Below are positions 1 through 64,000 of a DNA stretch of 64,000 nt, one piece after another. Numbering within the stretch: the first letter of the stretch is position 1; every line of letters starts with the position of its first letter. This DNA comes from a virus. The DNA lies in the IMG/VR virus record IMGVR_UViG_3300047494_000229, positions 1 to 64,000 of that record; one strand, 5' to 3'. A program made the translations under genes and the position numbers. The notes under the pieces are model-generated. The model had not been told where the DNA came from and ran no database searches. It saw only the letters and a list, made by a program, of their open reading frames with translations.

Positions 1-747
1 GGTGGTAAAAAGGCAGTTACTTCAAAAGCGCAGAAACCTAAGTCTACTCAGAAAGAAAAAGTAACACTCCCCTCGTCACCATTAACACCTGTTGAAGTAG
101 GTAGTTTTGGGGGTGGGCATTCTTCCAATATTGGATATTTCTATAGAATTCCTTCAAATGAATTAGAAAATGATAAAAGCAAAATCAATACTAGTTTTGA
201 TAAACAGTTTAAAAGCGCAAAATCACATAATTTAACCCCCGGTATGGTTATAGAAACAAAGAGAGATGAGTTTAAAGCACTGGATGACGGTTTCAGTCAA
301 CAGCTTAATAATGCAGCCGTCTCAGCAAAAAAGGATTCGGCTTTCAATATAGTTGTTCCCAATGATAAGAAGCAAATTGATTTAGCTAAAGCATTACAAG
401 TGCCTGACAAGGATCAGCCATTGTATTTTCATGATGGCAGAGAAGGCATACAGTTCACTAATTACGGCTCTAGGATGTCTTTGCATGTCAATGAAATATC
501 TGCAAATCAAAAAGGACACGATGAAAGTGACGAAAAAGTAGAAAAAGTAGCTTACCAACTTAGGGAAGCGGGAGGTATTAACTGGGTTCCTGTGTTAGTT
601 AAAAATGTTGGGGAAGACAAGTATGAAGTAGTAGGCAATCACTTTGCTTACGATGTAGCTAAGAAAGCTAACATCACAAGAATACAAGCAATAGTTGTAG
701 GGGACGAAAGTAGCGGTATCAAGAAACCTCGGAAAAAGCGCGCTTGA
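1..747 (+). CDS. ParB/Srx-like domain protein (5' partial)
   Basis: The frame is open from base 1, so the start lies upstream of the window and about 248 residues are visible. The first ~30 residues are Lys-rich and disordered. The C-terminal ~70 residues (INWVPVLVKNVGEDKYEVVG, then GNHFAYDVAKKANITRIQAI) resemble the small ParB/sulfiredoxin-like domain, in which a predicted value is 'kept or lost' through a G-N-H type loop. The protein ends in a basic tail (KKPRKKRA). Such domains occur in plasmid partition proteins, phage proteins and DNA-modifying proteins; without the N-terminus I cannot choose. An 80-bp gap with a HIP1 site separates it from the next rightward gene. Confidence 0.6.
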   Translation, partial: GGKKAVTSKAQKPKSTQKEKVTLPSSPLTPVEVGSFGGGHSSNIGYFYRIPSNELENDKSKINTSFDKQFKSAKSHNLTPGMVIETKRDEFKALDDGFSQQLNNAAVSAKKDSAFNIVVPNDKKQIDLAKALQVPDKDQPLYFHDGREGIQFTNYGSRMSLHVNEISANQKGHDESDEKVEKVAYQLREAGGINWVPVLVKNVGEDKYEVVGNHFAYDVAKKANITRIQAIVVGDESSGIKKPRKKRA

Positions 748-828
748 GTAGAACAAGGCGGTTGCAAGGCGTAGTTTACCGCCGTAGGCGATCGCCCCGC
801 TAATTGTTAACTAACTTTAAAAACCACT

Positions 829-1182
829 ATGTCTTACGAACCATTAAACGACGCAATCAAAACAAAAGCAAAGTCTGAGGGATGGAGCGAGATACAGGAA
901 TCAGGTATACATTTGTGGGGCTACGAAAATCCAAGAGACGTAATGCCTTCGCCCATTCCGCTAGACATTCAAGTTACAGAAACTTGCAGAAGTGCGGGGG
1001 CGGTTATCGGATATTCTGGTGATGAAGTGGCAAAAGCGATCGCCTGTTTACTAAAACCTACAATTTCACCTTCATCAATTAACTTTGAAAAGTTTGAAAT
1101 TAAGCCCTTGAGAATCAAGAAAAATAAAAAGACGCGTATGAATCAAGCTAGAAATGTTAGCCAATCACGCGGTTTCTCGTAG
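829..1182 (+). CDS. hypothetical protein, 117 aa
   Basis: I do not recognise this protein. It starts with ATG after an AT-rich leader. The N-terminal ~85 residues look like a compact folded domain (MSYEPLNDAIKTKAKSEGWS, later SAGAVIGYSGDEVAKAIACL). The last ~30 residues are very basic (KIKKNKKTRMNQARN-like) and could contact nucleic acid. A HIP1 site lies inside the frame and another overlaps the region just after the stop. It lies between the ParB-like gene and the small 76-aa gene on the same strand, and may belong to the same transcription unit. Confidence 0.5.
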   Translation: MSYEPLNDAIKTKAKSEGWSEIQESGIHLWGYENPRDVMPSPIPLDIQVTETCRSAGAVIGYSGDEVAKAIACLLKPTISPSSINFEKFEIKPLRIKKNKKTRMNQARNVSQSRGFS

Positions 1183-1225
1183 GCGATCGCCCTCACGTTA
1201 TCCCTTAGTCTTCTAGCAAAATGAT

Positions 1226-1456
1226 ATGAGTGAACTTAAAGCATTAATCCAAGAGTATTGTGTGCATCAACTGAATAATCAACTAGTTGACCTAGTTGAA
1301 CAGTATTATCCAGAAAAAAGCTTGACGTTGGATCAAAAGAACATTGTTCGGCAATTTTTACAAACAGCAGTAAATGCTTCGGCTGAAAAAATTGCAGAAG
1401 AATTTGAACAAGCTAGGCTTGCTATATCTCCAAGTAATCCACAGCTAAATCAGTAA
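1226..1456 (+). CDS. small helical hypothetical protein, 76 aa
   Basis: Unrecognised. The sequence is almost entirely predicted helix, with heptad-like spacing of Leu/Val (LKALIQEYCVHQLNNQLVDL and FLQTAVNASAEKIAEEFEQA), and ends in a short polar tail. It starts at the ATG following a poorly conserved leader. Its last 35 bp overlap the end of the opposite-strand tail-completion gene, a convergent arrangement. The overlap lies in the low-complexity tail, so both genes can be real. It could be a small structural or regulatory protein of the element; nothing in the sequence assigns a function. Confidence 0.5.
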   Translation: MSELKALIQEYCVHQLNNQLVDLVEQYYPEKSLTLDQKNIVRQFLQTAVNASAEKIAEEFEQARLAISPSNPQLNQ

Positions 1457-1850
1457 TATTTCTTTCATCGGTCTTACTTAATCGCCCGTCTGGTAATATC
1501 TGTCTTTGGGGCATTTTACGCGTACCTCGTTGGTGAAATTCACCGGGGAAAGCTATGGTTATTTTGACTGACTTTCCTTGAATTGTAGGTGTTGGACTTC
1601 TCCTCATATCCCCTTTGCGAGTTAGAATTTTCCGTGGATAACCCAAGCGTTCCTTCTCGGCGATCGTTGCTGGGGATAATGGGGCCCACTTCTGCCCATA
1701 AGGATCGGTTTCAGTCCTGAATCCTTGTTCTGCACGTTTCAAGAGATAGTCGCCAGTAGATTTGAGAAATTCAGTAGGTATAGAAAGTTTTCCGCCTAAA
1801 CGGGTGAGCGATCTTATAATGGGGTTTAAGTCTGCGAAAACTTCAATCAT
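1422..1850 (-). CDS. phage virion morphogenesis / tail completion protein (Mu gpG / P2 gpS type)
   Basis: 142 residues, the usual size for the phage virion morphogenesis (tail completion) family. Family features visible are an N-terminal helix (MIEVFADLNPIIRSL), the central DPYGQKWAPLSPATIAEKER block, a KIL..KGDMRRSPTPTIQGKSV segment and the C-terminal HQRGTRKMPQRQILPDGR block, which matches the usual 'HQ.G..MPARP.L' signature. Family members act at the head-proximal end of the tail during assembly. This is among the clearest evidence that the region is tailed-phage derived. The gene runs leftward while the neighbouring tape measure gene runs rightward. Its ATG overlaps the ATG of the divergent 66-aa gene by two bases. 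Confidence 0.75.
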   Translation of the reverse strand: MIEVFADLNPIIRSLTRLGGKLSIPTEFLKSTGDYLLKRAEQGFRTETDPYGQKWAPLSPATIAEKERLGYPRKILTRKGDMRRSPTPTIQGKSVKITIAFPGEFHQRGTRKMPQRQILPDGRLSKTDERNITDLAVDYLEI

Positions 1851-2049
1851 GATTAAATATAACCGAACTACACCAGATTTGACACAATATCCTCTAGCCT
1901 TCCCAGAGTACTGTAATATTTTTTACGGGGCAGATGCCAATGGTAAGATAAAAACTTTTCACCCTTCTGGGGAGATTGCTTTACAACTTATTTCAGCAAG
2001 TAAAAAAATAATCAGTGAGCATAGCGATGGAAATAACTGTCAGGAATAA
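1849..2049 (+). CDS. hypothetical protein, 66 aa
   Basis: Unrecognised small protein, chosen from the ATG at 1849 (MIKYNRTTPDLTQYPLAFPE). A longer upstream reading in this frame runs antisense to the tail-completion gene and looks like noise. The ATG shares two bases with the divergent start codon at 1850 (CATG). The stop overlaps the next rightward gene by 23 bp, which suggests translational coupling. The mix of aromatic and charged residues (EYCNIFYGADANGKIKTFHP) looks like a real folded protein. The position before a tape-measure-linked gene suggests a small tail-region protein. Confidence 0.5.
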   Translation: MIKYNRTTPDLTQYPLAFPEYCNIFYGADANGKIKTFHPSGEIALQLISASKKIISEHSDGNNCQE

Positions 2050-2779
2050 ACAGTACAAGGCTGAACACTTAACAGATTTAAATTATCTAGCACTTGGCAA
2101 CTTATTTATTGATGATAGTGGTAACTTTTCATTGACTAATGTAGAGGACTATGAATCGCTATCTCAAGCTGATAAGTTACGATTGACTAAGCCAATTATG
2201 AAGCGGTTGATCGATCCAAAAGAGAAAGCAGCGATCGCCTCTTCCCTGTCTGCTATTTTTCCCAGCCTCCCCAGAGAACTTGTTAGCTATTCTTCAGGGG
2301 AATTCACTCTTAATATCACAATTGAAGAGTTACTGAGATTATCTTTGGCAGTGGCTAATGCTATAGGGAACAATACGACAAAACAAAAGCCTCAAGAAAT
2401 TACACCCGTACAGGAAGCTGCTATTGTAAGACTTTGGACAAATATTGAAGAAATTCAAAAAAGCGTTGATAGCATTGCTTTTGACGATTCAATTATTAAC
2501 ATTGATGTTCTTGAAAACTATAGGACTAGAATTGAATCGATTTTCCATGAATCTGTGAGTTTTGCTGCCGCATGGGCTGGAAGCGTTGCAGCAACCAAAT
2601 TACCTTCAAGAAAAGATGTCCTACCAATTCTTACTAGTATTCAGGGGCGGAAGGAGTACAAGCAATGGCAAGTCGGTAAAACTACATCAAGTCAAGAAGA
2701 ATTAGCACAGGCGGCGAATATTGCCCGACTTGAGGAAGAATTGAAGTTTGCTAAATCTGGTAGAGTCCTTGGGAAGTAA
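2027..2779 (+). CDS. tail-region protein upstream of the tape measure (possible tail assembly chaperone analogue)
   Basis: 250 residues from the ATG at 2027; a GTG four codons earlier is also in frame. The sequence is a helical, Asn/Ser/Glu-rich protein with no motif I can name. Its C-terminal segment (QEELAQAANIARLEEELKFA) is a short coiled coil. In tailed phages the gene just before the tape measure usually encodes a tail assembly chaperone; that position is the only reason for the tentative call. I did not see a slippery heptamer or an overlapping extended frame of the kind used by classical gpG/gpGT chaperones. A palindromic repeat pair follows the stop. Confidence 0.45.
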   Translation: MEITVRNKQYKAEHLTDLNYLALGNLFIDDSGNFSLTNVEDYESLSQADKLRLTKPIMKRLIDPKEKAAIASSLSAIFPSLPRELVSYSSGEFTLNITIEELLRLSLAVANAIGNNTTKQKPQEITPVQEAAIVRLWTNIEEIQKSVDSIAFDDSIINIDVLENYRTRIESIFHESVSFAAAWAGSVAATKLPSRKDVLPILTSIQGRKEYKQWQVGKTTSSQEELAQAANIARLEEELKFAKSGRVLGK

Positions 2780-2795
2780 TGCCAACAGATCAATT

Positions 2796-2865
2796 TCTCA
2801 GGAACAATTGTTCCTGAGAAACGGCTGAAACCCTTATTATTTCGTGAGGAACAATTGTTCTTCAA
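2796..2865. repeat. dispersed double-palindrome repeat, copy 1
   Basis: Two palindromes with the core GGAACAATTGTTCC are centred about 48 bp apart. The first (2796-2819) is a perfect 24-bp palindrome; the second (2849-2860) keeps GAACAATTGTTC. The spacer contains GCTGAAACCCTTATTATTTC. The same unit recurs near 7.9, 24.6 and 49.5 kb; this copy is inverted relative to those at 7.9 and 24.6 kb. It lies between convergent genes and could fold as hairpins that end transcription. Confidence 0.85.
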
Positions 2866-2895
2866 AGTAATTAAAAACTAAAAGAAGTATACTTA

Positions 2896-3300
2896 TTACC
2901 AACCACGAGCGCCAATAGCGTGGCAAAAGTAAGTCATTGCTTGACTACCGGGGCTATCCGTTCTAACTTGAAGTGGTTGGCGTACTTTCTCTTCAGTCAG
3001 TTTTACTCCTTGGTTGTAGGTTCTAAGTCCCACGACCGACAAGTTTTCATCTCCGCACTCAGCGTTAAGTAATGTCTCGCTCATTATGTCATTTTTAATC
3101 TGGTAAACCCTCAAAACACTACCAAATCCAGCTTCTCTTTTTCCCATTGTGGTGGTATCCAATAAGAATGGATCACCATCACTGTCAGTCCCAACCTTGA
3201 CAAATTTTCCTGTATTCTGAGCAAGCGTAGCACTGCTAAGAATTAAAGTTGAAATTGCTACAACAGATAACACGCTGATGAAACGTTTAAGGTACTTCAT
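2896..3300 (-). CDS. secreted hypothetical protein (possible adhesin-E-like)
   Basis: 134 residues with a clear Sec signal peptide: MKYLKRFISVLSVVAISTLI followed by LSSATLAQN, where cleavage after Ala-Gln or TLA is plausible. The mature part (FVKVGTDSDGDPFLLDTTTM, later SVLRVYQIKND and an AECGDEN segment) resembles short cyanobacterial exported proteins sometimes grouped with 'surface-adhesin protein E'. It has two Cys that could pair outside the cytoplasm. It stands alone between a repeat pair and the tape measure gene and runs the opposite way, so it may be a lysogenic-conversion type cargo gene. The function is unknown. Confidence 0.55.
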   Translation of the reverse strand: MKYLKRFISVLSVVAISTLILSSATLAQNTGKFVKVGTDSDGDPFLLDTTTMGKREAGFGSVLRVYQIKNDIMSETLLNAECGDENLSVVGLRTYNQGVKLTEEKVRQPLQVRTDSPGSQAMTYFCHAIGARGW

Positions 3301-3416
3301 GTCAAATAAATAATTAATGCGTCATTTATTTGTAATCTTTTATACGCTAAAGCTGTTGTAGTGAAGACACTGAAAAATACTTGAAGCTTGTGTAAACTTG
3401 CAAAGATACTCATCAA

Positions 3417-3455
3417 AGCAAATAGGGCGATCGCTTACTGATCGCCCTATTTGCT
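3417..3455. repeat. inverted repeat built on a HIP1 site
   Basis: A 16-bp perfect stem (AGCAAATAGGGCGATC paired with its complement) closes a 7-nt loop, in the leader of the tape measure gene. There is no T-run after it, so it is not a textbook terminator. The remaining ~100 bp up to 3300 contain no other feature I can name. Confidence 0.7.
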
Positions 3456-3502
3456 AATACACTGGTTTTATCACAGAACTCAGGATGTATAGATTATATC
3501 TT

Positions 3503-3507
3503 GGGAG
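3503..3507 (+). promoter_or_regulatory. ribosome binding site of the tape measure gene
   Basis: GGGAG lies 7 nt before the ATG at 3515. The in-frame ATG at 3485 has no such site, so the downstream ATG is the preferred start. Confidence 0.55.
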
Positions 3508-3514
3508 CCTTGCT

Positions 3515-6500
3515 ATGGCAGCAATTTCGCCTCTGACGCTGATTTTTCAAGCGGTCGATCAGGCATCGCCAGTAGTCAAAAATATAATCGCTGGACTCAA
3601 AGAGAATGTCGGCGTAGTCGGTGCTTTGAGTCTTGCGTACAACGAAACTCAGCAGGCGATCGCCTCATTCGCTGCCCAAGGTCAAAAAGCTTACGATCTA
3701 TTGATTGGTCAAAATGTCGAATTACAAGGGCAGTTATTGGCTACCCAAGCATCTCTAGTAGCCACTAATAAGGTAATCTCGGAAGGTTTCGAGGTTAAAG
3801 ACCCGACTAGGGCAATTCAGACATTAACTGAACCTGTAAATCAGGCGATCGCTGACTTGAGAAAAGGTTCCTTTGATTTAGTCGGTGTCACATCGAACGA
3901 TTTAATTCCACTATTTCAATCAGTAGCCAACGAAAGCTCGAAAATTGGAGCAAATCTAGAGCAATCTGCTCAGTTAGCTCTAGGATTTGGGGCAGCTACT
4001 CAGACCCTAAAAATCCCACTCCAGCAAACAAGCAATGAGCTAAAACTGATATTAGAGGGGCAAGTTTCCAGTGAAAATAGGTTAGCAACTGCCTTAAATT
4101 TGAATAACGAAACAGTTAATCGATGGAAATCTCAAAATATATTTGTTGAGGAACTGAATAAAAAACTGGCAGTATTTCGAGCCGGTAATGCTCTCGCTGC
4201 CCAAACAATTGATGGGGTTACAGCAAATATCAAAGAATTATTTTTAGAGTTTGGCAGGGTTGCGGGTGTGCCTTTGCTACAACCAGCTGTCACTCAATTA
4301 AATACTTTATATGAATTTATTAAAAACAATAAAGATGCTATTCAAGAGATCACGGTTTCTGTTGTCAATTTCTTTTTGGAGCTAGCTACAAAGGCAGGAT
4401 CGGTGTTAACAACCCTACAGCCAGTATTTCAAACTTTATCTGAGGCTGGATTTAGATTACTTGCAGCAGAAGGAGATGCAGCCGCCGACGCATTAACTTT
4501 GGTAGTGGATATAATTGTTAACTTAGTAACGGTGGCGACACCTTTATTGCAGGTATTGGCGAATATTGTCGATGCTTTAACAAAAATAGTTGATACCCCT
4601 TTTGGCAGAATATTACTTGAGACGATCGCTACCATAATTTTATTAAATAACGCTTTTACTGCGGCAACAGTAATTGTTAGTTTATTTACTGCGGCACTAG
4701 CTGCAAGTGGTGGTGGTGTAGTGGGATTTGGAACTGCATTGGTTGCAACATTCCCCATACTGGAAATATTCCCTGTAGCGATAACTGCTGGTACTACTGC
4801 ATTGACTGCGTTTACAGCATCGGCGGCGGCAGCAGGTGGTGGTGTAGCTGGTTTTGCTGCGGCAGCAGCGATCGCAGTTCTACCACTTGCAGCACTAGCA
4901 GCAGCCGTCGGGTTAGCTTTTACTGTCCGCGAAACCAAGCGGTTAGAGGAAGCAAACGACGCGCTCGACGAATTTAGCACTCAGGCGCAAGACTCAGGCG
5001 ATCGCGCCGTGGCTTTAGCATCAAAACTTAAGGCTCTCAACGATGCCGAACGTGATAATGGTAAACTGACCCAAGAGCAGGCAAAGCAACTCAAAACTTT
5101 ACAGATAGGTGCGGCTGGGCAATTAGAGGGATTAAAATCACAGTTGGCAGCTATTAAAGAATTAGTTCCCGCCAACGAAGACCAGAAAAATGCTCAAGCG
5201 GCACTTATTAAACAAACTGAAACTAGTATTAGTTTGTTACAAAAACAATCAGGTGCGGCCAGGCTTTTGTCTAAGGATTTACCCCAATTAGGGAATGATT
5301 ATGAGCAGCTGAGTAGAAAAGTTAGTAATGCCCTAGCTCAATTCAATAAACCAGCCAGCGCTGACCAGTTCAAAGCTTCAAGCAAAGAAATTGTCGATCT
5401 CAGTCAGAAACAATTTGAGATTGGACAGCTTACCGCAGAGCAGGTGATCGCCCAACTCAATCAAGTCCGAAATGACACACGCGTAGAATTTGAATTAAGG
5501 CGATCAGCAGCTGATGCCATCACCAAGATTCGCCAAGGTGAAACCGACAAACAAGTAAAAATCAGTGAGGAGCAACAGCAGAAAATCCAAGGGTTAATCG
5601 CCTCCGAGGGAATCTCCCAAGCGGAAGGGCAGAGGCAAATTACCCAAGCGAAATTCAAAGAGCTAAACCTACAATTGGATGCTGTCAGAGCTGCGATCGC
5701 CGCCGAAAATGCCTTGAGAAAATCCCAAGTAGATACCCAAGTAGCAGGAATTGACGCACAGATAGCAGAGGCGCAAAAACGCCTAGCAGAAGCACAAGGC
5801 AAAGGGGATAAGGGAGGAGCCAGAATTGCAAATGAAGATATTACTAGGCTTGAATCCCAGAAGGCAGCAGCCCAAGCATCCCTTGGGATTGATAGTGATC
5901 GCCTCTCCCAGTTAAAATCTCAACAACAGAAATTCTCCACTGAAATTGCTCAAACCGAGGGGCAAGAACGGCAACGAGTTAGGCAAGAACGGTTAAAAGA
6001 CTTTGATGAACAACAGCAAATATTAGATTCTCAAAACGCTCAAAGGTTAATTACTCAAGAGCAATTTAACGATCGCTCCCTTCAAATTGCCCAAGGTAAA
6101 GCGAAAACTGAACTCGCCCAACTGGAGGAACAGCGCGGTAAATTATCGGCTAATGATAAGGAGGGACAGGAGGCGATCGCCGCCAAGGAAGCGCAGGTCC
6201 GTCAAAAGTTGGCAGAGTCCACAGAGAAATTTGAAGCAGATAAATCCAAAATCAGGATCGCAGCTGTTGATACTGAGCAGAAACAATTGGCGGATAAATT
6301 AGCTGAAGGGGAAGTAACTCAGCAACAGTTTAACCAACAGTCCTTGGCATTGACCCAAAAGCGATTACAAGCTGAACTTGATGAGGTGCAACGTCAACGG
6401 GCCCGACTTAAGGCGGGGGATACCCAAAGGGCGGATGAACTCAATGCCCAAGAGGCAGATATTAGGAAGCGCTCGGTAGATGCGATCGCCCAGAATCAAG

Positions 6501-7903
6501 AAGCGCAAGTGCAACTTATTGAGCAGGCACAGAAGAAAGCGACTGATATCGTTAGTCAATCGGAGAGCGATCGCCTAGTTGAAATTGACAAACTTGAAGC
6601 CACCCAGACTATTCGCAAAGTTGAGGCTGAGAAATTACGAACGGATGCCATAGGCGATCGCATCAAAAAGGAATTACAACTTGAAAAGGATAATTTAGCC
6701 CAACTTGAAGCACTGCCAAAATTTAGTGATCCTGCCAAGGAAGAAGGAAGACAATCACAAATTCGAGCTTCTAGACTCAAAACTTCTCAGTTAACTAAAT
6801 CGCTCATTGACAATGAAATTGAGCAACGAGAGAAGGCTTATGCAGTTATTGAGGACAATTTAAACAGAGAGATTCAGGGGATTCAAAATACTGCGACTAT
6901 TCAAAATCAAGCTTTAGAAAAGCAAGAGCAACTTCAAGACTTCATCAGTAAATCCCTTGAAAATCAGATTAAGCTATTGCAGTCTAGGAAAGACTTGATT
7001 TCCTCTGTGGCTGGGTTTTACGAAGGTGAGCTTAATGTACTTAAGGAGACTACCAAAAACCAGAGACAACAAGCTCAATTAGGGGAGACAGCAGCCGAAA
7101 TTCGCCTCAATTCAGCTAGGGCATCATTTGAGATTGAAAAGCAGATTACCAAAGAGAAGCTTGAACAACAGCAGATTGACTTAGCCATTAAAGAATTGGA
7201 GTTACAAGGTGAGCAGGCTGGGGCAGCTTCAGCCACTTTAAAAGCACAGGCAGAACAGAAAAAAGTAGAGGCGAAACCTGGGGCGACACAAGGGGAGAAG
7301 GACGCGGCGGCGCTCGATGTACAGGCGGCGGTAGCCAAAGAGTTGGGATTACAGCTTAAAGGTGCGTTGCTGGGACAAGAGAAGGCGATCGCTGCTACTC
7401 AAGGTCAACAAGAATTAGATAATTTGGGGCGTACACAGCAATTACAGGATGATCAGAATGTGGCAGCTTTAGCGAATGCTAGAGTCAGCAAGGGGCAGGG
7501 GAGAAGGGAATTAGGAGATTTGCGGGATAATATTTTGAGGCGTGGAGCGGTTGATTCTACAAGAGATTATGCCAAGAATTTGAATTTCAATGCAGTTGGA
7601 GGCGGGTTAGTCTCTCAATTAAGCCAATTGCAAGCCATTTTACAAGGTGTACTACCCACCGGAACAATACCGCAAACTACCCAACGGTTAAGACCTGTTC
7701 CACTTGTCCGAGGATCGGGTCAGGGAACAGTAGGGAGTACCCAAGCAGCCGCTCCTAAGCCCGTGGGAACAGTGAACATTACCGTCAATAATCAATTTAC
7801 TAAAGATGATGCAACGATGGGGAAAGCCGCTGATAAAGTGACTCAGGGTGTCCGAAAAGAGCTTTACGATTTGGGCATACTTTTGACTAGGCAGACAAAT
7901 TAA
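3515..7903 (+). CDS. tail tape measure protein
   Basis: 1462 residues from the ATG at 3515. The N-terminus (ISPLTLIFQAVDQASPVVKN) is the typical opening of long-tail tape measure proteins. Residues ~365-470 form an extended Ala/Gly/Val-rich hydrophobic stretch suited to membrane passage. Residues ~470-1350 are almost uninterrupted coiled coil rich in Gln, Glu and Ala, with many internal variants of QQQFNQQSL-type segments. The C-terminus (TVNITVNNQF, then KAADKVTQGVRKELYDLGIL) is a folded cap. It sets tail length and helps DNA enter the cell. It is the longest gene of the window and implies a tail well over 150 nm, if the usual ~0.15 nm per residue scaling holds. Confidence 0.9.
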   Translation: MAAISPLTLIFQAVDQASPVVKNIIAGLKENVGVVGALSLAYNETQQAIASFAAQGQKAYDLLIGQNVELQGQLLATQASLVATNKVISEGFEVKDPTRAIQTLTEPVNQAIADLRKGSFDLVGVTSNDLIPLFQSVANESSKIGANLEQSAQLALGFGAATQTLKIPLQQTSNELKLILEGQVSSENRLATALNLNNETVNRWKSQNIFVEELNKKLAVFRAGNALAAQTIDGVTANIKELFLEFGRVAGVPLLQPAVTQLNTLYEFIKNNKDAIQEITVSVVNFFLELATKAGSVLTTLQPVFQTLSEAGFRLLAAEGDAAADALTLVVDIIVNLVTVATPLLQVLANIVDALTKIVDTPFGRILLETIATIILLNNAFTAATVIVSLFTAALAASGGGVVGFGTALVATFPILEIFPVAITAGTTALTAFTASAAAAGGGVAGFAAAAAIAVLPLAALAAAVGLAFTVRETKRLEEANDALDEFSTQAQDSGDRAVALASKLKALNDAERDNGKLTQEQAKQLKTLQIGAAGQLEGLKSQLAAIKELVPANEDQKNAQAALIKQTETSISLLQKQSGAARLLSKDLPQLGNDYEQLSRKVSNALAQFNKPASADQFKASSKEIVDLSQKQFEIGQLTAEQVIAQLNQVRNDTRVEFELRRSAADAITKIRQGETDKQVKISEEQQQKIQGLIASEGISQAEGQRQITQAKFKELNLQLDAVRAAIAAENALRKSQVDTQVAGIDAQIAEAQKRLAEAQGKGDKGGARIANEDITRLESQKAAAQASLGIDSDRLSQLKSQQQKFSTEIAQTEGQERQRVRQERLKDFDEQQQILDSQNAQRLITQEQFNDRSLQIAQGKAKTELAQLEEQRGKLSANDKEGQEAIAAKEAQVRQKLAESTEKFEADKSKIRIAAVDTEQKQLADKLAEGEVTQQQFNQQSLALTQKRLQAELDEVQRQRARLKAGDTQRADELNAQEADIRKRSVDAIAQNQEAQVQLIEQAQKKATDIVSQSESDRLVEIDKLEATQTIRKVEAEKLRTDAIGDRIKKELQLEKDNLAQLEALPKFSDPAKEEGRQSQIRASRLKTSQLTKSLIDNEIEQREKAYAVIEDNLNREIQGIQNTATIQNQALEKQEQLQDFISKSLENQIKLLQSRKDLISSVAGFYEGELNVLKETTKNQRQQAQLGETAAEIRLNSARASFEIEKQITKEKLEQQQIDLAIKELELQGEQAGAASATLKAQAEQKKVEAKPGATQGEKDAAALDVQAAVAKELGLQLKGALLGQEKAIAATQGQQELDNLGRTQQLQDDQNVAALANARVSKGQGRRELGDLRDNILRRGAVDSTRDYAKNLNFNAVGGGLVSQLSQLQAILQGVLPTGTIPQTTQRLRPVPLVRGSGQGTVGSTQAAAPKPVGTVNITVNNQFTKDDATMGKAADKVTQGVRKELYDLGILLTRQTN

Positions 7904-7910
7904 CCTTAAA

Positions 7911-7977
7911 AGAACAATTGTTCCTGACGAAACAATAAGGGTTTCAGCCATTTTTCAGGAACAATTGTTCCTGAAAA
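7911..7977. repeat. dispersed double-palindrome repeat, copy 2
   Basis: It begins 8 bp after the tape measure stop codon. The first palindrome keeps GAACAATTGTTC (7912-7923); the second is a perfect 26-bp palindrome (7952-7977) around GGAACAATTGTTCC. The spacer reads CGAAACAATAAGGGTTTCAG, almost identical to the copy at 24.6 kb. The position just after a stop codon fits a terminator role. Confidence 0.85.
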
Positions 7978-7996
7978 TCACTTATAAACTCAATTT

Positions 7997-8572
7997 ATGA
8001 CCCTACTCTCAGAAATTCAAGCCGCACAGTCCCAGTTGCTACCGCCATTTATTAACAAACAATTGTTAGTGCGATCGCCCCTAACAGTTATCCAATTATT
8101 CAACCCCAATCATTACAATCTCTGGCAATTTGACTCTGGCAACTACGGAGACAGTAGCGATTACGTTTATTTGCGACTATTCCCAGGCTACGAAAGCGCC
8201 AACGAGGTGCAAGGGGACAGAGGATTTAAACCGAGTTTTAACGGGACTGTGGCGCAGCACACAACTACACGCCGAACGTTTACGGCAACAGTTCGACAAC
8301 AAACAGCTTTCATCTTCTACCTCGTTGAGAGGTTGGCGTTAATCGCCAATACTTCCTCTTACACTACTTACACACCCATTAAAATCGTCGATTTTTGTTC
8401 TCCTGAAGCGATTGACGATCCTAATACGGCTGCGTACAACGGCGAACTGGCAACGACTAGATACGGACGGATAGATATTGAAAAACGACCCGCGATCGTT
8501 CGGGGGTTTCAAATGGATTACTGCACTTCTGAGTGGGAGTTCAAGTTTAGTGAGGTCGATTTACGTCCTTAA
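7997..8572 (+). CDS. tail-region protein downstream of the tape measure
   Basis: 191 residues, start ATG at 7997. I do not recognise the family. The protein is mixed alpha/beta, with many aromatic residues (SGNYGDSSDYVYLRLFPGYE) and a segment QHTTTRRTFTATVRQQTAFI. It ends EWEFKFSEVDLRP. Genes directly after a tape measure commonly encode distal tail or baseplate proteins, which is the main hint here. Its stop overlaps by 4 bp the stop of the convergent 117-aa gene on the other strand. Confidence 0.5.
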   Translation: MTLLSEIQAAQSQLLPPFINKQLLVRSPLTVIQLFNPNHYNLWQFDSGNYGDSSDYVYLRLFPGYESANEVQGDRGFKPSFNGTVAQHTTTRRTFTATVRQQTAFIFYLVERLALIANTSSYTTYTPIKIVDFCSPEAIDDPNTAAYNGELATTRYGRIDIEKRPAIVRGFQMDYCTSEWEFKFSEVDLRP

Positions 8573-8922
8573 CTGTTTTCTTGGGCATCACCAGCCGCAA
8601 TTAGAAAAGCATTTAAATCAACTTGATTGCCAATGCTTCCTTCCGACAAAGGAGGAGTTGAACCGCCAGCACTGTAAGTAGTTGCACTACCAGGAAACTT
8701 GTAGAAACCAGAACCAAGAATCATCTCATGCCCAACGATTACGTAGGGAATATTGACGCGAAACAAAGTCTTAGTGACTGTTGTTGTGTCGTCTTTTGTG
8801 ACAGTTAAATTCACGTCAACAATCCATTCTTTTGTTCCCTCGGCGATCGCTGCACTCAAACTCAAAGCTTTGCTGACAGTAGTCGCAGCTTTATCACGGG
8901 CGAATGTATCAGAAATGGTCAT
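8569..8922 (-). CDS. hypothetical protein, 117 aa (tail region)
   Basis: Unrecognised. The sequence alternates Thr/Val/Ile in a beta-rich pattern (WIVDVNLTVTKDDTTTVTKT) followed by YVIVGHEMILGSGFYKFPGS and a Gly/Ser loop. This looks like a small beta-structured virion protein. It starts at an ATG with no upstream neighbour closer than the 8986 gene, on the same strand. A 10-bp hairpin separates the two, so the two genes are probably separate transcription units. Confidence 0.45.
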   Translation of the reverse strand: MTISDTFARDKAATTVSKALSLSAAIAEGTKEWIVDVNLTVTKDDTTTVTKTLFRVNIPYVIVGHEMILGSGFYKFPGSATTYSAGGSTPPLSEGSIGNQVDLNAFLIAAGDAQENS

Positions 8923-8947
8923 AATATTTGTATTTTTAAATTGTTAG

Positions 8948-8971
8948 GAGTGCTGAATGTTTTCAGCACTC
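8948..8971. terminator. hairpin between two leftward genes
   Basis: GAGTGCTGAA pairs perfectly with TTCAGCACTC around the loop TGTT, just after the stop of the leftward 8986 gene. Downstream on the minus strand the sequence is AT-rich without a long T-run, so termination is likely but not certain. Confidence 0.5.
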
Positions 8972-8985
8972 AATAGCTTTGAGAA

Positions 8986-9405
8986 TCAGTTTGTCGCGGT
9001 TTGAGGCTGTGCCGAAGCTGGGGTTTGTGGATCTGCTGTTGGCTGTGATGTTGGCTGTGGCTGTAACCTTGCAATTATGGCATCAACCTTGGCTGTGGAG
9101 TCAGCGATCGCCTGCTTCTCTTGTGCCAAATCTGCTGGGTCTACAGTTGTTCCAGATTGTGCTAGTAGTGCATTATATTTATCCTCAAGTGCGCTGTAAG
9201 CACTCGTTTGAGTTTGAGCCGCGCTTTGGTAGTCGCTTACAATTTGAGAGATTTGTGCATCTAACTTTTGAATCTCTGCATCTTCTGCTTGAATACCAGT
9301 AAGAATATCTGAAACCATTTTCTTGATCTCCTTTACATCTTCAAAAAGTGGGTGAAGTATTTCTCTAAATACTGTTGAAATAAAATTGATAGCAGTCTGA
9401 GTCAT
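8986..9405 (-). CDS. coiled-coil protein with Pro/Gln-rich tail
   Basis: 139 residues from the ATG at 9405 (MTQTAINFISTVFREILHPL); a TTG 18 codons earlier is in frame but weaker. Residues ~20-110 form helices with heptads (IQKLDAQISQIVSDYQSAAQ). The last ~30 residues are low-complexity Pro/Gln/Thr/Ala (QPQPTSQPTADPQTPASAQP). No catalytic motif is visible. Such small coiled-coil proteins occur among phage tail and scaffold genes, but I cannot assign this one. Confidence 0.45.
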   Translation of the reverse strand: MTQTAINFISTVFREILHPLFEDVKEIKKMVSDILTGIQAEDAEIQKLDAQISQIVSDYQSAAQTQTSAYSALEDKYNALLAQSGTTVDPADLAQEKQAIADSTAKVDAIIARLQPQPTSQPTADPQTPASAQPQTATN

Positions 9406-9485
9406 AAAGCTGACTTCGGTTTCAATAACTAACTTACTTGATTTTTTAGGCAGTGCCAATCTAAACTAATGACAACTTACTTGTC

Positions 9486-9490
9486 GGAGG
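9486..9490 (+). promoter_or_regulatory. ribosome binding site supporting a TTG start
   Basis: GGAGG lies 9 nt before TTG at 9500. No ATG or GTG precedes the domain in this frame, so the TTG is the only sensible start. Confidence 0.6.
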
Positions 9491-9499
9491 TGGCGGAAG

Positions 9500-9979
9500 T
9501 TGTCGGAATTAAATAAAAAAGAGGCTCAAGCCTATCTCAATATTTCCGAACGCACTTTAGAGAGGTATGTGAAAAAACATAAAGTTGCTGTGCGCTATGA
9601 GAATACTGAGCATGGAAGACAGCCGTTTTTTCCCTTGAAGGAGTTGGAGAGAATCAAGGAGGAGCGATCGCCTACTTACCAAGGCGCAATTACTCATGAG
9701 TCTCCTGTTATTTTAGAAGAGCAAACCGCAATTCAATTGTGGGCAGAAGTGGCAGCACATACCCAACTGATGCAGCAGTTGGGTTTTAAACTGACTTTGA
9801 ATCTGAGTGAGGCGGCGATGATTTCAGGGGTGGGGCGATCGCGATTGGTTGATGCTGTAAAGTTGGGGAAATTGAAAGCTAAAAAACTGAGAGGTTGGCG
9901 AGTAAGGCAGCAAGATTTGAGAGAATATGTTGACGGGTTGTGGGAAAATTTTGGGATACTAGGGAGTGATCGCCCTTGA
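9500..9979 (+). CDS. tandem helix-turn-helix DNA-binding protein (excisionase/MerR-like)
   Basis: 159 residues, TTG start. Two HTH modules are visible. Residues ~3-52 (LNKKEAQAYLNISERTLERY, then a wing ending FFPLKELERI) and residues ~97-147 (LNLSEAAMISGVGRSRLVDA, wing LRGWRVRQQDLREYV). Each resembles the winged MerR/HTH_17 fold of excisionases and recombination directionality factors. Two copies in one chain could bind two half sites. The gene lies 1.8 kb from the serine recombinase and could act with it, or could be a local regulator. The segment between the modules is a variable linker. Confidence 0.7.
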   Translation: MSELNKKEAQAYLNISERTLERYVKKHKVAVRYENTEHGRQPFFPLKELERIKEERSPTYQGAITHESPVILEEQTAIQLWAEVAAHTQLMQQLGFKLTLNLSEAAMISGVGRSRLVDAVKLGKLKAKKLRGWRVRQQDLREYVDGLWENFGILGSDRP

Positions 9980-9984
9980 TCCCC

Positions 9985-10095
9985 TCTCCAGCTACTAAAA
10001 GTTGTGGGCGAAAAATTACAGAAGTCAAAACTGATTTCAGCGTCTTGAGGAAAGGTTTTTAATTTTTGAATTAGTTGCTCTAGGGTAATTGACAT
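9985..10095 (-). pseudogene. 5' fragment of a phage-type 'SYRG/SWRG' hypothetical gene
   Basis: The frame from ATG 10095 gives MSITLEQLIQKLKTFPQDAE then ISFDFCNFSPTTFSSWRGD. This matches my memory of the start of a common small phage protein in which a helix plus '...P.SF.SWRGDY..LAL' motif continues for another 50-80 residues. Here the similarity stops at about 9985, six bases after the stop of the opposite HTH gene; the continuing frame is only an antisense shadow of that gene. I read it as a gene cut off when the HTH gene was inserted or recombined next to it. Confidence 0.45.
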
Positions 10096-10102
10096 TTATT
10101 TT

Positions 10103-11365
10103 TTAACACCGCCTAAATCTCAAATGCTTTGAAACGGGATTGGCAGACGCTATGCTATTTATCCCCGATGTCTCAATTACCGGGTAGTCATTCGATGTTA
10201 AGTTGGTCATCGCGTCACCTATCTGTCTTTTATTTCCACTTACATCATACAAAAATCCGCCTTGGGATTCAACTTTACGCCGCCAAAAAACATCAATTGA
10301 GCAGTAGCGCAGACATTTACGAATATATCTAGCTTCGTGCAATTCAGATATTTCCTCACCAAGCGATCGCCTATAGGTCAAAATCCAAGCAACACGCAAT
10401 AGGCGATCACGCTTCTCATCTTCAACAGCAGAATCAATTTGTTGGTAATTTAGTTCTGTCAGTGGTAGGTATTTTGCAAGTAATTCCCCAGCTTCTTTGG
10501 GGTAAGGGTTGGGAGCTTGGGGATACCAAGTACCAAATTCTGGATGCTTGGAGCGATCGCCACAGTTAATCCACAAATTTTGATGTTGTTTGTGATTGAG
10601 CTTTTTTAAAGATAATTCGCAAGTATTCCCGCAATCACAAAATAAACGCCAAGTTGGTTGATTGTATTTATCTTTTTTACCCGTGAGGGCGATCGCTTGC
10701 AAGTTTCCAAATCTTTGATTAGATATATCTACTGGGCGGCGTTTATTATCTATCAGACCCAATCGTTTTGCACACCCGCAAGATATCTGTCCTTTATCTT
10801 CAAAACTGTTTCTGGGGCGTTCAATAACTTTTCCGCAGTCACACTGTAATCGCCAAAGCTGAATAGAATAATTTCTTTTATCAGGTATAGATAGCCCCTT
10901 ACCCAAAACTACCAATCGCCCAAATCTCTGTCCAGTGCAATCAGGTTTTGCACGTTTTTGGTTATGCTCTATCCACGTTAGCCGTTTTTGGCAGCCGCAG
11001 GAAGGGTTGGGCTTGATTGCAAAATTACATCTAGGTCGTTCAATTACATTCCCGCAGTCGCATTGCAATTTCCAGAGTTGACGATCATCGGGCGATCTAC
11101 CAGCTTTCCCTAATACCGTCAAATACCCAAATCTTTGTCCTGTGCAATTAGGTTTTGCTCGATTTCTAGCATTCTCTTGTCTTCGACAACCGCACGAAAC
11201 ATTAGCTCTGTTGACAAAATTTCCCCTGGTTCTTTCGATTACGCTTCCGCACTTGCATTGCAGTTTCCAGAGTTGGCGGTTATCTGTAGGCGATCGCCCT
11301 CTCTTGCCTAGCACTGTTAAATATCCAAATCGCTCTCCTATGCAATCAGGTTTCGCCCTAGTCAT
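10103..11365 (-). CDS. four-repeat zinc-ribbon DNA-binding-type protein
   Basis: 420 residues. Four copies of a ~60-residue module follow one another (about 8-62, 75-127, 145-199, 216-272). Each has GQRFGYLTVLGK, then W.L.C.CG, then a basic stretch such as VIERPR and a closing SCGC. The CxC...CGC cysteines suggest a small zinc-binding fold. This module is known to me from phage HNH/AP2-type homing endonucleases as a DNA-recognition appendage. Here no HNH, GIY-YIG or AP2 catalytic part is seen; the C-terminal ~140 residues are Arg/Glu-rich helices of unknown role. It overlaps the upstream 110-aa gene by 8 bp. Confidence 0.6.
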   Translation of the reverse strand: MTRAKPDCIGERFGYLTVLGKRGRSPTDNRQLWKLQCKCGSVIERTRGNFVNRANVSCGCRRQENARNRAKPNCTGQRFGYLTVLGKAGRSPDDRQLWKLQCDCGNVIERPRCNFAIKPNPSCGCQKRLTWIEHNQKRAKPDCTGQRFGRLVVLGKGLSIPDKRNYSIQLWRLQCDCGKVIERPRNSFEDKGQISCGCAKRLGLIDNKRRPVDISNQRFGNLQAIALTGKKDKYNQPTWRLFCDCGNTCELSLKKLNHKQHQNLWINCGDRSKHPEFGTWYPQAPNPYPKEAGELLAKYLPLTELNYQQIDSAVEDEKRDRLLRVAWILTYRRSLGEEISELHEARYIRKCLRYCSIDVFWRRKVESQGGFLYDVSGNKRQIGDAMTNLTSNDYPVIETSGINSIASANPVSKHLRFRRC

Positions 11366-11690
11366 TTTCTACGAAATTTAGAACTTCAAAATCAAAATGC
11401 AATCCGCAAACTCTTACGCCGCCTGGGATAAAAGCCATAATTGCTAGCGCTTTGACTAACACAAACAAAGCTTTTTTGAAAGTCGCCTCATCCTTTGGAT
11501 AAAGCAGTAATACGTCAGCGCGACTCATCAGTCCCATTGGATAGTCGGGGTTATCATCGTCTTCGTGCTTTATCCACTTCCACTCTTCGGCGCTTACGCC
11601 GCCCCTTTGAGCAATGTGCTTGATAAATCTTGGGACATTGTAATGGAGGAGTGTTTTTATTTGCTCATACCATTTTTGATCGGAGTTCAT
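11358..11690 (-). CDS. hypothetical protein, 110 aa
   Basis: Unrecognised. The sequence has an acidic middle (EEWKWIKHEDDDNPDYPMGL) and a hydrophobic C-terminal half (ALFVLVKALAIMAFIPGGVR) that ends HFDFEVLNFVEND. Its end overlaps the start of the four-repeat zinc protein by 8 bp, so the two are probably translated from one message. The 59 bp upstream are shared with the divergent serine recombinase gene and must hold the promoters for both directions. Confidence 0.5.
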   Translation of the reverse strand: MNSDQKWYEQIKTLLHYNVPRFIKHIAQRGGVSAEEWKWIKHEDDDNPDYPMGLMSRADVLLLYPKDEATFKKALFVLVKALAIMAFIPGGVRVCGLHFDFEVLNFVEND

Positions 11691-11749
11691 AACAGTCCAT
11701 TTTGTAAACCTGTCAAGAGTAAGATTAACATAGTGGACACAAACAAACT

Positions 11750-13114
11750 ATGAAAATCGGTTACGTCAGAGTTTCAACAAGAGAGCAGGATGAGGGCAAC
11801 GCCCTAGAGCAACAGACATCACGGGTCGAAAAGGCTGGTGCTGTTCTTATATTCTCAGATGTTGAGTCTGGGCGATCCGAAAAAAGGAAAGAATTCAATA
11901 AAATGCTTGCTTTATGTAAGCAAGGTAAAATAAATGAAATAATTGTTACGCGTATTGATCGGCTGGGACGTAGTGTAGTTGGAATCCACAAGGCGATCGC
12001 TACCTTTGAACAGCACAAAGTCAAGCTAACAATATTAGATGCCCCAGTCGATCCATCGTCACCGTTTGGCTGGTTTTCAATTAACCAAATGGCTGGACTA
12101 GCAGAATTTGAATCTAGGCTATTGTCCAACAGGATTAAGAATGGGCTAATTTATTTCCGGGAGCAAAAAAAAGCTTCATCACGTCCGCCTTTTGGATATT
12201 GTCGAGTAAATGAAAAATACGAGCCGGACATGAACTTGCACTTGGAAAAAAGCAAATGGGCAATCGCATCTGAATTTATTGAATATTTTTTAAGTGAAAG
12301 CACTACACTCAGAAGCACATCTCAATACATATTAAAAACTTTTGACATTTCATGGACGGCAGCAGGATTAAGATATTGGCTACTAAACCCAGTGTTGCAA
12401 GGACACACGGTTTATGGTGTTAAAAACAACCTAAGTAACCCGGAGAATTGGGATATTTATGAAAATACTCATGAACCTCTAATTGATAAAAATAAACTTA
12501 AATTAATACAGAAAAAACTTGAAGAAAATCGACACAAATATAGTTATGGCAATGGTAAAAAAGGGTCTGAATTATTACCTTTAGCTGGACAGATTATTTG
12601 TGGTGATTGCGGGTATAAGTGCTTTTGTAAAAAATCAAAGTATTTAACTTACAGAATTAGATGCAAAAAGCACGAAAATCTAGGAAAAGACTTTTGCAAG
12701 AACAGTAACAGCACTTATTTACCAGATGTCATCAAGGCAATAGATAGCGCCTTAATAGAGCGTTACAAGGAAATTCAAAAATATATAGCCGATAGTCTAG
12801 AGGCGAAGCAACAAGATAGCCTTGATGTGCTTGAAAGAACAGAACAATTAAAAATGCTTAAATCATTACCAAAAAATTCCATCATTCAAAATGCAATTGA
12901 TCAAACAATATTAGAAATACAAATCTTAAAGCAAGAAGAAATAACTGTAAAGCAAGTAAATAATGAGTTATTTGATATTCTTTCTTCTTCTTTTAGTAAT
13001 ATTTGCTACTGGAGTGAAATTGACTGGAAAGACAAGCGGTCGATTTATAAGGAGTTAGTCGCTTACGTAAAAGTCTTAAATGGAGAAATACTAGAAATCA
13101 AGCTACGGGTTTGA
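11750..13114 (+). CDS. large serine recombinase (XisF-like)
   Basis: 454 residues. The N-terminal resolvase domain starts KIGYVRVSTREQ with the nucleophile Ser9. It continues with the VTRIDRLGRS active-site segment and FGWFSINQMAGLAEFESRLL (helix E region). A recombinase domain follows (~165-265: PPFGYCRVNE, then WTAAGLRYWLLNPVLQGHTV). Next come a zinc ribbon (CGDCGYKCFCKKS ... CKKHENLG..FC) and a coiled coil. This is the architecture of phage integrases of the large serine type and of XisF, which excises an element in heterocyst-forming Nostocales. It probably integrates or excises this element. No attachment core could be recognised by eye. Confidence 0.85.
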   Translation: MKIGYVRVSTREQDEGNALEQQTSRVEKAGAVLIFSDVESGRSEKRKEFNKMLALCKQGKINEIIVTRIDRLGRSVVGIHKAIATFEQHKVKLTILDAPVDPSSPFGWFSINQMAGLAEFESRLLSNRIKNGLIYFREQKKASSRPPFGYCRVNEKYEPDMNLHLEKSKWAIASEFIEYFLSESTTLRSTSQYILKTFDISWTAAGLRYWLLNPVLQGHTVYGVKNNLSNPENWDIYENTHEPLIDKNKLKLIQKKLEENRHKYSYGNGKKGSELLPLAGQIICGDCGYKCFCKKSKYLTYRIRCKKHENLGKDFCKNSNSTYLPDVIKAIDSALIERYKEIQKYIADSLEAKQQDSLDVLERTEQLKMLKSLPKNSIIQNAIDQTILEIQILKQEEITVKQVNNELFDILSSSFSNICYWSEIDWKDKRSIYKELVAYVKVLNGEILEIKLRV

Positions 13115-13259
13115 CAGATTTTACAAGCTTTTGAAATTCAAGCCTGAACTCTTTTTCTGGCATACGCATAAGCCATTTTCTCGTGTTTGAGTCTAAGTGA
13201 CTAATCTCGTGCCACCTTTGGGCAGTACGAAGTAATACTTCTGATGCTGTTTCTGTCAT
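13098..13259 (-). CDS. small basic helical protein, 53 aa
   Basis: Read by hand: ATG at 13259, TGA at 13100-13098. The product (MTETASEVLLRTAQRWHEIS, then HLDSNTRKWLMRMPEKEFRL) is charged, contains several Trp/Arg and looks coding. It overlaps the 3' end of the convergent recombinase gene by 17 bp. It is on the same strand as the early operon and may be its last gene, although ~125 bp separate it from the 157-aa gene. No family recognised. Confidence 0.5.
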   Translation of the reverse strand: MTETASEVLLRTAQRWHEISHLDSNTRKWLMRMPEKEFRLEFQKLVKSVKPVA

Positions 13260-13385
13260 TTTAGGCTAATGGGTTATCAACGTCATTTAAATCGAAAATT
13301 CAAATATTTTCTGCTTGAAATAAACTTTTACCTCAAGCAATTCTTACTACTAATTAGATAAAATAATCCAAAGGATTTTTAGGTA

Positions 13386-13859
13386 TCACAAACTTAAAAG
13401 CCTTTGCCATTTGGCATCGGTATCATGACCATCCCATTTACCCTCGTAAGTTGATAAAAACGCGAACAAGGGCAATTCACTATCATGGATGTGGAAACTG
13501 ATTTGACCTGTGAGTAAGTCTACAAAAACGATATTTCTCCAATCGTCGTCCCAGTTTTCACCCTTGTGCTGACCAATTCCAGCCGTAAAACCAGAGGCGA
13601 TCGCCATTCGACAAAATGCCGCCAGCATTTGATTGCGTTCTGAGTAGGCAAGATTTTTACTTTCAATCGCACTCTTGGCTTTGAATGCATCCAAGGTATT
13701 CAAATTGCTGGTAATACCGATCGCCCCTTGCGACATCCTTAATCGGTAAGAGGCGATCGCTTCTACATCTTCACTTGCTTGAATATAAACGGCATCACCT
13801 TGACACCAATAACCACCGTTGCCATGCATCACCTGAATTTGCTCTACAGTAAAATTCAT
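13386..13859 (-). CDS. conserved phage hypothetical protein, 157 aa
   Basis: I recognise the C-terminal pattern from uncharacterised phage and plasmid proteins: NIVFVDLLTGQISFHIHDSE followed by LFAFLSTYEGKWDGHDTDAK. It resembles a 'D.P.GQ.S.H.HDS...F..L..Y.GKWDGH' signature. The N-terminal half (MNFTVEQIQVMHGNGGYWCQ) is less conserved in my memory. The function of the family is unknown to me. It is the downstream part of the leftward early operon, 38 bp from the preceding gene. Confidence 0.5.
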   Translation of the reverse strand: MNFTVEQIQVMHGNGGYWCQGDAVYIQASEDVEAIASYRLRMSQGAIGITSNLNTLDAFKAKSAIESKNLAYSERNQMLAAFCRMAIASGFTAGIGQHKGENWDDDWRNIVFVDLLTGQISFHIHDSELPLFAFLSTYEGKWDGHDTDAKWQRLLSL

Positions 13860-13896
13860 CTAAACCTCCACAAGATTTCTAGTAAAACTGAGTAAT

Positions 13897-14541
13897 TTAT
13901 GCTGGCAACAATTTCATTGCGTCTGCTTTCATTTGTTCCAGAGAGGCGATCGCCTTTTCTCCCTCAATAGCAGCCGCCTCATAAAGTATCGGGTAGCCAC
14001 TATCTATAGATTTCAACACTTCCTCACGCGTTGCTTCTCTCCCTTCCCTAAACCACTTGATTTGTAGCGGATCTCCCAATTTAAATATCAGCCCGTTCTC
14101 AACTTTCCAAATGTCGTATTTATTTGTAACCCAGAGACAAATTGCGCCAGGTTGACGGGCGATCACTATTCCTCCCGGCTCTTTTATCCCATCGGGGAGG
14201 TTAGTTTCACGCCTATACTCTTGCCTTTGAGCTAAAAAAGGACAGGCTTTGATTGACCACTCGGCGCACTCTGTATGTGACGGTGGCTCGGAAATGGTGC
14301 GATTTATACAGCACATAGGGCCAATTGGGAAAGCTAAGTAAGCACCCAGCCGTTGCCCACAAATCCAACATGATTTTCGTCTAATAGCCGATTCAAGTTT
14401 TCCTGGGCCAATTAATCGAAAATCATAAACTCCTTCACTAACCTCAGCTACGAACCAAGGGACTGGAAAACCGTTTTGGATTGGGAGCGATCGCAACCTT
14501 TGGGGAACTGGTTGTGGTAAGTCGTTTCTGTATTTATTCAT
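13897..14541 (-). CDS. conserved zinc-motif hypothetical protein, 214 aa
   Basis: The N-terminal half matches a widespread uncharacterised phage/plasmid family: RLRSLPIQNGFPVPWFVAEV, then SCWICGQRLGAYLAFPIGPM, CCINRTISEPPSHTECAEWS and CPFL. The CxxC and further Cys/His residues suggest bound zinc. The C-terminal ~100 residues (WKVENGLIFKLGDPLQIKWF) form a second, less conserved part. No biochemical role is known to me. The gene follows the small HTH gene with a 1-bp gap, so the two are surely co-transcribed. Confidence 0.55.
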   Translation of the reverse strand: MNKYRNDLPQPVPQRLRSLPIQNGFPVPWFVAEVSEGVYDFRLIGPGKLESAIRRKSCWICGQRLGAYLAFPIGPMCCINRTISEPPSHTECAEWSIKACPFLAQRQEYRRETNLPDGIKEPGGIVIARQPGAICLWVTNKYDIWKVENGLIFKLGDPLQIKWFREGREATREEVLKSIDSGYPILYEAAAIEGEKAIASLEQMKADAMKLLPA

Positions 14542-14542
14542 G

Positions 14543-14785
14543 CTACTTTAATTCTCCAATTAACTCTTTTAAAGCATCCCGATCAATTAAGGCTATTAAT
14601 CCCCTAGTTGCTGAATGCGGCGGATTAGTAAAAAACTCTTTTAAATCTTGACGGTCAATTAAATAACCACGTTGCTTTTTTGGGGTAGCCTTTAACCATT
14701 TGCAACCGATCCATCGGTTAATTGTGCCGCGCTTAATACCTGAAGCCTTTGATAGCTCCTTAATTGTATAATCTCTTTGCTTCAT
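14543..14785 (-). CDS. small HTH protein (excisionase-like)
   Basis: 80 residues. Residues 5-50 (YTIKELSKASGIKRGTINRW, then KKQRGYLIDRQDLKEFF) form an HTH with a short wing, as in excisionases and HTH_17 proteins. The remaining 30 residues are a helical tail. It overlaps the upstream 147-aa gene by 26 bp within the early operon. It may be a recombination directionality factor for the serine recombinase or an operon regulator; nothing in the sequence separates these options. Confidence 0.6.
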   Translation of the reverse strand: MKQRDYTIKELSKASGIKRGTINRWIGCKWLKATPKKQRGYLIDRQDLKEFFTNPPHSATRGLIALIDRDALKELIGELK

Positions 14786-15203
14786 AAGCTTCCTCTAATC
14801 TTTGCCATTTATTGATATCAATTCCATACACTTTTTTAAATTGTTTTGCTACTTTTTGTTGCCACTCTTCAAAAACGCTCGGTTCGGGGGCGGTTAACTT
14901 CCTTGCTGGCTCATCTTCAAATTGATTCACCTCTAATCTGATAATTAGTTCGCCAAATTGAGCGGTGAATATAAATACTTGATTGATGTCTTTTTGAATA
15001 AACTCCGGGTCGTGTAATTTATTCCAGAGTTGAGCGATCGCCCATTGCCGTTCCATATTGCTATTTTTAAGTCTGGGTACTTCCAGTATCATGGTTTCGA
15101 TTAGTTCTTCTTGTTCTCCTGTGTCATCGCTTGGGGGGCGATGTTTTAATTCGCAGTAGAACGATCGCATGGGGACGTTGATTTGTTTAAACATCGTTTT
15201 CAT
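14760..15203 (-). CDS. hypothetical early protein, 147 aa
   Basis: Unrecognised. It is an acidic/basic mixed protein with FYCELKHRPPSDDTGEQEEL near the N-terminus and helical segments (SVFEEWQQKVAKQFKKVYGI) near the C-terminus. The ATG at 15203 overlaps the preceding gene by 17 bp; an ATG three codons later (15194) is an equal alternative. It belongs to the chain of overlapping early genes that includes the replication initiator. Confidence 0.5.
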   Translation of the reverse strand: MKTMFKQINVPMRSFYCELKHRPPSDDTGEQEELIETMILEVPRLKNSNMERQWAIAQLWNKLHDPEFIQKDINQVFIFTAQFGELIIRLEVNQFEDEPARKLTAPEPSVFEEWQQKVAKQFKKVYGIDINKWQRLEEAYEAKRLYN

Positions 15204-15489
15204 TGATTAACTTTTCAGCTTCAATCATTGGCCAATCTGGATTCTCACCTGGGCATTTTGTACGATCGCAGGCGTATCCGAAAGCAGTTATCCATCCACT
15301 ACCGACTGGACCACTAAGATTGACTAACCAATGTGGACGCACTTTGACTCCACAACCACCACAACGAGTCCCGCCCCATGTTTCCATTGACCAAAGCATG
15401 TTGCTTTGGATCTTCTTAAGGGCGATCACATCTAGCAAATTTTTCCTTTGCTGTCTCTCGCGGCGGCGTTTTCTAATTGAGATGTTCAT
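15187..15489 (-). CDS. Cys-rich small protein, 100 aa
   Basis: Start taken at ATG 15489; a longer open frame upstream is an antisense/alternative-frame reading of the next gene. The protein starts with a highly basic helix (MNISIRKRRRERQQRKNLLD) and then has a zinc-type pattern, GTRCGGCGVKVRPHW ... YACDRTKC. The Cys spacing (CxxC ... CxxxxxC) fits a small treble-clef or ribbon. It overlaps the preceding gene by 17 bp. A nucleic-acid-binding accessory protein is plausible but not shown. Confidence 0.5.
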   Translation of the reverse strand: MNISIRKRRRERQQRKNLLDVIALKKIQSNMLWSMETWGGTRCGGCGVKVRPHWLVNLSGPVGSGWITAFGYACDRTKCPGENPDWPMIEAEKLINENDV

Positions 15490-16048
15490 GCAATGCCCCT
15501 TTGCTTTCATTAGGAAAGAAATAGGCGATCGCCGCGGCTTTGTCAGCCAAACAATAACTAACAAAATCTGGGCGATCGCTATACCAATGAGCCTCATAGT
15601 AAGAGCCAGGAAATTTGAAAGAAGCATAAGCTCTATCAGTCCCGACCATGACAAACAATTTAGTAATATCGGGGTAATTTGTAGTTAAAAACTTTGCCCA
15701 TTTCTCCTTTTCTCGCCTATTTCGTTCCCTCTCCTGTGACGCACTATCACGGCAATCTTGGCAGCAAAATATCCAATTATTTTCAAAAACTGGCTCAATA
15801 GCCTCATCTTCTTCATAATCCCAGCAATCCGAATCAATTTTTTTGTAGCAGTTTTGGCATTCAAACCACCAGCCATCATTTAAAAGCACTTGTTTGGGCA
15901 CATATCCAATGCTGGAGTATTGGTCATACTGCGATCGCCTCTCTACTGTTTCCCACTCTTCGCTTAATCCGTAAGCACTAGAAAGAAACAGTATTTGTCC
16001 TTCGCCTTCGTTGTCTACGTAATACGCTTTTACAGAGAGATTATTCAC
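15473..16048 (-). CDS. zinc-finger-like hypothetical protein, 191 aa
   Basis: Unrecognised family. The middle has two CxxC pairs (FECQNCYKKIDSDCWDYEED and WIFCCQDCRDSASQERERNR) that probably hold one zinc ion, followed by a charged helix. The C-terminal part (LFVMVGTDRAYASFKFPGSY, then HWYSDRPDFVSYCLADKAAA) looks like an alpha/beta domain. Its N-terminal ~55 residues include a HIP1-encoded segment. It is in the early leftward operon and overlaps the Cys-rich 100-aa gene by 17 bp. Confidence 0.5.
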   Translation of the reverse strand: MNNLSVKAYYVDNEGEGQILFLSSAYGLSEEWETVERRSQYDQYSSIGYVPKQVLLNDGWWFECQNCYKKIDSDCWDYEEDEAIEPVFENNWIFCCQDCRDSASQERERNRREKEKWAKFLTTNYPDITKLFVMVGTDRAYASFKFPGSYYEAHWYSDRPDFVSYCLADKAAAIAYFFPNESKGALHEHLN

Positions 16049-16113
16049 GCGATCACCTCAAAATAAAGTTAATTGAATCAAGCTAGCCCAAGGTTGCCAG
16101 AGGGTAATCATTT

Positions 16114-16665
16114 TCATGATTTTTTAGGAATAGACATTTTATTTTTCAGTTCTTCCATTCGACGTTTAAGTGATTCTGGAGGTGGAGAAATAACAAATTC
16201 TTCTTTAGCCTCCGCTTTTTCAGATGTTGCTGGCGGCAAACTGCGGGCGTCATTGTCAGAGCATTGGCAGTAAACCGCTATAAAATTTTTCTCTAATTTT
16301 TCTCGTGGTCTTTCTTCGGACAACGCGATCACTCGTAGCCCACCAACCGCTTGTAACGCTACTTTACCTCTGGTTGATAAATAGGCGATCGCTTCTTCTC
16401 TGCCTGCGGCCGCAGTAACTACAGATTGCCACTCTCTGATTGCCTGAGCTTCTTTGTTCCCCTTGATTTTTTCTACAAACTCGCCGGCTGTCGGGAAAAA
16501 CCGCGAGTGCAAGATAACCTCTTTAACTGCTTGCTCAAACTCGTCTGTCGTTAACTCTGCATTTAGATATTCAGCCCAAACGCTCATTACTTCTGGCAAT
16601 AAGTCTTTTTGAAAATGCTTGGCTATCAGCAAAAGCTTAGTAGTCAAAACTTTTTGGTCAATCAT
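16114..16665 (-). CDS. helicase-loader-like protein (G39P-type)
   Basis: 183 residues. The N-terminal ~65 residues (LLPEVMSVWAEYLNAELTTD, then FEQAVKEVILHSRFFPTAGE) follow the pattern of the phage G39P/DnaI-type loader domain: helices with W..YL, an AV..vI.. helix and F.PT..E. A disordered linker and a basic C-terminal tail (ESLKRRMEELKNKMSIPKKS) follow. In phages such proteins bring the replicative helicase to the origin complex. The gene overlaps the replication initiator by 4 bp (ATGA), the usual arrangement for an initiator-loader pair. The fold-level match is by eye only. Confidence 0.55.
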   Translation of the reverse strand: MIDQKVLTTKLLLIAKHFQKDLLPEVMSVWAEYLNAELTTDEFEQAVKEVILHSRFFPTAGEFVEKIKGNKEAQAIREWQSVVTAAAGREEAIAYLSTRGKVALQAVGGLRVIALSEERPREKLEKNFIAVYCQCSDNDARSLPPATSEKAEAKEEFVISPPPESLKRRMEELKNKMSIPKKS

Positions 16666-17828
16666 ATTCGGCCCAGTCCTTTCAGGATTGCAATGTGGTT
16701 CGGGTCTGTGATGCGATCGCCCGTGTCAGGGTCTATTACTCCGATCTCTCCGGTGTTCGTGTTGTAATTAGCGTCAGGATTAATTGCTCTGTAACTATCA
16801 GACAATTGTTGAATCCTGCCAGAAACAAGCAACCCATCTATGCAACGACTTGAATAAGTCTCACGCCACCAGCGATCGTGCTGGACAAAACACAAGGCTT
16901 CTTGCATTGTTTGGGCAGTGCGATCGCCTAACTCCTGATAAAGCCGTTTAAAGGCACGAAACCTTTTATCATTGAGGCTTTTGCACTCTGCCCAAGTAGT
17001 GGGCTTTACTTGGTTGTATATAGCCCGCAATGGCTCAAAAAATTCTACATCTTGTTTTGGTTTTTTCGCGGACGGCGGAACATTAGCCACCGAAACAATA
17101 ATTTTGGTTAAAGCGATTGGTTCTATTTTGCTAGGTGGCAAAGCGAGAGTACCTGCATTCTCCTCTCCCCCCTCCGAAATTTTTAATTCTGAAATTGGTT
17201 CGTTTCCCCCGTTGGGGGTAAGGGGGTATTCTTCTTTGTTTGTATTCTTTGTGTTTTCTTTGTATATGAATGTAGATTCCCTTTGGTCAGTTACGTAACT
17301 GCCCTTTGGTAAGTTACAGGTTTCCCGATGGTCATTTACTGTAACTGACTTTTGGGCAGTTACGGGAGAATCCAGACTAGATGGGCGCTTGCCTTGTCTT
17401 GGTGGTGACAGCTTGATTAGTTCTTCAATCAACGCGTCTACTTTCTCATGGTTGCGGAAGTACCATGTCAAACCTTTTTGCTTGTCGTGATAACTACAAT
17501 AGAATTTTTCTTCCCCACTTTCATCAATGAATGGGTTCGTAGACTGCATATAAGCTGTTTTGGAGCTATGACGAACGCCTATATGGCCAAATGCACAGCG
17601 AAATTCTTTTTCACTAAAGCCTAGTTCTTCAGTCCAGCTGTCACCCTCCCTATAATCTGGATGTTCTGGAACTGGTGAAAGGAATTTGTACAACCCATCG
17701 GGATATTTAGTAAAACGAAAATCAAGCTGCTGTATCAAAATGGTTGCAGTGACACTACCTGTGTATTGTCTTAAACTCTTTTTGTAGGGTATGCCTTCTT
17801 TGAAGTCAGCAAGATAGTTGTATTTCAT
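16662..17828 (-). CDS. replication initiation protein (phage O / DnaD-type)
   Basis: 388 residues. The N-terminal ~150 residues form the winged-helix pattern of phage replication initiators: TGSVTATILIQQLDFRFTKY, DGLYKFLSPVPEHP, SWTEELGFSEKEFRCAFGHI, and then a WYFRNHEKVDALIEEL helix. The middle is a disordered Ser/Thr/Pro-rich linker (YPLTPNGGNEPISELKISEG). The C-terminal ~130 residues (FFEPLRAIYNQVKPTTWAEC, later ALCFVQHDRWWRETYSSRC) may bind the helicase or loader. An origin often lies inside such genes; no clear iterons are seen here. ATGA overlaps link it to its neighbours on both sides. Confidence 0.65.
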   Translation of the reverse strand: MKYNYLADFKEGIPYKKSLRQYTGSVTATILIQQLDFRFTKYPDGLYKFLSPVPEHPDYREGDSWTEELGFSEKEFRCAFGHIGVRHSSKTAYMQSTNPFIDESGEEKFYCSYHDKQKGLTWYFRNHEKVDALIEELIKLSPPRQGKRPSSLDSPVTAQKSVTVNDHRETCNLPKGSYVTDQRESTFIYKENTKNTNKEEYPLTPNGGNEPISELKISEGGEENAGTLALPPSKIEPIALTKIIVSVANVPPSAKKPKQDVEFFEPLRAIYNQVKPTTWAECKSLNDKRFRAFKRLYQELGDRTAQTMQEALCFVQHDRWWRETYSSRCIDGLLVSGRIQQLSDSYRAINPDANYNTNTGEIGVIDPDTGDRITDPNHIAILKGLGRI

Positions 17829-18592
17829 GCTTCACTCCTAGTAGGCAAAAAAGCCACAATACCAACCCTGTTTTTGTAAGCCGTGGTATATCCATGAAAC
17901 GTTTTGATTGATGCCGATATTGCCGTTTTTATAAGTACAGTATCTTCAATGCCTGCATCAAGCATTTCAAAAACTACACCTATCAGACTCAAAAGATAGT
18001 TACTGGCATTGCATATATCATCAACGCTATTACAAGCTGAAAAAATCTCATAGACCCATTTTATGGGAATTGTATCTAATGGCATCCCTGTTGTTTGGAG
18101 TATATCTTCGGCAAATTCTATAGTGCCTCCTGCCGCGCAACCTTTATGTCCATTCAATTCAATAGACGATTTAAATGTGAACCATTCACCGTAGACACGA
18201 TCCGACTTGAAGTATATATGTAGTTTTTTTTCATCTGTGATCGCATCCGGTGTCCAGAAGCATTCAACAATCTGTAGCGGGTATGGTGATTGCTTCTTAA
18301 GAGTTTCCAGCCTTACTGGCGGGTTTACACTACGCCCAATCTTGTATCTATCCGTTCCTACAGCGTGAATCAAGTAAACATATCCTTGATTAGCACGATA
18401 GCGCCGAAGGACATCTTCGGTTAAAATCATGTGTATCGCTCCTGTCTGTGTTAAGAACTTCAGGTGTGTAACTCCCTCACGGTCGTCAGAAAACTGTGGG
18501 GGAATTTTTATGTCTATACCATTATCACATTTAAACTTAGAAAAAGCCAGTTTATTTATGTTATCATTAATCATGTATGTACCTGATTTCAC
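17825..18592 (-). CDS. GIY-YIG (T5orf172/MUG113-type) domain protein
   Basis: 255 residues. Residues ~70-137 hold the domain: GYVYLIHAVGTDRYKIGRSV, then NPPVRLETLKKQSPYPLQIV, and YFKSDRVYGEWFTF. YVYLI...YKIGRS is the GIY-YIG equivalent and the R..L...SPYP helix and VYGEWF end match the T5orf172 subgroup. The N-terminal part and the C-terminal helical part (~150-255) are unassigned. Such proteins occur in many phages as presumed nucleases, also as T5orf172 anti-host factors. The start may instead be the ATG at 18574. It overlaps the initiator gene by 4 bp. Confidence 0.7.
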   Translation of the reverse strand: MKSGTYMINDNINKLAFSKFKCDNGIDIKIPPQFSDDREGVTHLKFLTQTGAIHMILTEDVLRRYRANQGYVYLIHAVGTDRYKIGRSVNPPVRLETLKKQSPYPLQIVECFWTPDAITDEKKLHIYFKSDRVYGEWFTFKSSIELNGHKGCAAGGTIEFAEDILQTTGMPLDTIPIKWVYEIFSACNSVDDICNASNYLLSLIGVVFEMLDAGIEDTVLIKTAISASIKTFHGYTTAYKNRVGIVAFLPTRSEA

Positions 18593-18612
18593 GAATTAAT
18601 CTGTTGATTTTG

Positions 18613-18643
18613 TAACCGCATTTAATAACGACAAATGCGGTTA
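18613..18643. terminator. hairpin in the early operon
   Basis: TAACCGCATTT pairs with AAATGCGGTTA over 11 bp with a 9-nt loop, in the 80-bp gap between the methyltransferase and GIY-YIG genes. No T-run follows on the minus strand, so it may slow or protect the message rather than end it. Confidence 0.5.
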
Positions 18644-18672
18644 TTTTGTGCTTTTTTAAAACTGCTGGCATA

Positions 18673-19290
18673 TTAACCTCCTAAATAAGTAATCGCGCTA
18701 CCAAGACCCGGACGGACATCAAAGACCGCATCATAAATTTGCCGCTTTGTCTGCGGTATCCCACTGGCATCTAAATAAGCCACACGCCCCATAATTCGAT
18801 ACTCGTGATGAATATGAGCATCTAGATTTTTCCACATAGTCCCTCGCTCAACTGAGCAGTTCCAATCAATCGGAAGTAGGAACAAAATTCGAGATTCCGG
18901 ATTGCTGGGATTTAGTAGAGTAAGCGATCGCCTAACGAATTCCACGCACAAACTAAACGGCGGGTTCCCAATAATTAAATCGAAATTACCAAGAATCTGA
19001 TCGTGAAGAAAATCAGCGTGTAACCAGTAGTGATGAGGGCGTAGTAGGGAGCAGCCATAAGTGTAGCGATCGCGGTTAAGTTCAACGCAAAATACTTCCC
19101 TATCTTCTTGCTCTGGAAGATATTTTACGATTTGACCCTTTCCCGCGCTGGGTTCTAGGATACGGCGATCGACTGGTCTGACTAATTTCGCCATCAATGA
19201 GGCAATCTCATTCGGTGTTTGCCAATCATCCGAACACCATTCGATTTGTGTTTCGGGAAATAAACTTAACTGCTGCATCTTGTTCCCCAA
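18673..19290 (-). CDS. DNA adenine-type methyltransferase
   Basis: 205 residues. SAM-binding motif I is visible as ILEPSAGKGQIVKYL and the catalytic motif IV as DLIIGNPPFSLCVEFVRR (NPPF). The rest of the Rossmann-like core follows with ILFLLPIDWNCSVERG. This is the signature of N6-adenine (or N4-cytosine) DNA methyltransferases of the small phage type. No restriction endonuclease partner lies next to it, so an anti-restriction or regulatory role is likely. ATG 19278 (MQQLSLFPETQ) is an equally good start. It overlaps the 83-aa gene by 25 bp. Confidence 0.8.
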   Translation of the reverse strand: MGNKMQQLSLFPETQIEWCSDDWQTPNEIASLMAKLVRPVDRRILEPSAGKGQIVKYLPEQEDREVFCVELNRDRYTYGCSLLRPHHYWLHADFLHDQILGNFDLIIGNPPFSLCVEFVRRSLTLLNPSNPESRILFLLPIDWNCSVERGTMWKNLDAHIHHEYRIMGRVAYLDASGIPQTKRQIYDAVFDVRPGLGSAITYLGG

Positions 19291-19517
19291 GGAAGGATTG
19301 ATTTTGAAGTTTGTAGACGTACAACTCGATAAAATAATGTCGCACTGGGCGGCGTATCTTTGAAATAATGCTCAATCTTGTTTTCTTTTTCAAGAGAAGC
19401 GATCGCCTCCCATAATTCTGGATATCGCTTAATTTGCAGGGCATCTTTCAATTCGCCCGCGTTGCGATCACTCTTACTTAACTCTCTGATGATTCCATCC
19501 CTAATCGATTCTTGCAT
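19266..19517 (-). CDS. small winged-helix-like protein, 83 aa
   Basis: The sequence MQESIRDGIIRELSKSDRNA, then GELKDALQIKRYPELWEAIA and SLEKENKIEHYF, reads like a winged helix: helix, recognition helix with W, and a beta hairpin that ends LFYRVVR. No specific family is recognised. It overlaps both neighbours, 25 bp with the methyltransferase and 40 bp with the 102-aa gene, so translation is probably coupled. It may control or assist DNA processing in the early operon. Confidence 0.5.
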   Translation of the reverse strand: MQESIRDGIIRELSKSDRNAGELKDALQIKRYPELWEAIASLEKENKIEHYFKDTPPSATLFYRVVRLQTSKSILPWGTRCSS

Positions 19518-19786
19518 TGCTCGTATATGTCAGGGTAAGTTAACTTTTCTTGCCTCAAATCTGAATCAACTTCTAGCCAACCGATAATAAATTCGGCTCG
19601 GACAAATTCAGAGAATAATTTTTCTTGCATTGCGATATGTCCAGCTTTTAAAAGGATTGCTCTGTCGGAATCACAATTTGATAAAGCTGTTTGATGTAAT
19701 GAGTGAAATAATGTGTATGCTTCATCTCTCTGGCTTTGATATCGCCAAAAAGCAAGCATTCTTAGATACTCGTATTCTGAATTCAC
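19478..19786 (-). CDS. hypothetical helical protein, 102 aa
   Basis: Unrecognised. It is all helical and rich in aromatic residues (MNSEYEYLRMLAFWRYQSQR, then TLFHSLHQTALSNCDSDRAI). The C-terminal segment LTYPDIYEQCKNRLG may be one more helix. It overlaps the upstream 122-aa gene by 4 bp (ATGA) and the downstream one by 40 bp, in the early operon. Confidence 0.45.
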   Translation of the reverse strand: MNSEYEYLRMLAFWRYQSQRDEAYTLFHSLHQTALSNCDSDRAILLKAGHIAMQEKLFSEFVRAEFIIGWLEVDSDLRQEKLTYPDIYEQCKNRLGMESSES

Positions 19787-20151
19787 ATTGCCCTTTTTAA
19801 ATACTTACAATCGCCTAATTGGTAAATTTGGCGAGTCACGAAATTTCCCGTCGCTGTATTTACTATCCGGTAAACTTTACCAATTTCTCCTTCGGTAACT
19901 TTGACTCTTCTCCCCTTTAAAATTCGCTGATAGATTAAATCGCTAACTTCAATCTCTGGGGGAGATAAATCGCGTTTTGTTGGCTCAACCGGAAAATCGG
20001 ACTGATATAGATGGTTGCTATTTTTAAATTCGCCTGGATGACTTGGTATTTTAGTCGTTTCAATTACCTGGAAATTTTTCTTGTCTAGCATTTCAACAGG
20101 AATTCCCGCAGCAAGGGCGTTTGGGTCAACTTGGTAAATTACGCACCTCAT
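19783..20151 (-). CDS. hypothetical protein, 122 aa
   Basis: Unrecognised. The first half is loop-rich (PVEMLDKKNFQVIETTKIPS). The second half (GRRVKVTEGEIGKVYRIVNT, then FVTRQIYQLGDCKYL) looks like a small SH3-like beta barrel. Related short barrel segments occur near the C-terminus of the upstream 643-aa protein (VVEGAIAHTDINKQAYEFHG). ATGA overlaps connect it to both neighbours, so it is translated with the 643-aa protein. A DNA- or RNA-binding role is a guess from the fold only. Confidence 0.45.
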   Translation of the reverse strand: MRCVIYQVDPNALAAGIPVEMLDKKNFQVIETTKIPSHPGEFKNSNHLYQSDFPVEPTKRDLSPPEIEVSDLIYQRILKGRRVKVTEGEIGKVYRIVNTATGNFVTRQIYQLGDCKYLKRAM

Positions 20152-22079
20152 GAATTTGACTCCCTGACCCTTAGCTCATTTACGCCATACCACCGTGCAT
20201 CTGGGATTTCTTGCCACTGGATGCGGATTTCTTGTAAATCTGGATTGACACCTAAGACAATGCCGTGGAATTCATAAGCTTGTTTATTGATATCTGTATG
20301 AGCGATCGCCCCTTCAACTACCTTCCCTTCCTTCCAAGAATCCAACCAAGTTCGGGGATTGATGTACTTTTCTGTATCTGATGGAGGAATGGCTAGCCAT
20401 TGTTCATCATTAAATACCAGTGATAATTCGCCCATCTTGACGTATTTGCAGCTTCTACCTCCTGATTGCCAGGATTGGGGCGTGAGTAGCCACGGGGAAT
20501 CGTCATTAGGTATCAGGGATTGGTCAACGAAGTCAGAAGTCAGAGGGAAGAAGGAAGAAGGTCTTATTTCTTCTGACTTCTCGTGACCAAAGGGAGGAGG
20601 GGATTTAACCAAATTCATCCTTCTTCCTTCTTGGTCAAACTCTTTTTTGAGCAAAGTTATCAAGTTTCGCTCATCCTGGGTAAGATTTATCCAGTAAGCT
20701 TTTTTAATCGCTTCATACTCAGAAGCGATCGCCCAAAACCCATTCCAATCACATCCACTCTGTAACTCTCGCCGAATATCACCAACAGCTTGGTGAACCA
20801 TCTGATTTAACTCGACCTGGTAGGCGATCGCCTCCGGTGTCGGGTTGCATTTTAATAAGATGGCGGCGGCAGATAACGCCTGTGTATCGTTAAGCGCTTT
20901 GGCTAAATTCCCCATAGCCAAAGCCATCAATCTCAGAGCCTCGGTCGCGTCAGACGGTGGGGCAGTGGCTAACGCTCTGAGGTGCAATTCCGGCTCTAGA
21001 TTCTCAACCATTCTGATAACTTCGGCGTTAACTGCTTTCTGCGCCTGCTTAGTAAGAGTATTGCCCCATTCCTGCACAGGGCGATTTTCTAGGGCCCGTT
21101 CTAGTTCTCCAATTCGTTGTTGCAATTGCTGGTTTTGAACTTCCAGTGTCCGCAATGATTCAAGCTCTTCAATTTTTTGTTGAAGCTTGGCAACTTCCAG
21201 AGCTTTAGTAGAGGCGATCGCCTGGCTTGCTGCTAACTGTTCGTGGACTAGCTGTTGGGCCCTTTCCTCTGCCTCAGTCAGTAACCCGGCGCGAATATCA
21301 ACCTCTAATCGCTGTATCTCCTCTTTGTGCTGGAGTTGGAGTTGGGCGATCGCTTCTTCATATTCTTTGGGATATTTGCGCGGGGTAAATGGAGTACTGG
21401 AGGCATCTAAATCACTGATAGCAAACAACTCACTTTGTTCACTATCAGGAAAAACTATAAATAGATGTGTGTGGTTTGGGGGATCTCCGCTCACTATGCC
21501 AGCCTGCCCCTCTCTTGGATGTCCTTGTAATGAAATCTTGACTTCTGCTCCCGTCAGGAACAATTGTTCCTGAGATTTCTGAGATTTTGTTCTTTTGGGT
21601 AGGGGGACAACTTTCTCAGCAGCTTCTTTAAAGTCTTTGGCTGTAGGGTTAGGATTACTTTCCGAGGCAAGACGCTCCCGTTCGGTCGCTAACGCTACCG
21701 CTATCGCCACCGTCTCTTGTAATTTTTCAGGAGATTTGACGAGCCTTAGTAGTGGCCTAGCGTGACTTTCTCTACTTACGACCCCATCAAGCTCAGTCCC
21801 TCGAAGAACCTCAGCCACCAGTCCAAAACCTAATAACTGATTGACTCGGCGATATCCGCCCCACTGAAATAATTCTTTGTTGCAAAACTCCTCAAAAGTT
21901 TTGTATCCACCTTCCGTAAAGAGGCGATTGTCCCGCATCTTGCGGAGTTCCTCAGATAACTGTATCTCGAATCGATCAATGGAAGTAAACGATTCTTTAA
22001 TGACCTCTAACGCATACCGAAAAGCTGACTGCTGGGATGAAATTTGAGGATTGAAATCAACGACGTTTGCGTAAACCAT
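20148..22079 (-). CDS. large early coiled-coil protein (cyanobacterial plasmid/phage regulator type)
   Basis: 643 residues. The N-terminal ~110 residues (FTSIDRFEIQLSEELRKMRD, then EFCNKELFQWGGYRRVNQLL, then SRESHARPLLRL) look like a ParB/KorB-like HTH region; 'SRESHARPLL' recalls the helix after the ParB HTH. Residues ~170-225 form an SH3-like barrel (GAEVKISLQGHPREGQAGIV). Residues ~245-400 are coiled coil, followed by helices and a second barrel at the C-terminus. Two repeats have been absorbed into the frame: a GGAACAATTGTTCC palindrome (~residue 172) and an AGAAG/CTTCT-rich repeat (~residues 480-520). It is the first large gene of the early operon and could regulate or organise the element's DNA. 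Confidence 0.5.
   Translation of the reverse strand: MVYANVVDFNPQISSQQSAFRYALEVIKESFTSIDRFEIQLSEELRKMRDNRLFTEGGYKTFEEFCNKELFQWGGYRRVNQLLGFGLVAEVLRGTELDGVVSRESHARPLLRLVKSPEKLQETVAIAVALATERERLASESNPNPTAKDFKEAAEKVVPLPKRTKSQKSQEQLFLTGAEVKISLQGHPREGQAGIVSGDPPNHTHLFIVFPDSEQSELFAISDLDASSTPFTPRKYPKEYEEAIAQLQLQHKEEIQRLEVDIRAGLLTEAEERAQQLVHEQLAASQAIASTKALEVAKLQQKIEELESLRTLEVQNQQLQQRIGELERALENRPVQEWGNTLTKQAQKAVNAEVIRMVENLEPELHLRALATAPPSDATEALRLMALAMGNLAKALNDTQALSAAAILLKCNPTPEAIAYQVELNQMVHQAVGDIRRELQSGCDWNGFWAIASEYEAIKKAYWINLTQDERNLITLLKKEFDQEGRRMNLVKSPPPFGHEKSEEIRPSSFFPLTSDFVDQSLIPNDDSPWLLTPQSWQSGGRSCKYVKMGELSLVFNDEQWLAIPPSDTEKYINPRTWLDSWKEGKVVEGAIAHTDINKQAYEFHGIVLGVNPDLQEIRIQWQEIPDARWYGVNELRVRESNS
20515..20640. 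repeat. AGAAGTCAG-type inverted repeat inside a coding region
   Basis: TGGTCAAC, AGTCAGAAGTCAG and GAAGAAGGAAGAAGG are followed by CTTCTGACTTCT and then CCTTCTTCCTTCTTGGTCA, so the ~120-bp segment can fold back on itself. Similar AGTCAGAAG tandem repeats are common between cyanobacterial genes. Here the reading frame stays open through it. Confidence 0.6.
21555..21573. repeat. solo palindrome of the dispersed family inside a gene
   Basis: CAGGAACAATTGTTCCTG, the core palindrome of the double-palindrome repeat, lies within the 643-aa gene and is read as QEQLFLTG on the coding strand. The other half of the unit is absent. Confidence 0.7.
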
Positions 22080-22108
22080 ATAATAGTTGTGATATATGAA
22101 ATTAGTAA

Positions 22109-22137
22109 AAGCACATCAGTTATTTGCTGATGTGCTT
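22109..22137. terminator. hairpin at the end of the ribbon-helix-helix gene
   Basis: AAGCACATCAG pairs with CTGATGTGCTT around a 7-nt loop. The stop codon of the leftward 67-aa gene lies inside the stem, and a TTTT follows on the minus strand; on the plus strand TTATTTTTT follows. It sits ~30 bp before the 643-aa gene start, so it may act as a bidirectional terminator or an attenuator. Confidence 0.6.
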
Positions 22138-22319
22138 ATTTTTTCGTTATCTTCTCCAGTAATAGATAACTCCATCAATAAGTGCGAAGCTATCCCAAGA
22201 TGCAAAAGACTTTCTAGCATGGCATTTCTAGTTACGCCTTGCTGCTGGGCCAAAGTCCCTACGTATTGCTGTAGGTATTCAGATAGACGAACCCTTGGTT
22301 TGTCGCGTATCCTCTCCAT
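22116..22319 (-). CDS. small ribbon-helix-helix-like repressor
   Basis: 67 residues. The pattern RVRLSEYLQQYVGTLAQQQG, then VTRNAMLESLLHLGI, fits a ribbon-helix-helix protein: a short strand (KPRVRLSEY), helix A (LQQYVGTLAQQQ), a turn (GVT) and helix B (RNAMLESLLHLGIA). Such dimers bind short inverted repeats. It is the first gene upstream of the leftward early operon and lies back-to-back with the HTH gene at 22.5 kb. An inverted repeat GGCATC...GATGCC (22323-22344) lies just upstream and may be its operator. A Cro/CopG-like autoregulator is the likely role. Confidence 0.55.
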   Translation of the reverse strand: MERIRDKPRVRLSEYLQQYVGTLAQQQGVTRNAMLESLLHLGIASHLLMELSITGEDNEKISTSANN

Positions 22320-22541
22320 ATTGTGGCATCAAGAAGCGGGATGCCAAAATCATATCACAGTCAAAGTGCCTTTTGTAAAAAAAAGTGTGGGACACAGTAG
22401 CGCATTGTTTATATTGCCTGTATAGTTGATTCTGTCTATTACGCAGCACGATGCGAATTACAAGTGTGTCCCTCACTCTGTCGGACTTTTTCCCATCTTT
22501 GATTCTAAGCTGCCGATTTGTGATTACAGCGAGGCAAATTT

Positions 22542-23138
22542 ATGCGGCCTAAGCTTTGGACAAAGGCGGGACTGTCTAATCTTGGACAATTGATTAGACT
22601 TTGTAGAAAATCTCGAAAACTATCCTCGGAAGATGCTGCTGCATTTATTTATAGTGAGACGGGGGAAGCGATCGCTTCACGGACTTTATTAAGTATTGAA
22701 ACTGCGACTGGCAAGCCTGAATATAATACCTTGGCAATCATTGCAGCGGCTGGCTTTGTTAAAAAGAACGGTAAAGTACTGGATATTTGGGACTTTATAA
22801 ATATCGCTTCTGAGTCTGAATCTGAACCTAATACAGGTGTATTACCCGAACTAATCTACGCTTATTTGGAGAAAAATAACCTTGATTTTGAAGGGTTCTC
22901 CAGAATTTGTGGCGTGACTGCTGAGGATTTGAGGGCGATCGCCTCCGGAAATCAAACTCAAGATTACGAAGGAGATTTGATTCTACTTTCAGGATATTTG
23001 GATAACCCCGTAACCGGACAGAAATTTAGTAACCACCCGGAATTGATGGAGTATTGTTTTGGGAAGAAAGATGCCAAAAATAAAGAAGCGATATCAGACC
23101 AAGACTTCCCGCTCAATAGTTTTCACAATTCGGGCTGA
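22542..23138 (+). CDS. HTH (XRE-like) regulator, candidate phage repressor
   Basis: 198 residues. The N-terminal ~70 residues (LSNLGQLIRLCRKSRKLSSE, then DAAAFIYSETGEAIASRTLL and SIETATGKPEYNTLAIIAAA) form an XRE/Cro-like HTH with an unusual insertion in the first helix-turn. A second helical part follows (LIYAYLEKNNLDFEGFSRIC, then GVTAEDLRAIASGN) that looks like another HTH. Its position, divergent from the early operon and its RHH gene, is where a lysogeny repressor would be expected. The C-terminal ~30 residues overlap the convergent PAS-like gene by 45 bp. Confidence 0.6.
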   Translation: MRPKLWTKAGLSNLGQLIRLCRKSRKLSSEDAAAFIYSETGEAIASRTLLSIETATGKPEYNTLAIIAAAGFVKKNGKVLDIWDFINIASESESEPNTGVLPELIYAYLEKNNLDFEGFSRICGVTAEDLRAIASGNQTQDYEGDLILLSGYLDNPVTGQKFSNHPELMEYCFGKKDAKNKEAISDQDFPLNSFHNSG

Positions 23139-23726
23139 CTCCCCATGCCACTTGATTACACGCGCATCTACTGTTAACTTAACGGGCCGCCCATCAAATA
23201 ATTTTGCCGTATAAGAATAGTTGCGTAGTTCTGAATCTTTTAGAAGCCTTGAGATATAAGTTTCAAGCTCATCTTCGTACCAATAATCTGACATCTTCTT
23301 GCCCAACCAATCATTTGGTTTAGCGCTGCTGGAATACATAATCCTCTCATTAGAAAATAGCCCTTTGTGGTCAGACATCCTGACAATGCCGCAGGAGCCT
23401 TTGTGGGAAAGGCATTCTTGAATGAGGTTGCTGAATTCGTTCGGAGTAATAATTTTATCCATCAAAATACTTTTTTGCGATTCTTCGATAATATTAAAGC
23501 AAACTTTTGCTTCATCGCCCTTAATCAATATTGTTACCCATTTGACATAAAGAATATCCTCTTTTGAGATGAAGCTCACAGCCTGATGGATGTTTTTTCT
23601 GTTTTGAATTAAAAAGCTCCTATCGTTATCGTGATAACACATAATGAAGATGTGATCTAAGGAAACCAATATCTTGCATCTGTGAAGAATTAAATCGACC
23701 AGTTCGTTGATATTAATAATAGGCAT
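23094..23726 (-). CDS. PAS-like sensory protein
   Basis: 210 residues. The C-terminal ~100 residues (MSDHKGLFSNERIMYSSSAK, then PNDWLGKKMSDYWYEDELET and YSYTAKLFDGRPVKLTVDAR) follow a PAS fold: a strand, a helix with W/Y, and three closing strands ending ARIVKTIE. The N-terminal half is unassigned, with a cysteine-containing hydrophobic strand (DHIFIMCYHDNDRSFLI). PAS proteins of this size are frequent in cyanobacteria. It could sense host state next to the switch genes, or be cargo. No output domain is present. Confidence 0.5.
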   Translation of the reverse strand: MPIININELVDLILHRCKILVSLDHIFIMCYHDNDRSFLIQNRKNIHQAVSFISKEDILYVKWVTILIKGDEAKVCFNIIEESQKSILMDKIITPNEFSNLIQECLSHKGSCGIVRMSDHKGLFSNERIMYSSSAKPNDWLGKKMSDYWYEDELETYISRLLKDSELRNYSYTAKLFDGRPVKLTVDARVIKWHGESARIVKTIEREVLV

Positions 23727-24221
23727 TTAATAAAAATATCTTAGGTTGCCGCAGGGATCTTGAATATTGTAGTTTAAAATTACACAATTTTAAGTCGCGG
23801 CTATTTTTGTTAATCAGCAACCGCATAATTTCAATCTTAAAGCATAAAACGTTTGCCAGTAAAGAATTACAGCCGCCTACTTCTTCTGCATAGTTTTGTT
23901 TATTAGTGCTAAACAATAAATAAAAATTAATTAATCAATAGTAATTTCAAGGAGCAATATAGTCTTTGAAAATACAAATTGTCTTGCAAAACAAAAACTT
24001 ATGTAATCGTTGTTACTTGCTGTTTAATATCTGTTTAATTCGCTCATCTCAGTAAATAGGATAAGTGCGATGCCGAAAACCTGACTGTCACTAATCCTAT
24101 CCGTGTGATTTTAAAAATATATTAATTTTTTGACTGCTATTTAATTCACTCTTGAATTAAATAGCAGTCAAAAAGACTACATTAAGTTTAAGTAAATCTG
24201 CCTTTTTAGTACAACAATGGA
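23727..24221. other. gene-poor 0.5-kb stretch
   Basis: AT-rich and free of HIP1 sites. A 67-codon leftward frame overlaps the start of the PAS-like gene but has no coding character that convinces me. The only clear structure is the long hairpin at 24127-24174. Promoters for the HTH gene at 24.2 kb and the PAS-like gene must lie here, but no consensus box stands out. Confidence 0.5.
24127..24174. repeat. 22-bp perfect hairpin
   Basis: TTTTTGACTGCTATTTAATTCA-type arms of 22 bp, without a mismatch, flank the loop CTCT. The T-run is on the 5' side and the A-run on the 3' side in both directions, the reverse of an intrinsic terminator. It may be an operator, the end of a tiny mobile repeat, or a structured RNA leader 75-100 bp before the HTH gene. 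Confidence 0.7.
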
Positions 24222-24248
24222 ATGTTGCAAGAAATTCTCTTTTTGGTG

Positions 24249-24575
24249 ATGGTGGACGATGGGGCGCGGGAGCGGTTAATGGAATTGATTAAAAAAGTGA
24301 AGGGCGATCGCGACCAGAGGAAGTTTGCCAAGGATACAGGGGTAAGTCTTGGTGCAGTTCAAGGCTGGCTAAAAGGAAAAATCCCGCGCTCTGACAATTT
24401 ACAGAAAATTGCCATAGCTGCGGGGATGAGCGTAGATGAGCTTTTAGCCGAGGTGAGGGGAGAAGGAGTGGCACGTACTCCCAAAGTGGCTGAAGAAGTT
24501 TTGCAGGCGGCCCTGCAACTTGACGAGGAGGAACAGAGGCGGTTGATTAAGTTATTGGTGAATCGGGTGCTTTAG
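24249..24575 (+). CDS. XRE-family HTH regulator
   Basis: 108 residues from ATG 24249 (MVDDGARERLMELIKKVKGD); an ATG at 24222 adds nine residues. The HTH is QRKFAKDTGVSLGAVQGWLK, followed by GKIPRSDNLQKIAIAAGMSV, a textbook phage-repressor/XRE module. The last ~35 residues (VAEEVLQAALQLDEEEQRRL) are a helical dimerisation segment. It stands alone between the long hairpin and a repeat pair, and has its own terminator at 24.7 kb. It may be a second regulator of the switch. Confidence 0.75.
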   Translation: MVDDGARERLMELIKKVKGDRDQRKFAKDTGVSLGAVQGWLKGKIPRSDNLQKIAIAAGMSVDELLAEVRGEGVARTPKVAEEVLQAALQLDEEEQRRLIKLLVNRVL

Positions 24576-24600
24576 TTTAGTGGGAGAGGCGATCGCTCCC

Positions 24601-24674
24601 AGGAACAATTGTTCCTGACGAAAGAATAAGGGTTTCAGCAATATTTCAAGAACAATTGTTCTTGAAATATTGCT
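24601..24674. repeat. dispersed double-palindrome repeat, copy 3
   Basis: The first palindrome is GGAACAATTGTTCC at 24602-24615; the second extends to a perfect 38-bp palindrome (24637-24674) around GAACAATTGTTC. The spacer CGAAAGAATAAGGGTTTCAG matches copy 2. It begins 26 bp after the HTH gene stop codon, next to a HIP1 site. Confidence 0.9.
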
Positions 24675-24723
24675 TGTACTTACAAATAACATATTTGTAT
24701 TTACATGGGTATGCACAAAAGTT

Positions 24724-24750
24724 AACCCGCCTCATTAGGGGCGGGTTTTC
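24724..24750 (+). terminator. intrinsic terminator after the HTH gene
   Basis: AACCCGCC pairs with GGCGGGTT around an 8-nt loop and is followed by TTC...TTTG. It is GC-rich and correctly oriented for the rightward HTH gene. Confidence 0.75.
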
Positions 24751-24810
24751 CTTTGTTAAGCAGGTTTAGTAATTCAGTATGGGTTTGCCTGAGAGATTCG
24801 TTTTCCTCTC

Positions 24811-25083
24811 TCAGGCGGCTAATTCCCCCAATAGTTGAATATTTTCGCCTCCCAGTTTTTCTTTAACCACAGCCAAATCTCCTTCAACAACCGCTAGGCG
24901 TTTAGACATTTCTAATATTTCTGAGTCTGAATCTTTTGATTCTCCCTCAGAGTGCAAATATTCATTGATGAACTGCTTTAGTACGCCAGTGATTGTCTTG
25001 CCCTCTAATTTTAAGCGATCGCCGAATGCCTCCCTGATTTCTGGATCGATCTCAAAAGTTATAAAAGTCCGTTGTTTGGACAT
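24811..25083 (-). CDS. ribbon-helix-helix protein with coiled-coil tail
   Basis: 90 residues. Residues 5-42 (RTFITFEIDPEIREAFGDRL, then KLEGKTITGVLKQFINEYLH) match a CopG/ParG-like ribbon-helix-helix: strand, helix A, GKTIT turn, helix B. Residues 55-80 are a short coiled coil (MSKRLAVVEGDLAVVKEKLG). Such proteins autoregulate or serve as partition-site adaptors on plasmids. It is divergent from the 66-aa gene. The shared region holds TGTACA repeats that are a likely operator. A 9-bp hairpin (24788-24815) overlaps its stop codon. Confidence 0.65.
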   Translation of the reverse strand: MSKQRTFITFEIDPEIREAFGDRLKLEGKTITGVLKQFINEYLHSEGESKDSDSEILEMSKRLAVVEGDLAVVKEKLGGENIQLLGELAA

Positions 25084-25130
25084 AGGTTTAGGTTTTTATC
25101 GCTTTACATCATTAATCTATCTTTTATTGC

Positions 25131-25179
25131 TGTACATCGCAATACCGTATTGACAGTGTACAGTAAATTATGTACAGTA
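25131..25179. promoter_or_regulatory. TGTACA repeats and promoter-like boxes
   Basis: TGTACAGTA occurs at 25157-25165 and 25171-25179 (14-bp pitch), with another TGTACA at 25131. TTGACA at 25150-25155 is followed after 17 bp by TACAGT, a fair -35/-10 pair for the rightward gene. The repeats overlap both boxes, so a repressor bound here, probably the ribbon-helix-helix protein, would block it. Confidence 0.55.
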
Positions 25180-25217
25180 GATACATACACCAAAAGGGTG
25201 ATCGCCCCACAAAAGCC

Positions 25218-25418
25218 ATGACACAAGTAATTAATCAAGAAACCGTTGAACTTTTAGCTTTTGAAGAAAATCTGCAACTGAGCAATGGATGCTCAGAGTA
25301 TCTATTACAAACTGGCGCAAAGCTATACCCGCGCCAGGGAATTAAACCTTGGCGAATTGTAGGGTATACCGCTACAGATGTTCGGTATTACATTGATCGC
25401 TATGAGTTGGATGCCTAG
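25218..25418 (+). CDS. hypothetical protein, 66 aa
   Basis: Start taken at ATG 25218 (MTQVINQETVELLAFEENLQ); upstream codons in the frame include a HIP1-like site and look non-coding. The rest (LSNGCSEYLLQTGAKLYPRQ, then WRIVGYTATDVRYYIDRYEL) is unrecognised, with a plausible small alpha/beta fold. It may be controlled by the TGTACA repeats. A HIP1 hairpin terminator follows ~60 bp after the stop. Confidence 0.5.
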   Translation: MTQVINQETVELLAFEENLQLSNGCSEYLLQTGAKLYPRQGIKPWRIVGYTATDVRYYIDRYELDA

Positions 25419-25480
25419 CAGTGGTCTTTTGAGTGGGTTACTCTCACTCAATTGACAACTCTTTGTTGTCACACCTATCA

Positions 25481-25521
25481 AAAGAGCGATCGCCCCCTGC
25501 CAAGAGTAGCGATCGCTCTTT
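25481..25521 (+). terminator. hairpin made of two HIP1 sites
   Basis: AAAGAGCGATCGC pairs with GCGATCGCTCTTT over 13 bp with a 15-nt loop, followed by AAAC. It sits between the 66-aa gene and the phosphoesterase gene. Confidence 0.55.
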
Positions 25522-25545
25522 AAACACCACAACGGGTACTTAAAC

Positions 25546-26955
25546 ATGACATATCCAGCTTACACCCGCATTCAGTTAGAGTCCAAGAAATTAGTTGAGT
25601 TGAAGGCGATCGCCCTGCAACTCCATGCCGCTCCACTTAGCAATAAGCGCGTTACTGGCAATTGGGTAGAGGCAATTCTTGCCGCTCAACCTCAGCAAGT
25701 AAAGATGGCTGAGGTTGAGCAAGCTGATGATTACTTGTTCCACGATGACCCTCAACCAGTTAACTTACCTGAAGTTGGAGATTCACACTTCATAGGCGAT
25801 TACCTACTGCGCTGCATTCAGGTTGGTGGCGAGTACGTCACAGTATGGGATGTTCTACTAAATGCAAGTCTTTCGATGGGCGAAATTCGCATGGGCTGGG
25901 ATTGCCTCTGGAGCCATACATTGACCCTTGCTACATTCGCTACGCCACAAGAAGCGGTTGTTGATTTGCATGAATCAGCATTGGAATTTGCAAATTCCAA
26001 TGCTCCATATGATCAAAATTTAGAAGAAGAATGTTTTTCTGAGTATCCTGATCTTGCAAACGAACGAGAAAACGCAATGACGAAAATTATTTACCATCAA
26101 ACAAAGCCAGGAACAGACTGCCCAGATGGCATCGCCTCAGCTTGGGTGTGTCATAAAGCTTTTCTAGATGCCGATATCGAAGGGTGTGTGCATCAGGGTG
26201 AGCTACCTGATGTTAGCGGGTATGATCGCCTAGTAATTGTTGATTTTTCTTTCTCTGCCCAAATTTTGGAAGAGTGGGCAAAAACTAAAAAAGTGATCGT
26301 GATTGATCACCACAAAACAGCAATGAACGACTTATCTCAATTAAGCGATCACGTACTTCAAAAATTTGATATGGGTGAGTGCGGGGCAACTTTAGCTTGG
26401 AAGTATTTCTTCCCGAATGAGCCAATCCCCTCATTTTTAAGTTACGTCAAAGACCGCGATTTGTGGAATTTTGATTTACCTTTTTCGGAGGAGATTCACG
26501 AGGCGATCGCCTCCCTCAAATATCAGGCATATGCTGATATTGACAAGCAAAAACGCACTTTTGCAATCTTTGACATGATTGCGGATATGAGTGCAGAACA
26601 GTTACAAACGGTGTTTGCACCTTGGGGATATCAATTATTAAAGCCCAAGCGCGAACGGATCGCCGAATTAGCGGTATCTGCTAGCCAACAACTTTTAGAT
26701 GGCCACAAAATCATAGTGGTGGAAGTGCCAGAAAAAGAAGGGCGACTCATCAGCGATTTGTGTAGTTATCTATATAGAAATAATCCCGAATCTGCCTTTG
26801 TAGTGGCTTATTACTACTCGGAATCAGATATTAATTTGAGCTTCCGCAGCGACAAAAAAGGCAGCAATTTTGATGTATCAGCGATCGCCAAAAGCCTGGG
26901 AGGCGGCGGACATCACAACGCAGCAGGTGCATTAGTCCAAGTATTGCCTTGGTAA
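25546..26955 (+). CDS. DHH/DHHA1 phosphoesterase fused to an N-terminal SAP-like region
   Basis: 469 residues. Residues ~178-469 are a DHH phosphoesterase: KPGTDCPDGIASAWVCHKAF (PDGIAS motif), LVIVDFSFS, VIVIDHHKTA (DHH), GATLAWKYFF, VKDRDLWNFD and a C-terminal DHHA1 part with SLGGGGHHNAAGALVQ. All metal-binding residues appear intact. The family includes nano-RNases and c-di-NMP hydrolases. Residues ~1-50 resemble a SAP-like nucleic-acid-binding segment common in cyanobacteria (LVELKAIALQLHAAPLSNKR). Residues 60-175 are unassigned. An ATG at codon 178 marks where a stand-alone DHH gene would start, so this may be a fusion. Confidence 0.8.
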   Translation: MTYPAYTRIQLESKKLVELKAIALQLHAAPLSNKRVTGNWVEAILAAQPQQVKMAEVEQADDYLFHDDPQPVNLPEVGDSHFIGDYLLRCIQVGGEYVTVWDVLLNASLSMGEIRMGWDCLWSHTLTLATFATPQEAVVDLHESALEFANSNAPYDQNLEEECFSEYPDLANERENAMTKIIYHQTKPGTDCPDGIASAWVCHKAFLDADIEGCVHQGELPDVSGYDRLVIVDFSFSAQILEEWAKTKKVIVIDHHKTAMNDLSQLSDHVLQKFDMGECGATLAWKYFFPNEPIPSFLSYVKDRDLWNFDLPFSEEIHEAIASLKYQAYADIDKQKRTFAIFDMIADMSAEQLQTVFAPWGYQLLKPKRERIAELAVSASQQLLDGHKIIVVEVPEKEGRLISDLCSYLYRNNPESAFVVAYYYSESDINLSFRSDKKGSNFDVSAIAKSLGGGGHHNAAGALVQVLPW

Positions 26956-27047
26956 TGTCTTGGTAAAGTTCAGTGGCTGGGTGCGATCGCCATCAAAATC
27001 CGCACGCTTAAATTAACACAGGAAAAGGAAAAAACAAGGAAAAAACA

Positions 27048-27437
27048 ATGATCGTAAATTTGACACCTCACGCCATAAACATTTTGGCTAAAGAATCTTG
27101 CGTAAATTTAAAACAAGATCCCAAAACAAGGCAATGGGTTGCAGATGAAGCAACTCCAATTCGGACAATTGAAAGCTCTGGAGTTGCTAGAGTATCCGTT
27201 TCTAGTAGTTATGGGGAACCCCTAGAAGGGATTCCCACCCAAGTTCCAGTCTATGGGGAGATAGAAGGACTCCCCGATTATAAAGAGGGAACTTCATACA
27301 TTGTTTCGCTGCTAACCGTTAGTGCAGCGAAAGCCGGAGAACGTACCACAGAAGACTTATTTACTCCTGGGGTAATAGTTAGGAGTGCTGCAAATCAGTC
27401 CCTAATTTTGGGGTGTTTTGATTTAAATCGGCAGTAG
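27048..27437 (+). CDS. conserved 'NLTPHxI' hypothetical protein, 129 aa
   Basis: It starts MIVNLTPHAINILAKESC and continues IRTIESSGVARVSVSSSYGE and IPTQVPVYGEIEGLPDYKEG, then TSYIVSLLTVSAAKAG and a closing TPGVIVRSA. I recognise this order (NLTPH, PSG.ARV, YG...GLP, YIVS, PG..VR) from an uncharacterised family spread over phages and plasmids. It is probably an all-beta protein; no role is known to me. It lies between the DHH and HD hydrolase genes, both rightward, with a good ribosome-site-like AGGAAAAAACA leader. Confidence 0.6.
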   Translation: MIVNLTPHAINILAKESCVNLKQDPKTRQWVADEATPIRTIESSGVARVSVSSSYGEPLEGIPTQVPVYGEIEGLPDYKEGTSYIVSLLTVSAAKAGERTTEDLFTPGVIVRSAANQSLILGCFDLNRQ

Positions 27438-27453
27438 AGAGTTCCAAAAATAG

Positions 27454-27485
27454 TTGAATCGCAAAGTGAGTACTATGCGATTCAA
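27454..27485. promoter_or_regulatory. inverted repeat over the HD-hydrolase leader
   Basis: TTGAATCGCA pairs with TGCGATTCAA (10 bp, 12-nt loop) directly before the preferred ATG of the next gene and over two alternative starts (TTG 27454, ATG 27475). It could limit translation or end transcripts from the gene before. Confidence 0.5.
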
Positions 27486-27489
27486 CACG

Positions 27490-28056
27490 ATGACCACAGA
27501 AACGAAGATAACACCAATGGCAAAATTTACCGACACTCCAATACTTACCGATCGCTTCTCTCAAGCTCTAGTTTTTGCAAGCCAAGCGCATTCTCATCAA
27601 GTTCGTAAGGGTAATAGAGAAGTGCCTTACGTTTCTCACCTGTTGGCTGTAGCCTCTTTAGTTTTGGAATCTGGAGGGGATGAAGATGAGGCGATCGCCG
27701 CCCTACTCCACGATGCGATTGAAGATATCCAAATTCATCCTGCATTAATTGATCAGAAGTTTGGTTGTTTTGTTCTTGGGTTTGTCCAAGAACTAACCGA
27801 AGACAAGTCTTTGCCTAAGCCAGAACGCAAAGCCGCTTATGTTAAGTCAATTCTTTCAATGTCGGAATCGGCGCTGAGAATCAGTATCGCCGACAAGCTC
27901 CACAATATCCGATGCTACAGCATAAACCCTCAATTGTGGGGGCAAGAGCAACATGAATTTTATGGAGCCTTGCTCGACAATTACGAACAACGCGAACTCG
28001 AAGGCGTTGAAGAACAACTAGTTGAGATGAATTTGCTGTTTGAGCAATTATCTTGA
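27490..28056 (+). CDS. RelA/SpoT-type HD hydrolase (Mesh1-like)
   Basis: 188 residues from ATG 27490. The HD motifs are clear: QAHSHQVRKGNREVPYVSHL (H..R..G..YVSH), AALLHDAIEDIQIHP (HD...ED) and ISIADKLHNIRCYS (the 'ADKLHN' metal/substrate helix). The protein has no synthetase, TGS or ACT domain, so it is a small alarmone-hydrolase type enzyme. It could remove (p)ppGpp and prevent the host stringent response, or act on a related nucleotide. Alternative starts at 27454, 27475 and 27517 are possible. A hairpin precedes it and a HIP1 hairpin follows at 28.1 kb. Confidence 0.75.
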   Translation: MTTETKITPMAKFTDTPILTDRFSQALVFASQAHSHQVRKGNREVPYVSHLLAVASLVLESGGDEDEAIAALLHDAIEDIQIHPALIDQKFGCFVLGFVQELTEDKSLPKPERKAAYVKSILSMSESALRISIADKLHNIRCYSINPQLWGQEQHEFYGALLDNYEQRELEGVEEQLVEMNLLFEQLS

Positions 28057-28107
28057 ATCAAGTTTTAGACAACTGCTCAATGTAGTTGATTACCTCACAA
28101 AATTAAG

Positions 28108-28142
28108 AGCGATCGCCTGCCCCGTCAAGAACGGCGATCGCT
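28108..28142. terminator. hairpin made of two HIP1 sites
   Basis: AGCGATCGCC pairs with GGCGATCGCT over 10 bp with a 15-nt loop, ~50 bp after the HD hydrolase stop. T-runs are weak, so the termination role is inferred from the position. Confidence 0.45.
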
Positions 28143-28172
28143 TGTCCACCCTATAAACAAAAAGTGAACACT

Positions 28173-28385
28173 ATGAAGTATACATCTCTAGCTACAGTTA
28201 TTTTATTGGTTGTATCGTCAACACCAGTACTTGCTGATTACACACCTCCGAATAACGGTGGGCCCGATTGCAATCCCTGCTTAGGGAGTGGTACGAGGTT
28301 TGTTGACAAGCCCAGTAAAACAGAAATGCACGAAATTGATTGCAAGCATCGTGGTTACGATCGCCGTAATTGCCCAAGTCTTTAG
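28173..28385 (+). CDS. small secreted Cys-containing protein, 70 aa
   Basis: From ATG 28173 the protein begins MKYTSLATVILLVVSSTPVL-ADY, a clean signal peptide with cleavage expected after ALA-like VLAD. The mature ~48 residues contain four Cys (GGPDCNPCLGSG, IDCKHRG, RRNCPSL) and could be disulfide-linked outside the cell. A GTG three codons upstream is an alternative start. No family recognised; an export-directed phage cargo protein is one possibility. Confidence 0.55.
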   Translation: MKYTSLATVILLVVSSTPVLADYTPPNNGGPDCNPCLGSGTRFVDKPSKTEMHEIDCKHRGYDRRNCPSL

Positions 28386-28414
28386 GGAATAAGGCAGCCT
28401 AGATAAAATATATT

Positions 28415-28439
28415 GTAGGGGCGATCGCCCCTACTTTCT
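28415..28439 (+). terminator. HIP1-centred palindromic terminator
   Basis: GTAGGGGCGATCGCCCCTAC is a perfect 20-bp palindrome followed by TTTCTT, placed between the small secreted gene and the Rad52-like gene. Confidence 0.6.
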
Positions 28440-28440
28440 T

Positions 28441-29160
28441 ATGATCACAGAAAATATCAGAGACGAATTGCGGCGCATTCATGTTGAACTCAAAAAACCT
28501 TTCCCTGCGAACTTACACGAGTTCAGAGAGTTACCTGGCGGTAAAAAATGGGTATTTCTGCGATGGCAGACTATCCGTGAAAGGTTGGATGAAGTTGCCC
28601 CAGAGTGGATATCTGATTATTCAGAAGTTCAGTATCTTAATAATGATGCCATTTGTCGATGCGGCATCACAATATTAGGAATTCGGAAAGAGGCGATCGC
28701 TTCTGTTCCAATCTCAATTACTAGCAGTGGTGGTAAAGAAATGAGTCGCGGTAGTGCAGCCGATAGGCTAGCAGCGGAAGCATTGAAGAATACCGCAGAG
28801 GCTTGGGGCGTAGGGCGGTATCTAGACGATCAAGTTTTCACCATCCGTTACCTTTGGGATCGGATGCACGAACTTGATGACGCGGCGTGTGGAGAGGTTC
28901 GCCGTCTTTCCGAGCAGTACAAACTTGGGATAAAAGCTGCTACTAAACCAGCTTCACTGGTTAAACCTCAAGCTCCCAGAATTGACCGAAATTCTCTGAT
29001 GGCTCAAAGTGATTGCCTGATTGCTGGACTGTTATGGACTCCGGCTCAAGGCAAAGAATACCTTGAGAAAAATTATGGGAAGGGGGGGCGATCGCTCCTA
29101 ACTGATGCAGAATTATTAGATTTTATTGGCAAGCTTCAAAGGATGGGTGCTAGTGTCTAA
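28441..29160 (+). CDS. Rad52/DdrA-like single-strand annealing protein
   Basis: 239 residues. The N-terminal ~150 residues carry the Rad52/22-type core: KKWVFLRWQTIRERLDEVAP, WISDYSEVQYLNNDAICRCG-ITILG, and RGSAADRLAAEALKNTAEAW-GVGRYL. The ALK..A...GVGRYL helix is the family hallmark. The C-terminal ~60 residues form a helical tail (ECLIAGLLWTPAQGKEYLEK-type). Phage proteins of this type anneal single strands during recombination and replication. It precedes a small conserved gene and the C5 methyltransferase; the next gene starts inside its last codons, so a common message is likely. Confidence 0.75.
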   Translation: MITENIRDELRRIHVELKKPFPANLHEFRELPGGKKWVFLRWQTIRERLDEVAPEWISDYSEVQYLNNDAICRCGITILGIRKEAIASVPISITSSGGKEMSRGSAADRLAAEALKNTAEAWGVGRYLDDQVFTIRYLWDRMHELDDAACGEVRRLSEQYKLGIKAATKPASLVKPQAPRIDRNSLMAQSDCLIAGLLWTPAQGKEYLEKNYGKGGRSLLTDAELLDFIGKLQRMGASV

Positions 29161-29419
29161 AATTATTCCATTTAGTAACGCTACTGATTATCAATGTTGG
29201 CTCTATGCCAACTGCGAAAAATGCAAAAAATACCACGAGGATTTAGACGAACACGGCTACTCAAAATGTGAAATTGAAGGGGCGATCGTCTTGTCTAGTT
29301 GTGGAGAAGGTTTAACTGAAGAGATGGTTCAAAGAATGGGCGGCGTGCAGTCTGAGCAATGCCTACAAGATTACAATTTTTTTTCAACGGAAGTGTACAG
29401 AATTAGAGCCAGTAAATAA
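29153..29419 (+). CDS. conserved phage hypothetical protein with Cys pair, 88 aa
   Basis: Start taken at GTG 29153 inside the end of the Rad52-like gene. The product (V/M)SKIIPFSNATDYQCWLYAN, then CEKCKKYHEDLDEHGYSKCE and IEGAIVLSSCGEGLTEEMVQ-RMGG, matches a small family common in phages: F.NGT....W...NC..C, then C.IE.A. The three conserved Cys suggest zinc. The role is unknown. Its stop overlaps the start of the 54-aa gene by one base (TAATG). Confidence 0.55.
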   Translation: MSKIIPFSNATDYQCWLYANCEKCKKYHEDLDEHGYSKCEIEGAIVLSSCGEGLTEEMVQRMGGVQSEQCLQDYNFFSTEVYRIRASK

Positions 29420-29583
29420 TGAGTGAAATTAACTTATTTGGAGTCGAAATAAGGACTAATAGAAAAGTCAAAATTCTTTCTAAAAATAGCTTTCTGTATT
29501 TTGTTGCATACGTGAACGAACTCAATCAAGAAATTCACCCTAATGCAATCGCTTGGGTATCTCATGCAAGTATCAACTTTTAA
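29419..29583 (+). CDS. small protein, 54 aa
   Basis: Read by hand: ATG 29419 to TAA 29583. The product (MSEINLFGVEIRTNRKVKIL, then SKNSFLYFVAYVNELNQEIH) has good protein character. Its ATG overlaps the preceding stop by one base, and its end overlaps the methyltransferase start by 20 bp, so it is probably coupled to both. No family recognised. Confidence 0.5.
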   Translation: MSEINLFGVEIRTNRKVKILSKNSFLYFVAYVNELNQEIHPNAIAWVSHASINF

Positions 29584-30613
29584 AATTGGCTCCATTGCCT
29601 CTGGTATGGGGATGCATCTGCACGGGTTAAAAAAGATTGGTGGGGTTCCCGTGTGGGCGATTGAATGCGATGAGGCGATCACCCGTTGTTACCAGCAAAA
29701 CCATCCAGAGTCCCGCATTATTTGTAATAAAGTCCAAGATGTGGCGATTGATGATTTAGAAGATATCGATTGCCTCACAGTTACACTCAGCTGTAAAAAT
29801 GCCTCAATTAGTCGAGGTGCTGATTGGGGTGAGACTGAGCAAGATACAGCAGCAGCAACGGCAGCGGCGAATATTCTTCGGGGTAAGCTACCAAAGTTCT
29901 TTTTGCTAGAAAATGTCTGGAGATATCGCACATTTGAATCTTTCCGCATTTTCAAGTCTGCACTGGCTGAATGCGGCTACTATTTCCGTTACTACAAACT
30001 TAATTGCAAAGATTGGGGCGTGGCCCAATCACGCGATCGCCTCTATGGAGTTGGCGTAAGACACGGAGCATTTTGGGACATCACTGAGCCTTCACTTCCT
30101 ATCTTGGGATGGTATGAGGCGATCGCTGATATGATTCCAGAATTGCCTCTTGTCAAGCTTGCACCTTGGCAGATAAAGAAGTTTCCATGTCTGGACTCTA
30201 CTTGTTTAATCCCCGACCATTCCAACTGGACAAGCCTTGTTTCTGTTGCTCAACCTGCACTAACGGTAAGAGCGGGGCATCAATCATTCAAAGCATTGAT
30301 TAAACACGCTGGGGGCGGTCGGGACAATGATCGCCTCTACCACTCTGACGAACCATCATTTACGATTCGGGCGCTAGGAAGAAGCGCAGATCACCATTCA
30401 AAATTGGCGGATGCGATTATAGGGGATAGAGTCGTTGCAGTCACTCCCCGCGCTTGTCTACGCTTCTTTGGGGACAAGGAAACAGCAGATAGTATTTGGT
30501 TGCCTCCTACCAAGTCACTGGCTATGGAGGTAGTGGGGAATGGGGCATCATGGGTGATGTTTGAGGCATTGGGGCGATCGCTATTTTCGACCCCAAACTG
30601 TCGGGGTACGTAG
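29564..30613 (+). CDS. C5-cytosine DNA methyltransferase with variant motif IV
   Basis: 349 residues from ATG 29564; an ATG seven codons upstream is possible. Motifs in order: motif I KIGSIASGMGMHLHGLKKIG; the motif II region WAIECDE; motif IV LTVTLSCKNASISRG, in which the usual PCQ is SCK; motif VI FLLENVWRY; motif VIII GVAQSRDRLYGVGV; and motif X VVGNGASWVMFEAL. A target recognition region lies at ~200-290 (ALTVRAGHQSFKALIKHAGG). The catalytic Cys is kept, so activity is plausible despite the missing Pro. No restriction partner is seen nearby, so it is likely an orphan anti-restriction or regulatory enzyme. Confidence 0.8.
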   Translation: MQVSTFKIGSIASGMGMHLHGLKKIGGVPVWAIECDEAITRCYQQNHPESRIICNKVQDVAIDDLEDIDCLTVTLSCKNASISRGADWGETEQDTAAATAAANILRGKLPKFFLLENVWRYRTFESFRIFKSALAECGYYFRYYKLNCKDWGVAQSRDRLYGVGVRHGAFWDITEPSLPILGWYEAIADMIPELPLVKLAPWQIKKFPCLDSTCLIPDHSNWTSLVSVAQPALTVRAGHQSFKALIKHAGGGRDNDRLYHSDEPSFTIRALGRSADHHSKLADAIIGDRVVAVTPRACLRFFGDKETADSIWLPPTKSLAMEVVGNGASWVMFEALGRSLFSTPNCRGT

Positions 30614-30760
30614 TTTCCATTACTCACGATCCAGAATACGAACTGGGCTTAGTTTTGAACGATTGAAGAATTACACTGAATCGATCACTCTTCTAGATAA
30701 TTGGTGGCTAATTTATTCAATTGAGGAAAAATTTACGCCGAATTTGTAAGTGTGACAGTT

Positions 30761-30993
30761 ATTGTGCCACTTTCTCTACTAGATATCTTGCAAATAATCT
30801 CAGTTAGATATATAGTAGATATATACCGAAGAGGAGAGCAAACAAATGAACATCACAATCACAGCACAAAAGCCAGTAAGCGAATTTTTAAAAGTAGCAC
30901 AAGAGCTAGTTACTGAAGTTCAAGAATGGGCAAAAGTTTTGTGGGTGCGGGTTCTTGGTTGTCGTCCTCAATTTGTAAGTAAAAAGGTAATTA
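30761..30993 (+). repeat. 233-bp duplication, copy A (promoter plus first 48 codons)
   Basis: Starts ATTGTGCCACTTTCTC and ends AAAAAGGTAATTA. Copy B at 31655-31887 has the same length without gaps. The non-coding first 85 bp differ at one base (GAGAGC/GAGGGC), whereas the coding part differs at about twenty positions. Confidence 0.9.
30788..30836 (+). promoter_or_regulatory. sigma-70-like promoter and ribosome site, copy A
   Basis: TTGCAA (30788-30793), 17 bp, TATAGT (30811-30816), then GAGGAG at 30831-30836, 9 nt before the ATG. AGATATATA is directly repeated over the -10 region and may be an operator. Confidence 0.65.
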
Positions 30994-31301
30994 AAAATCA
31001 AATGACACCCTTTCCCTTTGAACAACTCAAACAAGAAGTCGTCTCACGCTTCAATGAAGCTGCCTGGCAGCATTTATTGGAATGGTCAACTGAACTGACA
31101 GAGAAAAATGATAATTGGTTCCTTTCTAAAATTGCGCCATCTGGTCGCCTAGAATTCCGAGCTTTTTACGAGCGTCTGCAAGCGCTTGAAGTGGCAGTGG
31201 CGACAAACGATCATACCAAAGAAAAAGCCTTTCGGCTTTCTGTTATCACCCCTGAAGAAATGGTGGCACGCAAGGCACGCGCTGCTATGTTTTTACCCTA
31301 G
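30846..31301 (+). CDS. chimeric protein: shared N-terminal module A plus C-terminal part
   Basis: 151 residues. Residues 1-48 (MNITITAQKPVSEFLKVAQE, then LVTEVQEWAKVLWVRVLGCR, PQFVSKKVI) are shared with the gene at 31740. The remainder starts just after the duplication boundary with an internal ATG (MTPFPFEQLKQEVVSRFNEA) and is unlike the other gene. It looks helical (WQHLLEWSTELTEKNDNWFL) and contains an SRLEFRAFYERLQALEVAV-type segment. The two-part build suggests a reused promoter-and-leader cassette placed before different genes. No function known. Confidence 0.6.
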   Translation: MNITITAQKPVSEFLKVAQELVTEVQEWAKVLWVRVLGCRPQFVSKKVIKNQMTPFPFEQLKQEVVSRFNEAAWQHLLEWSTELTEKNDNWFLSKIAPSGRLEFRAFYERLQALEVAVATNDHTKEKAFRLSVITPEEMVARKARAAMFLP

Positions 31302-31453
31302 TGAATACTGAAAAATCCTGGCAGGAGATAGAATCCTGCCCCGAACAAATACCTGATTTGTTTCAGTCCCAAAAAGAGCAAGATGCTTGGTTTGATTCTG
31401 AGGTTGAGCCAAGCCTAAAAATAGAAGAAATTAAGGAGGAAGAAAAAGAATGA
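31301..31453 (+). CDS. acidic small protein, 50 aa
   Basis: Read by hand: GTG 31301 (overlaps the previous TAG by one base) to TGA 31453. The product is strongly acidic (WQEIESCPEQIPDLFQSQKE, then QDAWFDSEVEPSLKIEEIKE-EEKE). Its 3' end includes AAGGAGG, which serves as ribosome site for the next gene, whose ATG overlaps the stop (ATGA). No family recognised. Confidence 0.5.
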   Translation: MNTEKSWQEIESCPEQIPDLFQSQKEQDAWFDSEVEPSLKIEEIKEEEKE

Positions 31454-31653
31454 AAACTTACGGATTTTGTTACGTTCCTAATCGCGGCTATTGGGTTGGA
31501 GGATTTGGTGAAAATGCTGAATTTGCTCCACGCATTGAGGGTGCAGGGATGTTTGCATTAGATTCTCCATCACTAAAAAAAGCCATCAATGATTTTGGTG
31601 GCAAGCTTGAAAAACTTTCATTTAACCAGCCAATGCAAGCGCAATGTAATTAA
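31450..31653 (+). CDS. small protein, 67 aa
   Basis: MKTYGFCYVPNRGYWVGGFG then ENAEFAPRIEGAGMFALDSP: a Gly/aromatic-rich small protein of unknown family, with a strong ribosome site AAGGAGG 10 nt upstream inside the acidic 50-aa gene. It ends two bases before copy B of the duplication, so the A unit comprises three coupled genes. Confidence 0.5.
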   Translation: MKTYGFCYVPNRGYWVGGFGENAEFAPRIEGAGMFALDSPSLKKAINDFGGKLEKLSFNQPMQAQCN

Positions 31654-31654
31654 A

Positions 31655-31887
31655 ATTGTGCCACTTTCTCTACTAGATATCTTGCAAATAATCTCAGTTA
31701 GATATATAGTAGATATATACCGAAGAGGAGGGCAAACAAATGAACATCACAATCACAGCACAAAAACCAGTAAGCGAATTTCTGCAAGTAGCACAAGAAC
31801 TAATCACTGAAATTCAAGAGTGGGTGAATGTGTTGTGGGTGCGTATCGTTGGTTGCCGTCCTCGGTTTGTAAGTAAAAAGGTAATTA
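31655..31887 (+). repeat. 233-bp duplication, copy B
   Basis: Direct repeat of 30761-30993, ~0.66 kb downstream. The break of similarity is just after AAGGTAATTA in both copies, so both fused genes join their own C-terminal parts at the same codon. Confidence 0.9.
31682..31730 (+). promoter_or_regulatory. sigma-70-like promoter and ribosome site, copy B
   Basis: TTGCAA, 17 bp, TATAGT (31705-31710), and GAGGAGG before ATG 31740, identical in layout to copy A, with the AGATATATA direct repeat. Confidence 0.65.
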
Positions 31888-32159
31888 TGTCAAATCTAAT
31901 TCAAGTTGCAGTATCAAAAGAGGCTGTAATTTTAGATAGAAATCAATCCATAGCTTATGTAATTAGGCAGAATTTCGCTAAAAAATTCAATCCTATTAAT
32001 AGGGATTTAAGAATGATTGATTATTCTTCGGTTGATGGTGAAAAAATTGAGCAAGGCAGTGAAGAATACAAATCGGTATTTGCAGCCTACGGCTGGCATT
32101 TACCGTATTTAGAGGTGCATGGGGAGCCATACACTTGCAAGTATCCTGTAGGTTACTAA
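31740..32159 (+). CDS. chimeric protein: shared N-terminal module B plus C-terminal part
   Basis: 139 residues. Residues 1-48 are the shared module (MNITITAQKPVSEFLQVAQE, then LITEIQEWVNVLWVRIVGCR). The C-terminal ~90 residues (MSNLIQVAVSKEAVILDRNQ, then AKKFNPINRDLRMIDYSSVD and YGWHLPYLEVHGEPYTCKYP) differ completely from copy A and begin at an internal ATG directly after the boundary. Substitutions between the two modules are conservative (V/I, K/Q, A/V), which suggests that both are translated and under selection. Confidence 0.6.
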   Translation: MNITITAQKPVSEFLQVAQELITEIQEWVNVLWVRIVGCRPRFVSKKVIMSNLIQVAVSKEAVILDRNQSIAYVIRQNFAKKFNPINRDLRMIDYSSVDGEKIEQGSEEYKSVFAAYGWHLPYLEVHGEPYTCKYPVGY

Positions 32160-32168
32160 TCAAAAAAA

Positions 32169-32450
32169 ATGAAAATGACCATAGCGCAAATTAAAAATAC
32201 AATCAATGACACAACAGATAAACGACTGTTAAATAATCTAGAATTTGCCAAAACTCTAATGAATTTGGCATTGCCAGAATCACTAAAAAACGAGCAACAG
32301 CAACGCTCAATTTTAGCTGATACCATCTACTGCATGATCCAATGCAAATTGGATGAGATTTCAAATTGCAACAAACTTTACACATTAGGGGAATTGTATT
32401 TTTCTTTAAAAATCCCCAAACAATTCTTAGAGACAAATGCCAAAAGGTGA
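32169..32450 (+). CDS. hypothetical helical protein, 93 aa
   Basis: MTIAQIKNTINDTTDKRLLN, then NLEFAKTLMNLALPESLKNE and DTIYCMIQCKLDEISNCNKL: an all-helical protein of unknown family with three Cys. It overlaps the next gene by 14 bp and follows the module B gene after 9 bp, so it belongs to the promoter B unit. A start two codons later (MTIAQ...) is equally possible. Confidence 0.45.
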   Translation: MKMTIAQIKNTINDTTDKRLLNNLEFAKTLMNLALPESLKNEQQQRSILADTIYCMIQCKLDEISNCNKLYTLGELYFSLKIPKQFLETNAKR

Positions 32451-32820
32451 AAATCCCAACTCCCAGCGCAACTTAGTTGCTGGGAAGAACAAAAAACCCA
32501 ACTCAAAAAAAACGCCCATGCAACTTTCTGGAGTCGCTAGGGAGACAGCTAAAAGAGCTGGAAATGGCAATATGACAGAAGGTGTAGAGCGATCGCTTGC
32601 ACTATATGAGCAAATGAATCAAGATAGACTGTTTGTGCAGTCTCCAGTGTTTGTCAGAGTTAAGTTTTTGATAGAAGTGATCGCTCATTCTAAATCTGAA
32701 TTTTCAGAGCAGGCGGAAGCATTGCTTTATGAATTAGAAGATTTATTTATTGAAGAATCCCATCATGATGCGGTGTTAGATGGGGCGATTGAATTGAAGG
32801 GTGGTGCATATATAGTCTAA
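32437..32820 (+). CDS. basic-N-terminus hypothetical protein, 127 aa
   Basis: The first 35 residues are disordered and Lys/Asn-rich (MPKGENPNSQRNLVAGKNKK). The rest is helical: TEGVERSLALYEQMNQDRLF, then FVRVKFLIEVIAHSKSEFSE and LLYELEDLFIEES. No family recognised. It is the last gene before the intrinsic terminator at 32.83 kb, which closes this transcription unit ahead of the csf operon. Confidence 0.45.
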   Translation: MPKGENPNSQRNLVAGKNKKPNSKKTPMQLSGVARETAKRAGNGNMTEGVERSLALYEQMNQDRLFVQSPVFVRVKFLIEVIAHSKSEFSEQAEALLYELEDLFIEESHHDAVLDGAIELKGGAYIV

Positions 32821-32826
32821 TAATTG

Positions 32827-32860
32827 TTGCAGAGTACTAGCAATACTCTGCAATGTTTTT
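32827..32860 (+). terminator. intrinsic terminator before the type IV-B operon
   Basis: TTGCAGAGTA pairs with TACTCTGCAA (10 bp, 7-nt loop) and is followed by TGTTTTT. It is well placed to stop transcription of the 32437 gene, so the csf genes have their own start. Confidence 0.75.
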
Positions 32861-32894
32861 AGTTGAAAGGTAAGAGGAGTAGAGGAGTAAACTT

Positions 32895-33413
32895 GTGCTT
32901 TATAACCATTACGGCATACCCCAAACACGCGATCGCTCCTATGGCGCAGTCGCAGCCCTCACCTATTGGGTTTTTAAGTGCAGGGATAGAAGAAAGTCCC
33001 CAGCGATGGGGATAAAAACCTGGACTTTCTTGGAATCCAGTATCAGAAATTCGGCAGAGATATCTTCTACTTTGGAAGATTATTTACAGCGACTTTGTGA
33101 CAAACTTTTCTCCCAACTCCGTCCAGTGGAGTTGACTAAAATAATTCAGCCACAGCAGCGCATCTTGAGAGTAAATCTTGATGCAACTGAAATCAAAGAA
33201 TTGCCAATTGACCAAAACTTAGTTTTTATGGGCTGGCTAGATTTGGTTGCTGATATTGCGCCTCACGGTTTTAGTGAGTGGGACTTACTTGAGTTATGTC
33301 GCACCAAAGCGGGGATAATTCAAGTGCTTTGTCGCCTCAAATTTGAAGAGGATCGGGCATTAAGGATGGATGAGCCGGAAGATGCTATTGAGGTAGGAGC
33401 AATTGAATTATGA
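32895..33413 (+). CDS. candidate Cas11-like small subunit of the type IV-B complex
   Basis: 172 residues from GTG 32895, or 135 from ATG 33006. The region after 33006 (ESSIRNSAEISSTLEDYLQR, then LCDKLFSQLRPVELTKIIQP, and WDLLELCRTKAGIIQVLCRL) is mostly helical, as expected for Cas11. It sits where a small subunit gene would lie, just before csf2. I recognise no direct sequence signature, so this is placement plus fold guess. The N-terminal extension (NHYGIPQTRDRSYGA) looks like motif VIII of a C5 methyltransferase and may be a fossil or a false start. Confidence 0.4.
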   Translation: MLYNHYGIPQTRDRSYGAVAALTYWVFKCRDRRKSPAMGIKTWTFLESSIRNSAEISSTLEDYLQRLCDKLFSQLRPVELTKIIQPQQRILRVNLDATEIKELPIDQNLVFMGWLDLVADIAPHGFSEWDLLELCRTKAGIIQVLCRLKFEEDRALRMDEPEDAIEVGAIEL

Positions 33414-33571
33414 AGGAAATCAAAGAAGTCGCTAGCGCCCTAATTAATTTGCAAGATCACGGTGGTGATTGTATGTGCAATATCTGCCAAAAAGACCAAC
33501 AAACGATTGAGAAAAATCCTGAGATAGCGGAACAACTTACTGTATTGGTGAACAAAAAAATAAATGTTTGA
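33410..33571 (+). CDS. CxCxxC micro-protein, 53 aa (paralogue of the one at 42.3 kb)
   Basis: Read by hand: ATG 33410, TGA 33571. The product (MKEIKEVASALINLQDHGGD, then CMCNICQKDQQTIEKNPEIA) has a central Cys-Met-Cys-Asn-Ile-Cys. The ATG overlaps the previous stop by 4 bp, and its end overlaps the csf2 start by 8 bp, so it is locked into the operon. A related protein (QDHGADCGCSQC...KNPEVA) is encoded at 42276-42443. The Cys triad could bind zinc or a cluster with partners. It is not part of any described type IV-B complex that I know. Confidence 0.65.
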   Translation: MKEIKEVASALINLQDHGGDCMCNICQKDQQTIEKNPEIAEQLTVLVNKKINV

Positions 33572-34703
33572 AAATTACGACATCTGTGATCGTTGCCGCC
33601 TAACTCTCCACTGCGTTTTCACCCCCCAACTTCCTTTGTCTCACATTGGGGAAGTGTCAGGAAATGTCAGCAACTTAAAAACAGTGAAGCTGCTTGATTT
33701 GGAGGGACAATCAAGACAGTGCTTTGTGTATTCAGGGAACGCCATTCGCAACGGTATTTTGCGGCGGGTTGGTGTAGCAGCTGCCCTTACAGATTTGGAA
33801 TTACAAGTCAACCCCGACGTGCATCAAACCATGTTCGCCGGTGGACGAATTGACGGTAGCACCGCATCAGACATGGAGTTAGACAAGAAAATCCGTACCT
33901 TTTTGCCGTGGCTTTCAGTGCTGGGAACCGCCAAACCCACAAAAGTATTTGGTTCCAAGGATCCTCAAATGGTTGCAGGGCGGATTAATGTCGGCTCTGC
34001 TCATTTAATCTGTTACGAATCAGCTGCTTACATTTACAATCAAATGCCAGGGATGCTGCCTCCAGAGGCGTTAGAGGGAATTGGGAAAATATTGGAGGCG
34101 CAGAAGGCGATCACCCTTGACCCAATGAGTTTACCAACAGCAGAGGCGATCGCCGCTTACAACGAGGTGAAGGCACAGTATCTACCATTGCTCCGTAAAG
34201 TGCTGCGGACATGGACAGAATTTATCACGGTTGACCAAACTACCCGCCGTGACAGTCTTCTTGACCCCAATTTAATTAAGTTTCTTCCCCCTGAAGCACA
34301 GAATTTATTGAAAGGGGAAGGGGGGAAGGAGAAGAAGTCTGACCAAATGATTGCGGGCGATCGTTTGATTATGGCGGGGTCAAAACTTTACTCGCGTTGG
34401 GATTTAAACACGACATCCGTGGAAGAAGGTTGGGTGTATGATGCATTACTGAAGTTCGATGAATCTCCGTACCTTGGAGGGAAGGGGCAAAGGGGTAACG
34501 GGCTTATATCCCTAGATATTTGGTATCAATCGGGTAAAGATTCTGGGATATTGTGCAGCATTGGTAAGCGTGCAGAGTCGGGGTTGTTGAGCGATAGATT
34601 CCAAGAACAGCACGGACGTTACAGAGAGTATATCAATCAATACCGCGAGTTCTTGACGGAAGCAAAAGACTCCAGCGAGTTAAAAAGTTTGTTAGGAAAT
34701 TAA
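33564..34703 (+). CDS. csf2: Csf2 (Cas7-like RAMP, type IV backbone)
   Basis: 379 residues. Cas7/Csf2 features are FTPQLPLSHIGEVSGNVSNL near the N-terminus, then CFVYSGNAIRNGILRRVGVA (the Cas7 'GN..R..LRR' element), MFAGGRIDG, a FLPWLSVLGTAKPTKVFG block and GRINVGSAHLIC. The C-terminal half has SRWDLNTTSVEEGWVYDALL and ends in helices. Cas7 proteins polymerise along the guide RNA and form the spine of the effector complex. The length fits type IV Csf2. csf3 and csf1 follow on the same strand. The family call is made by eye but several motifs agree. Confidence 0.8.
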   Translation: MFENYDICDRCRLTLHCVFTPQLPLSHIGEVSGNVSNLKTVKLLDLEGQSRQCFVYSGNAIRNGILRRVGVAAALTDLELQVNPDVHQTMFAGGRIDGSTASDMELDKKIRTFLPWLSVLGTAKPTKVFGSKDPQMVAGRINVGSAHLICYESAAYIYNQMPGMLPPEALEGIGKILEAQKAITLDPMSLPTAEAIAAYNEVKAQYLPLLRKVLRTWTEFITVDQTTRRDSLLDPNLIKFLPPEAQNLLKGEGGKEKKSDQMIAGDRLIMAGSKLYSRWDLNTTSVEEGWVYDALLKFDESPYLGGKGQRGNGLISLDIWYQSGKDSGILCSIGKRAESGLLSDRFQEQHGRYREYINQYREFLTEAKDSSELKSLLGN

Positions 34704-34791
34704 TTTGAATTGGTACTTGCCAATTCAAAAACACTTTGCTGCTATTGGTACATACCAAAATAAAAGGGCGGTAGAGCCCAAAGGATAAAAA

Positions 34792-34905
34792 ATGAAGCTA
34801 ATCAAAGAAACAGTGAATGGACAAGAGTGGACTAACGGTCACAGGGATTCATGGGTGCAGCTTGCCATCCTGGAGAAAGGCAAGAAGGCGGTTCTCACTG
34901 CATGA
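34792..34905 (+). CDS. small ORF upstream of csf3, 37 aa
   Basis: ATG 34792 to TGA 34905, read by hand: MKLIKETVNGQEWTNGHRDS, then WVQLAILEKGKKAVLTA. Its stop overlaps the csf3 start (ATGA), so it may serve as a translational coupler. It is too short to assign; coding status is uncertain. Confidence 0.35.
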   Translation: MKLIKETVNGQEWTNGHRDSWVQLAILEKGKKAVLTA

Positions 34906-35624
34906 AACCATTGAAAATAACTGCCGTAATGGGAAGTGCGATCGCCTGCTACGACTCCTATTCTCCAAGTTTAGATTCGCTCCTTGAGTGGCTAATACTG
35001 GATAAATTAAACCTCACTTCTCCCAATCCCACACCGGAACAAGTAGAAGCGACGCGCCCCATAGTTGACCGAGAGATGCCATTAGCCAAAGGCGAAGTTA
35101 TGGGTGAATGGTATTGGCAGGTTTCTTCACCCTGCTACCGCATTGTGAGCGAATATACAGATAGATACCGCAAGCGCTGGCAGCCAGGAATTGACAGTCC
35201 TCCTCCAGCGTGGGGAAAACGTAAGGCTAAATGGTCAACTTCTGAAGGGGCAGAGAAGAATTACGATCTGCCTTTATATTGTCGTAATACTCCGGCAATT
35301 AATTGGTATGCGGTGGGGGATAGGGAGGCGATCGCCCAACTCCTACAAAACTGTACCCATATTGGCAAGAAGCGATCTTATGGCAATGGACAGGTTTTGC
35401 GATGGCAAGTTGAACCAATAAAAGAAGACTGGCATCTGTGGCGTGATGATAAACTTATGCGTCCTATGCCATACAGGTTGTTATATTCAGATCCGCGAAT
35501 TTTGCAAAATGAACCTGTAATGATGAATTGGGGATGGCGTCCGCCTGCGTGGTTGCCTAGCAATAAAGAAGTGTGTGTAATGCCAAAGGGGAGTGTATGC
35601 CACTTAACTACGGCACAGGTTTGA
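34902..35624 (+). CDS. csf3: Csf3 (Cas5-like, type IV)
   Basis: 240 residues from ATG 34902; an upstream in-frame start overlaps the 37-aa ORF. The sequence has the Csf3 layout: MKPLKITAVMGSAIACYDSY, DKLNLTSP, a central EWYWQVSSPCYRIVSEYTDR, and the glycine-rich CTHIGKKRSYGNGQVLRWQV that matches the Csf3/Cas5 'GK.R..GYG.V..W' element, followed by RPMPYRLLY. In type IV complexes Csf3 caps the 5' handle of the guide. It overlaps the cysH-like gene by 28 bp and follows csf2 in the order usual for type IV operons. Confidence 0.8.
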   Translation: MKPLKITAVMGSAIACYDSYSPSLDSLLEWLILDKLNLTSPNPTPEQVEATRPIVDREMPLAKGEVMGEWYWQVSSPCYRIVSEYTDRYRKRWQPGIDSPPPAWGKRKAKWSTSEGAEKNYDLPLYCRNTPAINWYAVGDREAIAQLLQNCTHIGKKRSYGNGQVLRWQVEPIKEDWHLWRDDKLMRPMPYRLLYSDPRILQNEPVMMNWGWRPPAWLPSNKEVCVMPKGSVCHLTTAQV

Positions 35625-36346
35625 CCGCGCCTTGGATGAAGAAAAAAGTAGATAGGGCGATCGCTTGTATTGAAGACTGGGTAAGTAAGTGTGATCGCCT
35701 CTGCTATACCTCAACTAGTGGTGGCAAGGATTCCTTGGTAACTGCTCACCTCATCCGCCACGTTTACCCTAGCTGCCCAATGGTGTGGATCAATCAAGGG
35801 CATTTAGCAGAGTGGCCTGACTGCATTGAACTATTGCAGTTTTTAAAAACTCAGGGATGGAACATCGTTGAACTATGTCCAGTGCGCGATTTGTGGCATT
35901 TGTACCTCGACTTGGGCATTCCATTGGAAGGGAAAATGGACACCAAAGCAGATAAAATAATAAACCAACGGTTAATGTACGACCCGTTGGAAGAGTACCA
36001 AGAGCTTAACAATATCAAGGGTTACGCTTGGGGTATTCGTAAAGATGAAAGTCGCAACCGCGCTTTTTACTTGCGGAAGTGGGGAGAATTACACCAACTG
36101 AAAAACGGACTGTGGTGTTGTTCGCCTGTGGCATTTTGGACGGTACAAGATATCTGGCTATATATTGACCAGCAGAAATTGCCTTATCCTGCCATGTATG
36201 ACCGCGATCGCCTCACCATCCGCAACGGGCCACCCATTGGTACAACCGGGGTAAACTGGGGGCGGTTGGCGGAACTCAGAAAACACCACCCTGATTTGTG
36301 GCAGCAGTTTGTAGAGAAATTTCCAGAGGTGCGAGATTATGGCTGA
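35597..36346 (+). CDS. CysH-like PP-loop protein of type IV-B operons
   Basis: 249 residues from ATG 35597, with GGGGAG just upstream; GTG 35573 is possible. The PP-loop CYTSTSGGKDSLVTAHLIRH is intact. Further family marks are PMVWINQGHLAEWPDC, ELCPVRDLWHLYLDLGIPLE, YAWGIRKDESRNRAFYL and WCCSPVAFWTVQDIWLYI. The C-terminal ECG(L/I)H reductase motif of true PAPS reductases is missing, so it is an ATP-dependent PP-loop (DndC-like) enzyme rather than a sulfur reductase. A CysH-like gene is the hallmark of subtype IV-B, where its role is unclear. It overlaps csf1 by 8 bp. Confidence 0.85.
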   Translation: MPLNYGTGLTAPWMKKKVDRAIACIEDWVSKCDRLCYTSTSGGKDSLVTAHLIRHVYPSCPMVWINQGHLAEWPDCIELLQFLKTQGWNIVELCPVRDLWHLYLDLGIPLEGKMDTKADKIINQRLMYDPLEEYQELNNIKGYAWGIRKDESRNRAFYLRKWGELHQLKNGLWCCSPVAFWTVQDIWLYIDQQKLPYPAMYDRDRLTIRNGPPIGTTGVNWGRLAELRKHHPDLWQQFVEKFPEVRDYG

Positions 36347-36995
36347 TTTGTGTTACCTCTGCGGAAAACCTGCAACCAAACCACTAGAACTCAAGGATAG
36401 TTTCACCAGCCATTCTCAATGCCGCATCCCCACATCAAATAAGATGTGCGATCGGTGTCACTCAACAATTGCCGGCGACCAAAAACAACTCTGGTACTGG
36501 AACGAGGGTAAAAATAAGTGGAGCAAATTGTGGGGGCGATCGCTCTCCCGAATTTATCAAGGCGATAAACTACTCGCTCCCGTGATTGAAGGGGAAAAGG
36601 AAGGTTTGCCAATAGTCAAAAACCTGCTTACCCGTGTTGAACTTCGCGGTTTTTTACTTAATCCCCCACAACCGCCATTTACTATAGCGATCGCCGAGTC
36701 AGGGCAGAAGCATATTCTGCCGTGGGCACAAGAGGCGTTAAACCGTGTCATTTTCCCAGTACAATTCGAGCTTGATACTGTGTATATAGTTTACGCCCAA
36801 TTTACTGTGCTACTGGGCTTTTATGAGCAGATGATGACGCTGGGATTTTCAAAAACTGAGATTGACACTGGGGATTATCGGAGCGACAGATTGATGCAAA
36901 ATCTAGAAATTTGGGAGCCACTGGAAGAGGTGATCGCCCCGATGCGTGGAACGAGATTGTTACAGTTAATTTCTTTTGTGGGACAAATTCAGTGA
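36339..36995 (+). CDS. csf1: Csf1 (type IV large subunit, zinc-finger type)
   Basis: 218 residues. An N-terminal zinc site (DLCYLCGKPATKPL, then KMCDRCHSTIAGD) with CxxC...CxxC is followed by helices and ISFVGQIQ at the end. The Cys-rich opening plus the ~220-residue size fits Csf1, the Cas8-like subunit expected to contact target DNA or the guide 5' end. The overlap with the cysH-like gene and the place after csf2-csf3 support the call. Csf1 families diverge strongly, so confidence is lower than for csf2 and csf3. Confidence 0.65.
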   Translation: MADLCYLCGKPATKPLELKDSFTSHSQCRIPTSNKMCDRCHSTIAGDQKQLWYWNEGKNKWSKLWGRSLSRIYQGDKLLAPVIEGEKEGLPIVKNLLTRVELRGFLLNPPQPPFTIAIAESGQKHILPWAQEALNRVIFPVQFELDTVYIVYAQFTVLLGFYEQMMTLGFSKTEIDTGDYRSDRLMQNLEIWEPLEEVIAPMRGTRLLQLISFVGQIQ

Positions 36996-37801
36996 AACCC
37001 TACAAACTGCCTAAAGGTTATTTGAATTTCCAACAATTCAATAACCACTTGAGTCAAATACAATTAGTTAAACCCAAACCTATTAATGTTTTGGGAATGC
37101 CAGAGGTAGCAAATAATCTATCCCATATCTATAGTAAATGGTCACAGGGATACCCTTTATACTGCGTCAGACCTAATCTACTAGAAGAGATGTTAGAAAC
37201 CGATGTTGGCGAAAATCTAGCACTATTTACTGACATCAATTTAGCAATCCCATCTTATGTTTTGTTTTTACCTCAATATCAGATTAAATCCCCTTGCGGT
37301 AAGGGTTGTATTGATTATCTGGTTATCAATCATGAAGAGTTAGATTTGCCAGAACATAAACACGCGATCGCTTGGGGCGGTGTTGATTCCAATGATGGAT
37401 TGTTCTTAGCGTACAAGCGAATTCGCAGGGATGGAACCTTACAGCGATCGCGCTTTGGGACTGAGGATAAAGAACAACAAGAACAGTCTTTATTACTCAG
37501 AAATATAGCATTGCAATCAGTTCTTCTGCTGCAATACTATCCAGAAATTGAAGAGCAAATTACCATTGTGCCTGGGAAAGAAAAGGGATTTGGTGGGAAT
37601 AAATTAGAATCCCCTTTTCTACTCCCTCGCTGGTTAGGGAAAGAATCAAAATCGTCGCCAAGCTCAAGCACCGGTAAAAGTGGTGCATCTAAAGCTACGC
37701 ATTTTCGGCGGGGGCACTGGAGGGCGCAGCCATGCGGAAAAGGTAGGGCAGAAACAAAAATAACCTGGGTACGCCCTGCATGGGTAGCTGGCAACAATTA
37801 G
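36992..37801 (+). CDS. type IV operon-associated protein with HxRRGHxR tail
   Basis: 269 residues from GTG 36992, which overlaps the csf1 stop by 4 bp. The N-terminal ~210 residues are unassigned alpha/beta (YPLYCVRPNLLEEMLETDVG, then INLAIPSYVLFLPQYQIKSP and YLVINHEELDLPEHKHAIAW). The C-terminus SKATHFRRGHWRAQPCGKGR, then ITWVRPAWVAG, is a motif I recall from assorted phage and plasmid proteins, also from AcrVA2-like anti-CRISPR relatives. A role with the effector complex is inferred only from the operon. A hairpin follows the stop. Confidence 0.5.
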   Translation: MKPYKLPKGYLNFQQFNNHLSQIQLVKPKPINVLGMPEVANNLSHIYSKWSQGYPLYCVRPNLLEEMLETDVGENLALFTDINLAIPSYVLFLPQYQIKSPCGKGCIDYLVINHEELDLPEHKHAIAWGGVDSNDGLFLAYKRIRRDGTLQRSRFGTEDKEQQEQSLLLRNIALQSVLLLQYYPEIEEQITIVPGKEKGFGGNKLESPFLLPRWLGKESKSSPSSSTGKSGASKATHFRRGHWRAQPCGKGRAETKITWVRPAWVAGNN

Positions 37802-37815
37802 AGCCACTTTGGAAT

Positions 37816-37840
37816 ACCCGACTTCTGCAAGAAGTCGGGT
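37816..37840. terminator. hairpin after the type IV-B operon
   Basis: ACCCGACTTC pairs with GAAGTCGGGT around TGCAA. No T-run follows; the motif resembles a cyanobacterial dispersed hairpin. It marks the end of the operon. Confidence 0.55.
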
Positions 37841-37971
37841 AAAGGGTAAAGGAAAATTCTATCCTTTTCCCCTTTAACCTTTCCCCCTTTCCCTACAAGA
37901 GTACAAAAGGTACTTTTGCACTCTTGTCTACTCATCCTCCCTACTTCCCGTAAAAATTATTGGGTAAGGGG

Positions 37972-38003
37972 TTGACATTTACCCGTCACTTACCCGATAC
38001 TAT
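37972..38003 (+). promoter_or_regulatory. promoter with TTACCCG operator-like repeat
   Basis: TTGACA (37972-37977) precedes GATACT/TACTAT at ~38000 with 18-20 bp spacing. TTACCCG occurs twice at an 11-bp pitch (37979 and 37990) between the boxes; GGGTAA copies lie upstream at 37.84 and 37.96 kb. A ~270-bp leader precedes the 238-aa gene; it also has an imperfect palindrome CAAGAGTNCAAAAG around 37.91 kb. Confidence 0.55.
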
Positions 38004-38074
38004 TTACATACGAGGGCGATGGCGATCGCCTTCCAAACAATTGAAAAACCAAAAGTGAAATATAGGAGAAAAAC

Positions 38075-38791
38075 ATGATTGAGTCAATTTTGAAACTTGC
38101 TAACTTCGGATTTGTAAAACCATTTACAGCATTAATAGAGCAAAGATGCCAAGGCAGTATGCTTGATGTGATTGATGGAGTTCTAGAATTTGATTTGTCC
38201 TTGATAGACAGACAAGAAATAGATAGCTCCTACAAGATTGAAAACACAGTAAAATTAGTCGCACACCAAACCAAGTGGTTAAAATCAAAATATTTATCTT
38301 GGTATCCAATGATGGATGCTCGGCATCCTGGTAAAGGATTTGATGAAAAGCCACCAATAGAATTGGTGGAAAAAATTAATCAAATTGACGCGCTTCTTGA
38401 CATAGCAAGAGCCAAGAAACTTGAACTGCTTCTCCCAACACTCGATAACAATACGCCTGATCCATCCAGAGAAGAAAGAGTGTATATCTGTAAAGTTGTG
38501 GTTAATGATGGGCGCACTGGAGAGGCAATTTATACACCATTGAGATACTCGCTAGAACCTTCTTGCATAGATATCAGATATCTAGAAGAAGTAATTTACA
38601 AAGTGCCCTACTATTGGCATGGCAAGTCTGGTTTTTCTGAAATCTACTATTCAGATAAAGAAGTAGTAGAAGTGGTGGCGATAGATCCATCATTTGAAGG
38701 ATTAGACCCGCTAGTCTATGGCGGCTGGCAACTGGACAAGGTATTTACTAAAAAAGCCTCCCTCAACAGAGAGGGGTATAAAGAATACTAA
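38075..38791 (+). CDS. hypothetical protein, 238 aa
   Basis: Unrecognised. It is an alpha/beta protein with a helical N-terminal half (MIESILKLANFGFVKPFTAL, later EIDSSYKIENTVKLVAHQTK) and a beta-rich C-terminal half (RVYICKVVVNDGRTGEAIYT, then VPYYWHGKSGFSEIYYSDKE). A good ribosome site (AGGAG) precedes the ATG at 38075. The promoter with two TTACCCG repeats just upstream suggests that its expression is regulated. It follows the csf operon in the same direction but is separated by a hairpin and its own promoter, so it is probably independent. Confidence 0.5.
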   Translation: MIESILKLANFGFVKPFTALIEQRCQGSMLDVIDGVLEFDLSLIDRQEIDSSYKIENTVKLVAHQTKWLKSKYLSWYPMMDARHPGKGFDEKPPIELVEKINQIDALLDIARAKKLELLLPTLDNNTPDPSREERVYICKVVVNDGRTGEAIYTPLRYSLEPSCIDIRYLEEVIYKVPYYWHGKSGFSEIYYSDKEVVEVVAIDPSFEGLDPLVYGGWQLDKVFTKKASLNREGYKEY

Positions 38792-38886
38792 CTCTCACCC
38801 TGTAACATTGCGATCGCCAAAAGCGTGATGCCGCTTCATCGAATGAAGTGCGATCGCCTGCCACAGGGCAACTTAAAATCAAAGCA

Positions 38887-39135
38887 ATGAAGTTCCTTAT
38901 TTGTAATCATCAAACCCCTGAACAAGTAGCCCAGATGTTGAGGGAGGGAAGGGCAGAAGAAGCGATCGCGCTTATCCGCCAAACCTACTTCTATAAATCC
39001 CCGTATTGTCCAAAATGCGGGGGGAAAATGCGAAAAGACAACAAAACTGGCATTTGCTCAAGATGCCAGAAAAATAAATTACCTAATTCAAAATACCGGA
39101 GGAAAGACCTGCCGGAGAATGAGTTGAGCAACTAG
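38887..39135 (+). CDS. zinc-ribbon small protein, 82 aa
   Basis: From ATG 38887. The N-terminal half is helical (MKFLICNHQTPEQVAQMLRE, then GRAEEAIALIRQTYF). The C-terminal half is a zinc ribbon, SPYCPKCGGKMRKDNKTGIC-SRCQ, with two CxxC pairs. An upstream extension in frame contains a HIP1 site and is rejected. The helix plus ribbon build suggests a nucleic-acid or protein adaptor. A GNRA-loop terminator follows at 39.19 kb. Confidence 0.55.
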   Translation: MKFLICNHQTPEQVAQMLREGRAEEAIALIRQTYFYKSPYCPKCGGKMRKDNKTGICSRCQKNKLPNSKYRRKDLPENELSN

Positions 39136-39187
39136 ATTTGCTTTTTCGGGGTGTAGCCGAATGGAATTTTGGAAGTTAAAAATACTT

Positions 39188-39212
39188 AAAGCTACGAGAA
39201 ATCGTAGCTTTT
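39188..39212 (+). terminator. intrinsic terminator with GAAA loop
   Basis: AAAGCTACGA pairs with TCGTAGCTTT around GAAA and is followed by TTCACTTTTG. A strong rightward terminator. Confidence 0.75.
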
Positions 39213-39279
39213 CACTTTTGGTATCAATGCTGAGGGCGATCGCCTCCCCACTCCGGTAACATAAAATTTTACTTTCATT

Positions 39280-39513
39280 ATGAAACCTGAAACCATCCAA
39301 GCTATTACTCCTTTGTTCTTGGGGGCGATCGGGGGAGTTTTGGGACTTGCTGTAATTCTCTCGCCACATATCAGTGATGCAAAGTGGGCAGCAGGTTTTG
39401 GACTGGCAGGAACCGCGATCGCTGGGGCTTCTGGTTTAGCTCAAAATAGAAACGCTGAGTCTGCCAACATCCAAGGAAGTAGCGTTTCTATTGAAAACAA
39501 AACTGAAGATTAG
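39280..39513 (+). CDS. small membrane protein (holin-like), 77 aa
   Basis: Two hydrophobic segments, residues ~8-28 (AITPLFLGAIGGVLGLAVIL) and ~35-54 (AAGFGLAGTAIAGASGLAQ), with a polar, acidic C-terminal tail. This size and layout fit a class II holin or a small membrane protein of a phage, but other phage membrane proteins look the same. No endolysin gene is adjacent, so the holin label remains a guess. HIP1 sites lie in both hydrophobic segments. Confidence 0.45.
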   Translation: MKPETIQAITPLFLGAIGGVLGLAVILSPHISDAKWAAGFGLAGTAIAGASGLAQNRNAESANIQGSSVSIENKTED

Positions 39514-39615
39514 CTATCAATTAACAGCTTGCTTTCCATCGCCAAATAGCTCAAGAAAGGAATAAAAATCTTTGTAATTCGTCGTTTAATAAAAAAGTTG
39601 AGCGCACGAATTCCT

Positions 39616-40005
39616 ATGAAATTTATTTTATCTGTTTGTCTAACTGAAGATGTTCCAGCTATTAATTACATTCTTGAAAAGAGTACTTACGTATTAGGGC
39701 GGCACTCTAGCTGCGACATTCTAATTCTCGATCGGTTCCTCTCAAGGTATCACTGTACCTTGATTCTGATGGAACCAAGTAGTACTTGCAAACAGCCTTG
39801 TTACATAATCTATGATGGGCTGCTTCTATCGCAAGAGCGAAGTCGAAACGGGATTTGGGTAAATGGAGAAAGGGTAAAGGTGTTGCGGGAATTAAACCAT
39901 CAAGACGTAATTACTTTTGGCTCTCAGAGTTTCCCCAAAGCAATTTTCATAATAGATTCTATTGACAAAGACAAGGGGACTATCCCGAATGAATTTGAAA
40001 ATTAG
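39616..40005 (+). CDS. FHA-domain protein
   Basis: 129 residues from ATG 39616; a TTG six codons upstream is possible. The FHA pattern is clear: STYVLGRHSSCDILILDRFL, SRYHCTLI (the conserved R...S..H), then YIIYDGLLLSQERSRNGIWV-NGERV and DVITFGSQSF. The GRHSSCDI, SRYHC and NGIWVNG elements are all present, so phosphothreonine binding is plausible. No kinase gene is seen nearby, so its partner may be a host Ser/Thr kinase. It overlaps the next membrane protein by 17 bp. Confidence 0.8.
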   Translation: MKFILSVCLTEDVPAINYILEKSTYVLGRHSSCDILILDRFLSRYHCTLILMEPSSTCKQPCYIIYDGLLLSQERSRNGIWVNGERVKVLRELNHQDVITFGSQSFPKAIFIIDSIDKDKGTIPNEFEN

Positions 40006-40459
40006 CAATAAACAAAAATATTTAATATTGACAGTTCTGATTGTGATGGGGGCGATCGCCTGTCTCCAACTAAACATCAAAATATCCGGTGATTGGGTGG
40101 CGATCGCCGGACTGCTATTTGCACTTTGGCAAATTGTGATTGCCATTAATGGGGCTGAGGAAGGGCGAATTGATAAATTGCGGGAGGCGATCGCTAAACT
40201 GGAAGAAGCTTCTCTTAAGCGCGATTTTTATCACGATCAAGTACTTTCTCAAATCCAGAGGGAGTTGGTGATGCTGACTACTCAGTTTGAACATCATCAA
40301 CAAGCGCACGGACACAAGGGTTTGATTGAGGAAACGCTGAGAATAAAAGATGAGCTTGCTAGACTTGGGGCAGGTTTGGCAGGGTTGGCGCGATCAGCTG
40401 AGACAGTCCGAAGGTTGGAGAGACTTGAAGAAAAAATCAATGCGCTGCAAAATCCGTGA
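39989..40459 (+). CDS. membrane protein with coiled-coil domain, 156 aa
   Basis: From ATG 39989. Two transmembrane helices (KYLILTVLIVMGAIACLQLN and WVAIAGLLFALWQIVIAING) are followed by ~100 residues of charged helix and coiled coil (RIDKLREAIAKLEEASLKRD, later AGLARSAETVRRLERLEEKI). It resembles phage membrane/coiled-coil proteins of holin or superinfection-exclusion type, which I cannot separate by sequence. It overlaps the FHA gene and may anchor that protein at the membrane. Confidence 0.5.
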   Translation: MNLKISNKQKYLILTVLIVMGAIACLQLNIKISGDWVAIAGLLFALWQIVIAINGAEEGRIDKLREAIAKLEEASLKRDFYHDQVLSQIQRELVMLTTQFEHHQQAHGHKGLIEETLRIKDELARLGAGLAGLARSAETVRRLERLEEKINALQNP

Positions 40460-40519
40460 TTTTGCTCAGGTCATGAGGGCGATCGCGTGTCTAGTATAGC
40501 AGCGACATGATTTTGGGTA

Positions 40520-40690
40520 ATGGGTAAAAATATGCACATCAATGTTTCTACTATTCGCCAAGCTTTTCAGCTAGCTGCCACTTTTATTCTGGATATCGAA
40601 ACACTTTTTGGTGGTTCGGCTCCTGCACCTAGTGGCAACCTGCAAGCGCCAGAAGCATCGGCTAGCGCTAGTTCAACTGCCGCTCAGTAA
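40520..40690 (+). CDS. small protein, 56 aa
   Basis: Read by hand: ATG 40520 (or ATG 40532) to TAA 40690. MHINVSTIRQAFQLAATFIL, then DIETLFGGSAPAPSGNLQAP-EASASASS: an amphipathic helix plus an Ala/Ser/Pro-rich tail. No family recognised. The following ~190 bp up to 40880 hold two HIP1 sites and no gene that I can see. Confidence 0.45.
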   Translation: MGKNMHINVSTIRQAFQLAATFILDIETLFGGSAPAPSGNLQAPEASASASSTAAQ

Positions 40691-40880
40691 TCCTTAATCC
40701 TTGTTGATGGGCGATCGCTGCTAGGCGTTCTATGTCATTAGCGATCGCCACTCCTACTTGTGCAGAAGTGATTGGCAAGATTTCTATAGCCAAAATCTTC
40801 GTATTCTACCCACCTGATAGATTTGCTTTTAAGGACTTTTTCTCTAGGTAGTAGAGACTTTTCAGTTAATAAGCTATAAA

Positions 40881-41777
40881 CTACATTCTTCTTTGAATTG
40901 CGGCATTAATCACTTCTTGACTACTAGAAGAACTGGTGATGTTTGCCAAATTCAGGAATAAGTTTACTTTATCCCTAGCCTGCTCAAATGTTAGTCTTGG
41001 CGGATTATTGATCACCAACTTGACTAAATCTGAGTACCAGTATCGGGGCGATCGCAAAGTCAACCCCGCATCAATAACTTTCTCGCGCCACCCATCTTCG
41101 GGCAGGATTTCTTGGTCTTCTTTCCCCAAATACCAATGTTTGCTAACTTGGGGCATCCAAGACCCCATATTCGCATCACAATACCTTAACCCTTTCACAT
41201 CCATGAAATCATATCCCATCGCCTTGATTTCTCTAAGAAACGACAATTCAGAAACCCCAGCAATATAAGGATGGCAGATGGGAAGAGTTAAAACTCCGTA
41301 GTCCTTTGCCAACTGCAAAGTTTTGAGGTGCTGTTTAACCGTAAACCGTTCAATAGGCGGTTCATTTCCAGTGATGCCCAAGACAAGGGCAAAATTGGGA
41401 ATTTTGGCAAGCCTCGACATAATGCGATCACTAATTGTCCATTTGCTGACACAAGTAATGAGCTTGGCGATAGGCGAAACTTTCTCAACCCAATGCCACA
41501 AATACTCATCAAGTACTGGGAAAAATGGATCTGTGATGGCTGTGAATCCAACGATATCCCCAGCCAGGATACCCCACGGAAAACTATAAAAACGTTCTTG
41601 CTCTTGGGGATTGTCCTTAATGAAGGGAGAAACATTAACAAAGCTACAAGCCTTGTTAATGCCCGCAATTGGGTTCTTATTCCACACCTCCCGACGGGTG
41701 TCATGCTCTGTTATAAAGCAATATTTGCAAGCCACGGGGCAAGCAGATTTGCCGACTTCAAAACGGAAGGATTGCAT
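40881..41777 (-). CDS. radical SAM protein (SPL-like)
   Basis: 298 residues. The cluster motif CPVACKYCF (CxxxCxxC) lies at residues ~13-20. The fold continues with WGILAGDIVGFTAITDPFFP (cf. the 'TDPY.P.E' step of SPL-like enzymes), KLITCVSKWTISDRIMSRLA, FALVLGITGNEPPIERFTVK and LPICHPYIAGVSELSFLREI. The C-terminal ~90 residues are unassigned. SPL-like radical SAM enzymes act on nucleic acids or small molecules. It is the last gene of the leftward operon and overlaps the kinase gene by 20 bp. Confidence 0.75.
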   Translation of the reverse strand: MQSFRFEVGKSACPVACKYCFITEHDTRREVWNKNPIAGINKACSFVNVSPFIKDNPQEQERFYSFPWGILAGDIVGFTAITDPFFPVLDEYLWHWVEKVSPIAKLITCVSKWTISDRIMSRLAKIPNFALVLGITGNEPPIERFTVKQHLKTLQLAKDYGVLTLPICHPYIAGVSELSFLREIKAMGYDFMDVKGLRYCDANMGSWMPQVSKHWYLGKEDQEILPEDGWREKVIDAGLTLRSPRYWYSDLVKLVINNPPRLTFEQARDKVNLFLNLANITSSSSSQEVINAAIQRRM

Positions 41778-42279
41778 CTAATATCTCCGAAAATACTGAA
41801 TCTTGATCAAGTTCACCATTGATGGTGATTAATTTGTTTTTTTGTTGCCAAAACTCTAGTAACGGAGGAAGGCGATCGCTCTCTAGCAATAGTCTTTCCG
41901 CGCTACTTAGTTCATCTCCTCTAGCTCGAATTTGACAACGTAATACTGCAATATTTGGGGAAATTTTAAGATAGATAACAAAATCTACCTCTTGAACGAC
42001 TTTGGCTTGATTGATATTGCGAGGAAAGCCATCGATTATCCAAGAATTTTTAGCACATATTGGCTTGGCTATTTCAATGGCGATCGCGTCTGGCAACGGA
42101 AGCCAAGTTTTACTATCGCCCCAATACGAACTAATTCTTTGGCTGAGTTCGGTTTTATTTTGAAATTCCGCTCTCACTAAATCCCCCATACTATAATGGA
42201 GGACTGTATAAAACTCAGATAGATTCTTACCCTGAGTGCTTTTTCCAGCACTGGGAAGACCTAAGAGAACTATCTTCAT
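41758..42279 (-). CDS. adenylate-kinase-like nucleotide kinase
   Basis: 173 residues. P-loop MKIVLLGLPSAGKSTQGKNL; then MGDLVRAEFQNKTEL (the nucleoside monophosphate-binding helix), SWIIDGFPRNINQAKVVQEV (the 'DGFPR' motif of adenylate kinases) and VDFVIYLKIS. The LID domain is short (RARGDELSSAERLLLESDRL). It is most like small adenylate-kinase family enzymes but differs enough that the substrate is open. Its ATG overlaps the stop of the CxCxxC gene (ATGA), so it is translated together with that micro-protein, between two radical-SAM-like genes. Confidence 0.8.
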   Translation of the reverse strand: MKIVLLGLPSAGKSTQGKNLSEFYTVLHYSMGDLVRAEFQNKTELSQRISSYWGDSKTWLPLPDAIAIEIAKPICAKNSWIIDGFPRNINQAKVVQEVDFVIYLKISPNIAVLRCQIRARGDELSSAERLLLESDRLPPLLEFWQQKNKLITINGELDQDSVFSEILDAILPF

Positions 42280-42443
42280 TTGTTTTTTGTAGTTAAACTA
42301 GCAACGGCGCTAGCGACCTCTGGATTTTTTGAAATCGTTTCCTTGTCTCCCTGACATTGACTACATCCGCAATCAGCACCGTGATCTTGCACGTTTGCGA
42401 TCGCTTCACAAACCTGCTTAATTTGATTAACTTCTTTTGACAT
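42276..42443 (-). CDS. CxCxxC micro-protein, 55 aa (paralogue of the one before csf2)
   Basis: Read by hand: ATG 42443, TGA 42276. The product (MSKEVNQIKQVCEAIANVQD, then HGADCGCSQCQGDKETISKN-PEVASAV) aligns without gaps over ~25 residues to the micro-protein at 33410: QDHG(A/G)DC.C..CQ.D..TI.KNPE(V/I)A. The start overlaps the end of the displaced radical-SAM-like gene by 17 bp, and the stop overlaps the kinase start by 4 bp. The Cys triad and the tight coupling suggest a metal-binding partner of the enzymes around it. Confidence 0.7.
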   Translation of the reverse strand: MSKEVNQIKQVCEAIANVQDHGADCGCSQCQGDKETISKNPEVASAVASLTTKNK

Positions 42444-43638
42444 TAGCTATCTCCAAAATTTGTACAGGACTCATACCCACTGTTACTTGTAGTTCGGGAG
42501 GCAAGACATCCTGAAACATCGACAAAAAACAGTAGGCGCATTTTAAGCATTTATTCTTAGGGATATACTCACTCCAAACCATCCAGCTATTGACTGCATA
42601 TAAATCATTGGCTAGCCCAAAGCGCGGGTGTAGCCGAATGTTAGAATTTTCACCTGGTGGAATTGCGGGGTCTGTTGCTAGCATTCCCCCGGTGATAAAC
42701 CGAGCAAAGCTCATCTCGCCCCAAGAGGGCATTTTGTTATCCCAAGTGCGAATATTGATGTAAGGCATCCCCATGTCGGGAGCTTTTGGGCAGTTTGTGC
42801 AGCACAAGCTACACTGCGATCGCACTTCTACCGCGCATTTTTGATATCTTTCTGATGCTGTATGCACTTCAACTTGAAAGCCCAAATAACGCAGCAATTC
42901 CACACTATGCGGAACTGGCTGCACAAATTGAGCAGTTCCTGCACAAGAATCAGAAATAGGACAAGAATTGCAATCAACAAAGTTTGGCGCGTTGTAATAC
43001 GGCGAGAGCGATCGCTTTTTTTCTGACAACGCCGTAACCGCGCACTGGGTTCTAGTCCAATATGGGACTTTTAGCCATTGGGCTAATTCCCGCATATATC
43101 CTGATGTTGCCTGCGGGGTAATTTTGAGTGTTCGCATCCACTCTTGGTTGTCAGGTGCAGAGATACCCTGCATCCCAGCGTCTCTAACAACTTGTTCATC
43201 ACCACGGAAGCCACTTGAGACAACCGCGTGGCATCCCGCATCAACCGAACGTGTAAACATCTCTTTGATAACCCGTGGATCATCGTTGAGAGTGTGAATA
43301 ATTGGGCGAATATAGGCGATCGCCTTTGCTCCCGACTCACGCGCAGCACTCAAAGTCTTGTACCTTGATTCAGTTGGTGCTGGCTCCATCTCCTTGGGAA
43401 GGTGGGAGATGGAAGCAAATACAAACAAGTTTAAATTAGCTGCCCAATATTTCAAGCGCTCTCGCCACCAAGGGCTAGACAAATCGCCTTTGGTAATCAG
43501 GGCAACTGGCCCCGTATGGTGATCGCTCACCAATTGATTCAATTTAGCTGCTGTACTTTCCCTCAAAATAGAGGGATCAGCCAAATTATTTACACTGACG
43601 GGCAAATCTCTGAGCAATCTTAGCCATTCTTCCTGCAT
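42427..43638 (-). CDS. radical-SAM-like barrel with displaced cysteine clusters
   Basis: 403 residues. The N-terminal ~230 residues follow the SPL-type barrel: HTGPVALITKGDLSSPWWRE, then NLFVFASISHLPKEMEPAPT-ESRYKTL and SGAKAIAYIRPIIHTLNDDP. Yet the usual CxxxCxxC before the first strand is missing. Instead there are C-terminal clusters: CNSCPISDSC, then CSLCCTNCPKAPDMG, and KNKCLKCAYCFLSMF (CxxCxxC). This could be a permuted radical SAM enzyme, a SPASM-like Fe-S protein working with the 41.7-kb enzyme, or an inactive relative. It overlaps the cupin gene by 19 bp upstream and the micro-protein downstream. Confidence 0.6.
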   Translation of the reverse strand: MQEEWLRLLRDLPVSVNNLADPSILRESTAAKLNQLVSDHHTGPVALITKGDLSSPWWRERLKYWAANLNLFVFASISHLPKEMEPAPTESRYKTLSAARESGAKAIAYIRPIIHTLNDDPRVIKEMFTRSVDAGCHAVVSSGFRGDEQVVRDAGMQGISAPDNQEWMRTLKITPQATSGYMRELAQWLKVPYWTRTQCAVTALSEKKRSLSPYYNAPNFVDCNSCPISDSCAGTAQFVQPVPHSVELLRYLGFQVEVHTASERYQKCAVEVRSQCSLCCTNCPKAPDMGMPYINIRTWDNKMPSWGEMSFARFITGGMLATDPAIPPGENSNIRLHPRFGLANDLYAVNSWMVWSEYIPKNKCLKCAYCFLSMFQDVLPPELQVTVGMSPVQILEIANVKRS

Positions 43639-44087
43639 AATTTAAAAGACTCCTTTGGATATACAAGACAATGTGGGTCGCTGAAGGGGATGAACGGATT
43701 GTGCAGGCTCTCAACCACCAATCCCTCATTCCCTGATTTAAATGTGTGGAGTATCCCCCTTGGCATCCACACCCGGATACCGGGATGGAGAGGATAATGC
43801 AGAATATTTTTGTCTCTATAACAGACAAACTCGCCACTACCTTCAAGGACAGTTACTCTGCGATCGCTCTTGGGATGAGTGTGGAGGCGATTATCTTCTG
43901 TCGATTCCGGGGGGAATCGGACAATTAGCTGGCCCAACTCTCCCCACACTGCCTTGATTAGCAGGGCTTCCATGTATTCTTCGTAGGCTACCCAATCGCC
44001 TTGAGGGATTGGCGCACAAGAAAGTTCAACTTTTTCAACGCCGCCACGCTTCCAATTTTGACGGCATTGTTCAGCAAAATTAATCAA
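43620..44087 (-). CDS. cupin-fold protein
   Basis: 155 residues. The cupin metal motifs are visible: RLHTHPKSDRRVTVLEGSGE (H.H......V..G.GE), then YPLHPGIRVWMPRGILHTFK (the 'P....H.F' second motif). The N-terminal ~55 residues (WKRGGVEKVELSCAPIPQGD) are outside the usual barrel. Cupins include dioxygenases, isomerases and sensors. First gene of the leftward radical-SAM operon, so it may act in the same pathway. No promoter is obvious in the 57-bp gap upstream. Confidence 0.7.
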   Translation of the reverse strand: MINFAEQCRQNWKRGGVEKVELSCAPIPQGDWVAYEEYMEALLIKAVWGELGQLIVRFPPESTEDNRLHTHPKSDRRVTVLEGSGEFVCYRDKNILHYPLHPGIRVWMPRGILHTFKSGNEGLVVESLHNPFIPFSDPHCLVYPKESFKLCRKNG

Positions 44088-44144
44088 AATTTACTCCTTT
44101 GACCGCAAATGGAATAGATTTTTCTCTATTAATTAAATCCACTC

Positions 44145-44396
44145 TTATCTCCAAACAAAATAAGTTTTCTTAATATCATCATCACTTCCCTCCACGAATT
44201 CTTCTTGTCTCTTGCTTGAGAAGCTGTGCAGACTTAACAACAGCGTCCCGATCACACCTTTTCTGTGCTGCTGCTGAAAACTGCGCCACTGAAGGCGGTT
44301 TTGAACTCTTTCTCTAGCATCAATAAGGTTATTTGTATCTTGGTAGTTCATTTCTGCTTCTACTTCAGCAAGTAAATCAGTAAAAAAATCAGACAT
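44145..44396 (-). CDS. hypothetical protein, 83 aa
   Basis: MSDFFTDLLAEVEAEMNYQD, then TNNLIDARERVQNRLQWRSF and QQQHRKGVIGTLLLSLHSFS: helical, with a basic Arg/Gln-rich centre and no family that I recognise. Its start overlaps the end of the HNH gene by 8 bp; it lies between that gene and the radical-SAM operon on the same strand and could be transcribed with either. Confidence 0.45.
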   Translation of the reverse strand: MSDFFTDLLAEVEAEMNYQDTNNLIDARERVQNRLQWRSFQQQHRKGVIGTLLLSLHSFSSKRQEEFVEGSDDDIKKTYFVWR

Positions 44397-44829
44397 TACG
44401 TACTCCTTCGCTTAATAATTTAAACCCTAACTTCAATCGCTCTTCCCATTTCTTGGTAGCGTGGTTATCCCAGACTGGGTTGCTTTTACTCTTAATCCAG
44501 TTTTCGCTTTTGTGACTGCGATCATGGCAAGCTTTACAAAGGGGGAAAACAGTAACACCAGGGCGATCACTCCCATACTTTGTGTGATGAACTTCAGTTG
44601 AATTTCGCTTCAGGCAACAACAGCAAAAACCTTTAGTGGACTTATGGGTGATCGCGCACAACTGTTTATATTTTTCTAAATCCCCATAGCGATCGTCCCA
44701 GCTTAATCCAATCCCAGTTCTTTTAGTAGATACTCTAGCCCTCGGTCGTTTAGTTGTTTTCCTGTTAGCTCTTCCCACTTTGCCCTTACTTGTTCTCGGT
44801 TTGGCAATTGAAGTTGTGCGTTTAGCCAT
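44389..44829 (-). CDS. HNH-type nuclease-like protein
   Basis: 146 residues. The catalytic/zinc core is FCCCCLKRNSTEVHHTKYGS, DRPGVTVFPLCKACHDRSHK. The HH of 'STEVHH', a central N/G-rich loop and the CxxCH end fit an HNH fold with a zinc ribbon. The first ~38 residues are Arg/Lys-rich (KRPRARVSTKRTGIG) and lie inside the FtsK-like gene in another frame (127-bp overlap). The true start may lie further inside, but no ATG or GTG is available near the overlap end. It probably nicks or cuts DNA in transfer or packaging of the element, as is common for phage HNH proteins. Confidence 0.65.
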   Translation of the reverse strand: MAKRTTSIAKPRTSKGKVGRANRKTTKRPRARVSTKRTGIGLSWDDRYGDLEKYKQLCAITHKSTKGFCCCCLKRNSTEVHHTKYGSDRPGVTVFPLCKACHDRSHKSENWIKSKSNPVWDNHATKKWEERLKLGFKLLSEGVRNV

Positions 44830-46163
44830 TGTTTGATTTCCTCAAGCCAGTCAGTACTAGGCTGTGGCGATTGTTTTTCCCTCTGTTTTTCGCTCGCCCC
44901 TGCCTTAATTTTGGGGATAGCTTCAACAAAAGGCTGTCCAACATTAGGAATACAAACGCAACAACGAGCGTCCTTACCAATCCAATAATTTAAATCACTT
45001 TGCAAATCAGGAGCGATCACCTTGAATGGGAAACCTGGGTCTTGCACCCATTTTAAAGCTTCGTTGCCCACAACTAACCGAGTAGCCGAGTTGAGGTCAG
45101 ACCGACTAAATCCGTTAGTTGTAGACAAAGGAGACTGCCCAATTATTACCAGAGTGAAGTTATAGGCAGCTGCTTCCTTGAGGATGCGTAATGTCATTGA
45201 GCGAATCTCAACTGCGTCATCTTTAGGGATTATGTCGCCGTAACCTTTGCCTTCACCCCAGATAGAATCCCACTCGTCAATTATCAAAACGTAGCGTGGG
45301 AAATCAGGGTGCGAGATACCCTTCTCTTCAGCCTCAACACACTGCTTTTTCCGAATATCAAGCGCCTTAATAGCTGTCTCCACACCAGCTTTTACCTGCT
45401 CAAAGCCAATGAAGCTAGGTTTAATTGTCCATCTGGTTTTTGGGTATTTGGGGTCAATTAGGTTGGTTACGAGCTTGCTACCATTGTGAGCGATCGCCTG
45501 ATTGAGTAAATCTAGAATGCAGCTAAATAGTGTAGATTTCCCTGATTGCGAACCACCATCAATTTTTAAATGGTGATGCTTGCGGCGATCGGGGTCAATT
45601 TCTGCCATCTCTTCAACAAGCGCATAAATCCAATCCATGTTGGCCACAGGGTCGGGTTCTGGCTCGTATTCAACAGATTCAGGAGACGCATTGCTCGATA
45701 CCCATCCCGGAACAGAGGGGGAAGTGGGGGCATCAACAGTAACAGACGGCAATATCCCTTGTAGCCCAAACATAACAATCCATCTCTGCTGCTCATGCAA
45801 TGGTTTTTGAGCAATATAAGCTGCTAATTCCCTTTGCGCCTCCATTCGCTGTGTCGCCGTATTAAAAGTTAACTCTGATTTTAGCCCTTCTTTGAGCATC
45901 AAATTTTGAGCATCACTCAGTGACTGGTACAAACGTTCTTTTTTCTGACGCAGATAAGCACAACTTGTAAAAGCTGCCCCGCTAGTTACGCCGTAGAGCA
46001 TTTGCAGGAGTTTTGTTACTTTGTCTTGCTGAGGAATCAACACCGGAGAGAAGGTACAGGCGATCGCCCCTAGCGCCAATCCTCCCATAATTAAGCGTTC
46101 GGCGTTGACTTGGCGTTCAATTAAGGTTTGTAATCCCTGAAAAATATTAGTTGACTGCTGCAT
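44703..46163 (-). CDS. FtsK/TraG-like membrane-anchored ATPase
   Basis: 486 residues from ATG 46163 (MQQSTNIFQGLQTLIERQVN); a GTG/ATG 19 codons upstream is possible. N-terminal hydrophobic helices (IMGGLALGAIACTFSPVLIP) anchor it. Walker A HLKIDGGSQSGKSTLFSCIL at ~203 and Walker B RYVLIIDEWDSIW at ~293 are followed by NFTLVIIGQSPLSTTNGFSR (a sensor-like strand). This fits a hexameric DNA pump of the FtsK-HerA class. It could move element DNA in partition, transfer or packaging; no relaxase or terminase is seen. Flanked by small membrane proteins. Confidence 0.7.
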   Translation of the reverse strand: MQQSTNIFQGLQTLIERQVNAERLIMGGLALGAIACTFSPVLIPQQDKVTKLLQMLYGVTSGAAFTSCAYLRQKKERLYQSLSDAQNLMLKEGLKSELTFNTATQRMEAQRELAAYIAQKPLHEQQRWIVMFGLQGILPSVTVDAPTSPSVPGWVSSNASPESVEYEPEPDPVANMDWIYALVEEMAEIDPDRRKHHHLKIDGGSQSGKSTLFSCILDLLNQAIAHNGSKLVTNLIDPKYPKTRWTIKPSFIGFEQVKAGVETAIKALDIRKKQCVEAEEKGISHPDFPRYVLIIDEWDSIWGEGKGYGDIIPKDDAVEIRSMTLRILKEAAAYNFTLVIIGQSPLSTTNGFSRSDLNSATRLVVGNEALKWVQDPGFPFKVIAPDLQSDLNYWIGKDARCCVCIPNVGQPFVEAIPKIKAGASEKQREKQSPQPSTDWLEEIKQWLNAQLQLPNREQVRAKWEELTGKQLNDRGLEYLLKELGLD

Positions 46164-46437
46164 AAACACCACACACCACGGCGATAATTGCAATTGTCCC
46201 AAGGGCGATCGCGGGAGCAAATCCTAAAACCATTTGCCACTGGTCAATATATGAATATCCTTGGTCATAGCGTTTACACCAGTTTTCATATCCAGTTACC
46301 AGAATACCGATAAAGCCCAAAACTAAGATTAATAATGCACCACCACGAGCTATTGGGAAAGCAGCGGCGATATAGCCGAATAGTTGAAATAGGGAATACC
46401 CAGTGAGCAACATTCCTCCCCAGAATAGTGTTTTCAT
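46147..46437 (-). CDS. membrane protein, 96 aa
   Basis: Four hydrophobic segments fill most of the chain: MLLTGYSLFQLFGYIAAAFP, ARGGALLILVLGFIGILVTG, and MVLGFAPAIALGTIAIIAVV with a short end. Between them lies a polar loop YENWCKRYDQGYSYIDQW. No family recognised. Overlaps the ATPase gene by 17 bp and is 1 bp from the upstream gene, so it probably belongs to the same membrane machine. Confidence 0.5.
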   Translation of the reverse strand: MKTLFWGGMLLTGYSLFQLFGYIAAAFPIARGGALLILVLGFIGILVTGYENWCKRYDQGYSYIDQWQMVLGFAPAIALGTIAIIAVVCGVYAAVN

Positions 46438-46859
46438 CAGAAATTAATTATCTCCGCAGCCCGTTGCATCTCAGAGTCAAAGCCAGATAAATTTGCCTTA
46501 TTTTCAGCAACTCCTAGATGGAATCGGGTGATTGCCTTACTTTGCTGTGCATCGAGTTGCTGCACTTCCCTTTCAATTTTCATCATTGCTTTGGAATGCT
46601 CAACTCGAGTTTTGAGAATCGCAACCAAGTTGCCAGCAACGCGTTGTTGATGCCTGGAAAGCTGTGCCAATAACTGAGATTGTGCTTCTGTTCGCCCTGC
46701 CATCCCTGAAGCTTCCACTACAGTAGAAGCGTTGGTTTTAGTTGGCAGGACAGCGCGACTTGCTAGAAGGCGTTTTTCATTCCCGACAATCTTTGTGGGG
46801 TCAGACCCAGTACCCAAAGATGAGGAGCGATCGCCCCCACCGCCAAAAATACTTAACAT
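46437..46859 (-). CDS. coiled-coil protein, 140 aa
   Basis: A disordered Gly/Ser-rich start (MLSIFGGGGDRSSSLGTGSD) is followed by ~90 residues of coiled coil (QSQLLAQLSRHQQRVAGNLV, then RVEHSKAMMKIEREVQQLDA). No family recognised. It overlaps the next gene upstream by 7 bp and touches the membrane protein gene, so the three are translated as a unit. A structural component of a transfer or partition apparatus is likely from the setting only. Confidence 0.45.
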   Translation of the reverse strand: MLSIFGGGGDRSSSLGTGSDPTKIVGNEKRLLASRAVLPTKTNASTVVEASGMAGRTEAQSQLLAQLSRHQQRVAGNLVAILKTRVEHSKAMMKIEREVQQLDAQQSKAITRFHLGVAENKANLSGFDSEMQRAAEIINF

Positions 46860-47146
46860 TGCCTCTCCTGTTGATGACTAAAATTTGAAATTCCTCGCAT
46901 CACTGAGAGCGTGACGCAAAATAAACCAAGAAGAATCATAAATGCAGTGATCGCCCCTATCCACTTAGAATCTGCCGTTGTCATTCGCTCCACTTGATTG
47001 GTCAATTGCTTCCTGTAATCGCTGGCGTTTACTAGGCTTTGTACGACTTCCATCTGTTCGGGCGTTGTTATTTCTCCCGTAAAAGATAACTGTCCGCTGG
47101 GGTGGAGCGTAAATTGGATTGCTTGCTGAGTTTTGACTTGCTCCAT
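46853..47146 (-). CDS. single-pass membrane protein, 97 aa
   Basis: A soluble N-terminal part (QFTLHPSGQLSFTGEITTPE, then LVNASDYRKQLTNQVERMTT) is followed by one transmembrane helix (WIGAITAFMILLGLFCVTLS) and a short cytoplasmic or external tail. No family recognised. First gene of the four-gene ATPase unit (46853-44703). The ~68 bp upstream of the ATG hold a HIP1 site. Confidence 0.45.
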   Translation of the reverse strand: MEQVKTQQAIQFTLHPSGQLSFTGEITTPEQMEVVQSLVNASDYRKQLTNQVERMTTADSKWIGAITAFMILLGLFCVTLSVMRGISNFSHQQERQC

Positions 47147-47214
47147 AAATTAGAGATGTGGCGACAATTGCGAGTAAAAAGAAATGGGCGATCGCTATCG
47201 GTACAAGCCATTTA

Positions 47215-47697
47215 CTAGGCTGCGTTTGTGCCGATACTCGGGAAAATAGCTTGAGCGATTTCGTTACCGAGTTGGCGAAATCCCTCCGGATCTCCCTCGT
47301 AATCTTGGGCTAAATCTGCAAAGTATTGTACTGATTGGTTAGGAACGTTTGCCAAAGCATCAAGCATTTTTTGGGCTTGAGCTTGGCTGTATTGCTCTGC
47401 TCCCTGTTCAATAGCGTTGGTTAATTCGTTTAGATCAAGAGTTGTTTGGTGAGCAACTTTTTTGATAGCTGCGTCTAAATTGTTGGGAGACTTGGGCGAT
47501 CGCTTGCTCTTGGCTGTGGCTTTCCCGCTTTTGGATTGAGTAATCTTGCTATTACCGATTAAAGCGTTAGCTAAGTTAACTACCTCTGTATCGCCAATAG
47601 CGTCGGGGTCTATCCCTCTACTTTCAACATAATGGCGTAACTCTTCATCTGTTCTACTTACGCCATTAGACTCAAGAATTGCCTTTAATTTTTCCAT
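47215..47697 (-). CDS. hypothetical protein, 160 aa
   Basis: It starts with a small helical domain (MEKLKAILESNGVSRTDEEL, then RHYVESRGIDPDAIGDTEVV) that recalls short DNA-binding UBA/SAP-like helices. A Lys/Ser-rich linker (SGKATAKSKRSPKSP) and a helical C-terminal domain (DAAIKKVAHQTTLDLNELTN) follow. No exact family recognised. It overlaps the upstream HTH gene by 26 bp and is upstream of the ATPase unit on the same strand. Confidence 0.45.
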   Translation of the reverse strand: MEKLKAILESNGVSRTDEELRHYVESRGIDPDAIGDTEVVNLANALIGNSKITQSKSGKATAKSKRSPKSPNNLDAAIKKVAHQTTLDLNELTNAIEQGAEQYSQAQAQKMLDALANVPNQSVQYFADLAQDYEGDPEGFRQLGNEIAQAIFPSIGTNAA

Positions 47698-48025
47698 CTT
47701 TGAACCTGAAACTGGTTTGTGTAATTACTTTTTCTACCCAAAGCTGAAGCTCTTTTTCTGAGTAGGCTTTGCGTTTTCGCATGGGGCAACCGATTTCTGT
47801 GCCCCATCTGTAAATAGTTGCTCTTGACGGCGTTGGTGTCATGCGTTGCAATGACTCGTACAGTTGCTCACCAGTGCATCTGAGCTTGGGTAAATTTTGC
47901 TTAATAAAGGCGTAACGACGAACATCTGATAAGCGAATTGCTCCGTAACGGTTCAGCTTTCTTAACTCGGCATAGGCAGAAACTACGGGCAGTAGCTTCG
48001 TGTCAGACTCATCCTTGATCTGCAA
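47672..48025 (-). CDS. HTH regulator-like protein, 117 aa
   Basis: The segment NRYGAIRLSDVRRYAFIKQN, then LRCTGEQLYESLQRMTPTPS and RATIYRWGTEIGCPMRKRKA, reads as two helix-turn-helix units, the second with a MerR/excisionase-like 'TIYRW' recognition helix and a YSEKELQLWV follow-up. It is probably the regulator of the leftward ATPase operon, of which it is the first gene. Upstream (48026-48335) lie tandem TGGTCAT repeats and a hairpin pair, but no clear promoter. Confidence 0.5.
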   Translation of the reverse strand: MQIKDESDTKLLPVVSAYAELRKLNRYGAIRLSDVRRYAFIKQNLPKLRCTGEQLYESLQRMTPTPSRATIYRWGTEIGCPMRKRKAYSEKELQLWVEKVITQTSFRFKDGKIKGNS

Positions 48026-48133
48026 CCGCCCTTTAATTCGCCGCCAGGTGCGATCACTAAAATCTCCGTAAACTCTTTTGTATTCAAGGGCTAAAACTGA
48101 AGAAATAGGACAACCACCTCCTTATTTTCTTAA

Positions 48134-48167
48134 TGGTCATTGGTCATTGGTCATTGGTCATTGGTCA
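48134..48167. repeat. tandem TGGTCAT heptads
   Basis: 4.9 copies of TGGTCAT, a heptanucleotide repeat type common between cyanobacterial genes (STRR). The 310-bp gap around it (48026-48335) also has GGACAAG/CTTGTCC pairing at ~48.26 kb and contains no gene. Confidence 0.9.
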
Positions 48168-48290
48168 AAATTAGAGAGCTGTCAAGCAATCACAATTATT
48201 GAGAATTTGATTGATATGAGGGGCGATCGCCCTTGAATTGCGTTCTCTTAGTCCGGACAAGTCTTGCGGCTTGTCCTTGCCTCTACATAC

Positions 48291-48313
48291 TAAAAAACCC
48301 AGACAAGCTGGGC
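48291..48313 (-). terminator. intrinsic terminator of the leftward 69-aa HTH gene
   Basis: On the minus strand CCCAG-CTTGT-CTGGG is followed by TTTTTT. It lies 22 bp after the end of the gene at 48336. Confidence 0.8.
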
Positions 48314-48335
48314 AATTCTCTATGAGACTCTTTAT

Positions 48336-48545
48336 TTAATTGAGAGGTGGGGGCGGCTCTAATCCTGAATCTCGAATAAAAGTTAATAGCTGTACAGTCC
48401 TTAACGTAAGGTCGCTAGGCTGCCGCCTGTTACTAGTATTCATAAACCACTGGGCGATCGCGTGGGGCGTAACTCCCAACTCTTGAGCGAATTCCGGGTA
48501 AGAGCGATCGCCTATGCAAGCGCGAATGTAGTCAATTCGGTTCAT
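48336..48545 (-). CDS. small HTH regulator, 69 aa
   Basis: From ATG 48545 (MNRIDYIRACIGDRSYPEFA); an upstream in-frame ATG adds 17 residues. QELGVTPHAIAQWFMNTSNR is the turn plus recognition helix of a small XRE-like HTH. The tail LRTVQLLTFIRDSGLEPPPP is a dimerisation helix. Divergent from the 192-aa gene; the palindrome at 48626-48651 between them is the likely operator. It has its own terminator. Confidence 0.6.
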   Translation of the reverse strand: MNRIDYIRACIGDRSYPEFAQELGVTPHAIAQWFMNTSNRRQPSDLTLRTVQLLTFIRDSGLEPPPPLN

Positions 48546-48625
48546 AATAAAATTGCCCTCCATAGGCTGATTCTGTGGTGGGTGGAAACCTAGCAAGCGT
48601 CTGATCCACGTTTGCTAGGCAACTG

Positions 48626-48651
48626 TTTTCGGTGCGATACCGCACCGAAAA
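48626..48651. promoter_or_regulatory. palindromic operator candidate
   Basis: TTTTCGGTGCG and CGCACCGAAAA face each other across ATAC, a perfect 11-bp inverted repeat between two divergent genes, of which one encodes an HTH protein. GTCGGAGTGG at ~48.70 kb looks like a degenerate half site. Confidence 0.6.
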
Positions 48652-48738
48652 CCGCGATCGTAATTCTTAATTATTGGGATTATAGCACCGTTATTGTCGG
48701 AGTGGTACGATTAAACGGACGCTATTAAAAACAGAGTT

Positions 48739-49317
48739 ATGGTAAAAAAACCACAAACAGCCGAAGAATTACTAGCAGACGAGCAACAACATCCAAATCG
48801 CGGCAAAATCAATGGGGAATATGTTGCAGACATCGGTACAACAGAGTTAAGTATTTTTATTGATGGGGATCTGTACAATAAGCTGATTCAAATCCGAGGG
48901 GCGATCGGCTTAACTAAGAGTCAGTTAGCGCAAGAGTCAGTTTTTGCCGCGCTTCGTTTTCTGAAGCAATTGACTGGAAACCAAGGTATTACTATCGACT
49001 TAAGCGTTGAGGGGAAAAGTAATTTTCGCGGCAACGTTCCTCGATACGCATACGAGCGAGTGTTGAGCTTAGGAGAATTGCATAGGTTAGACAAGCGTCA
49101 AGCTACTTATTTAGGTTTGTACTTGTTCGCCAATGATCCAGTAATTCAAGATGAGTACAAACTATTCATTGATAATCGCGCTACCCAGTTGAACTCTAGT
49201 GTCGAAGAGGTACAAGAATCTTTGTACGGCTTATCCAAGGCTTTGAGCAGAAAAGAGCGTATTAAATTACTTAGCTCAGGCGACTCATCAGCAAATGAGC
49301 CAAAAATGAATATTTGA
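48739..49317 (+). CDS. hypothetical protein with RHH-like segment, 192 aa
   Basis: Residues ~34-75 (TTELSIFIDGDLYNKLIQIR, then GAIGLTKSQLAQESVFAALR) match a ribbon-helix-helix arrangement: a strand, helix, G-L-T-K-S turn and second helix. The remaining ~110 residues (SVEGKSNFRGNVPRYAYERV, then ELHRLDKRQATYLGLYLFAN) are helical and unassigned. A plasmid-type DNA-binding or partition protein is possible. Divergent from the small HTH gene across the palindromic operator; a hairpin follows the stop. Confidence 0.5.
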   Translation: MVKKPQTAEELLADEQQHPNRGKINGEYVADIGTTELSIFIDGDLYNKLIQIRGAIGLTKSQLAQESVFAALRFLKQLTGNQGITIDLSVEGKSNFRGNVPRYAYERVLSLGELHRLDKRQATYLGLYLFANDPVIQDEYKLFIDNRATQLNSSVEEVQESLYGLSKALSRKERIKLLSSGDSSANEPKMNI

Positions 49318-49346
49318 TAAAAAAGCCAGTAACATCACTGGCTTAA
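49318..49346. terminator. terminator after the 192-aa gene
   Basis: AAGCCAGT pairs with ACTGGCTT around AACATC, preceded by AAAAAA. The T-run follows on the minus strand, so it works best leftward, but could be bidirectional. Confidence 0.6.
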
Positions 49347-49388
49347 GTATCGAATGGATTTATCGCTACAACTATAGCTAATTGTATT

Positions 49389-49511
49389 ATGTCCCCAAGC
49401 GATCGCCTGCGCCTCATCCAAATCCAAGAAAAATTCGCCAAACTCGGATGGCTGCCACGCGAAGACGTAATATGGTTGATAGAGATTTTGGAGCAACTAT
49501 GCAGAACTTGA
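49389..49511 (+). CDS. small protein, 40 aa
   Basis: Read by hand: ATG 49389 to TGA 49511, MSPSDRLRLIQIQEKFAKLG, then WLPREDVIWLIEILEQLCRT. Two amphipathic helices with good coding character. Its stop abuts the first palindrome of repeat copy 4. Confidence 0.45.
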   Translation: MSPSDRLRLIQIQEKFAKLGWLPREDVIWLIEILEQLCRT

Positions 49512-49573
49512 GGAACAATTGTTCCTGAAAAACGACTGAAAGCCTTATTATTGCGTTAAGAACAATTGTTCTT
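49511..49573. repeat. dispersed double-palindrome repeat, copy 4
   Basis: GGAACAATTGTTCC at 49512-49525 and GAACAATTGTTC at 49560-49571, with a spacer like copy 1 (ACTGAAAGCCTTATTATTGC). The centre-to-centre distance is 48 bp, as in copies 1 and 3. Confidence 0.85.
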
Positions 49574-49614
49574 TAGGGGCGATCGCTCAGGACGGGCCGC
49601 GCCAACGCCAACTC

Positions 49615-49634
49615 CAGGAACAATTGTTCCTGAA
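49615..49634. repeat. solo palindrome next to copy 4
   Basis: CAGGAACAATTGTTCCTG lies 45 bp after copy 4 and lacks the second palindrome. The next ~190 bp up to 49826 contain nothing else that I can name. Confidence 0.75.
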
Positions 49635-49826
49635 GAATCAGAGAAAGTACTGTCTCTACGTTAGAAACACCGTGAAATTGTTTATCATCGCCAATTCTAA
49701 CCAGCTAATAAACTGCTACTATCACTCTGAATTTAAAACGTCTCGTTTTTGTAACAAAGCTAAATAAATTCCACTTTTCAGACTCAAGAAAACGATAGAA
49801 TTTCAGTATTGCTACTATTGAGTTTG

Positions 49827-50042
49827 ATGAAGAGACTGCTGAGTAATTCAGAGTTGCAAATTCTTACTGATGAATTTCACGTTTTAGATGGCGAGATTCC
49901 CTTACTCATCAAGCTTTTATGGGATATTCGCCATTTTCAGGAAGATTTGCTAGCACTTCCCATACATAAATTAGAGTTGTTAATGCGACAGGTTTGGGAA
50001 ATTGATCAAGCGATCGCCTTGGAAATCCTAAAGTTAGTATAA
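49827..50042 (+). CDS. hypothetical helical protein, 71 aa
   Basis: From ATG 49827 (MKRLLSNSELQILTDEFHVL), continuing DGEIPLLIKLLWDIRHFQED and LLMRQVWEIDQAIALEILKL. All-helical, no family recognised. An earlier in-frame start only adds a hydrophobic leader (MLLLSL). It lies between the repeat cluster and the IS-like remnant. Confidence 0.45.
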   Translation: MKRLLSNSELQILTDEFHVLDGEIPLLIKLLWDIRHFQEDLLALPIHKLELLMRQVWEIDQAIALEILKLV

Positions 50043-50129
50043 AATGAACATAGCTTGTCACAGAAAAACACACGAAGCCGAGACGAACTTTAGGCTTGTG
50101 TGTAAATTGTGATGAATGCTTCGTGTGAA

Positions 50130-50480
50130 CTACCCCGCCGTAAGACAGACGGGGCTTCCCAATTCATCGGGAATAGCTTCCAGAACTTCGTAGTACTAAA
50201 AAGTCTTAGATTCCCTCCAAGGGCAGGAGTCCTGGTTCCCAAGACCCAAATTTTTCTCTTGCAACATATACCTATTAGCTTGGTTTTCGCTTGCGGCATT
50301 GATGGTCAAGACATTAGTTATCTTACCAGAAAATTTTGGGGATTCGTCATACATCCAGTATTTGTTTTTGCGTCAGCAAAAACAAATACGGGATGTATGA
50401 CGAATCCCCGCTCACAATCCCCACCTTATGAGTACATTGAAGGTGGGGACTTCCGCAACACGTTAACGAAGGTGAAGTAT
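50130..50480. mobile_element. IS200/IS605-like remnant or MITE
   Basis: CCCCG...CGGGG (CCCCGCCGTAAGACAGACGG-GG) at ~50132-50153 and CCCCACCTT...AAGGTGGGG at 50419-50448 resemble the subterminal hairpins of IS200/IS605 elements; both are followed by CTTCC-like sequence. Between them lies the 34-bp-arm inverted repeat. No transposase or TnpB frame with catalytic residues is left; the small open frames are not convincing. It looks like an internally deleted, non-autonomous element. Confidence 0.5.
50338..50409. repeat. 34-bp near-perfect inverted repeat
   Basis: Arms beginning GGGGATTCGTCATACATCC and ending ...GACGAATCCCC pair over 34 bp with one A/G mismatch and the loop GTCA. It is the longest clean stem in the window and lies inside the IS-like remnant. 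Confidence 0.85.
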
Positions 50481-50484
50481 AACT

Positions 50485-50814
50485 ATGTCTTTTTGGGATA
50501 TTGACGAAATTCAGCAGATTTTTGATGAGACAACAGAGTTGTGTGTCAGTAAGTCTGAAATTAAGCAAATTGGCGATCGCCTACAATCTGAAGGATATAG
50601 GCTAATCAAAACTGCGGTTTTTGTCCCTGATTCGTCACCACAGCCTCGTACTAGTTTTGTTCTGGAGATGAGAGAAAAATTACATCCTTTACTGGAAAGT
50701 GCGATCACTATCCTTAGAGAATCTTTGGAGCATAATGCTATCGACGAAAGAAAGGTACAAATCGCACTGGAAGTACTGGGAATCGCTTTTACAAGTGGAG
50801 TTATAGATTTATGA
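50485..50814 (+). CDS. hypothetical protein, 109 aa
   Basis: Unrecognised. A helical N-terminal half (WDIDEIQQIFDETTELCVSK), then EGYRLIKTAVFVPDSSP, and a helical end (LHPLLESAITILRESLEHNA). The ATG follows the remnant element by 4 bp with GAAGG 11 nt upstream, so the end of the element may supply its ribosome site. Overlaps the next small gene by 4 bp. Confidence 0.5.
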   Translation: MSFWDIDEIQQIFDETTELCVSKSEIKQIGDRLQSEGYRLIKTAVFVPDSSPQPRTSFVLEMREKLHPLLESAITILRESLEHNAIDERKVQIALEVLGIAFTSGVIDL

Positions 50815-50963
50815 AAATGGCAAACAGCAATTTAAACGAAAAAACTATTGATGATACCACTTATTGGTACAACGAACTTGGCTATATTCTCCGCACAGAA
50901 ACCAAATTGGAGCGCACTGGATACTCAGAGGTGAAAGAATCAGATGTGAGCATAATCGCCTAG
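50811..50963 (+). CDS. small protein, 50 aa
   Basis: Read by hand: ATG 50811 (ATGA overlap with the previous stop) to TAG 50963, MKMANSNLNEKTIDDTTYWY, then NELGYILRTETKLERTGYSE-VKESDVSIIA. Good coding character, charged. It lies 27 bp before the large tail gene, in the same direction. Confidence 0.5.
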   Translation: MKMANSNLNEKTIDDTTYWYNELGYILRTETKLERTGYSEVKESDVSIIA

Positions 50964-50990
50964 AATAAATCAACACTTTCTACCTCCACA

Positions 50991-53723
50991 ATGCTCACGA
51001 TCGCCTCCGCATTCCTCCCCACCAAATCCCTTGGTCATTACCGCGCACATTTGGCGGAAGTTTGCCTTGAGGAAAATAACTACGCGCCTTTGGTGGTGGT
51101 GGATTTTGGAGAAACAGAGACAATTACGGTTGAGGCATCTACGGGGGCAATCGCCCTTCCCGCAGGTTGGACAAGTGTAACAGCGATCGCCTGTAACGGA
51201 CAAACTTTTACCCCAACAAGTACCCCAGAATCGCCTCAATCTGGGGAATTTTTGTACAATCCCTACACCAATACAGTGCAGGTTTATGGTGCGAGTGGGC
51301 AAAGTTTCCAAGTTTATGGAGCAACCGAGCAGATTAAATTTGCCCCGCCGTTACTTCCTCCTCCCTACCCACAGCTATTTACTAATCTGCCTCTCAAGGG
51401 AACTATTCAAATTAATTGTCAGTTTGAGCAACAACCTAGCGGACAGTTTGAGTTTGAAGTGGCGCTTCCAAAAGGTGTGATACAAGGTATCCTTGCTCCA
51501 GGTACAGAAATTGACCTTTACAATGTGCCTTTGAGAATCAATAGCCTGAGAATTACTGAACTACCAAGAAGTATTTACCCAGATGGGCGGTGTATCGTAA
51601 CCGCGTCACTTGGTGGCAGGTGGGATAATTATTTGAGTGAGCCGTGCTTCTTAAGGGCAGATGGCAAGAATAACTTTCCTAGTAATGTACCTTTCCAAGA
51701 TCCAGACTGTACTACAGGTAGCACTACAAGCTCAACTAATCCCAATATCTCAACAACTATTCAACAGTTACTAGCTAAAATTGGGATTTCTTACACTGGG
51801 CCCAATCTTGCAGTTGTTCCCATCCCTTCTGGAACGTTGGTAGATACTGTGGTGAATCCGGTGCAGTTGATGAGCGATCGCCTCCGGGTTGCAAATTCTT
51901 TTATCCGTTGGAGTAACGCGGCTGCTGTTGAGGTGGTTCCCATTAATAGTATGCGGGTGTGGAACTACCAAGAATCAGACATTTTGGAGCAAACGGAGAC
52001 AAGTTACGAGGCGATCGCCAAGACAAGCAAACGGCGTTTAACTTCCATTGCTAATTACAATCCGCCATCTCCTGATTTGGTGAATTTCCCCAGCACAGTG
52101 CAAAGCCCACCAATACCACAGATGGCAAGCGAAGCTGCGACGGCGCTAGCTTTTGAATATCCTAATACCGAATTAACACTAAATCTTCCTGAAACTCAAA
52201 CCCAGAATTCTTCTCAGCAAGAATTAAATCAAGGGCAATCAACGCCAAGGTATGTGCGCTTACCTAGTAAGCGGGAAGTACGGATTGATGGCGATCCAAA
52301 CGCTCAGATTCCCCTTGAAGGAGTGGCATTGATTCAGCAAATGAGTTTGATTTTTGATATTGGAGGGCAAACGAAAACCCGTTCAACTACCACGACTGAA
52401 GATGGGACGACTACTCAAGTAATTGACGAGATTTGGGGGTTTGCTTGCTATGCTGATCAAATTTACAATACTGAGGATGATAAACTTTATGGAAATCCCA
52501 ATACTTATTGGGTTTGCTTGAAGCTGACAACCACTACCTATACTTACGATTTAGGAACTGGTTATTTACTCGCTACTTATACTTCTGGTTACAATACTAT
52601 CCGTTACCGCCAAGAAACAGCTGATAATCCAGAAACTCTGGGATTAGATCCTAGCGATTCTGAGTATAGTCTATACGCCTTTTTTCGCATTCCAGTAATT
52701 TCACGAACTAGCTATTATTTACAATTAATGCCCGATTACAATGACGATGGGCAATTTGAATTGGTAAAAGTTTGTAACCGAGATGGCACTAGCTCTGTCC
52801 AACCATTAATAAATCCAGATTACGCGCCTCCCTACTATGTAGAGTACGAGCGCACTGAATCAGTAGCTTTTGCCTCTACTCCCAATCCGGATAATGAAGG
52901 ATTGACGGCGGATTCTGATACTCCATTTGCACCAGATATTGTAGGTGGTGAAGAGTCGCGTTTTGAATCCCTTGTGCAAGTCACGGAAGCGACTTATGAA
53001 CAAATTTTAACGGGCTTTGATAACGGTATCCCGATTTATAAACAGGGAGCGGAGATTACACCGCAAAAGTGGACGAAATATATTAAGCAATTCAAAGCTC
53101 AAGGACAGGCGATCGCCTCTGCCTTAGAGCAAATTTCCGTGGAGGAAGGCACAGGGGAACTACCTGTTGCAACTAGACGAGCGAATCTTTACACCAAAGA
53201 GCAACCCGCACCAAGTCCATCTCAAGCAACTCAAATACCCCAGCAGCAATACCGCTACTTCTTGCAAACTGCGGGATACACGGCAGCGAATCCCATACAG
53301 GGAACTGAGAATTTCCCGGTGGCCCAAACTTTTCAGCAATCACTGACGGCAGCTAAATGCAAATTAGCGATTGAGAACTGGCGAAATGGATTTACCGAGA
53401 CATTGCAGATAGCTGGGAATTTACAGATTAGGGATGGCGATCGCTTCAACTATTTGTGCGATGGTGAATATCGCCAAAGGGTGGTTTTGGGCGTGCAAAC
53501 TACATTGAATATCTTGGGCGTGGTTAACGGGATACCCCAAGTAACTGCTAGCACATCGCTGACTCTGGGGCGATGGATGTTACCAGCAGTTAGTTATACT
53601 CAAATACCAGTCCTCCCAAAGCCGAAAGCACCAGGATATGACATTACGGTGACAAACGTGATTAGTGCAAATCTGGGATCTACGATAGATTGGACAACAG
53701 TTAGAAGTCGGAGAAATCCTTAA
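50991..53723 (+). CDS. large tail/baseplate-type structural protein, 910 aa
   Basis: The chain is beta-rich, Thr/Ser/Asn/Pro-rich and lacks coiled coils or enzymatic motifs. The order is a jelly-roll-like N-terminus (YAPLVVVDFGETETITVEAS), a TIQINCQFEQQPSGQFEFEV segment, a middle part (VNPVQLMSDRLRVANSFIRW) like baseplate hub proteins, and a C-terminal SLTAAKCKLAIENWRNGFTE, GDRFNYLCDGEYRQRVVLGV part. It resembles late-control/hub proteins that initiate the baseplate, but the match is vague. It is the only large structural gene of this part on the plus strand; the gene 11 bp downstream is of another kind. Confidence 0.55.
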   Translation: MLTIASAFLPTKSLGHYRAHLAEVCLEENNYAPLVVVDFGETETITVEASTGAIALPAGWTSVTAIACNGQTFTPTSTPESPQSGEFLYNPYTNTVQVYGASGQSFQVYGATEQIKFAPPLLPPPYPQLFTNLPLKGTIQINCQFEQQPSGQFEFEVALPKGVIQGILAPGTEIDLYNVPLRINSLRITELPRSIYPDGRCIVTASLGGRWDNYLSEPCFLRADGKNNFPSNVPFQDPDCTTGSTTSSTNPNISTTIQQLLAKIGISYTGPNLAVVPIPSGTLVDTVVNPVQLMSDRLRVANSFIRWSNAAAVEVVPINSMRVWNYQESDILEQTETSYEAIAKTSKRRLTSIANYNPPSPDLVNFPSTVQSPPIPQMASEAATALAFEYPNTELTLNLPETQTQNSSQQELNQGQSTPRYVRLPSKREVRIDGDPNAQIPLEGVALIQQMSLIFDIGGQTKTRSTTTTEDGTTTQVIDEIWGFACYADQIYNTEDDKLYGNPNTYWVCLKLTTTTYTYDLGTGYLLATYTSGYNTIRYRQETADNPETLGLDPSDSEYSLYAFFRIPVISRTSYYLQLMPDYNDDGQFELVKVCNRDGTSSVQPLINPDYAPPYYVEYERTESVAFASTPNPDNEGLTADSDTPFAPDIVGGEESRFESLVQVTEATYEQILTGFDNGIPIYKQGAEITPQKWTKYIKQFKAQGQAIASALEQISVEEGTGELPVATRRANLYTKEQPAPSPSQATQIPQQQYRYFLQTAGYTAANPIQGTENFPVAQTFQQSLTAAKCKLAIENWRNGFTETLQIAGNLQIRDGDRFNYLCDGEYRQRVVLGVQTTLNILGVVNGIPQVTASTSLTLGRWMLPAVSYTQIPVLPKPKAPGYDITVTNVISANLGSTIDWTTVRSRRNP

Positions 53724-53734
53724 GCGGTGATCAC

Positions 53735-54076
53735 ATGGCACTTACTTTGACAAAAGTTATTCAGACAGAAGAAAGTTTTACTGTTGGCGAAAACTTGGAA
53801 AAATTAATTATTTACACTAAGTCTGAGATAGTGGCAATAATCAATAGACAGCAAGTAGCAATAGTACCTCATCCTTCAAAAGAAAATTTAATTAAAAATA
53901 AAATAAAAAATAATCTGCTTAGTTTTGGATGGTACTACTTTCCAGAAAAAGAGCTAGAAGAGATAGAAGAAAAACTTGATGAAATAGCAGATTTTTTCGC
54001 TAATGCCGATTCTGGAGAGAAGACAATCGGGGAGGGCGAGGTTAAATCATCTTTAATGATTTTAGTTAAAGACTAA
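53735..54076 (+). CDS. hypothetical protein, 113 aa, AT-rich codons
   Basis: Unrecognised. MALTLTKVIQTEESFTVGEN, then LEKLIIYTKSEIVAIINRQQ and LLSFGWYYFPEKELEEIEEK. Codon use is much more AT-rich than in the gene before it, as in the neighbouring leftward fibre gene, so it may share that origin. A short beta domain plus acidic helix is my reading; its role is unknown. Confidence 0.45.
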   Translation: MALTLTKVIQTEESFTVGENLEKLIIYTKSEIVAIINRQQVAIVPHPSKENLIKNKIKNNLLSFGWYYFPEKELEEIEEKLDEIADFFANADSGEKTIGEGEVKSSLMILVKD

Positions 54077-54118
54077 ACTAGAGGTAATTATTTATCATAC
54101 TACAATATAAAATACAGA

Positions 54119-54283
54119 ATGTACACACTAGCTAAAGTTGCTGAACCTTGGGCGAAGCTCTTCCCTACAATTACGGAAAATGACACTAGCCTTAAAGTGA
54201 CGGTGCGGGGACAGAGTTTTACGATTGCGATACCGAAGAAAGTTAATCAGATCACGTCCAACAGGAATTTATCATACCGATAA
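54119..54283 (+). CDS. small protein, 54 aa
   Basis: Read by hand: ATG 54119 to TAA 54283, MYTLAKVAEPWAKLFPTITE, then NDTSLKVTVRGQSFTIAIPK-KVNQITSNRN. A small beta-type protein. It converges on the fibre gene with an 8-bp gap. No family recognised. Confidence 0.45.
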   Translation: MYTLAKVAEPWAKLFPTITENDTSLKVTVRGQSFTIAIPKKVNQITSNRNLSYR

Positions 54284-54291
54284 TGCGGTTT

Positions 54292-56178
54292 CTACTTGTA
54301 ATAACTAGCAGCATATAATGTAGCATTTTTGGGAATCCTGGATAATTTTTGAGTTAATGTTTTTTGATATAGTATTTTACCGTCACTTCCAATATTCCAT
54401 ACTTCTATATATGCTACTAAATTACCACCTTTATTAAAATCAGGAATATTTGTTATGTAAATATTATTTTTATTTAAATTATCTTTTTGAATTCGGGTAT
54501 TTATTAAATTAGTGGTGGGAACCAATGTAGGTCTACTTACATTATTTTCAGTTAAATAAGGTATCTCAACCGGAGTAGTGTAAGAAAAAAGTGTATTATT
54601 ATTAATTGCTAAATTACCATAACTAAAACCCTGTTCATTTATTTCTTCTAAATGTAAATAAGTATAAATGGAACCTTCGTTCATAATTAATGTTCCATTT
54701 ACTGAGGCAAAACTTATAAATGGTTTTGTTTCGACACTATTAATAGTTATATTACAAGTAATAGACAGAACTACTTCATCCCCGATATCTTTTGTATATA
54801 CAATGCTATTTAATACACCTCTATATAAAACATAACCATTACTATTTTTCTTACCGATTAATATTTGTTTATTAACAAATTCACTTTCATTAGGTAAACT
54901 TGTTAGCAAATTATAATTAGAATAAGTGGGATTAATTAAATTAGAAATAAATATTGTAATACCAGATGATACATTAAATGATGTATTAGATTCTAATCTT
55001 AATATTGAACTATTATTTAATGTAATAATATTATCATTAGAATCTTTATAGTAATATTCAATATTTCTTGAGATACTTATTATTCGTCCAAAGTCTATAT
55101 TACTATTATTAGGGTGTTGTCTTTTTTTAGAAATGCTTGAATTGTTTTCAGAACTATAAATAATACCTTTTTTAAAACATATTATTGGAAAAATACTAGT
55201 ATACGTATAGTTTTCTAAAACTATATCATTATTTTCAGTAGTTGTTAAAGTAAAAGAATAATCAAAATTGTCTGTATCTATATTAGAAGTATTTATACTA
55301 TTTACTGTATTGTTTTGTGTACTTCTACTATCATGAAAACCATAATCAAAAGAATTAAATAAATAACTAACTGAACCAGTTTTAAATTGATCTATATCAT
55401 AATCTAATGTATAAAAATATGTGGGTGAATTAAAGTTACCCGTGTAATTATAACCTGACACATCGTTACCAGTTCGTATTATTGAACCAGAAGCAAGACT
55501 ATCAAATGGATATACACCATTATATAAAACATTATTAAATTCTCCTGAAGATGATATTCTATTTACAACAGGAGATAAATTATTACTTTTCCATATACAG
55601 GAACCTTTGTAATCAATACTATTATATATTGTTATACCGTCTATATTATTTTGAATAGATGTCAAAATACCGTCTATGTTTTTTTGATGATAACTAAATT
55701 TATTTGCGTAATTTAAAATTATAGTTCCAGCATTATCTATATTATTTGAAAACGCCAATCTATATTTACCACCATCATTATGAATATACGATCGAACATA
55801 ATTACTGCCAAAATTATCAGGTAATGTAATTAAATCAGTTGTAATATTATTAGATGCGTATACTTTATTATTTAGCGAGTAGAGATAATAGAGGTTTGAA
55901 ATTTTAGTTCTTATACTATCAGTTTTTCTATATTCAATAATTCTCCTTGTAGACTGGACTATGTTTAAAGTCGGTTCCCCCACTAAATACCAATTACCCT
56001 TATTAGTCAGGAGGGCGATCGCCTCTCCCGCATCTAAATCCACTAAATAAGTTGCACTAACATCAGCACCATTAATTTTTAAGCTGACGTTTTGCCCCGC
56101 GACACCCTTGGGAATACTCATGGGAATCATGTTGGCGATCGTGAATAGGCTTTTAAGCTGGCGATCGGTTATTTCCAT
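54292..56178 (-). CDS. tail fibre-like chimeric protein, 628 aa
   Basis: Residues ~1-70 (MEITDRQLKSLFTIANMIPM, then INGADVSATYLVDLDAGEAI) have ordinary cyanobacterial codon use and a HIP1 site. The following ~550 residues are extremely AT-rich, HIP1-free and Asn/Ser/Ile/Tyr-rich (YYKDSNDNIITLNNSSILRL). The break suggests that a foreign distal part was joined to a resident N-terminal anchor, as is usual in receptor-binding proteins. No known carbohydrate domain is seen. It is the last gene of the leftward structural run; it overlaps the ferritin-like gene by 10 bp. Confidence 0.6.
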   Translation of the reverse strand: MEITDRQLKSLFTIANMIPMSIPKGVAGQNVSLKINGADVSATYLVDLDAGEAIALLTNKGNWYLVGEPTLNIVQSTRRIIEYRKTDSIRTKISNLYYLYSLNNKVYASNNITTDLITLPDNFGSNYVRSYIHNDGGKYRLAFSNNIDNAGTIILNYANKFSYHQKNIDGILTSIQNNIDGITIYNSIDYKGSCIWKSNNLSPVVNRISSSGEFNNVLYNGVYPFDSLASGSIIRTGNDVSGYNYTGNFNSPTYFYTLDYDIDQFKTGSVSYLFNSFDYGFHDSRSTQNNTVNSINTSNIDTDNFDYSFTLTTTENNDIVLENYTYTSIFPIICFKKGIIYSSENNSSISKKRQHPNNSNIDFGRIISISRNIEYYYKDSNDNIITLNNSSILRLESNTSFNVSSGITIFISNLINPTYSNYNLLTSLPNESEFVNKQILIGKKNSNGYVLYRGVLNSIVYTKDIGDEVVLSITCNITINSVETKPFISFASVNGTLIMNEGSIYTYLHLEEINEQGFSYGNLAINNNTLFSYTTPVEIPYLTENNVSRPTLVPTTNLINTRIQKDNLNKNNIYITNIPDFNKGGNLVAYIEVWNIGSDGKILYQKTLTQKLSRIPKNATLYAASYYK

Positions 56179-56882
56179 AGAAATTGAATTATGTCAATTA
56201 CTAAACCCCATTTCGTCCACCACAATCTACTTTGCCATTTATCGATTGCGGCTTGTGGGATTGGGGCAAAGTTAGCAAGCGCCAATTTCAAGTAATTAGC
56301 ATGATTAAATTCATCGCTGACAATTTGAGAAGCGATCGCCCTGAGTGCTAAATCATCACACTTCGTCAACTCTTGATAAAAAGCTGCTGTCGCCTCCTCT
56401 AAAACGTACATAAAGGCTAATTTATCTTCCCAAGGGTAATCAAAAGCAGCACGATTCTTGAATAGCAGCCGCGCAGAAATATAACGTTTAGAAATGCCAT
56501 CAAAGTTCTCAAATAGCCCAGTTAACTGTTCTCCAGGAAACTTGTAGGAATCCCAAGTAACAGATTTAGGGATAGCGGTATTATCTGGGCGATTAACTAT
56601 AGTTTCTCCTGATGGGCGTGTTACCTCAATCCACCGTCCAGAATTTTCAGTCAAAGAGACGCGATCGCCACACCCATCAGCTAGGGATGCCAACATTTTC
56701 CCGTGTTTATTCTCTTCTTTACGGTGAGTTTCAAGCATAGTGGCAAGATTTGGACGATTCTCGGCTAACGCTTGACCTTGTAACTTAAAACAAAATATAG
56801 CAATTCCAAATTCAATCTTTGCAAGCAGCCTCAAAAAACGTTGCTTGTCACGCAATCCTAAATAGATCAACAATTTCAGCAT
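56169..56882 (-). CDS. ferritin-like diiron protein in the tail operon
   Basis: 237 residues. Four helices carry a full diiron ligand set in the correct order: Glu24 (AKIEFGIAIF), E57xxH60 (THRKEENKHGKMLA), Glu162/163 (YVLEEATAAFYQEL) and E191xxH194 (VSDEFNHANYLKLA). A ~90-residue insertion lies between helices 2 and 3 (SGRWIEVTRPSGETIVNRPD). The family includes ferritin-like hydroxylases and oxidases; a hydrophobic C-terminus (WWTKWGLVIDIIQFLWK) may touch a membrane. I know no tail protein of this type, so a cargo, modification or auxiliary metabolic role is open. Overlap with the fibre gene and a 1-bp junction with the 130-aa gene show operon membership. Confidence 0.7.
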   Translation of the reverse strand: MLKLLIYLGLRDKQRFLRLLAKIEFGIAIFCFKLQGQALAENRPNLATMLETHRKEENKHGKMLASLADGCGDRVSLTENSGRWIEVTRPSGETIVNRPDNTAIPKSVTWDSYKFPGEQLTGLFENFDGISKRYISARLLFKNRAAFDYPWEDKLAFMYVLEEATAAFYQELTKCDDLALRAIASQIVSDEFNHANYLKLALANFAPIPQAAIDKWQSRLWWTKWGLVIDIIQFLWK

Positions 56883-57274
56883 TAGCTAAAAGTTTGAGGA
56901 ACAAATAATCGGGATTGAGGAATGTATTTAAAACAAATAGCTTTAAAACTTCCACTGCTGTTTTTTTTAAATAGTGATAAGTATTTTTGGCTGGGAGTAG
57001 GTTGAAAATAGAAGGAACTACCACCTACTGGAATGTTGGCTAGCCAAACTCGGTTAGTAAAAGGGGGAGCAGATGGGGGAATGGATGTCCAATAGTGAAC
57101 TTGTATTATTCCAGTACTACTTGGCGGCCCACTGCTTGTATCAACGAAGAAGCGAATTGGAAAAGACGGGAATTCCAAGAATTGAATATATTTCAGTAAT
57201 CCAGAAGGGCACTGATTACAACTACTTAGAACTGGAATTGGACTAGCTTCTCTATATAACGAATCTCGCCACAT
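56882..57274 (-). CDS. hypothetical structural-region protein, 130 aa
   Basis: Unrecognised. Beta-rich, with Pro/Ser/aromatic residues (MWRDSLYREASPIPVLSSCN, then STGIIQVHYWTSIPPSAPPF and VGGSSFYFQPTPSQKYLSLF). Its single-base overlaps (57274 and 56882) with both neighbours show a continuous translated operon. The YFQP...YL pattern suits a small virion decoration or fibre-connector protein; this is only a guess. Confidence 0.45.
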   Translation of the reverse strand: MWRDSLYREASPIPVLSSCNQCPSGLLKYIQFLEFPSFPIRFFVDTSSGPPSSTGIIQVHYWTSIPPSAPPFTNRVWLANIPVGGSSFYFQPTPSQKYLSLFKKNSSGSFKAICFKYIPQSRLFVPQTFS

Positions 57275-57846
57275 TAGCTTCTGGTAATTTGTAGTTTTAT
57301 ATTAATTGAAGCAGATGATAGAGTGCGAGAGGAAGCAGACGTATTTAATACTAATATTCCAGTTAAAGCGTTCAACGTCGCTTCACACACATACTTCAAA
57401 TTTAGTGTATTTACACTAAATAGATTTCTACCTGAAACCGTCAGCGCATTAGCAAAAGTAATCGAGCCGATATAGCTGTTTGCTTCGGTGTCAGACAAGG
57501 TTAGCGCTGAAAGGCTGGTGGCATTAATGCCTGAAGCGGCTGGAGTAATCGAAAACAGCAGCAGACTCAGAGTATCTGCCGCTAATACGGTATTGTTGAT
57601 CTGAAGCGCCGCACCAGCGATCGCCCCTCCCCAACCGACGTTTGCAGCGACTGAGGCGAAGCTGAAATAACTGCCAACGATTTGTCCGTTGGCGTAAGTC
57701 CCCGAAATACCAGTTTGAGCAACATTGATTACATTGTCATCAAACCGCACTAAGGGATAATTTATATTATTTGAATCTTGCAGCACTCCCGACTTTTGTT
57801 GAGCGCCATTGAAGTCTGGAATCAGAATCGAACTAGGGGTTGGCAT
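57274..57846 (-). CDS. tail/virion structural protein, 190 aa
   Basis: Unrecognised. It is an Ala/Ser/Asn-rich beta protein (FSFASVAANVGWGGAIAGAA, then LNLKYVCEATLNALTGILVL) with the opening MPTPSSILIPDFNGAQQKSG. The composition is typical of virion fibre or decoration proteins. The gene is 3 bp downstream of the 131-aa gene and shares one base with the gene after it. Confidence 0.45.
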   Translation of the reverse strand: MPTPSSILIPDFNGAQQKSGVLQDSNNINYPLVRFDDNVINVAQTGISGTYANGQIVGSYFSFASVAANVGWGGAIAGAALQINNTVLAADTLSLLLFSITPAASGINATSLSALTLSDTEANSYIGSITFANALTVSGRNLFSVNTLNLKYVCEATLNALTGILVLNTSASSRTLSSASINIKLQITRS

Positions 57847-57849
57847 TAA

Positions 57850-58245
57850 TTAACTACGCTCCGCGATAGAAATTGAAATATGAGCCACTTGATTTGGTAC
57901 TGATTGCAAAGGATCAAAATAGCATGGTAATCCAAATAATCCAACGGCTCTCACAGTTTTAACTGTTAAAGCTTGGGCAAATAGCTTTTCGCCCGACAGC
58001 AGAATTAACTTATTAAGTTGAGGGGAATAAACATCTTGATAATTGGCAGGGATTTGTTTTCCCGGAATTAACGTAATAAAAGTATTATCAGTTTTTTGTC
58101 TACTTAAAAATATTTGAATTGCTTGTGCTACTACTGGAGAAATGGTAACAAGTAATGCGATCGCCGTTGCTCCTGTAGGTACTTGGTAGATTTGAGTTCG
58201 AGTGTTATTGATTGGAAGCGAAACGCTGTTTAAGTTTGTTGGCAT
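57850..58245 (-). CDS. tail/virion structural protein, 131 aa
   Basis: Unrecognised. The pattern TRTQIYQVPTGATAIALLVT, then IQIFLSRQKTDNTFITLIPG and KLILLSGEKLFAQALTVKTV, is a small beta-sandwich of the kind used as fibre or decoration proteins ('I.tVP.g....l'). It is joined to the 645-aa gene by one shared base and to the 190-aa gene by a 3-bp gap. Confidence 0.5.
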   Translation of the reverse strand: MPTNLNSVSLPINNTRTQIYQVPTGATAIALLVTISPVVAQAIQIFLSRQKTDNTFITLIPGKQIPANYQDVYSPQLNKLILLSGEKLFAQALTVKTVRAVGLFGLPCYFDPLQSVPNQVAHISISIAERS

Positions 58246-60182
58246 TAGCTAAATATTAAAGCATTAATAAAACTATCTTCCTGCGATTCAATGTAAACAT
58301 TCTTATCAAATATAGCCGCAAAGTTACCAGTAAACTCAAATATGCAAGGTGGTGATGCGTGGGAAATGCTAGTTATTTCATTCCCATCATAAACAAAACT
58401 ATAAGCCACACGGTAGCTAGTGGACGGAAAATTACCTGTAATTGCAGAGGCGATCGCTCCTGTCAAGGGTGAAAACAACGAAAAATCGCTATCAGCAGTA
58501 GGAAGCGTAGCAACTACACCTGTTGTCCAATTAGAAATAGTAAATTGTTGTGTAGTATTTGGTACAACAGTAAAGCCGGAGAACTTGCGGATCTCTAGGG
58601 TATCTTGTCGTTGCAGATAAATATTAACGCCAAAGGGGTTGAACGAGCCTTTGCTATTATTGGCGATTACGTCTGGGTAGTCAGCGCGGATGGTTCCTGT
58701 TCCAGTCGCCGTACAAGGATAGGAAAGAGTTAGGGTGACTCCGTTGGTGATGGCAACATAGCTACTCCATGCGCCTGCTAGACTTTCACCAGATACCGTA
58801 GAGACGATTGCCCTAATCGCTTCACTCGCTGATGGGGTGTAAGTAGATGGTTCCGTGAATACCGCCGCGTTGCCGTTGATAATAACTTGCTGTCCTGCGG
58901 TGTTGGCTTGCAATCCCCCAAAAGCCCGTTGGGGCATTAGGGGGAAGTCGTAAGAACCAACTAACGCGTAACCAGCTAAAACATAGTAGCTCAACCCAAC
59001 GTTCGGGGCTACACGATACCAGTCCGCCTCACCATACACAACCCCAGCAGGTATCAGTTTCCCTAGCGGATTGTAATCACCGGATTGAGCGCGGGTAACT
59101 GGGTATGCCCCAAAGATTGAATTGGGCGTAACTTCATTATTGAGTTCGGCTACGGAGAAGAACGGTTTAATTGCCAGGGAGATCGCCTCCCCTGGCTGCA
59201 AATCATCAGAGGTGATAAACGGGGCTGTTAGCCTTGGTGTCCACGGGAAAAATGCTCCAAAATTCTGAAAATCCCTGCCACTACTATCTTGGGTTCTCAC
59301 ACTCCCATCGGTTCCGACAAAACCAATAAATTTGACCAGAACTAAGCCACTGAGCAAATCAGGGCTGCGCTGGTTATTGTATTCAAGTTCAATGCCGAAT
59401 TGCGTCCCTGATGGTAGCGCGTTTGGTAAATCATTATAAATCCAATACTGTGCCTCCCAACTGGGAAGAAACTTACTCAGGGTTTCGCCTGGGTATTTTG
59501 GGGTGGGGACTGTGGTAACAGGATTAATTGCAGCGATAGGGCGATCGCTCCCAACTCCCGTACTGGTATCACTCACATAAGTTGATGCGCCGCCAATTCG
59601 CACCCACCTACCAAGTGGGTATGGAAGGATTTGGGGTACATCCGAAGGCAAAATAACATCTGGGCTAGCACTTGGCGGACTCGGATCTCGATCCGAGTCG
59701 GCACGATATTCAAACCATTTTGAGGTGCTAGTTGCCCATCGTACCTGCCCATCTAGCCTGTCTCCGCCTGTGGGAAAACTCGTTAAATCGGCGACTGAGG
59801 GAGCCAAGGATAAATGAGAATCCCTGCTCAGTGCTAGTGTGGTTGGAAGGACGGTTTGCACCGATTGTGGTTGAATCCCTGTTCCGTATTGATAGGCTGG
59901 AACACGGGCGATTTGGACATGGGTGGAAGGGTCATTTGTTGCCCCCGCCGAAATCATGAAATACCGGACATCCCACCCCGCAGGCATTGTTGGGATGGTT
60001 ATGGTGATTTGTTGATTGGTGGTGTAGGCGATCGCCTCTGATACCGCAGGGATGTTAAATCCGGCGCGGTTTTGTAATTGGAATGAGAAATATAAGCTGC
60101 CTGCGGTGAGGTTTCCACCACTAGTTACCGCTATTCCAAATTGTGGGCAAGTTTGACCAACTCCGGCGTATTGTGCAAGCAT
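58245..60182 (-). CDS. large fibre/baseplate-type protein, 645 aa
   Basis: Beta-rich, with repeated Thr/Ser/Pro segments: LYFSFQLQNRAGFNIPAVSE, DRLDGQVRWATSTSKWFEYR, LPYPLGRWVRIGGASTYVSD and LQPGEAISLAIKPFFSVAEL. No coiled coil or enzyme motif is found. The string of small beta units suits a proximal tail fibre or a baseplate wedge. The 5' region carries a HIP1 site and its codons match the resident DNA, unlike the fibre tips upstream and downstream. It is preceded by a ~70-bp gap with one HIP1 site. Confidence 0.5.
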   Translation of the reverse strand: MLAQYAGVGQTCPQFGIAVTSGGNLTAGSLYFSFQLQNRAGFNIPAVSEAIAYTTNQQITITIPTMPAGWDVRYFMISAGATNDPSTHVQIARVPAYQYGTGIQPQSVQTVLPTTLALSRDSHLSLAPSVADLTSFPTGGDRLDGQVRWATSTSKWFEYRADSDRDPSPPSASPDVILPSDVPQILPYPLGRWVRIGGASTYVSDTSTGVGSDRPIAAINPVTTVPTPKYPGETLSKFLPSWEAQYWIYNDLPNALPSGTQFGIELEYNNQRSPDLLSGLVLVKFIGFVGTDGSVRTQDSSGRDFQNFGAFFPWTPRLTAPFITSDDLQPGEAISLAIKPFFSVAELNNEVTPNSIFGAYPVTRAQSGDYNPLGKLIPAGVVYGEADWYRVAPNVGLSYYVLAGYALVGSYDFPLMPQRAFGGLQANTAGQQVIINGNAAVFTEPSTYTPSASEAIRAIVSTVSGESLAGAWSSYVAITNGVTLTLSYPCTATGTGTIRADYPDVIANNSKGSFNPFGVNIYLQRQDTLEIRKFSGFTVVPNTTQQFTISNWTTGVVATLPTADSDFSLFSPLTGAIASAITGNFPSTSYRVAYSFVYDGNEITSISHASPPCIFEFTGNFAAIFDKNVYIESQEDSFINALIFS

Positions 60183-60253
60183 AAAATTTGTTTTTTATTT
60201 AGGGATTGAAAATAGCGTTGCTCCCAAAATGATGCAGGCGATCGCTAGATTAT

Positions 60254-61879
60254 TCAAACAACAATTTTTGCATCAAATCTATTAAAAGATAAATTATTTG
60301 TTATTGTCTCTATTGCCGAAAAAATGGCAGTAGAGGCAATACCAGCCATGATGTTATATCCAACATCAGTGAAGTGAACCAAATCACTGCTACTGTAGTA
60401 AATGCTATTAGTACAAGATGCATATAAACCCATAGGAATATTATCTCCAATGTTGGCCACTGCATCAGCAAAAGTTTTCCAGTTAGTTAATATTAGTTGA
60501 TTTACTGCAAGCCTATTAGTTTCTTGATTCGCAGGAGTCCCAGTATTCTGCCTTGGTGTTAAAGTACAAATAACTACTTTATATCCTTTCGCTTTTCTTC
60601 CTAAACAATAAGTAACTAAATTATTATAAGCTTGGGTAATAGTCGCCCCAAAATATAAATCGTTTATGCCCTCCCAGCAAACTACAATATTATAATTTTT
60701 TGATGGATCATAAGCCCCATCAATTTGTGAATTTGCATCTGAAATCATTTGGACAGTAGTTTGTCCAGAAACACCGAAATTAGATGAGATTACACTATAT
60801 TGAGAATTAATAAGCGATTGAACACAATTTATGGAATAAGGCTGAGAACCGCCAACTCCAGCAGTTAAAGAATTGCCATCAAATACAATATTTAAAGTGA
60901 CAAGAGGAGCAAAAACGGTAATAGATATTGATGAAGGATTTGTTAATCCCCCATTATTAATGCAAGAAATTACTGTGGTTCCTACATTATTTGAAGTATA
61001 GGTTACTATTACTGAAGAAATTGATGGAGTTAACTGGACATTATTGCTGCTAAAAGTCCCGCCAGCCCCATTATCAGAAAAAGTAAAACTAATTGTATTA
61101 GTTAACTCAGTATTGTTGGGTAGTGATAAAGTTAAATTTAAAGATGATCCAACACTAGTACTATTAGCATTTGTAGAAAAATTATACGTTGTTGGAAGTG
61201 AAGGAGGTTGGTATGCATAAATTTGACATTCCGCAATAGTCCCATATTGTCCTAAAGGAGGTTTTAATTGAATATATCTTACAGATGACCCACTATTACT
61301 AAAAACAATTCCATAATCACCATTGCTATCGGATAATAAAGTTCCTCCTATATTTTCAGAAACAATAGGAGATGATAAATCTGAATTTTGACTCCAATAA
61401 ACATCAGCATTTTCTATTCTAGTGTCATAGGCATTAGAGATAGAATAGAACCTAGTTTCAAAAACTAAAAAATTAGCTCCTAAATCAACCTGCCAAGTAG
61501 ACCTAACTGTATCAGTATTACCACTCCAAAAAGTAGCATAATTTCCATCTATTGCTTTATCTGGAGTATAACTACTACTATAAGAATCACTAGCAGACGC
61601 TACCCCTATTAAAGCAATATTGACGGCAACATATAAAGGCTGTGTACTGGAAGTAGAGGGATCTGTAATAGTTAACTCAGAACTTATAGAGCCAATAGAA
61701 ACAGTAATAGTAGCACTAGTATTAGTAGTAATATTTTGTGCTGTAATCATGTTTCCACTTTTACCAGTTAAGGTAAAAACTGGATTAGTTAAAAGCCAAA
61801 AAGTGCCTACACCTGTTAAGGTAATGACATTTCCAGAAGTATTGGCAATTACATAAGATTTGTTTAGAGAAAAAGTCAT
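60254..61879 (-). CDS. tailspike/fibre with F5/8C and SGNH-hydrolase domains
   Basis: 541 residues. Residues ~86-221 form an F5/8 type C (discoidin) sugar-binding domain: SYTPDKAIDGNYATFWSGNT, then STWQVDLGANFLVFETRFYS and YIQLKPPLGQYGTIAECQIY. An Ig-like segment follows (~230-325). Residues ~332-541 are an SGNH/GDSL hydrolase with blocks NIVFDGNSLTAG (Ser block), WEGINDLYFG (GxND) and SSDLVHFTDVGYNI (DxxH); Gly in block II sits in NFGVSGQ. It probably deacylates a host surface glycan during adsorption. It is AT-rich and HIP1-free, so it is likely a recent acquisition. Confidence 0.75.
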   Translation of the reverse strand: MTFSLNKSYVIANTSGNVITLTGVGTFWLLTNPVFTLTGKSGNMITAQNITTNTSATITVSIGSISSELTITDPSTSSTQPLYVAVNIALIGVASASDSYSSSYTPDKAIDGNYATFWSGNTDTVRSTWQVDLGANFLVFETRFYSISNAYDTRIENADVYWSQNSDLSSPIVSENIGGTLLSDSNGDYGIVFSNSGSSVRYIQLKPPLGQYGTIAECQIYAYQPPSLPTTYNFSTNANSTSVGSSLNLTLSLPNNTELTNTISFTFSDNGAGGTFSSNNVQLTPSISSVIVTYTSNNVGTTVISCINNGGLTNPSSISITVFAPLVTLNIVFDGNSLTAGVGGSQPYSINCVQSLINSQYSVISSNFGVSGQTTVQMISDANSQIDGAYDPSKNYNIVVCWEGINDLYFGATITQAYNNLVTYCLGRKAKGYKVVICTLTPRQNTGTPANQETNRLAVNQLILTNWKTFADAVANIGDNIPMGLYASCTNSIYYSSSDLVHFTDVGYNIMAGIASTAIFSAIETITNNLSFNRFDAKIVV

Positions 61880-62256
61880 TAGTAATTAATTAACTCCGCA
61901 GCTAATGATATCTGGGTATTAGATTGATCTATTCTTCTGATACCTATTTGAGAAGCATTAGTAATGCCAGTAATTGTTTTTGCTGATTGTGCGGGAATTG
62001 GAAATGCACTTCCCACCCCTAATCGCTGATATTCAATATCAACGCTGGTATTATTAGCTAAAATTATTTGCTTACATTGGGTGCTAGGAAAAACATTGAA
62101 ATTAGTACCAGTAGCATTTGTTTGAATTGATGCAATGCTTACTGAATAATTGGTTTCCAACGAACCAGAAACTTGAACTGTCCCATCAAGGGCAACCGCG
62201 ATCGCCACTAAGTTTCCATTTTCATCAATCCCTCCCATTAATCTTGGGCTACTCAT
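61879..62256 (-). CDS. virion structural protein, 125 aa
   Basis: Unrecognised small beta protein: RLMGGIDENGNLVAIAVALD, then CKQIILANNTSVDIEYQRLG and IPAQSAKTITGITNASQIGI. The IILAN...V.I.....G..FPI.A pattern is typical of small virion decoration or fibre-base proteins. It shares one base with the tailspike gene and overlaps the 209-aa gene by 4 bp. Confidence 0.5.
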   Translation of the reverse strand: MSSPRLMGGIDENGNLVAIAVALDGTVQVSGSLETNYSVSIASIQTNATGTNFNVFPSTQCKQIILANNTSVDIEYQRLGVGSAFPIPAQSAKTITGITNASQIGIRRIDQSNTQISLAAELINY

Positions 62257-62882
62257 AAATTAAACCCTGCCTTTTTTAATTGCTCAAATCCTTGTTGTTC
62301 TTCAAACATTTTTAAATCATGCTCACGCTGCAATTCTTCTAGAGCTTCTTTTCCACGCAAGCGATCGCCTACCTGTTTAGCTAATGCTGCTAATTGCGAG
62401 GGCGATCGCTCCTTACATAACCACTCAATTTGCCCAGGATTGGGCAGTAGTAGTAGTTCAGCCAACACATCAATCTCAAATTCCCCCGAAGTAATCCTAA
62501 CTTCCTTTCTTCCACTTCCGACTTCCGACTTCTCATAGTCATACCCCATCAGTAATTCCAGTCCTGAAATCCAAAATTCCCCTCGACTTTCAGCAGCCAC
62601 AAAGAAACTATGGCGAGATGCGGGAGATAGAGATGATGGATCGAAGTTTGGTAAGAGGCGTTCGCCCTTGGCGTGCTGGAGGCAATCGCCTATCTTCTGG
62701 TAATACTTTGCAAAGTTCTCAAACAGTAAGCTGTCGGTTTCTACAAGGTGATGGTGCGGGAGTGATCGCACTCGATTCAGGAGTTCTAGGTGATACGCAC
62801 GGGCGATCGGTGCTAATTCCAAGCTGGGTGCGCCAACCAAGAAAAAGTCATCATGAGTATCTAATCGCCAAAAATTTAGCAC
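62253..62882 (-). CDS. hypothetical protein after the tube gene, 209 aa
   Basis: Unrecognised. The chain is helical and Leu/Glu-rich: YHLELLNRVRSLPHHHLVET, then DCLQHAKGERLLPNFDPSSL and FEIDVLAELLLLPNPGQIEW, and a coiled-coil end (ALEELQREHDLKMFEEQQGF). In many tailed phages a helical gene following the tube gene is the tail assembly chaperone; this one has the place and roughly the size, but no frameshift site is seen. It overlaps the tube gene by 7 bp. Confidence 0.45.
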   Translation of the reverse strand: MLNFWRLDTHDDFFLVGAPSLELAPIARAYHLELLNRVRSLPHHHLVETDSLLFENFAKYYQKIGDCLQHAKGERLLPNFDPSSLSPASRHSFFVAAESRGEFWISGLELLMGYDYEKSEVGSGRKEVRITSGEFEIDVLAELLLLPNPGQIEWLCKERSPSQLAALAKQVGDRLRGKEALEELQREHDLKMFEEQQGFEQLKKAGFNL

Positions 62883-63691
62883 GCTAACTGCTCTGTGGTG
62901 TAATACATTTGATAGCCCAATCCAGTGCCGTCGTTGGGGTCGGGAAGGACGCGTAATTTAACTTCCCTTTTTGGATCTGTTCCCAACTGTCCTGCGGGAA
63001 GTCTTGAACAGTTATTAGCTTGAAAGCCTGCAAAGTTACCGTTAAAATCAACACCCATCGCCTTTACTGTGACTACATCCAAGAGTTGGGATGTAATAAT
63101 TGTGGCTTGGCTAAAGACGCAAGGAACCCAGCCGCGAATTGTGGCGTTAGATGCTGCCAAACTCTCACTGAGAGTAACAGCTAAATGTGCGCCGATAGTA
63201 ATTTGATCGCCCGTTGGAGCGGAAGTTACGATCGCCACTTGTCGAGCCAATTTTGTTTCTGGGTCAATGTAGTAAATTTCAGGATTAGCGTTTGCAGTTT
63301 GGGCTACCACTTCGTATCCCGCTTGCCCCGTAGCTCTAGGGGCGATCGCTGCCGAGTTCATGACAGCTTCAAAATAAACGAATCCATTGACGTTGCTAGC
63401 AGATGCTAGTATGCGCCCGTGAGTAAAGGTATCAATCTCCGGCGCACCAACCGAAAATTCCAGCGATATCTCTGGTTTGAATCCTTGGATGTAGGTAAAA
63501 GCAGTAACATCCTCACCTTGACAGGTGACATCCCCTAACTCTTTTAAATCTTCGTTTTGGGAAATCGTCAGTGTTGTAGGTGCAACAATGATTGGGAAAG
63601 GAAACAACACAGGACTGCCAGAGATGATCGCCTGTCTTGAAAGTGAAATACGAGAAACGGTTCTTAATCCATACTTGGAATCTACAGACAT
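62876..63691 (-). CDS. tail tube-like structural protein, 271 aa
   Basis: A beta-rich protein of the size of major tail proteins: VAPTTLTISQNEDLKELGDV, then TCQGEDVTAFTYIQGFKPEI, ISLEFSVGAPEIDTFTHGRI and TKLARQVAIVTSAPTGDQIT. The 'P.I.LEF' strand and the long central TGQAGYEVVAQ segment resemble tube proteins, but no specific family signature is seen. It directly follows a Gp37-like (tail terminator region) gene, as expected in tailed-phage order. Confidence 0.5.
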   Translation of the reverse strand: MSVDSKYGLRTVSRISLSRQAIISGSPVLFPFPIIVAPTTLTISQNEDLKELGDVTCQGEDVTAFTYIQGFKPEISLEFSVGAPEIDTFTHGRILASASNVNGFVYFEAVMNSAAIAPRATGQAGYEVVAQTANANPEIYYIDPETKLARQVAIVTSAPTGDQITIGAHLAVTLSESLAASNATIRGWVPCVFSQATIITSQLLDVVTVKAMGVDFNGNFAGFQANNCSRLPAGQLGTDPKREVKLRVLPDPNDGTGLGYQMYYTTEQLAC

Positions 63692-63692
63692 A

Positions 63693-64000
63693 TTACTTAA
63701 CCAATACGCAGGGAACAGTTAAACTGACAACATAAAAATAAATACCACTGTCGTTTTTCGCAAAGCGATCGCTCTCTAAATAAGCTTCTCCAATTGCACC
63801 ATTGACGCATGGGTGGAATCCCATTAATAAATTTTCTATATCTTCAACTAGGGCGATCGCCTTATTTTCATTTCTAAAATCCTTAATTTCAACTGATACT
63901 TGAAAAGTCCGATTGCAAGGTTGAAATCCGACCGATTCAACAGTATCCGGTGGCGTGAAAGTGGCAGACGTATAACCAATTCTTAAGGTGTAATCACTGG
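63693..64000 (-). CDS. Gp37-like / tail terminator-type protein (5' partial)
   Basis: The minus-strand frame is open from the window end to TAA at 63695-63693, 102 residues. RTFQVSVEIKDFRNENKAIA, then LVEDIENLLMGFHPCVNGAI and SDRFAKNDSGIYFYVVSLTV fits phage Gp37/tail terminator-like proteins: V.V......L...G......G......D.....D...Y.Y...L.V. It is 1 bp ahead of the tube gene. The start lies beyond the window. Confidence 0.55.
   Translation of the reverse strand, partial: SDYTLRIGYTSATFTPPDTVESVGFQPCNRTFQVSVEIKDFRNENKAIALVEDIENLLMGFHPCVNGAIGEAYLESDRFAKNDSGIYFYVVSLTVPCVLVK

Follow-up and report, generated by a model that had tools for sequence, protein, structure and literature searches.

A type IV-B CRISPR-Cas operon on a cyanobacterial siphophage fragment, and relatives with Cas6 and an exchangeable CysH position

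What does a type IV-B CRISPR-Cas system do when it is carried by a phage, where do its guides come from, and what is the role of its CysH-like protein? Function, guide source and CysH role are the questions at stake for type IV-B, and the lineage described below makes two of them testable. The operon that raises them lies in the window, the 64,000 nucleotides analysed (positions 1 to 64,000) of the linear IMG/VR record IMGVR_UViG_3300047494_000229, which comprises 74,272 bp. An earlier note, made from the sequence alone, had placed at 32895-37801, after an intrinsic terminator, a tightly overlapping and array-less operon of csf2, csf3, a CysH-like gene and csf1.

The operon and the phage that carries it

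The features of the region are the following.

32825..32862, + strand: intrinsic terminator upstream of the operon (12-pair stem at 32825-32855, then TTTTTAG)
32895..33413, + strand: cas11, the type IV small subunit (PADLOC typeIV_Cas11, 2.8e-6)
33410..33571, + strand: 53-aa ORF, ATGA-coupled to cas11 and not conserved in relatives
33564..34703, + strand: csf2/cas7, Cas7-like backbone (PADLOC typeIV_Cas7, 1.4e-29)
34905..35624, + strand: csf3/cas5, Cas5-like (PADLOC typeIV_Cas5, 2e-47; NCBIfam TIGR03116, 5.8e-17)
35606..36346, + strand: CysH-like PP-loop protein of the CysH1 type (PF01507, 1.2e-14)
36339..36995, + strand: csf1, Cas8-like, with Cys4 (PADLOC typeIV_Cas8, 2.8e-24; TIGR03114, 2.7e-8)
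36992..37801, + strand: phage ORF at the operon end, outside the system (homologue in a phage without csf genes)

Five full-length genes, cas11, csf2, csf3, cysH-like and csf1, run in the same direction across 32895-36995 and together make up a complete type IV-B effector operon. The profile searches proposed in the earlier note were run, and the Csf1, Csf2, Csf3 and PF01507 profiles all match, so that the four identities given there are borne out by PADLOC, NCBIfam and Pfam. Its gene list was incomplete, the ORF at the left edge (32895-33413) being cas11, whose orthologues adjoin csf2 in relatives with 48-82% identity. The upstream terminator is real, and the extent of the operon was right as far as csf1 at 36995. 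However, the ORF at 36992-37801, which begins on the csf1 stop, is judged an unrelated phage gene because a homologue occurs in the 138-kb phage L081, which yet has no csf genes. The description of tight overlap applies to csf3-cysH-csf1, whereas gaps of 150 bp (cas11-csf2) and 201 bp (csf2-csf3), with small non-conserved ORFs inside, separate the upstream genes; the 53-aa ORF has a paralogous stretch at 42285-42431. For the CysH-like gene, an alternative start at 35573 would give 257 aa.

The window proteins match NCBIfam TIGR03115, TIGR03116 and TIGR03114 below the curated cut-offs, which were tuned on other type IV lineages, and they are thus distant members of these families. Foldseek analysis of a Csf2 model of moderate confidence (pLDDT 62.5) reports hits with the type IV Csf2 of 8rc2 (4.6e-10) and with the IV-B complex 7jhy (1.1e-3), while the family profiles match the 7jhy Csf2 (7.5e-5) and, for Csf3, a solved IV-A Csf3 (3.6e-8). 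The Cas11 AF2 model (pLDDT 47.5) is too poor for fold comparison and returned no useful structural match. Profiles, the Foldseek match and the gene set together support the type IV-B assignment, and neither of the two outcomes named beforehand as speaking against it, missing profile matches or missing Cas7 and Cas5 folds, occurred.

At the residue level, the alignment shows the four cysteines of Csf1 (C5, C8, C37, C40) to be invariant; the operon encodes no Cas10-like protein with the HD domain of type IV-C, and this Cys4-bearing csf1 stands there instead. Asp42 of the 7jhy Csf2, for which a Csm3-like RNase role has been considered, is aligned to Asn37, which is constant across nine aligned sequences, the equivalence resting on a weak alignment. 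Asn is also found at this position in most further loci shown, except L105, and argues weakly against a Csm3-like RNA cleavage. The window CysH keeps the PP-loop SGGKDS and the GIRxxES motif; across the aligned forms, SxGKDS and GxRxxE are conserved, save for one copy in the record G012 that reads SWGTDS. All ten aligned CysH sequences are devoid of the C-terminal catalytic Cys motif that marks enzymatic CysH/PAPS reductases. The window operon thereby encodes the ancillary protein expected of type IV-B, the published CasCysH likewise lacking this cysteine (PMC8175902).

Regarding the carrier, the record contains 144 HIP1 octamers against 0.5 expected, which makes a cyanobacterial host very probable. 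From 50991 to 69111 its ORFs follow, at 24-58% identity, the gene order of the capsid-tail module in the Nodularia phage kac65v162, a Ravarandavirus of 147 kb in a genus whose isolates range from 139 to 147 kb. The record covers part of the genome of a cyanobacterial siphophage, a relative of Ravarandavirus, in line with the phage context first proposed, and from the size of kac65v162 it is probably about half a genome. We regard it as almost certain that the operon is a cyanophage-borne type IV-B system.

Within this 74,272-bp fragment, profile searches found no Cas1, Cas2, Cas6 (Cmx6 TIGR02807; Pfam PF10040), C2c8 or DinG-type helicase domain (PF13307), the last being a mark of type IV-A, and the 201-bp csf2-csf3 gap holds no Cas6 remnant. 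The array search was extended over the rest of the element: the record scores 0 for array-like repeat chains, equal to shuffles, against 174-503 in array-bearing relatives, and repeat scans of the window, exact as well as approximate, came out empty, as did a tandem-repeat search and hairpin-cluster scans. The absence of cas1, cas2, cas6, dinG and array, as expected of type IV-B and as the earlier note stated it, is thus borne out for the record; since this is a linear fragment, "array-less" describes the fragment and not the whole phage, whose missing part could carry an array.

Relatives with Cas6 and an exchangeable position

Scans with Csf3, Csf2 and Csf1 found csf genes in more than 30 viral records, in the Gloeobacter morelensis plasmid pGMOR1 and in one Spirulinaceae MAG contig. 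Csf2 had no match among 50,697 phage records, tblastn of Csf2 against plasmids returned nothing at 1e-5 outside Gloeobacter and Rhodovastum, and an initial Csf3 scan of genome contigs gave no match. The usual core order is cas11-csf2-csf3, an exchangeable position, then csf1; it is rearranged or inverted in L108-L112, and G012 carries a tandemly duplicated mosaic operon. Every operon gene is under purifying selection in relative pairs (omega 0.02-0.18), and in those relatives the operon is therefore not a decaying remnant.

Thirteen relatives have a Cmx6-type Cas6 within or next to the operon (TIGR02807, about 1e-36 to 1e-48), namely G001-G005, where cas6 overlaps csf3, G013, pGMOR1, the more distant virus records L108-L112 and, as a fragment only, L049. 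In relative pairs its omega is 0.02-0.17. Type IV-B has been described as devoid of Cas6 (PMC8175902, PMC7937560), and the label, while correct for the window operon, does not fit the lineage as a whole, which departs from IV-B as described by this gene and by the exchangeable CysH position. The Cas6 genes of these sister operons make it plausible that the RNP lineage uses processed crRNA-like guides. On an unrooted 12-row tree, which leaves out loci found later, cas6 presence changes twice; rooting with Rhodococcus/Rhodovastum was dropped on account of branch lengths up to 10, and the tree therefore does not fix whether cas6 was gained or lost.

The position between csf3 and csf1 is filled by CysH1, the window type, in most operons. 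In pGMOR1, G013, L105 and L112 it holds another CysH, whose identity to the window CysH, where measured, is about 25-31%, together with a cupin; in L097 and L108 CysH2 is paired with a Coq4-like protein (the Coq4 Pfam match being weak in L097, 0.02, and 2.5e-5 in L108), and in L049 and in one G012 copy CysH2 stands alone. The exchange is clean between L097 and L099, which share 94-95% DNA identity up to the csf3 end and again from the csf1 start, with unrelated DNA between: the four core proteins are 95-98% identical, while the CysH2 of L097, accompanied by the Coq4-like protein, and the CysH1 of L099 are only 32% identical. L106 has an N6/N4 DNA methylase (PF01555, 4.3e-8) whose start lies within the end of csf3, and PF01507 has no match among the proteins of its whole record. 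A methylase in this position was seen in this single record.

Several relatives also carry other CRISPR systems. Intact C2c8 (Cas12u2) and an array occur in eight phage records (G007, G008, G010, G011, G016, L097, L099, L100), C2c8 starting about 1 kb after csf1 in L099 and L100, while L096 retains a fragmented C2c8 only. On the plasmid pGMOR1 there is an array with a C2c8-like gene that seems to have lost two RuvC acidic residues, and G001 combines partial I-E genes and two arrays with leaders. The C2c8 arrays were not assumed to be IV-B arrays, each being adjoined by a Cas12-like gene, and the G001 arrays were rejected as an unproven type IV guide source, as I-E cas6e, cas7e and cas5e genes lie beside them. 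Repeats at L008:20050-20660 of pGMOR1 are irregularly spaced and were read as plasmid iteron-like. Spacers of the related arrays, searched against phages and plasmids, returned nothing beyond a chance-level 30-bp match.

Cas6, the exchangeable csf3-csf1 position, and C2c8 with an array in cas6-less phages and in the plasmid appear to be undescribed features. The literature searched, which did not extend to all type IV studies, holds no description of this lineage, and priority is unproven.

What the complex may do, and with which guides

From these secure gene identities we infer a mechanism to which we give an even chance, that of an RNA-guided, nuclease-free RNP with CysH as its chemical effector. 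It draws on the gene set and order, the purifying selection and the Cas6 seen in relatives, the clean exchange at the CysH position, the kept PP-loop and Asn37 of Csf2. Csf2 and Cas11 filaments would assemble on guide-length RNA and be capped by Csf3 and Csf1. With neither nuclease nor helicase, the complex would bind its target and silence it, or mark it chemically through the CysH module, a PP-loop enzyme presumed to act by ATP alpha-phosphate chemistry. Guides of the window system would be supplied in trans, from another array in the phage or its host, while Cas6-bearing sister operons could make their own; these operons indicate which RNA to look for. The likely use to the phage would be against competing mobile elements or the defence of its host. 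Some observations count against this reading. The window copy has neither Cas6 nor an array in 74 kb, and the searched spacers of related arrays led to no target. To our knowledge, the Mycobacterium complex is the only type IV-B complex that has been purified. It bound heterogeneous RNA with no enrichment of crRNA (PMC7937560).

The exchanges at the CysH position allow a bolder proposal, which we hold only tentatively: IV-B complexes would serve, under RNA guidance, to deliver a modifying enzyme that can be exchanged (CysH1, CysH2 with cupin, CysH2 with the Coq4-like protein, or DNA methylase), CysH would modify the bound nucleic acid without cutting, and the Cas6-bearing cyanobacterial phage lineage would retain a guide-making step lost by other IV-B. 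A conserved RNP with a variable enzyme is the pattern to be expected of a delivered chemical effector, and the methylase found in place of CysH suggests that nucleic acid is modified. Against either reading, the swaps could be recombination between neighbouring defence genes and not mark a functional module. Occurring naturally amid core genes 95-98% identical, they are ready-made controls for the contribution of the CysH module.

The same Mycobacterium complex, which assembles on heterogeneous RNA of 55-60 nt (PMC7937560), and the lack of Cas6 and array in the window record would suit a sponge, a role already proposed (PMC8175902): on this reading the Csf RNP would no longer be guide-specific and would protect the phage by coating host crRNAs or other small RNAs, CysH being a regulator or RNA modifier. 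We consider this possible but doubtful: a sequence-blind sponge needs no Cas6, yet Cas6 is kept in many relatives and is under purifying selection where tested, and a DNA methylase in the CysH position would have no obvious use there.

Alternatively, the RNP might take its crRNAs from arrays that belong to other CRISPR types and share its element (C2c8/V-U2 or I-E-like), and these arrays may or may not feed it. The eight phage records with C2c8 and array, in two of them close to csf1, the C2c8-like gene and array of pGMOR1 and the arrays of G001 are compatible with such borrowing, as is an Actinomyces plasmid that pairs IV-B with an inactivated Cas12b3 and a mini-array (PMC12669027). However, the C2c8 arrays have their own effector beside them, close relatedness of the phage records leaves few independent events, C2c8 and array are both missing from the window record, and the Mycobacterium IV-B complex did not take up co-expressed I-E crRNAs (PMC7937560). 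We rate borrowing as unlikely. Lastly, an inactive, decaying passenger is very improbable: G017, of the same phage family, is an internal-deletion remnant, with cas11 intact, csf2 cut to its first residues and directly followed by the last third of csf1, and the window lacks cas6 and array, but the five window genes are each full-length and keep conserved motifs, relative pairs show the purifying selection given above, and intact operons occur in many records from many samples.

Comparison with known systems

With the IV-B systems of Mycobacterium sp. JS623 (7jhy) and Rhodococcus jostii RHA1 pRHL2 the window shares csf1, cas11, csf2, csf3 and a CysH-like gene with no adaptation genes, and, as in the window copy, no Cas6 or array. 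These systems are very distant from it, as the plasmid search at 1e-5 indicates, and pRHL2 is organised as csf1-cas11-csf2-csf3 with a divergent cysH, whereas the window has a single operon ending in cysH-csf1. Unlike described IV-B, the relatives of the window operon carry Cas6 and exchange the CysH position. Type IV-A (8rc2, 7xg0) shares the Csf2 and Csf3 folds with the window and Cas6 with the sister operons, but has DinG and no Cas11, whereas in the window Cas11 and CysH are present and a DinG-type helicase domain is missing. The window CysH shares the PP-loop and the PAPS-reductase fold family PF01507 with CysH/PAPS reductase and DndC; it differs from them in lacking the C-terminal catalytic Cys motif and in being encoded in a csf operon, not in a sulfur assimilation or dnd operon. 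The Fuxivirus IV-B of Bathyarchaeia viruses belongs to an archaeal virus, its CysH adjoins csf3 at the opposite locus end, and the passages describing it mention no Cas6, unlike the sister operons of the window (PMC10848311). It resembles the window system in being virus-borne and in having CysH, and a mini-array is found in this virus-borne IV-B context (PMC10848311).

C2c8 effectors and their arrays

C2c8 effectors accompanied by arrays are carried by phage records, and a C2c8-like protein with an array by the Gloeobacter morelensis plasmid pGMOR1:
L035 17722-21125, phage-borne C2c8 (V-U2, Cas12u2) effector and array
L097 13117-16094, the same
L099/L100 11632-14531 and beyond, the same
pGMOR1 (NZ_CP063846.1) 140572-142858, C2c8-like protein, array after it

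The phage arrays comprise 10-20 repeats, and that of L035 is adjoined by tracrRNA-like anti-repeats. Close relatives differ in spacer content, and despite these differences cas1 was not found in the C2c8-array phage records tested. The pGMOR1 protein, annotated as a transposase, has apparently lost two of the three RuvC acidic residues.

Arrays and hairpin clusters in related viruses

The related virus G001 (stretch L025) contains CRISPR-like arrays with a leader, hairpin repeats and unique spacers:
6063-6440, + strand
14560-15060, - strand

Both share the conserved leader TGTGTGCTATAGTGGT.GGCAGGACATTGA. Their 36-nt repeats form a UUCG hairpin and differ from copy to copy, the spacers (27-38 nt) being each unique. 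Partial I-E genes, cas6e-cas7e-cas5e, adjoin these arrays, and a nearby 214-aa ORF, which matches no family, may encode a PD-(D/E)xK nuclease.

CCCAC-N4-GTGGG hairpins are grouped in clusters with a period of 36-42 bp:
G001 213-620, 4617-4860, 23410-23490, 62440-62690, 70608-70690
G002 36844-37240
L005 2075-2463
L006 2440-2567
L007 3068-3344

The leader of the G001 213-620 cluster is identical to that of the G001 arrays, and in records G002-G005 the type IV operon is preceded by a cluster at a distance of about 3 kb. The clusters are possibly anti-CRISPR-like solitary repeats, or else another repeat family.

Rearranged csf operons and other loci

L039 1390-8605, csf operon with tandem duplication and recombination (truncated csf2, three csf3, CysH of both types, two csf1)
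L106 8185-8799, N6/N4 DNA methylase replacing CysH in an otherwise standard csf operon
L008 15091-18625 (pGMOR1), downstream of csf1, consecutive genes for a cytosine methyltransferase, an additional PAPS-reductase-like protein and a further DNA methyltransferase; a possible DNA-modification cassette

In the window, an adenylate-kinase-like gene (41758-42279, - strand; TIGR01351, 1.3e-27) adjoins one whose protein (40881-41777) exhibits weak radical-SAM similarity. The perfect palindrome GAACAATTGTTC (2800, 2847, 7912, 7959, 49511-49634), intergenic and present in pairs or triplets, resembles an operator for a phage regulator.
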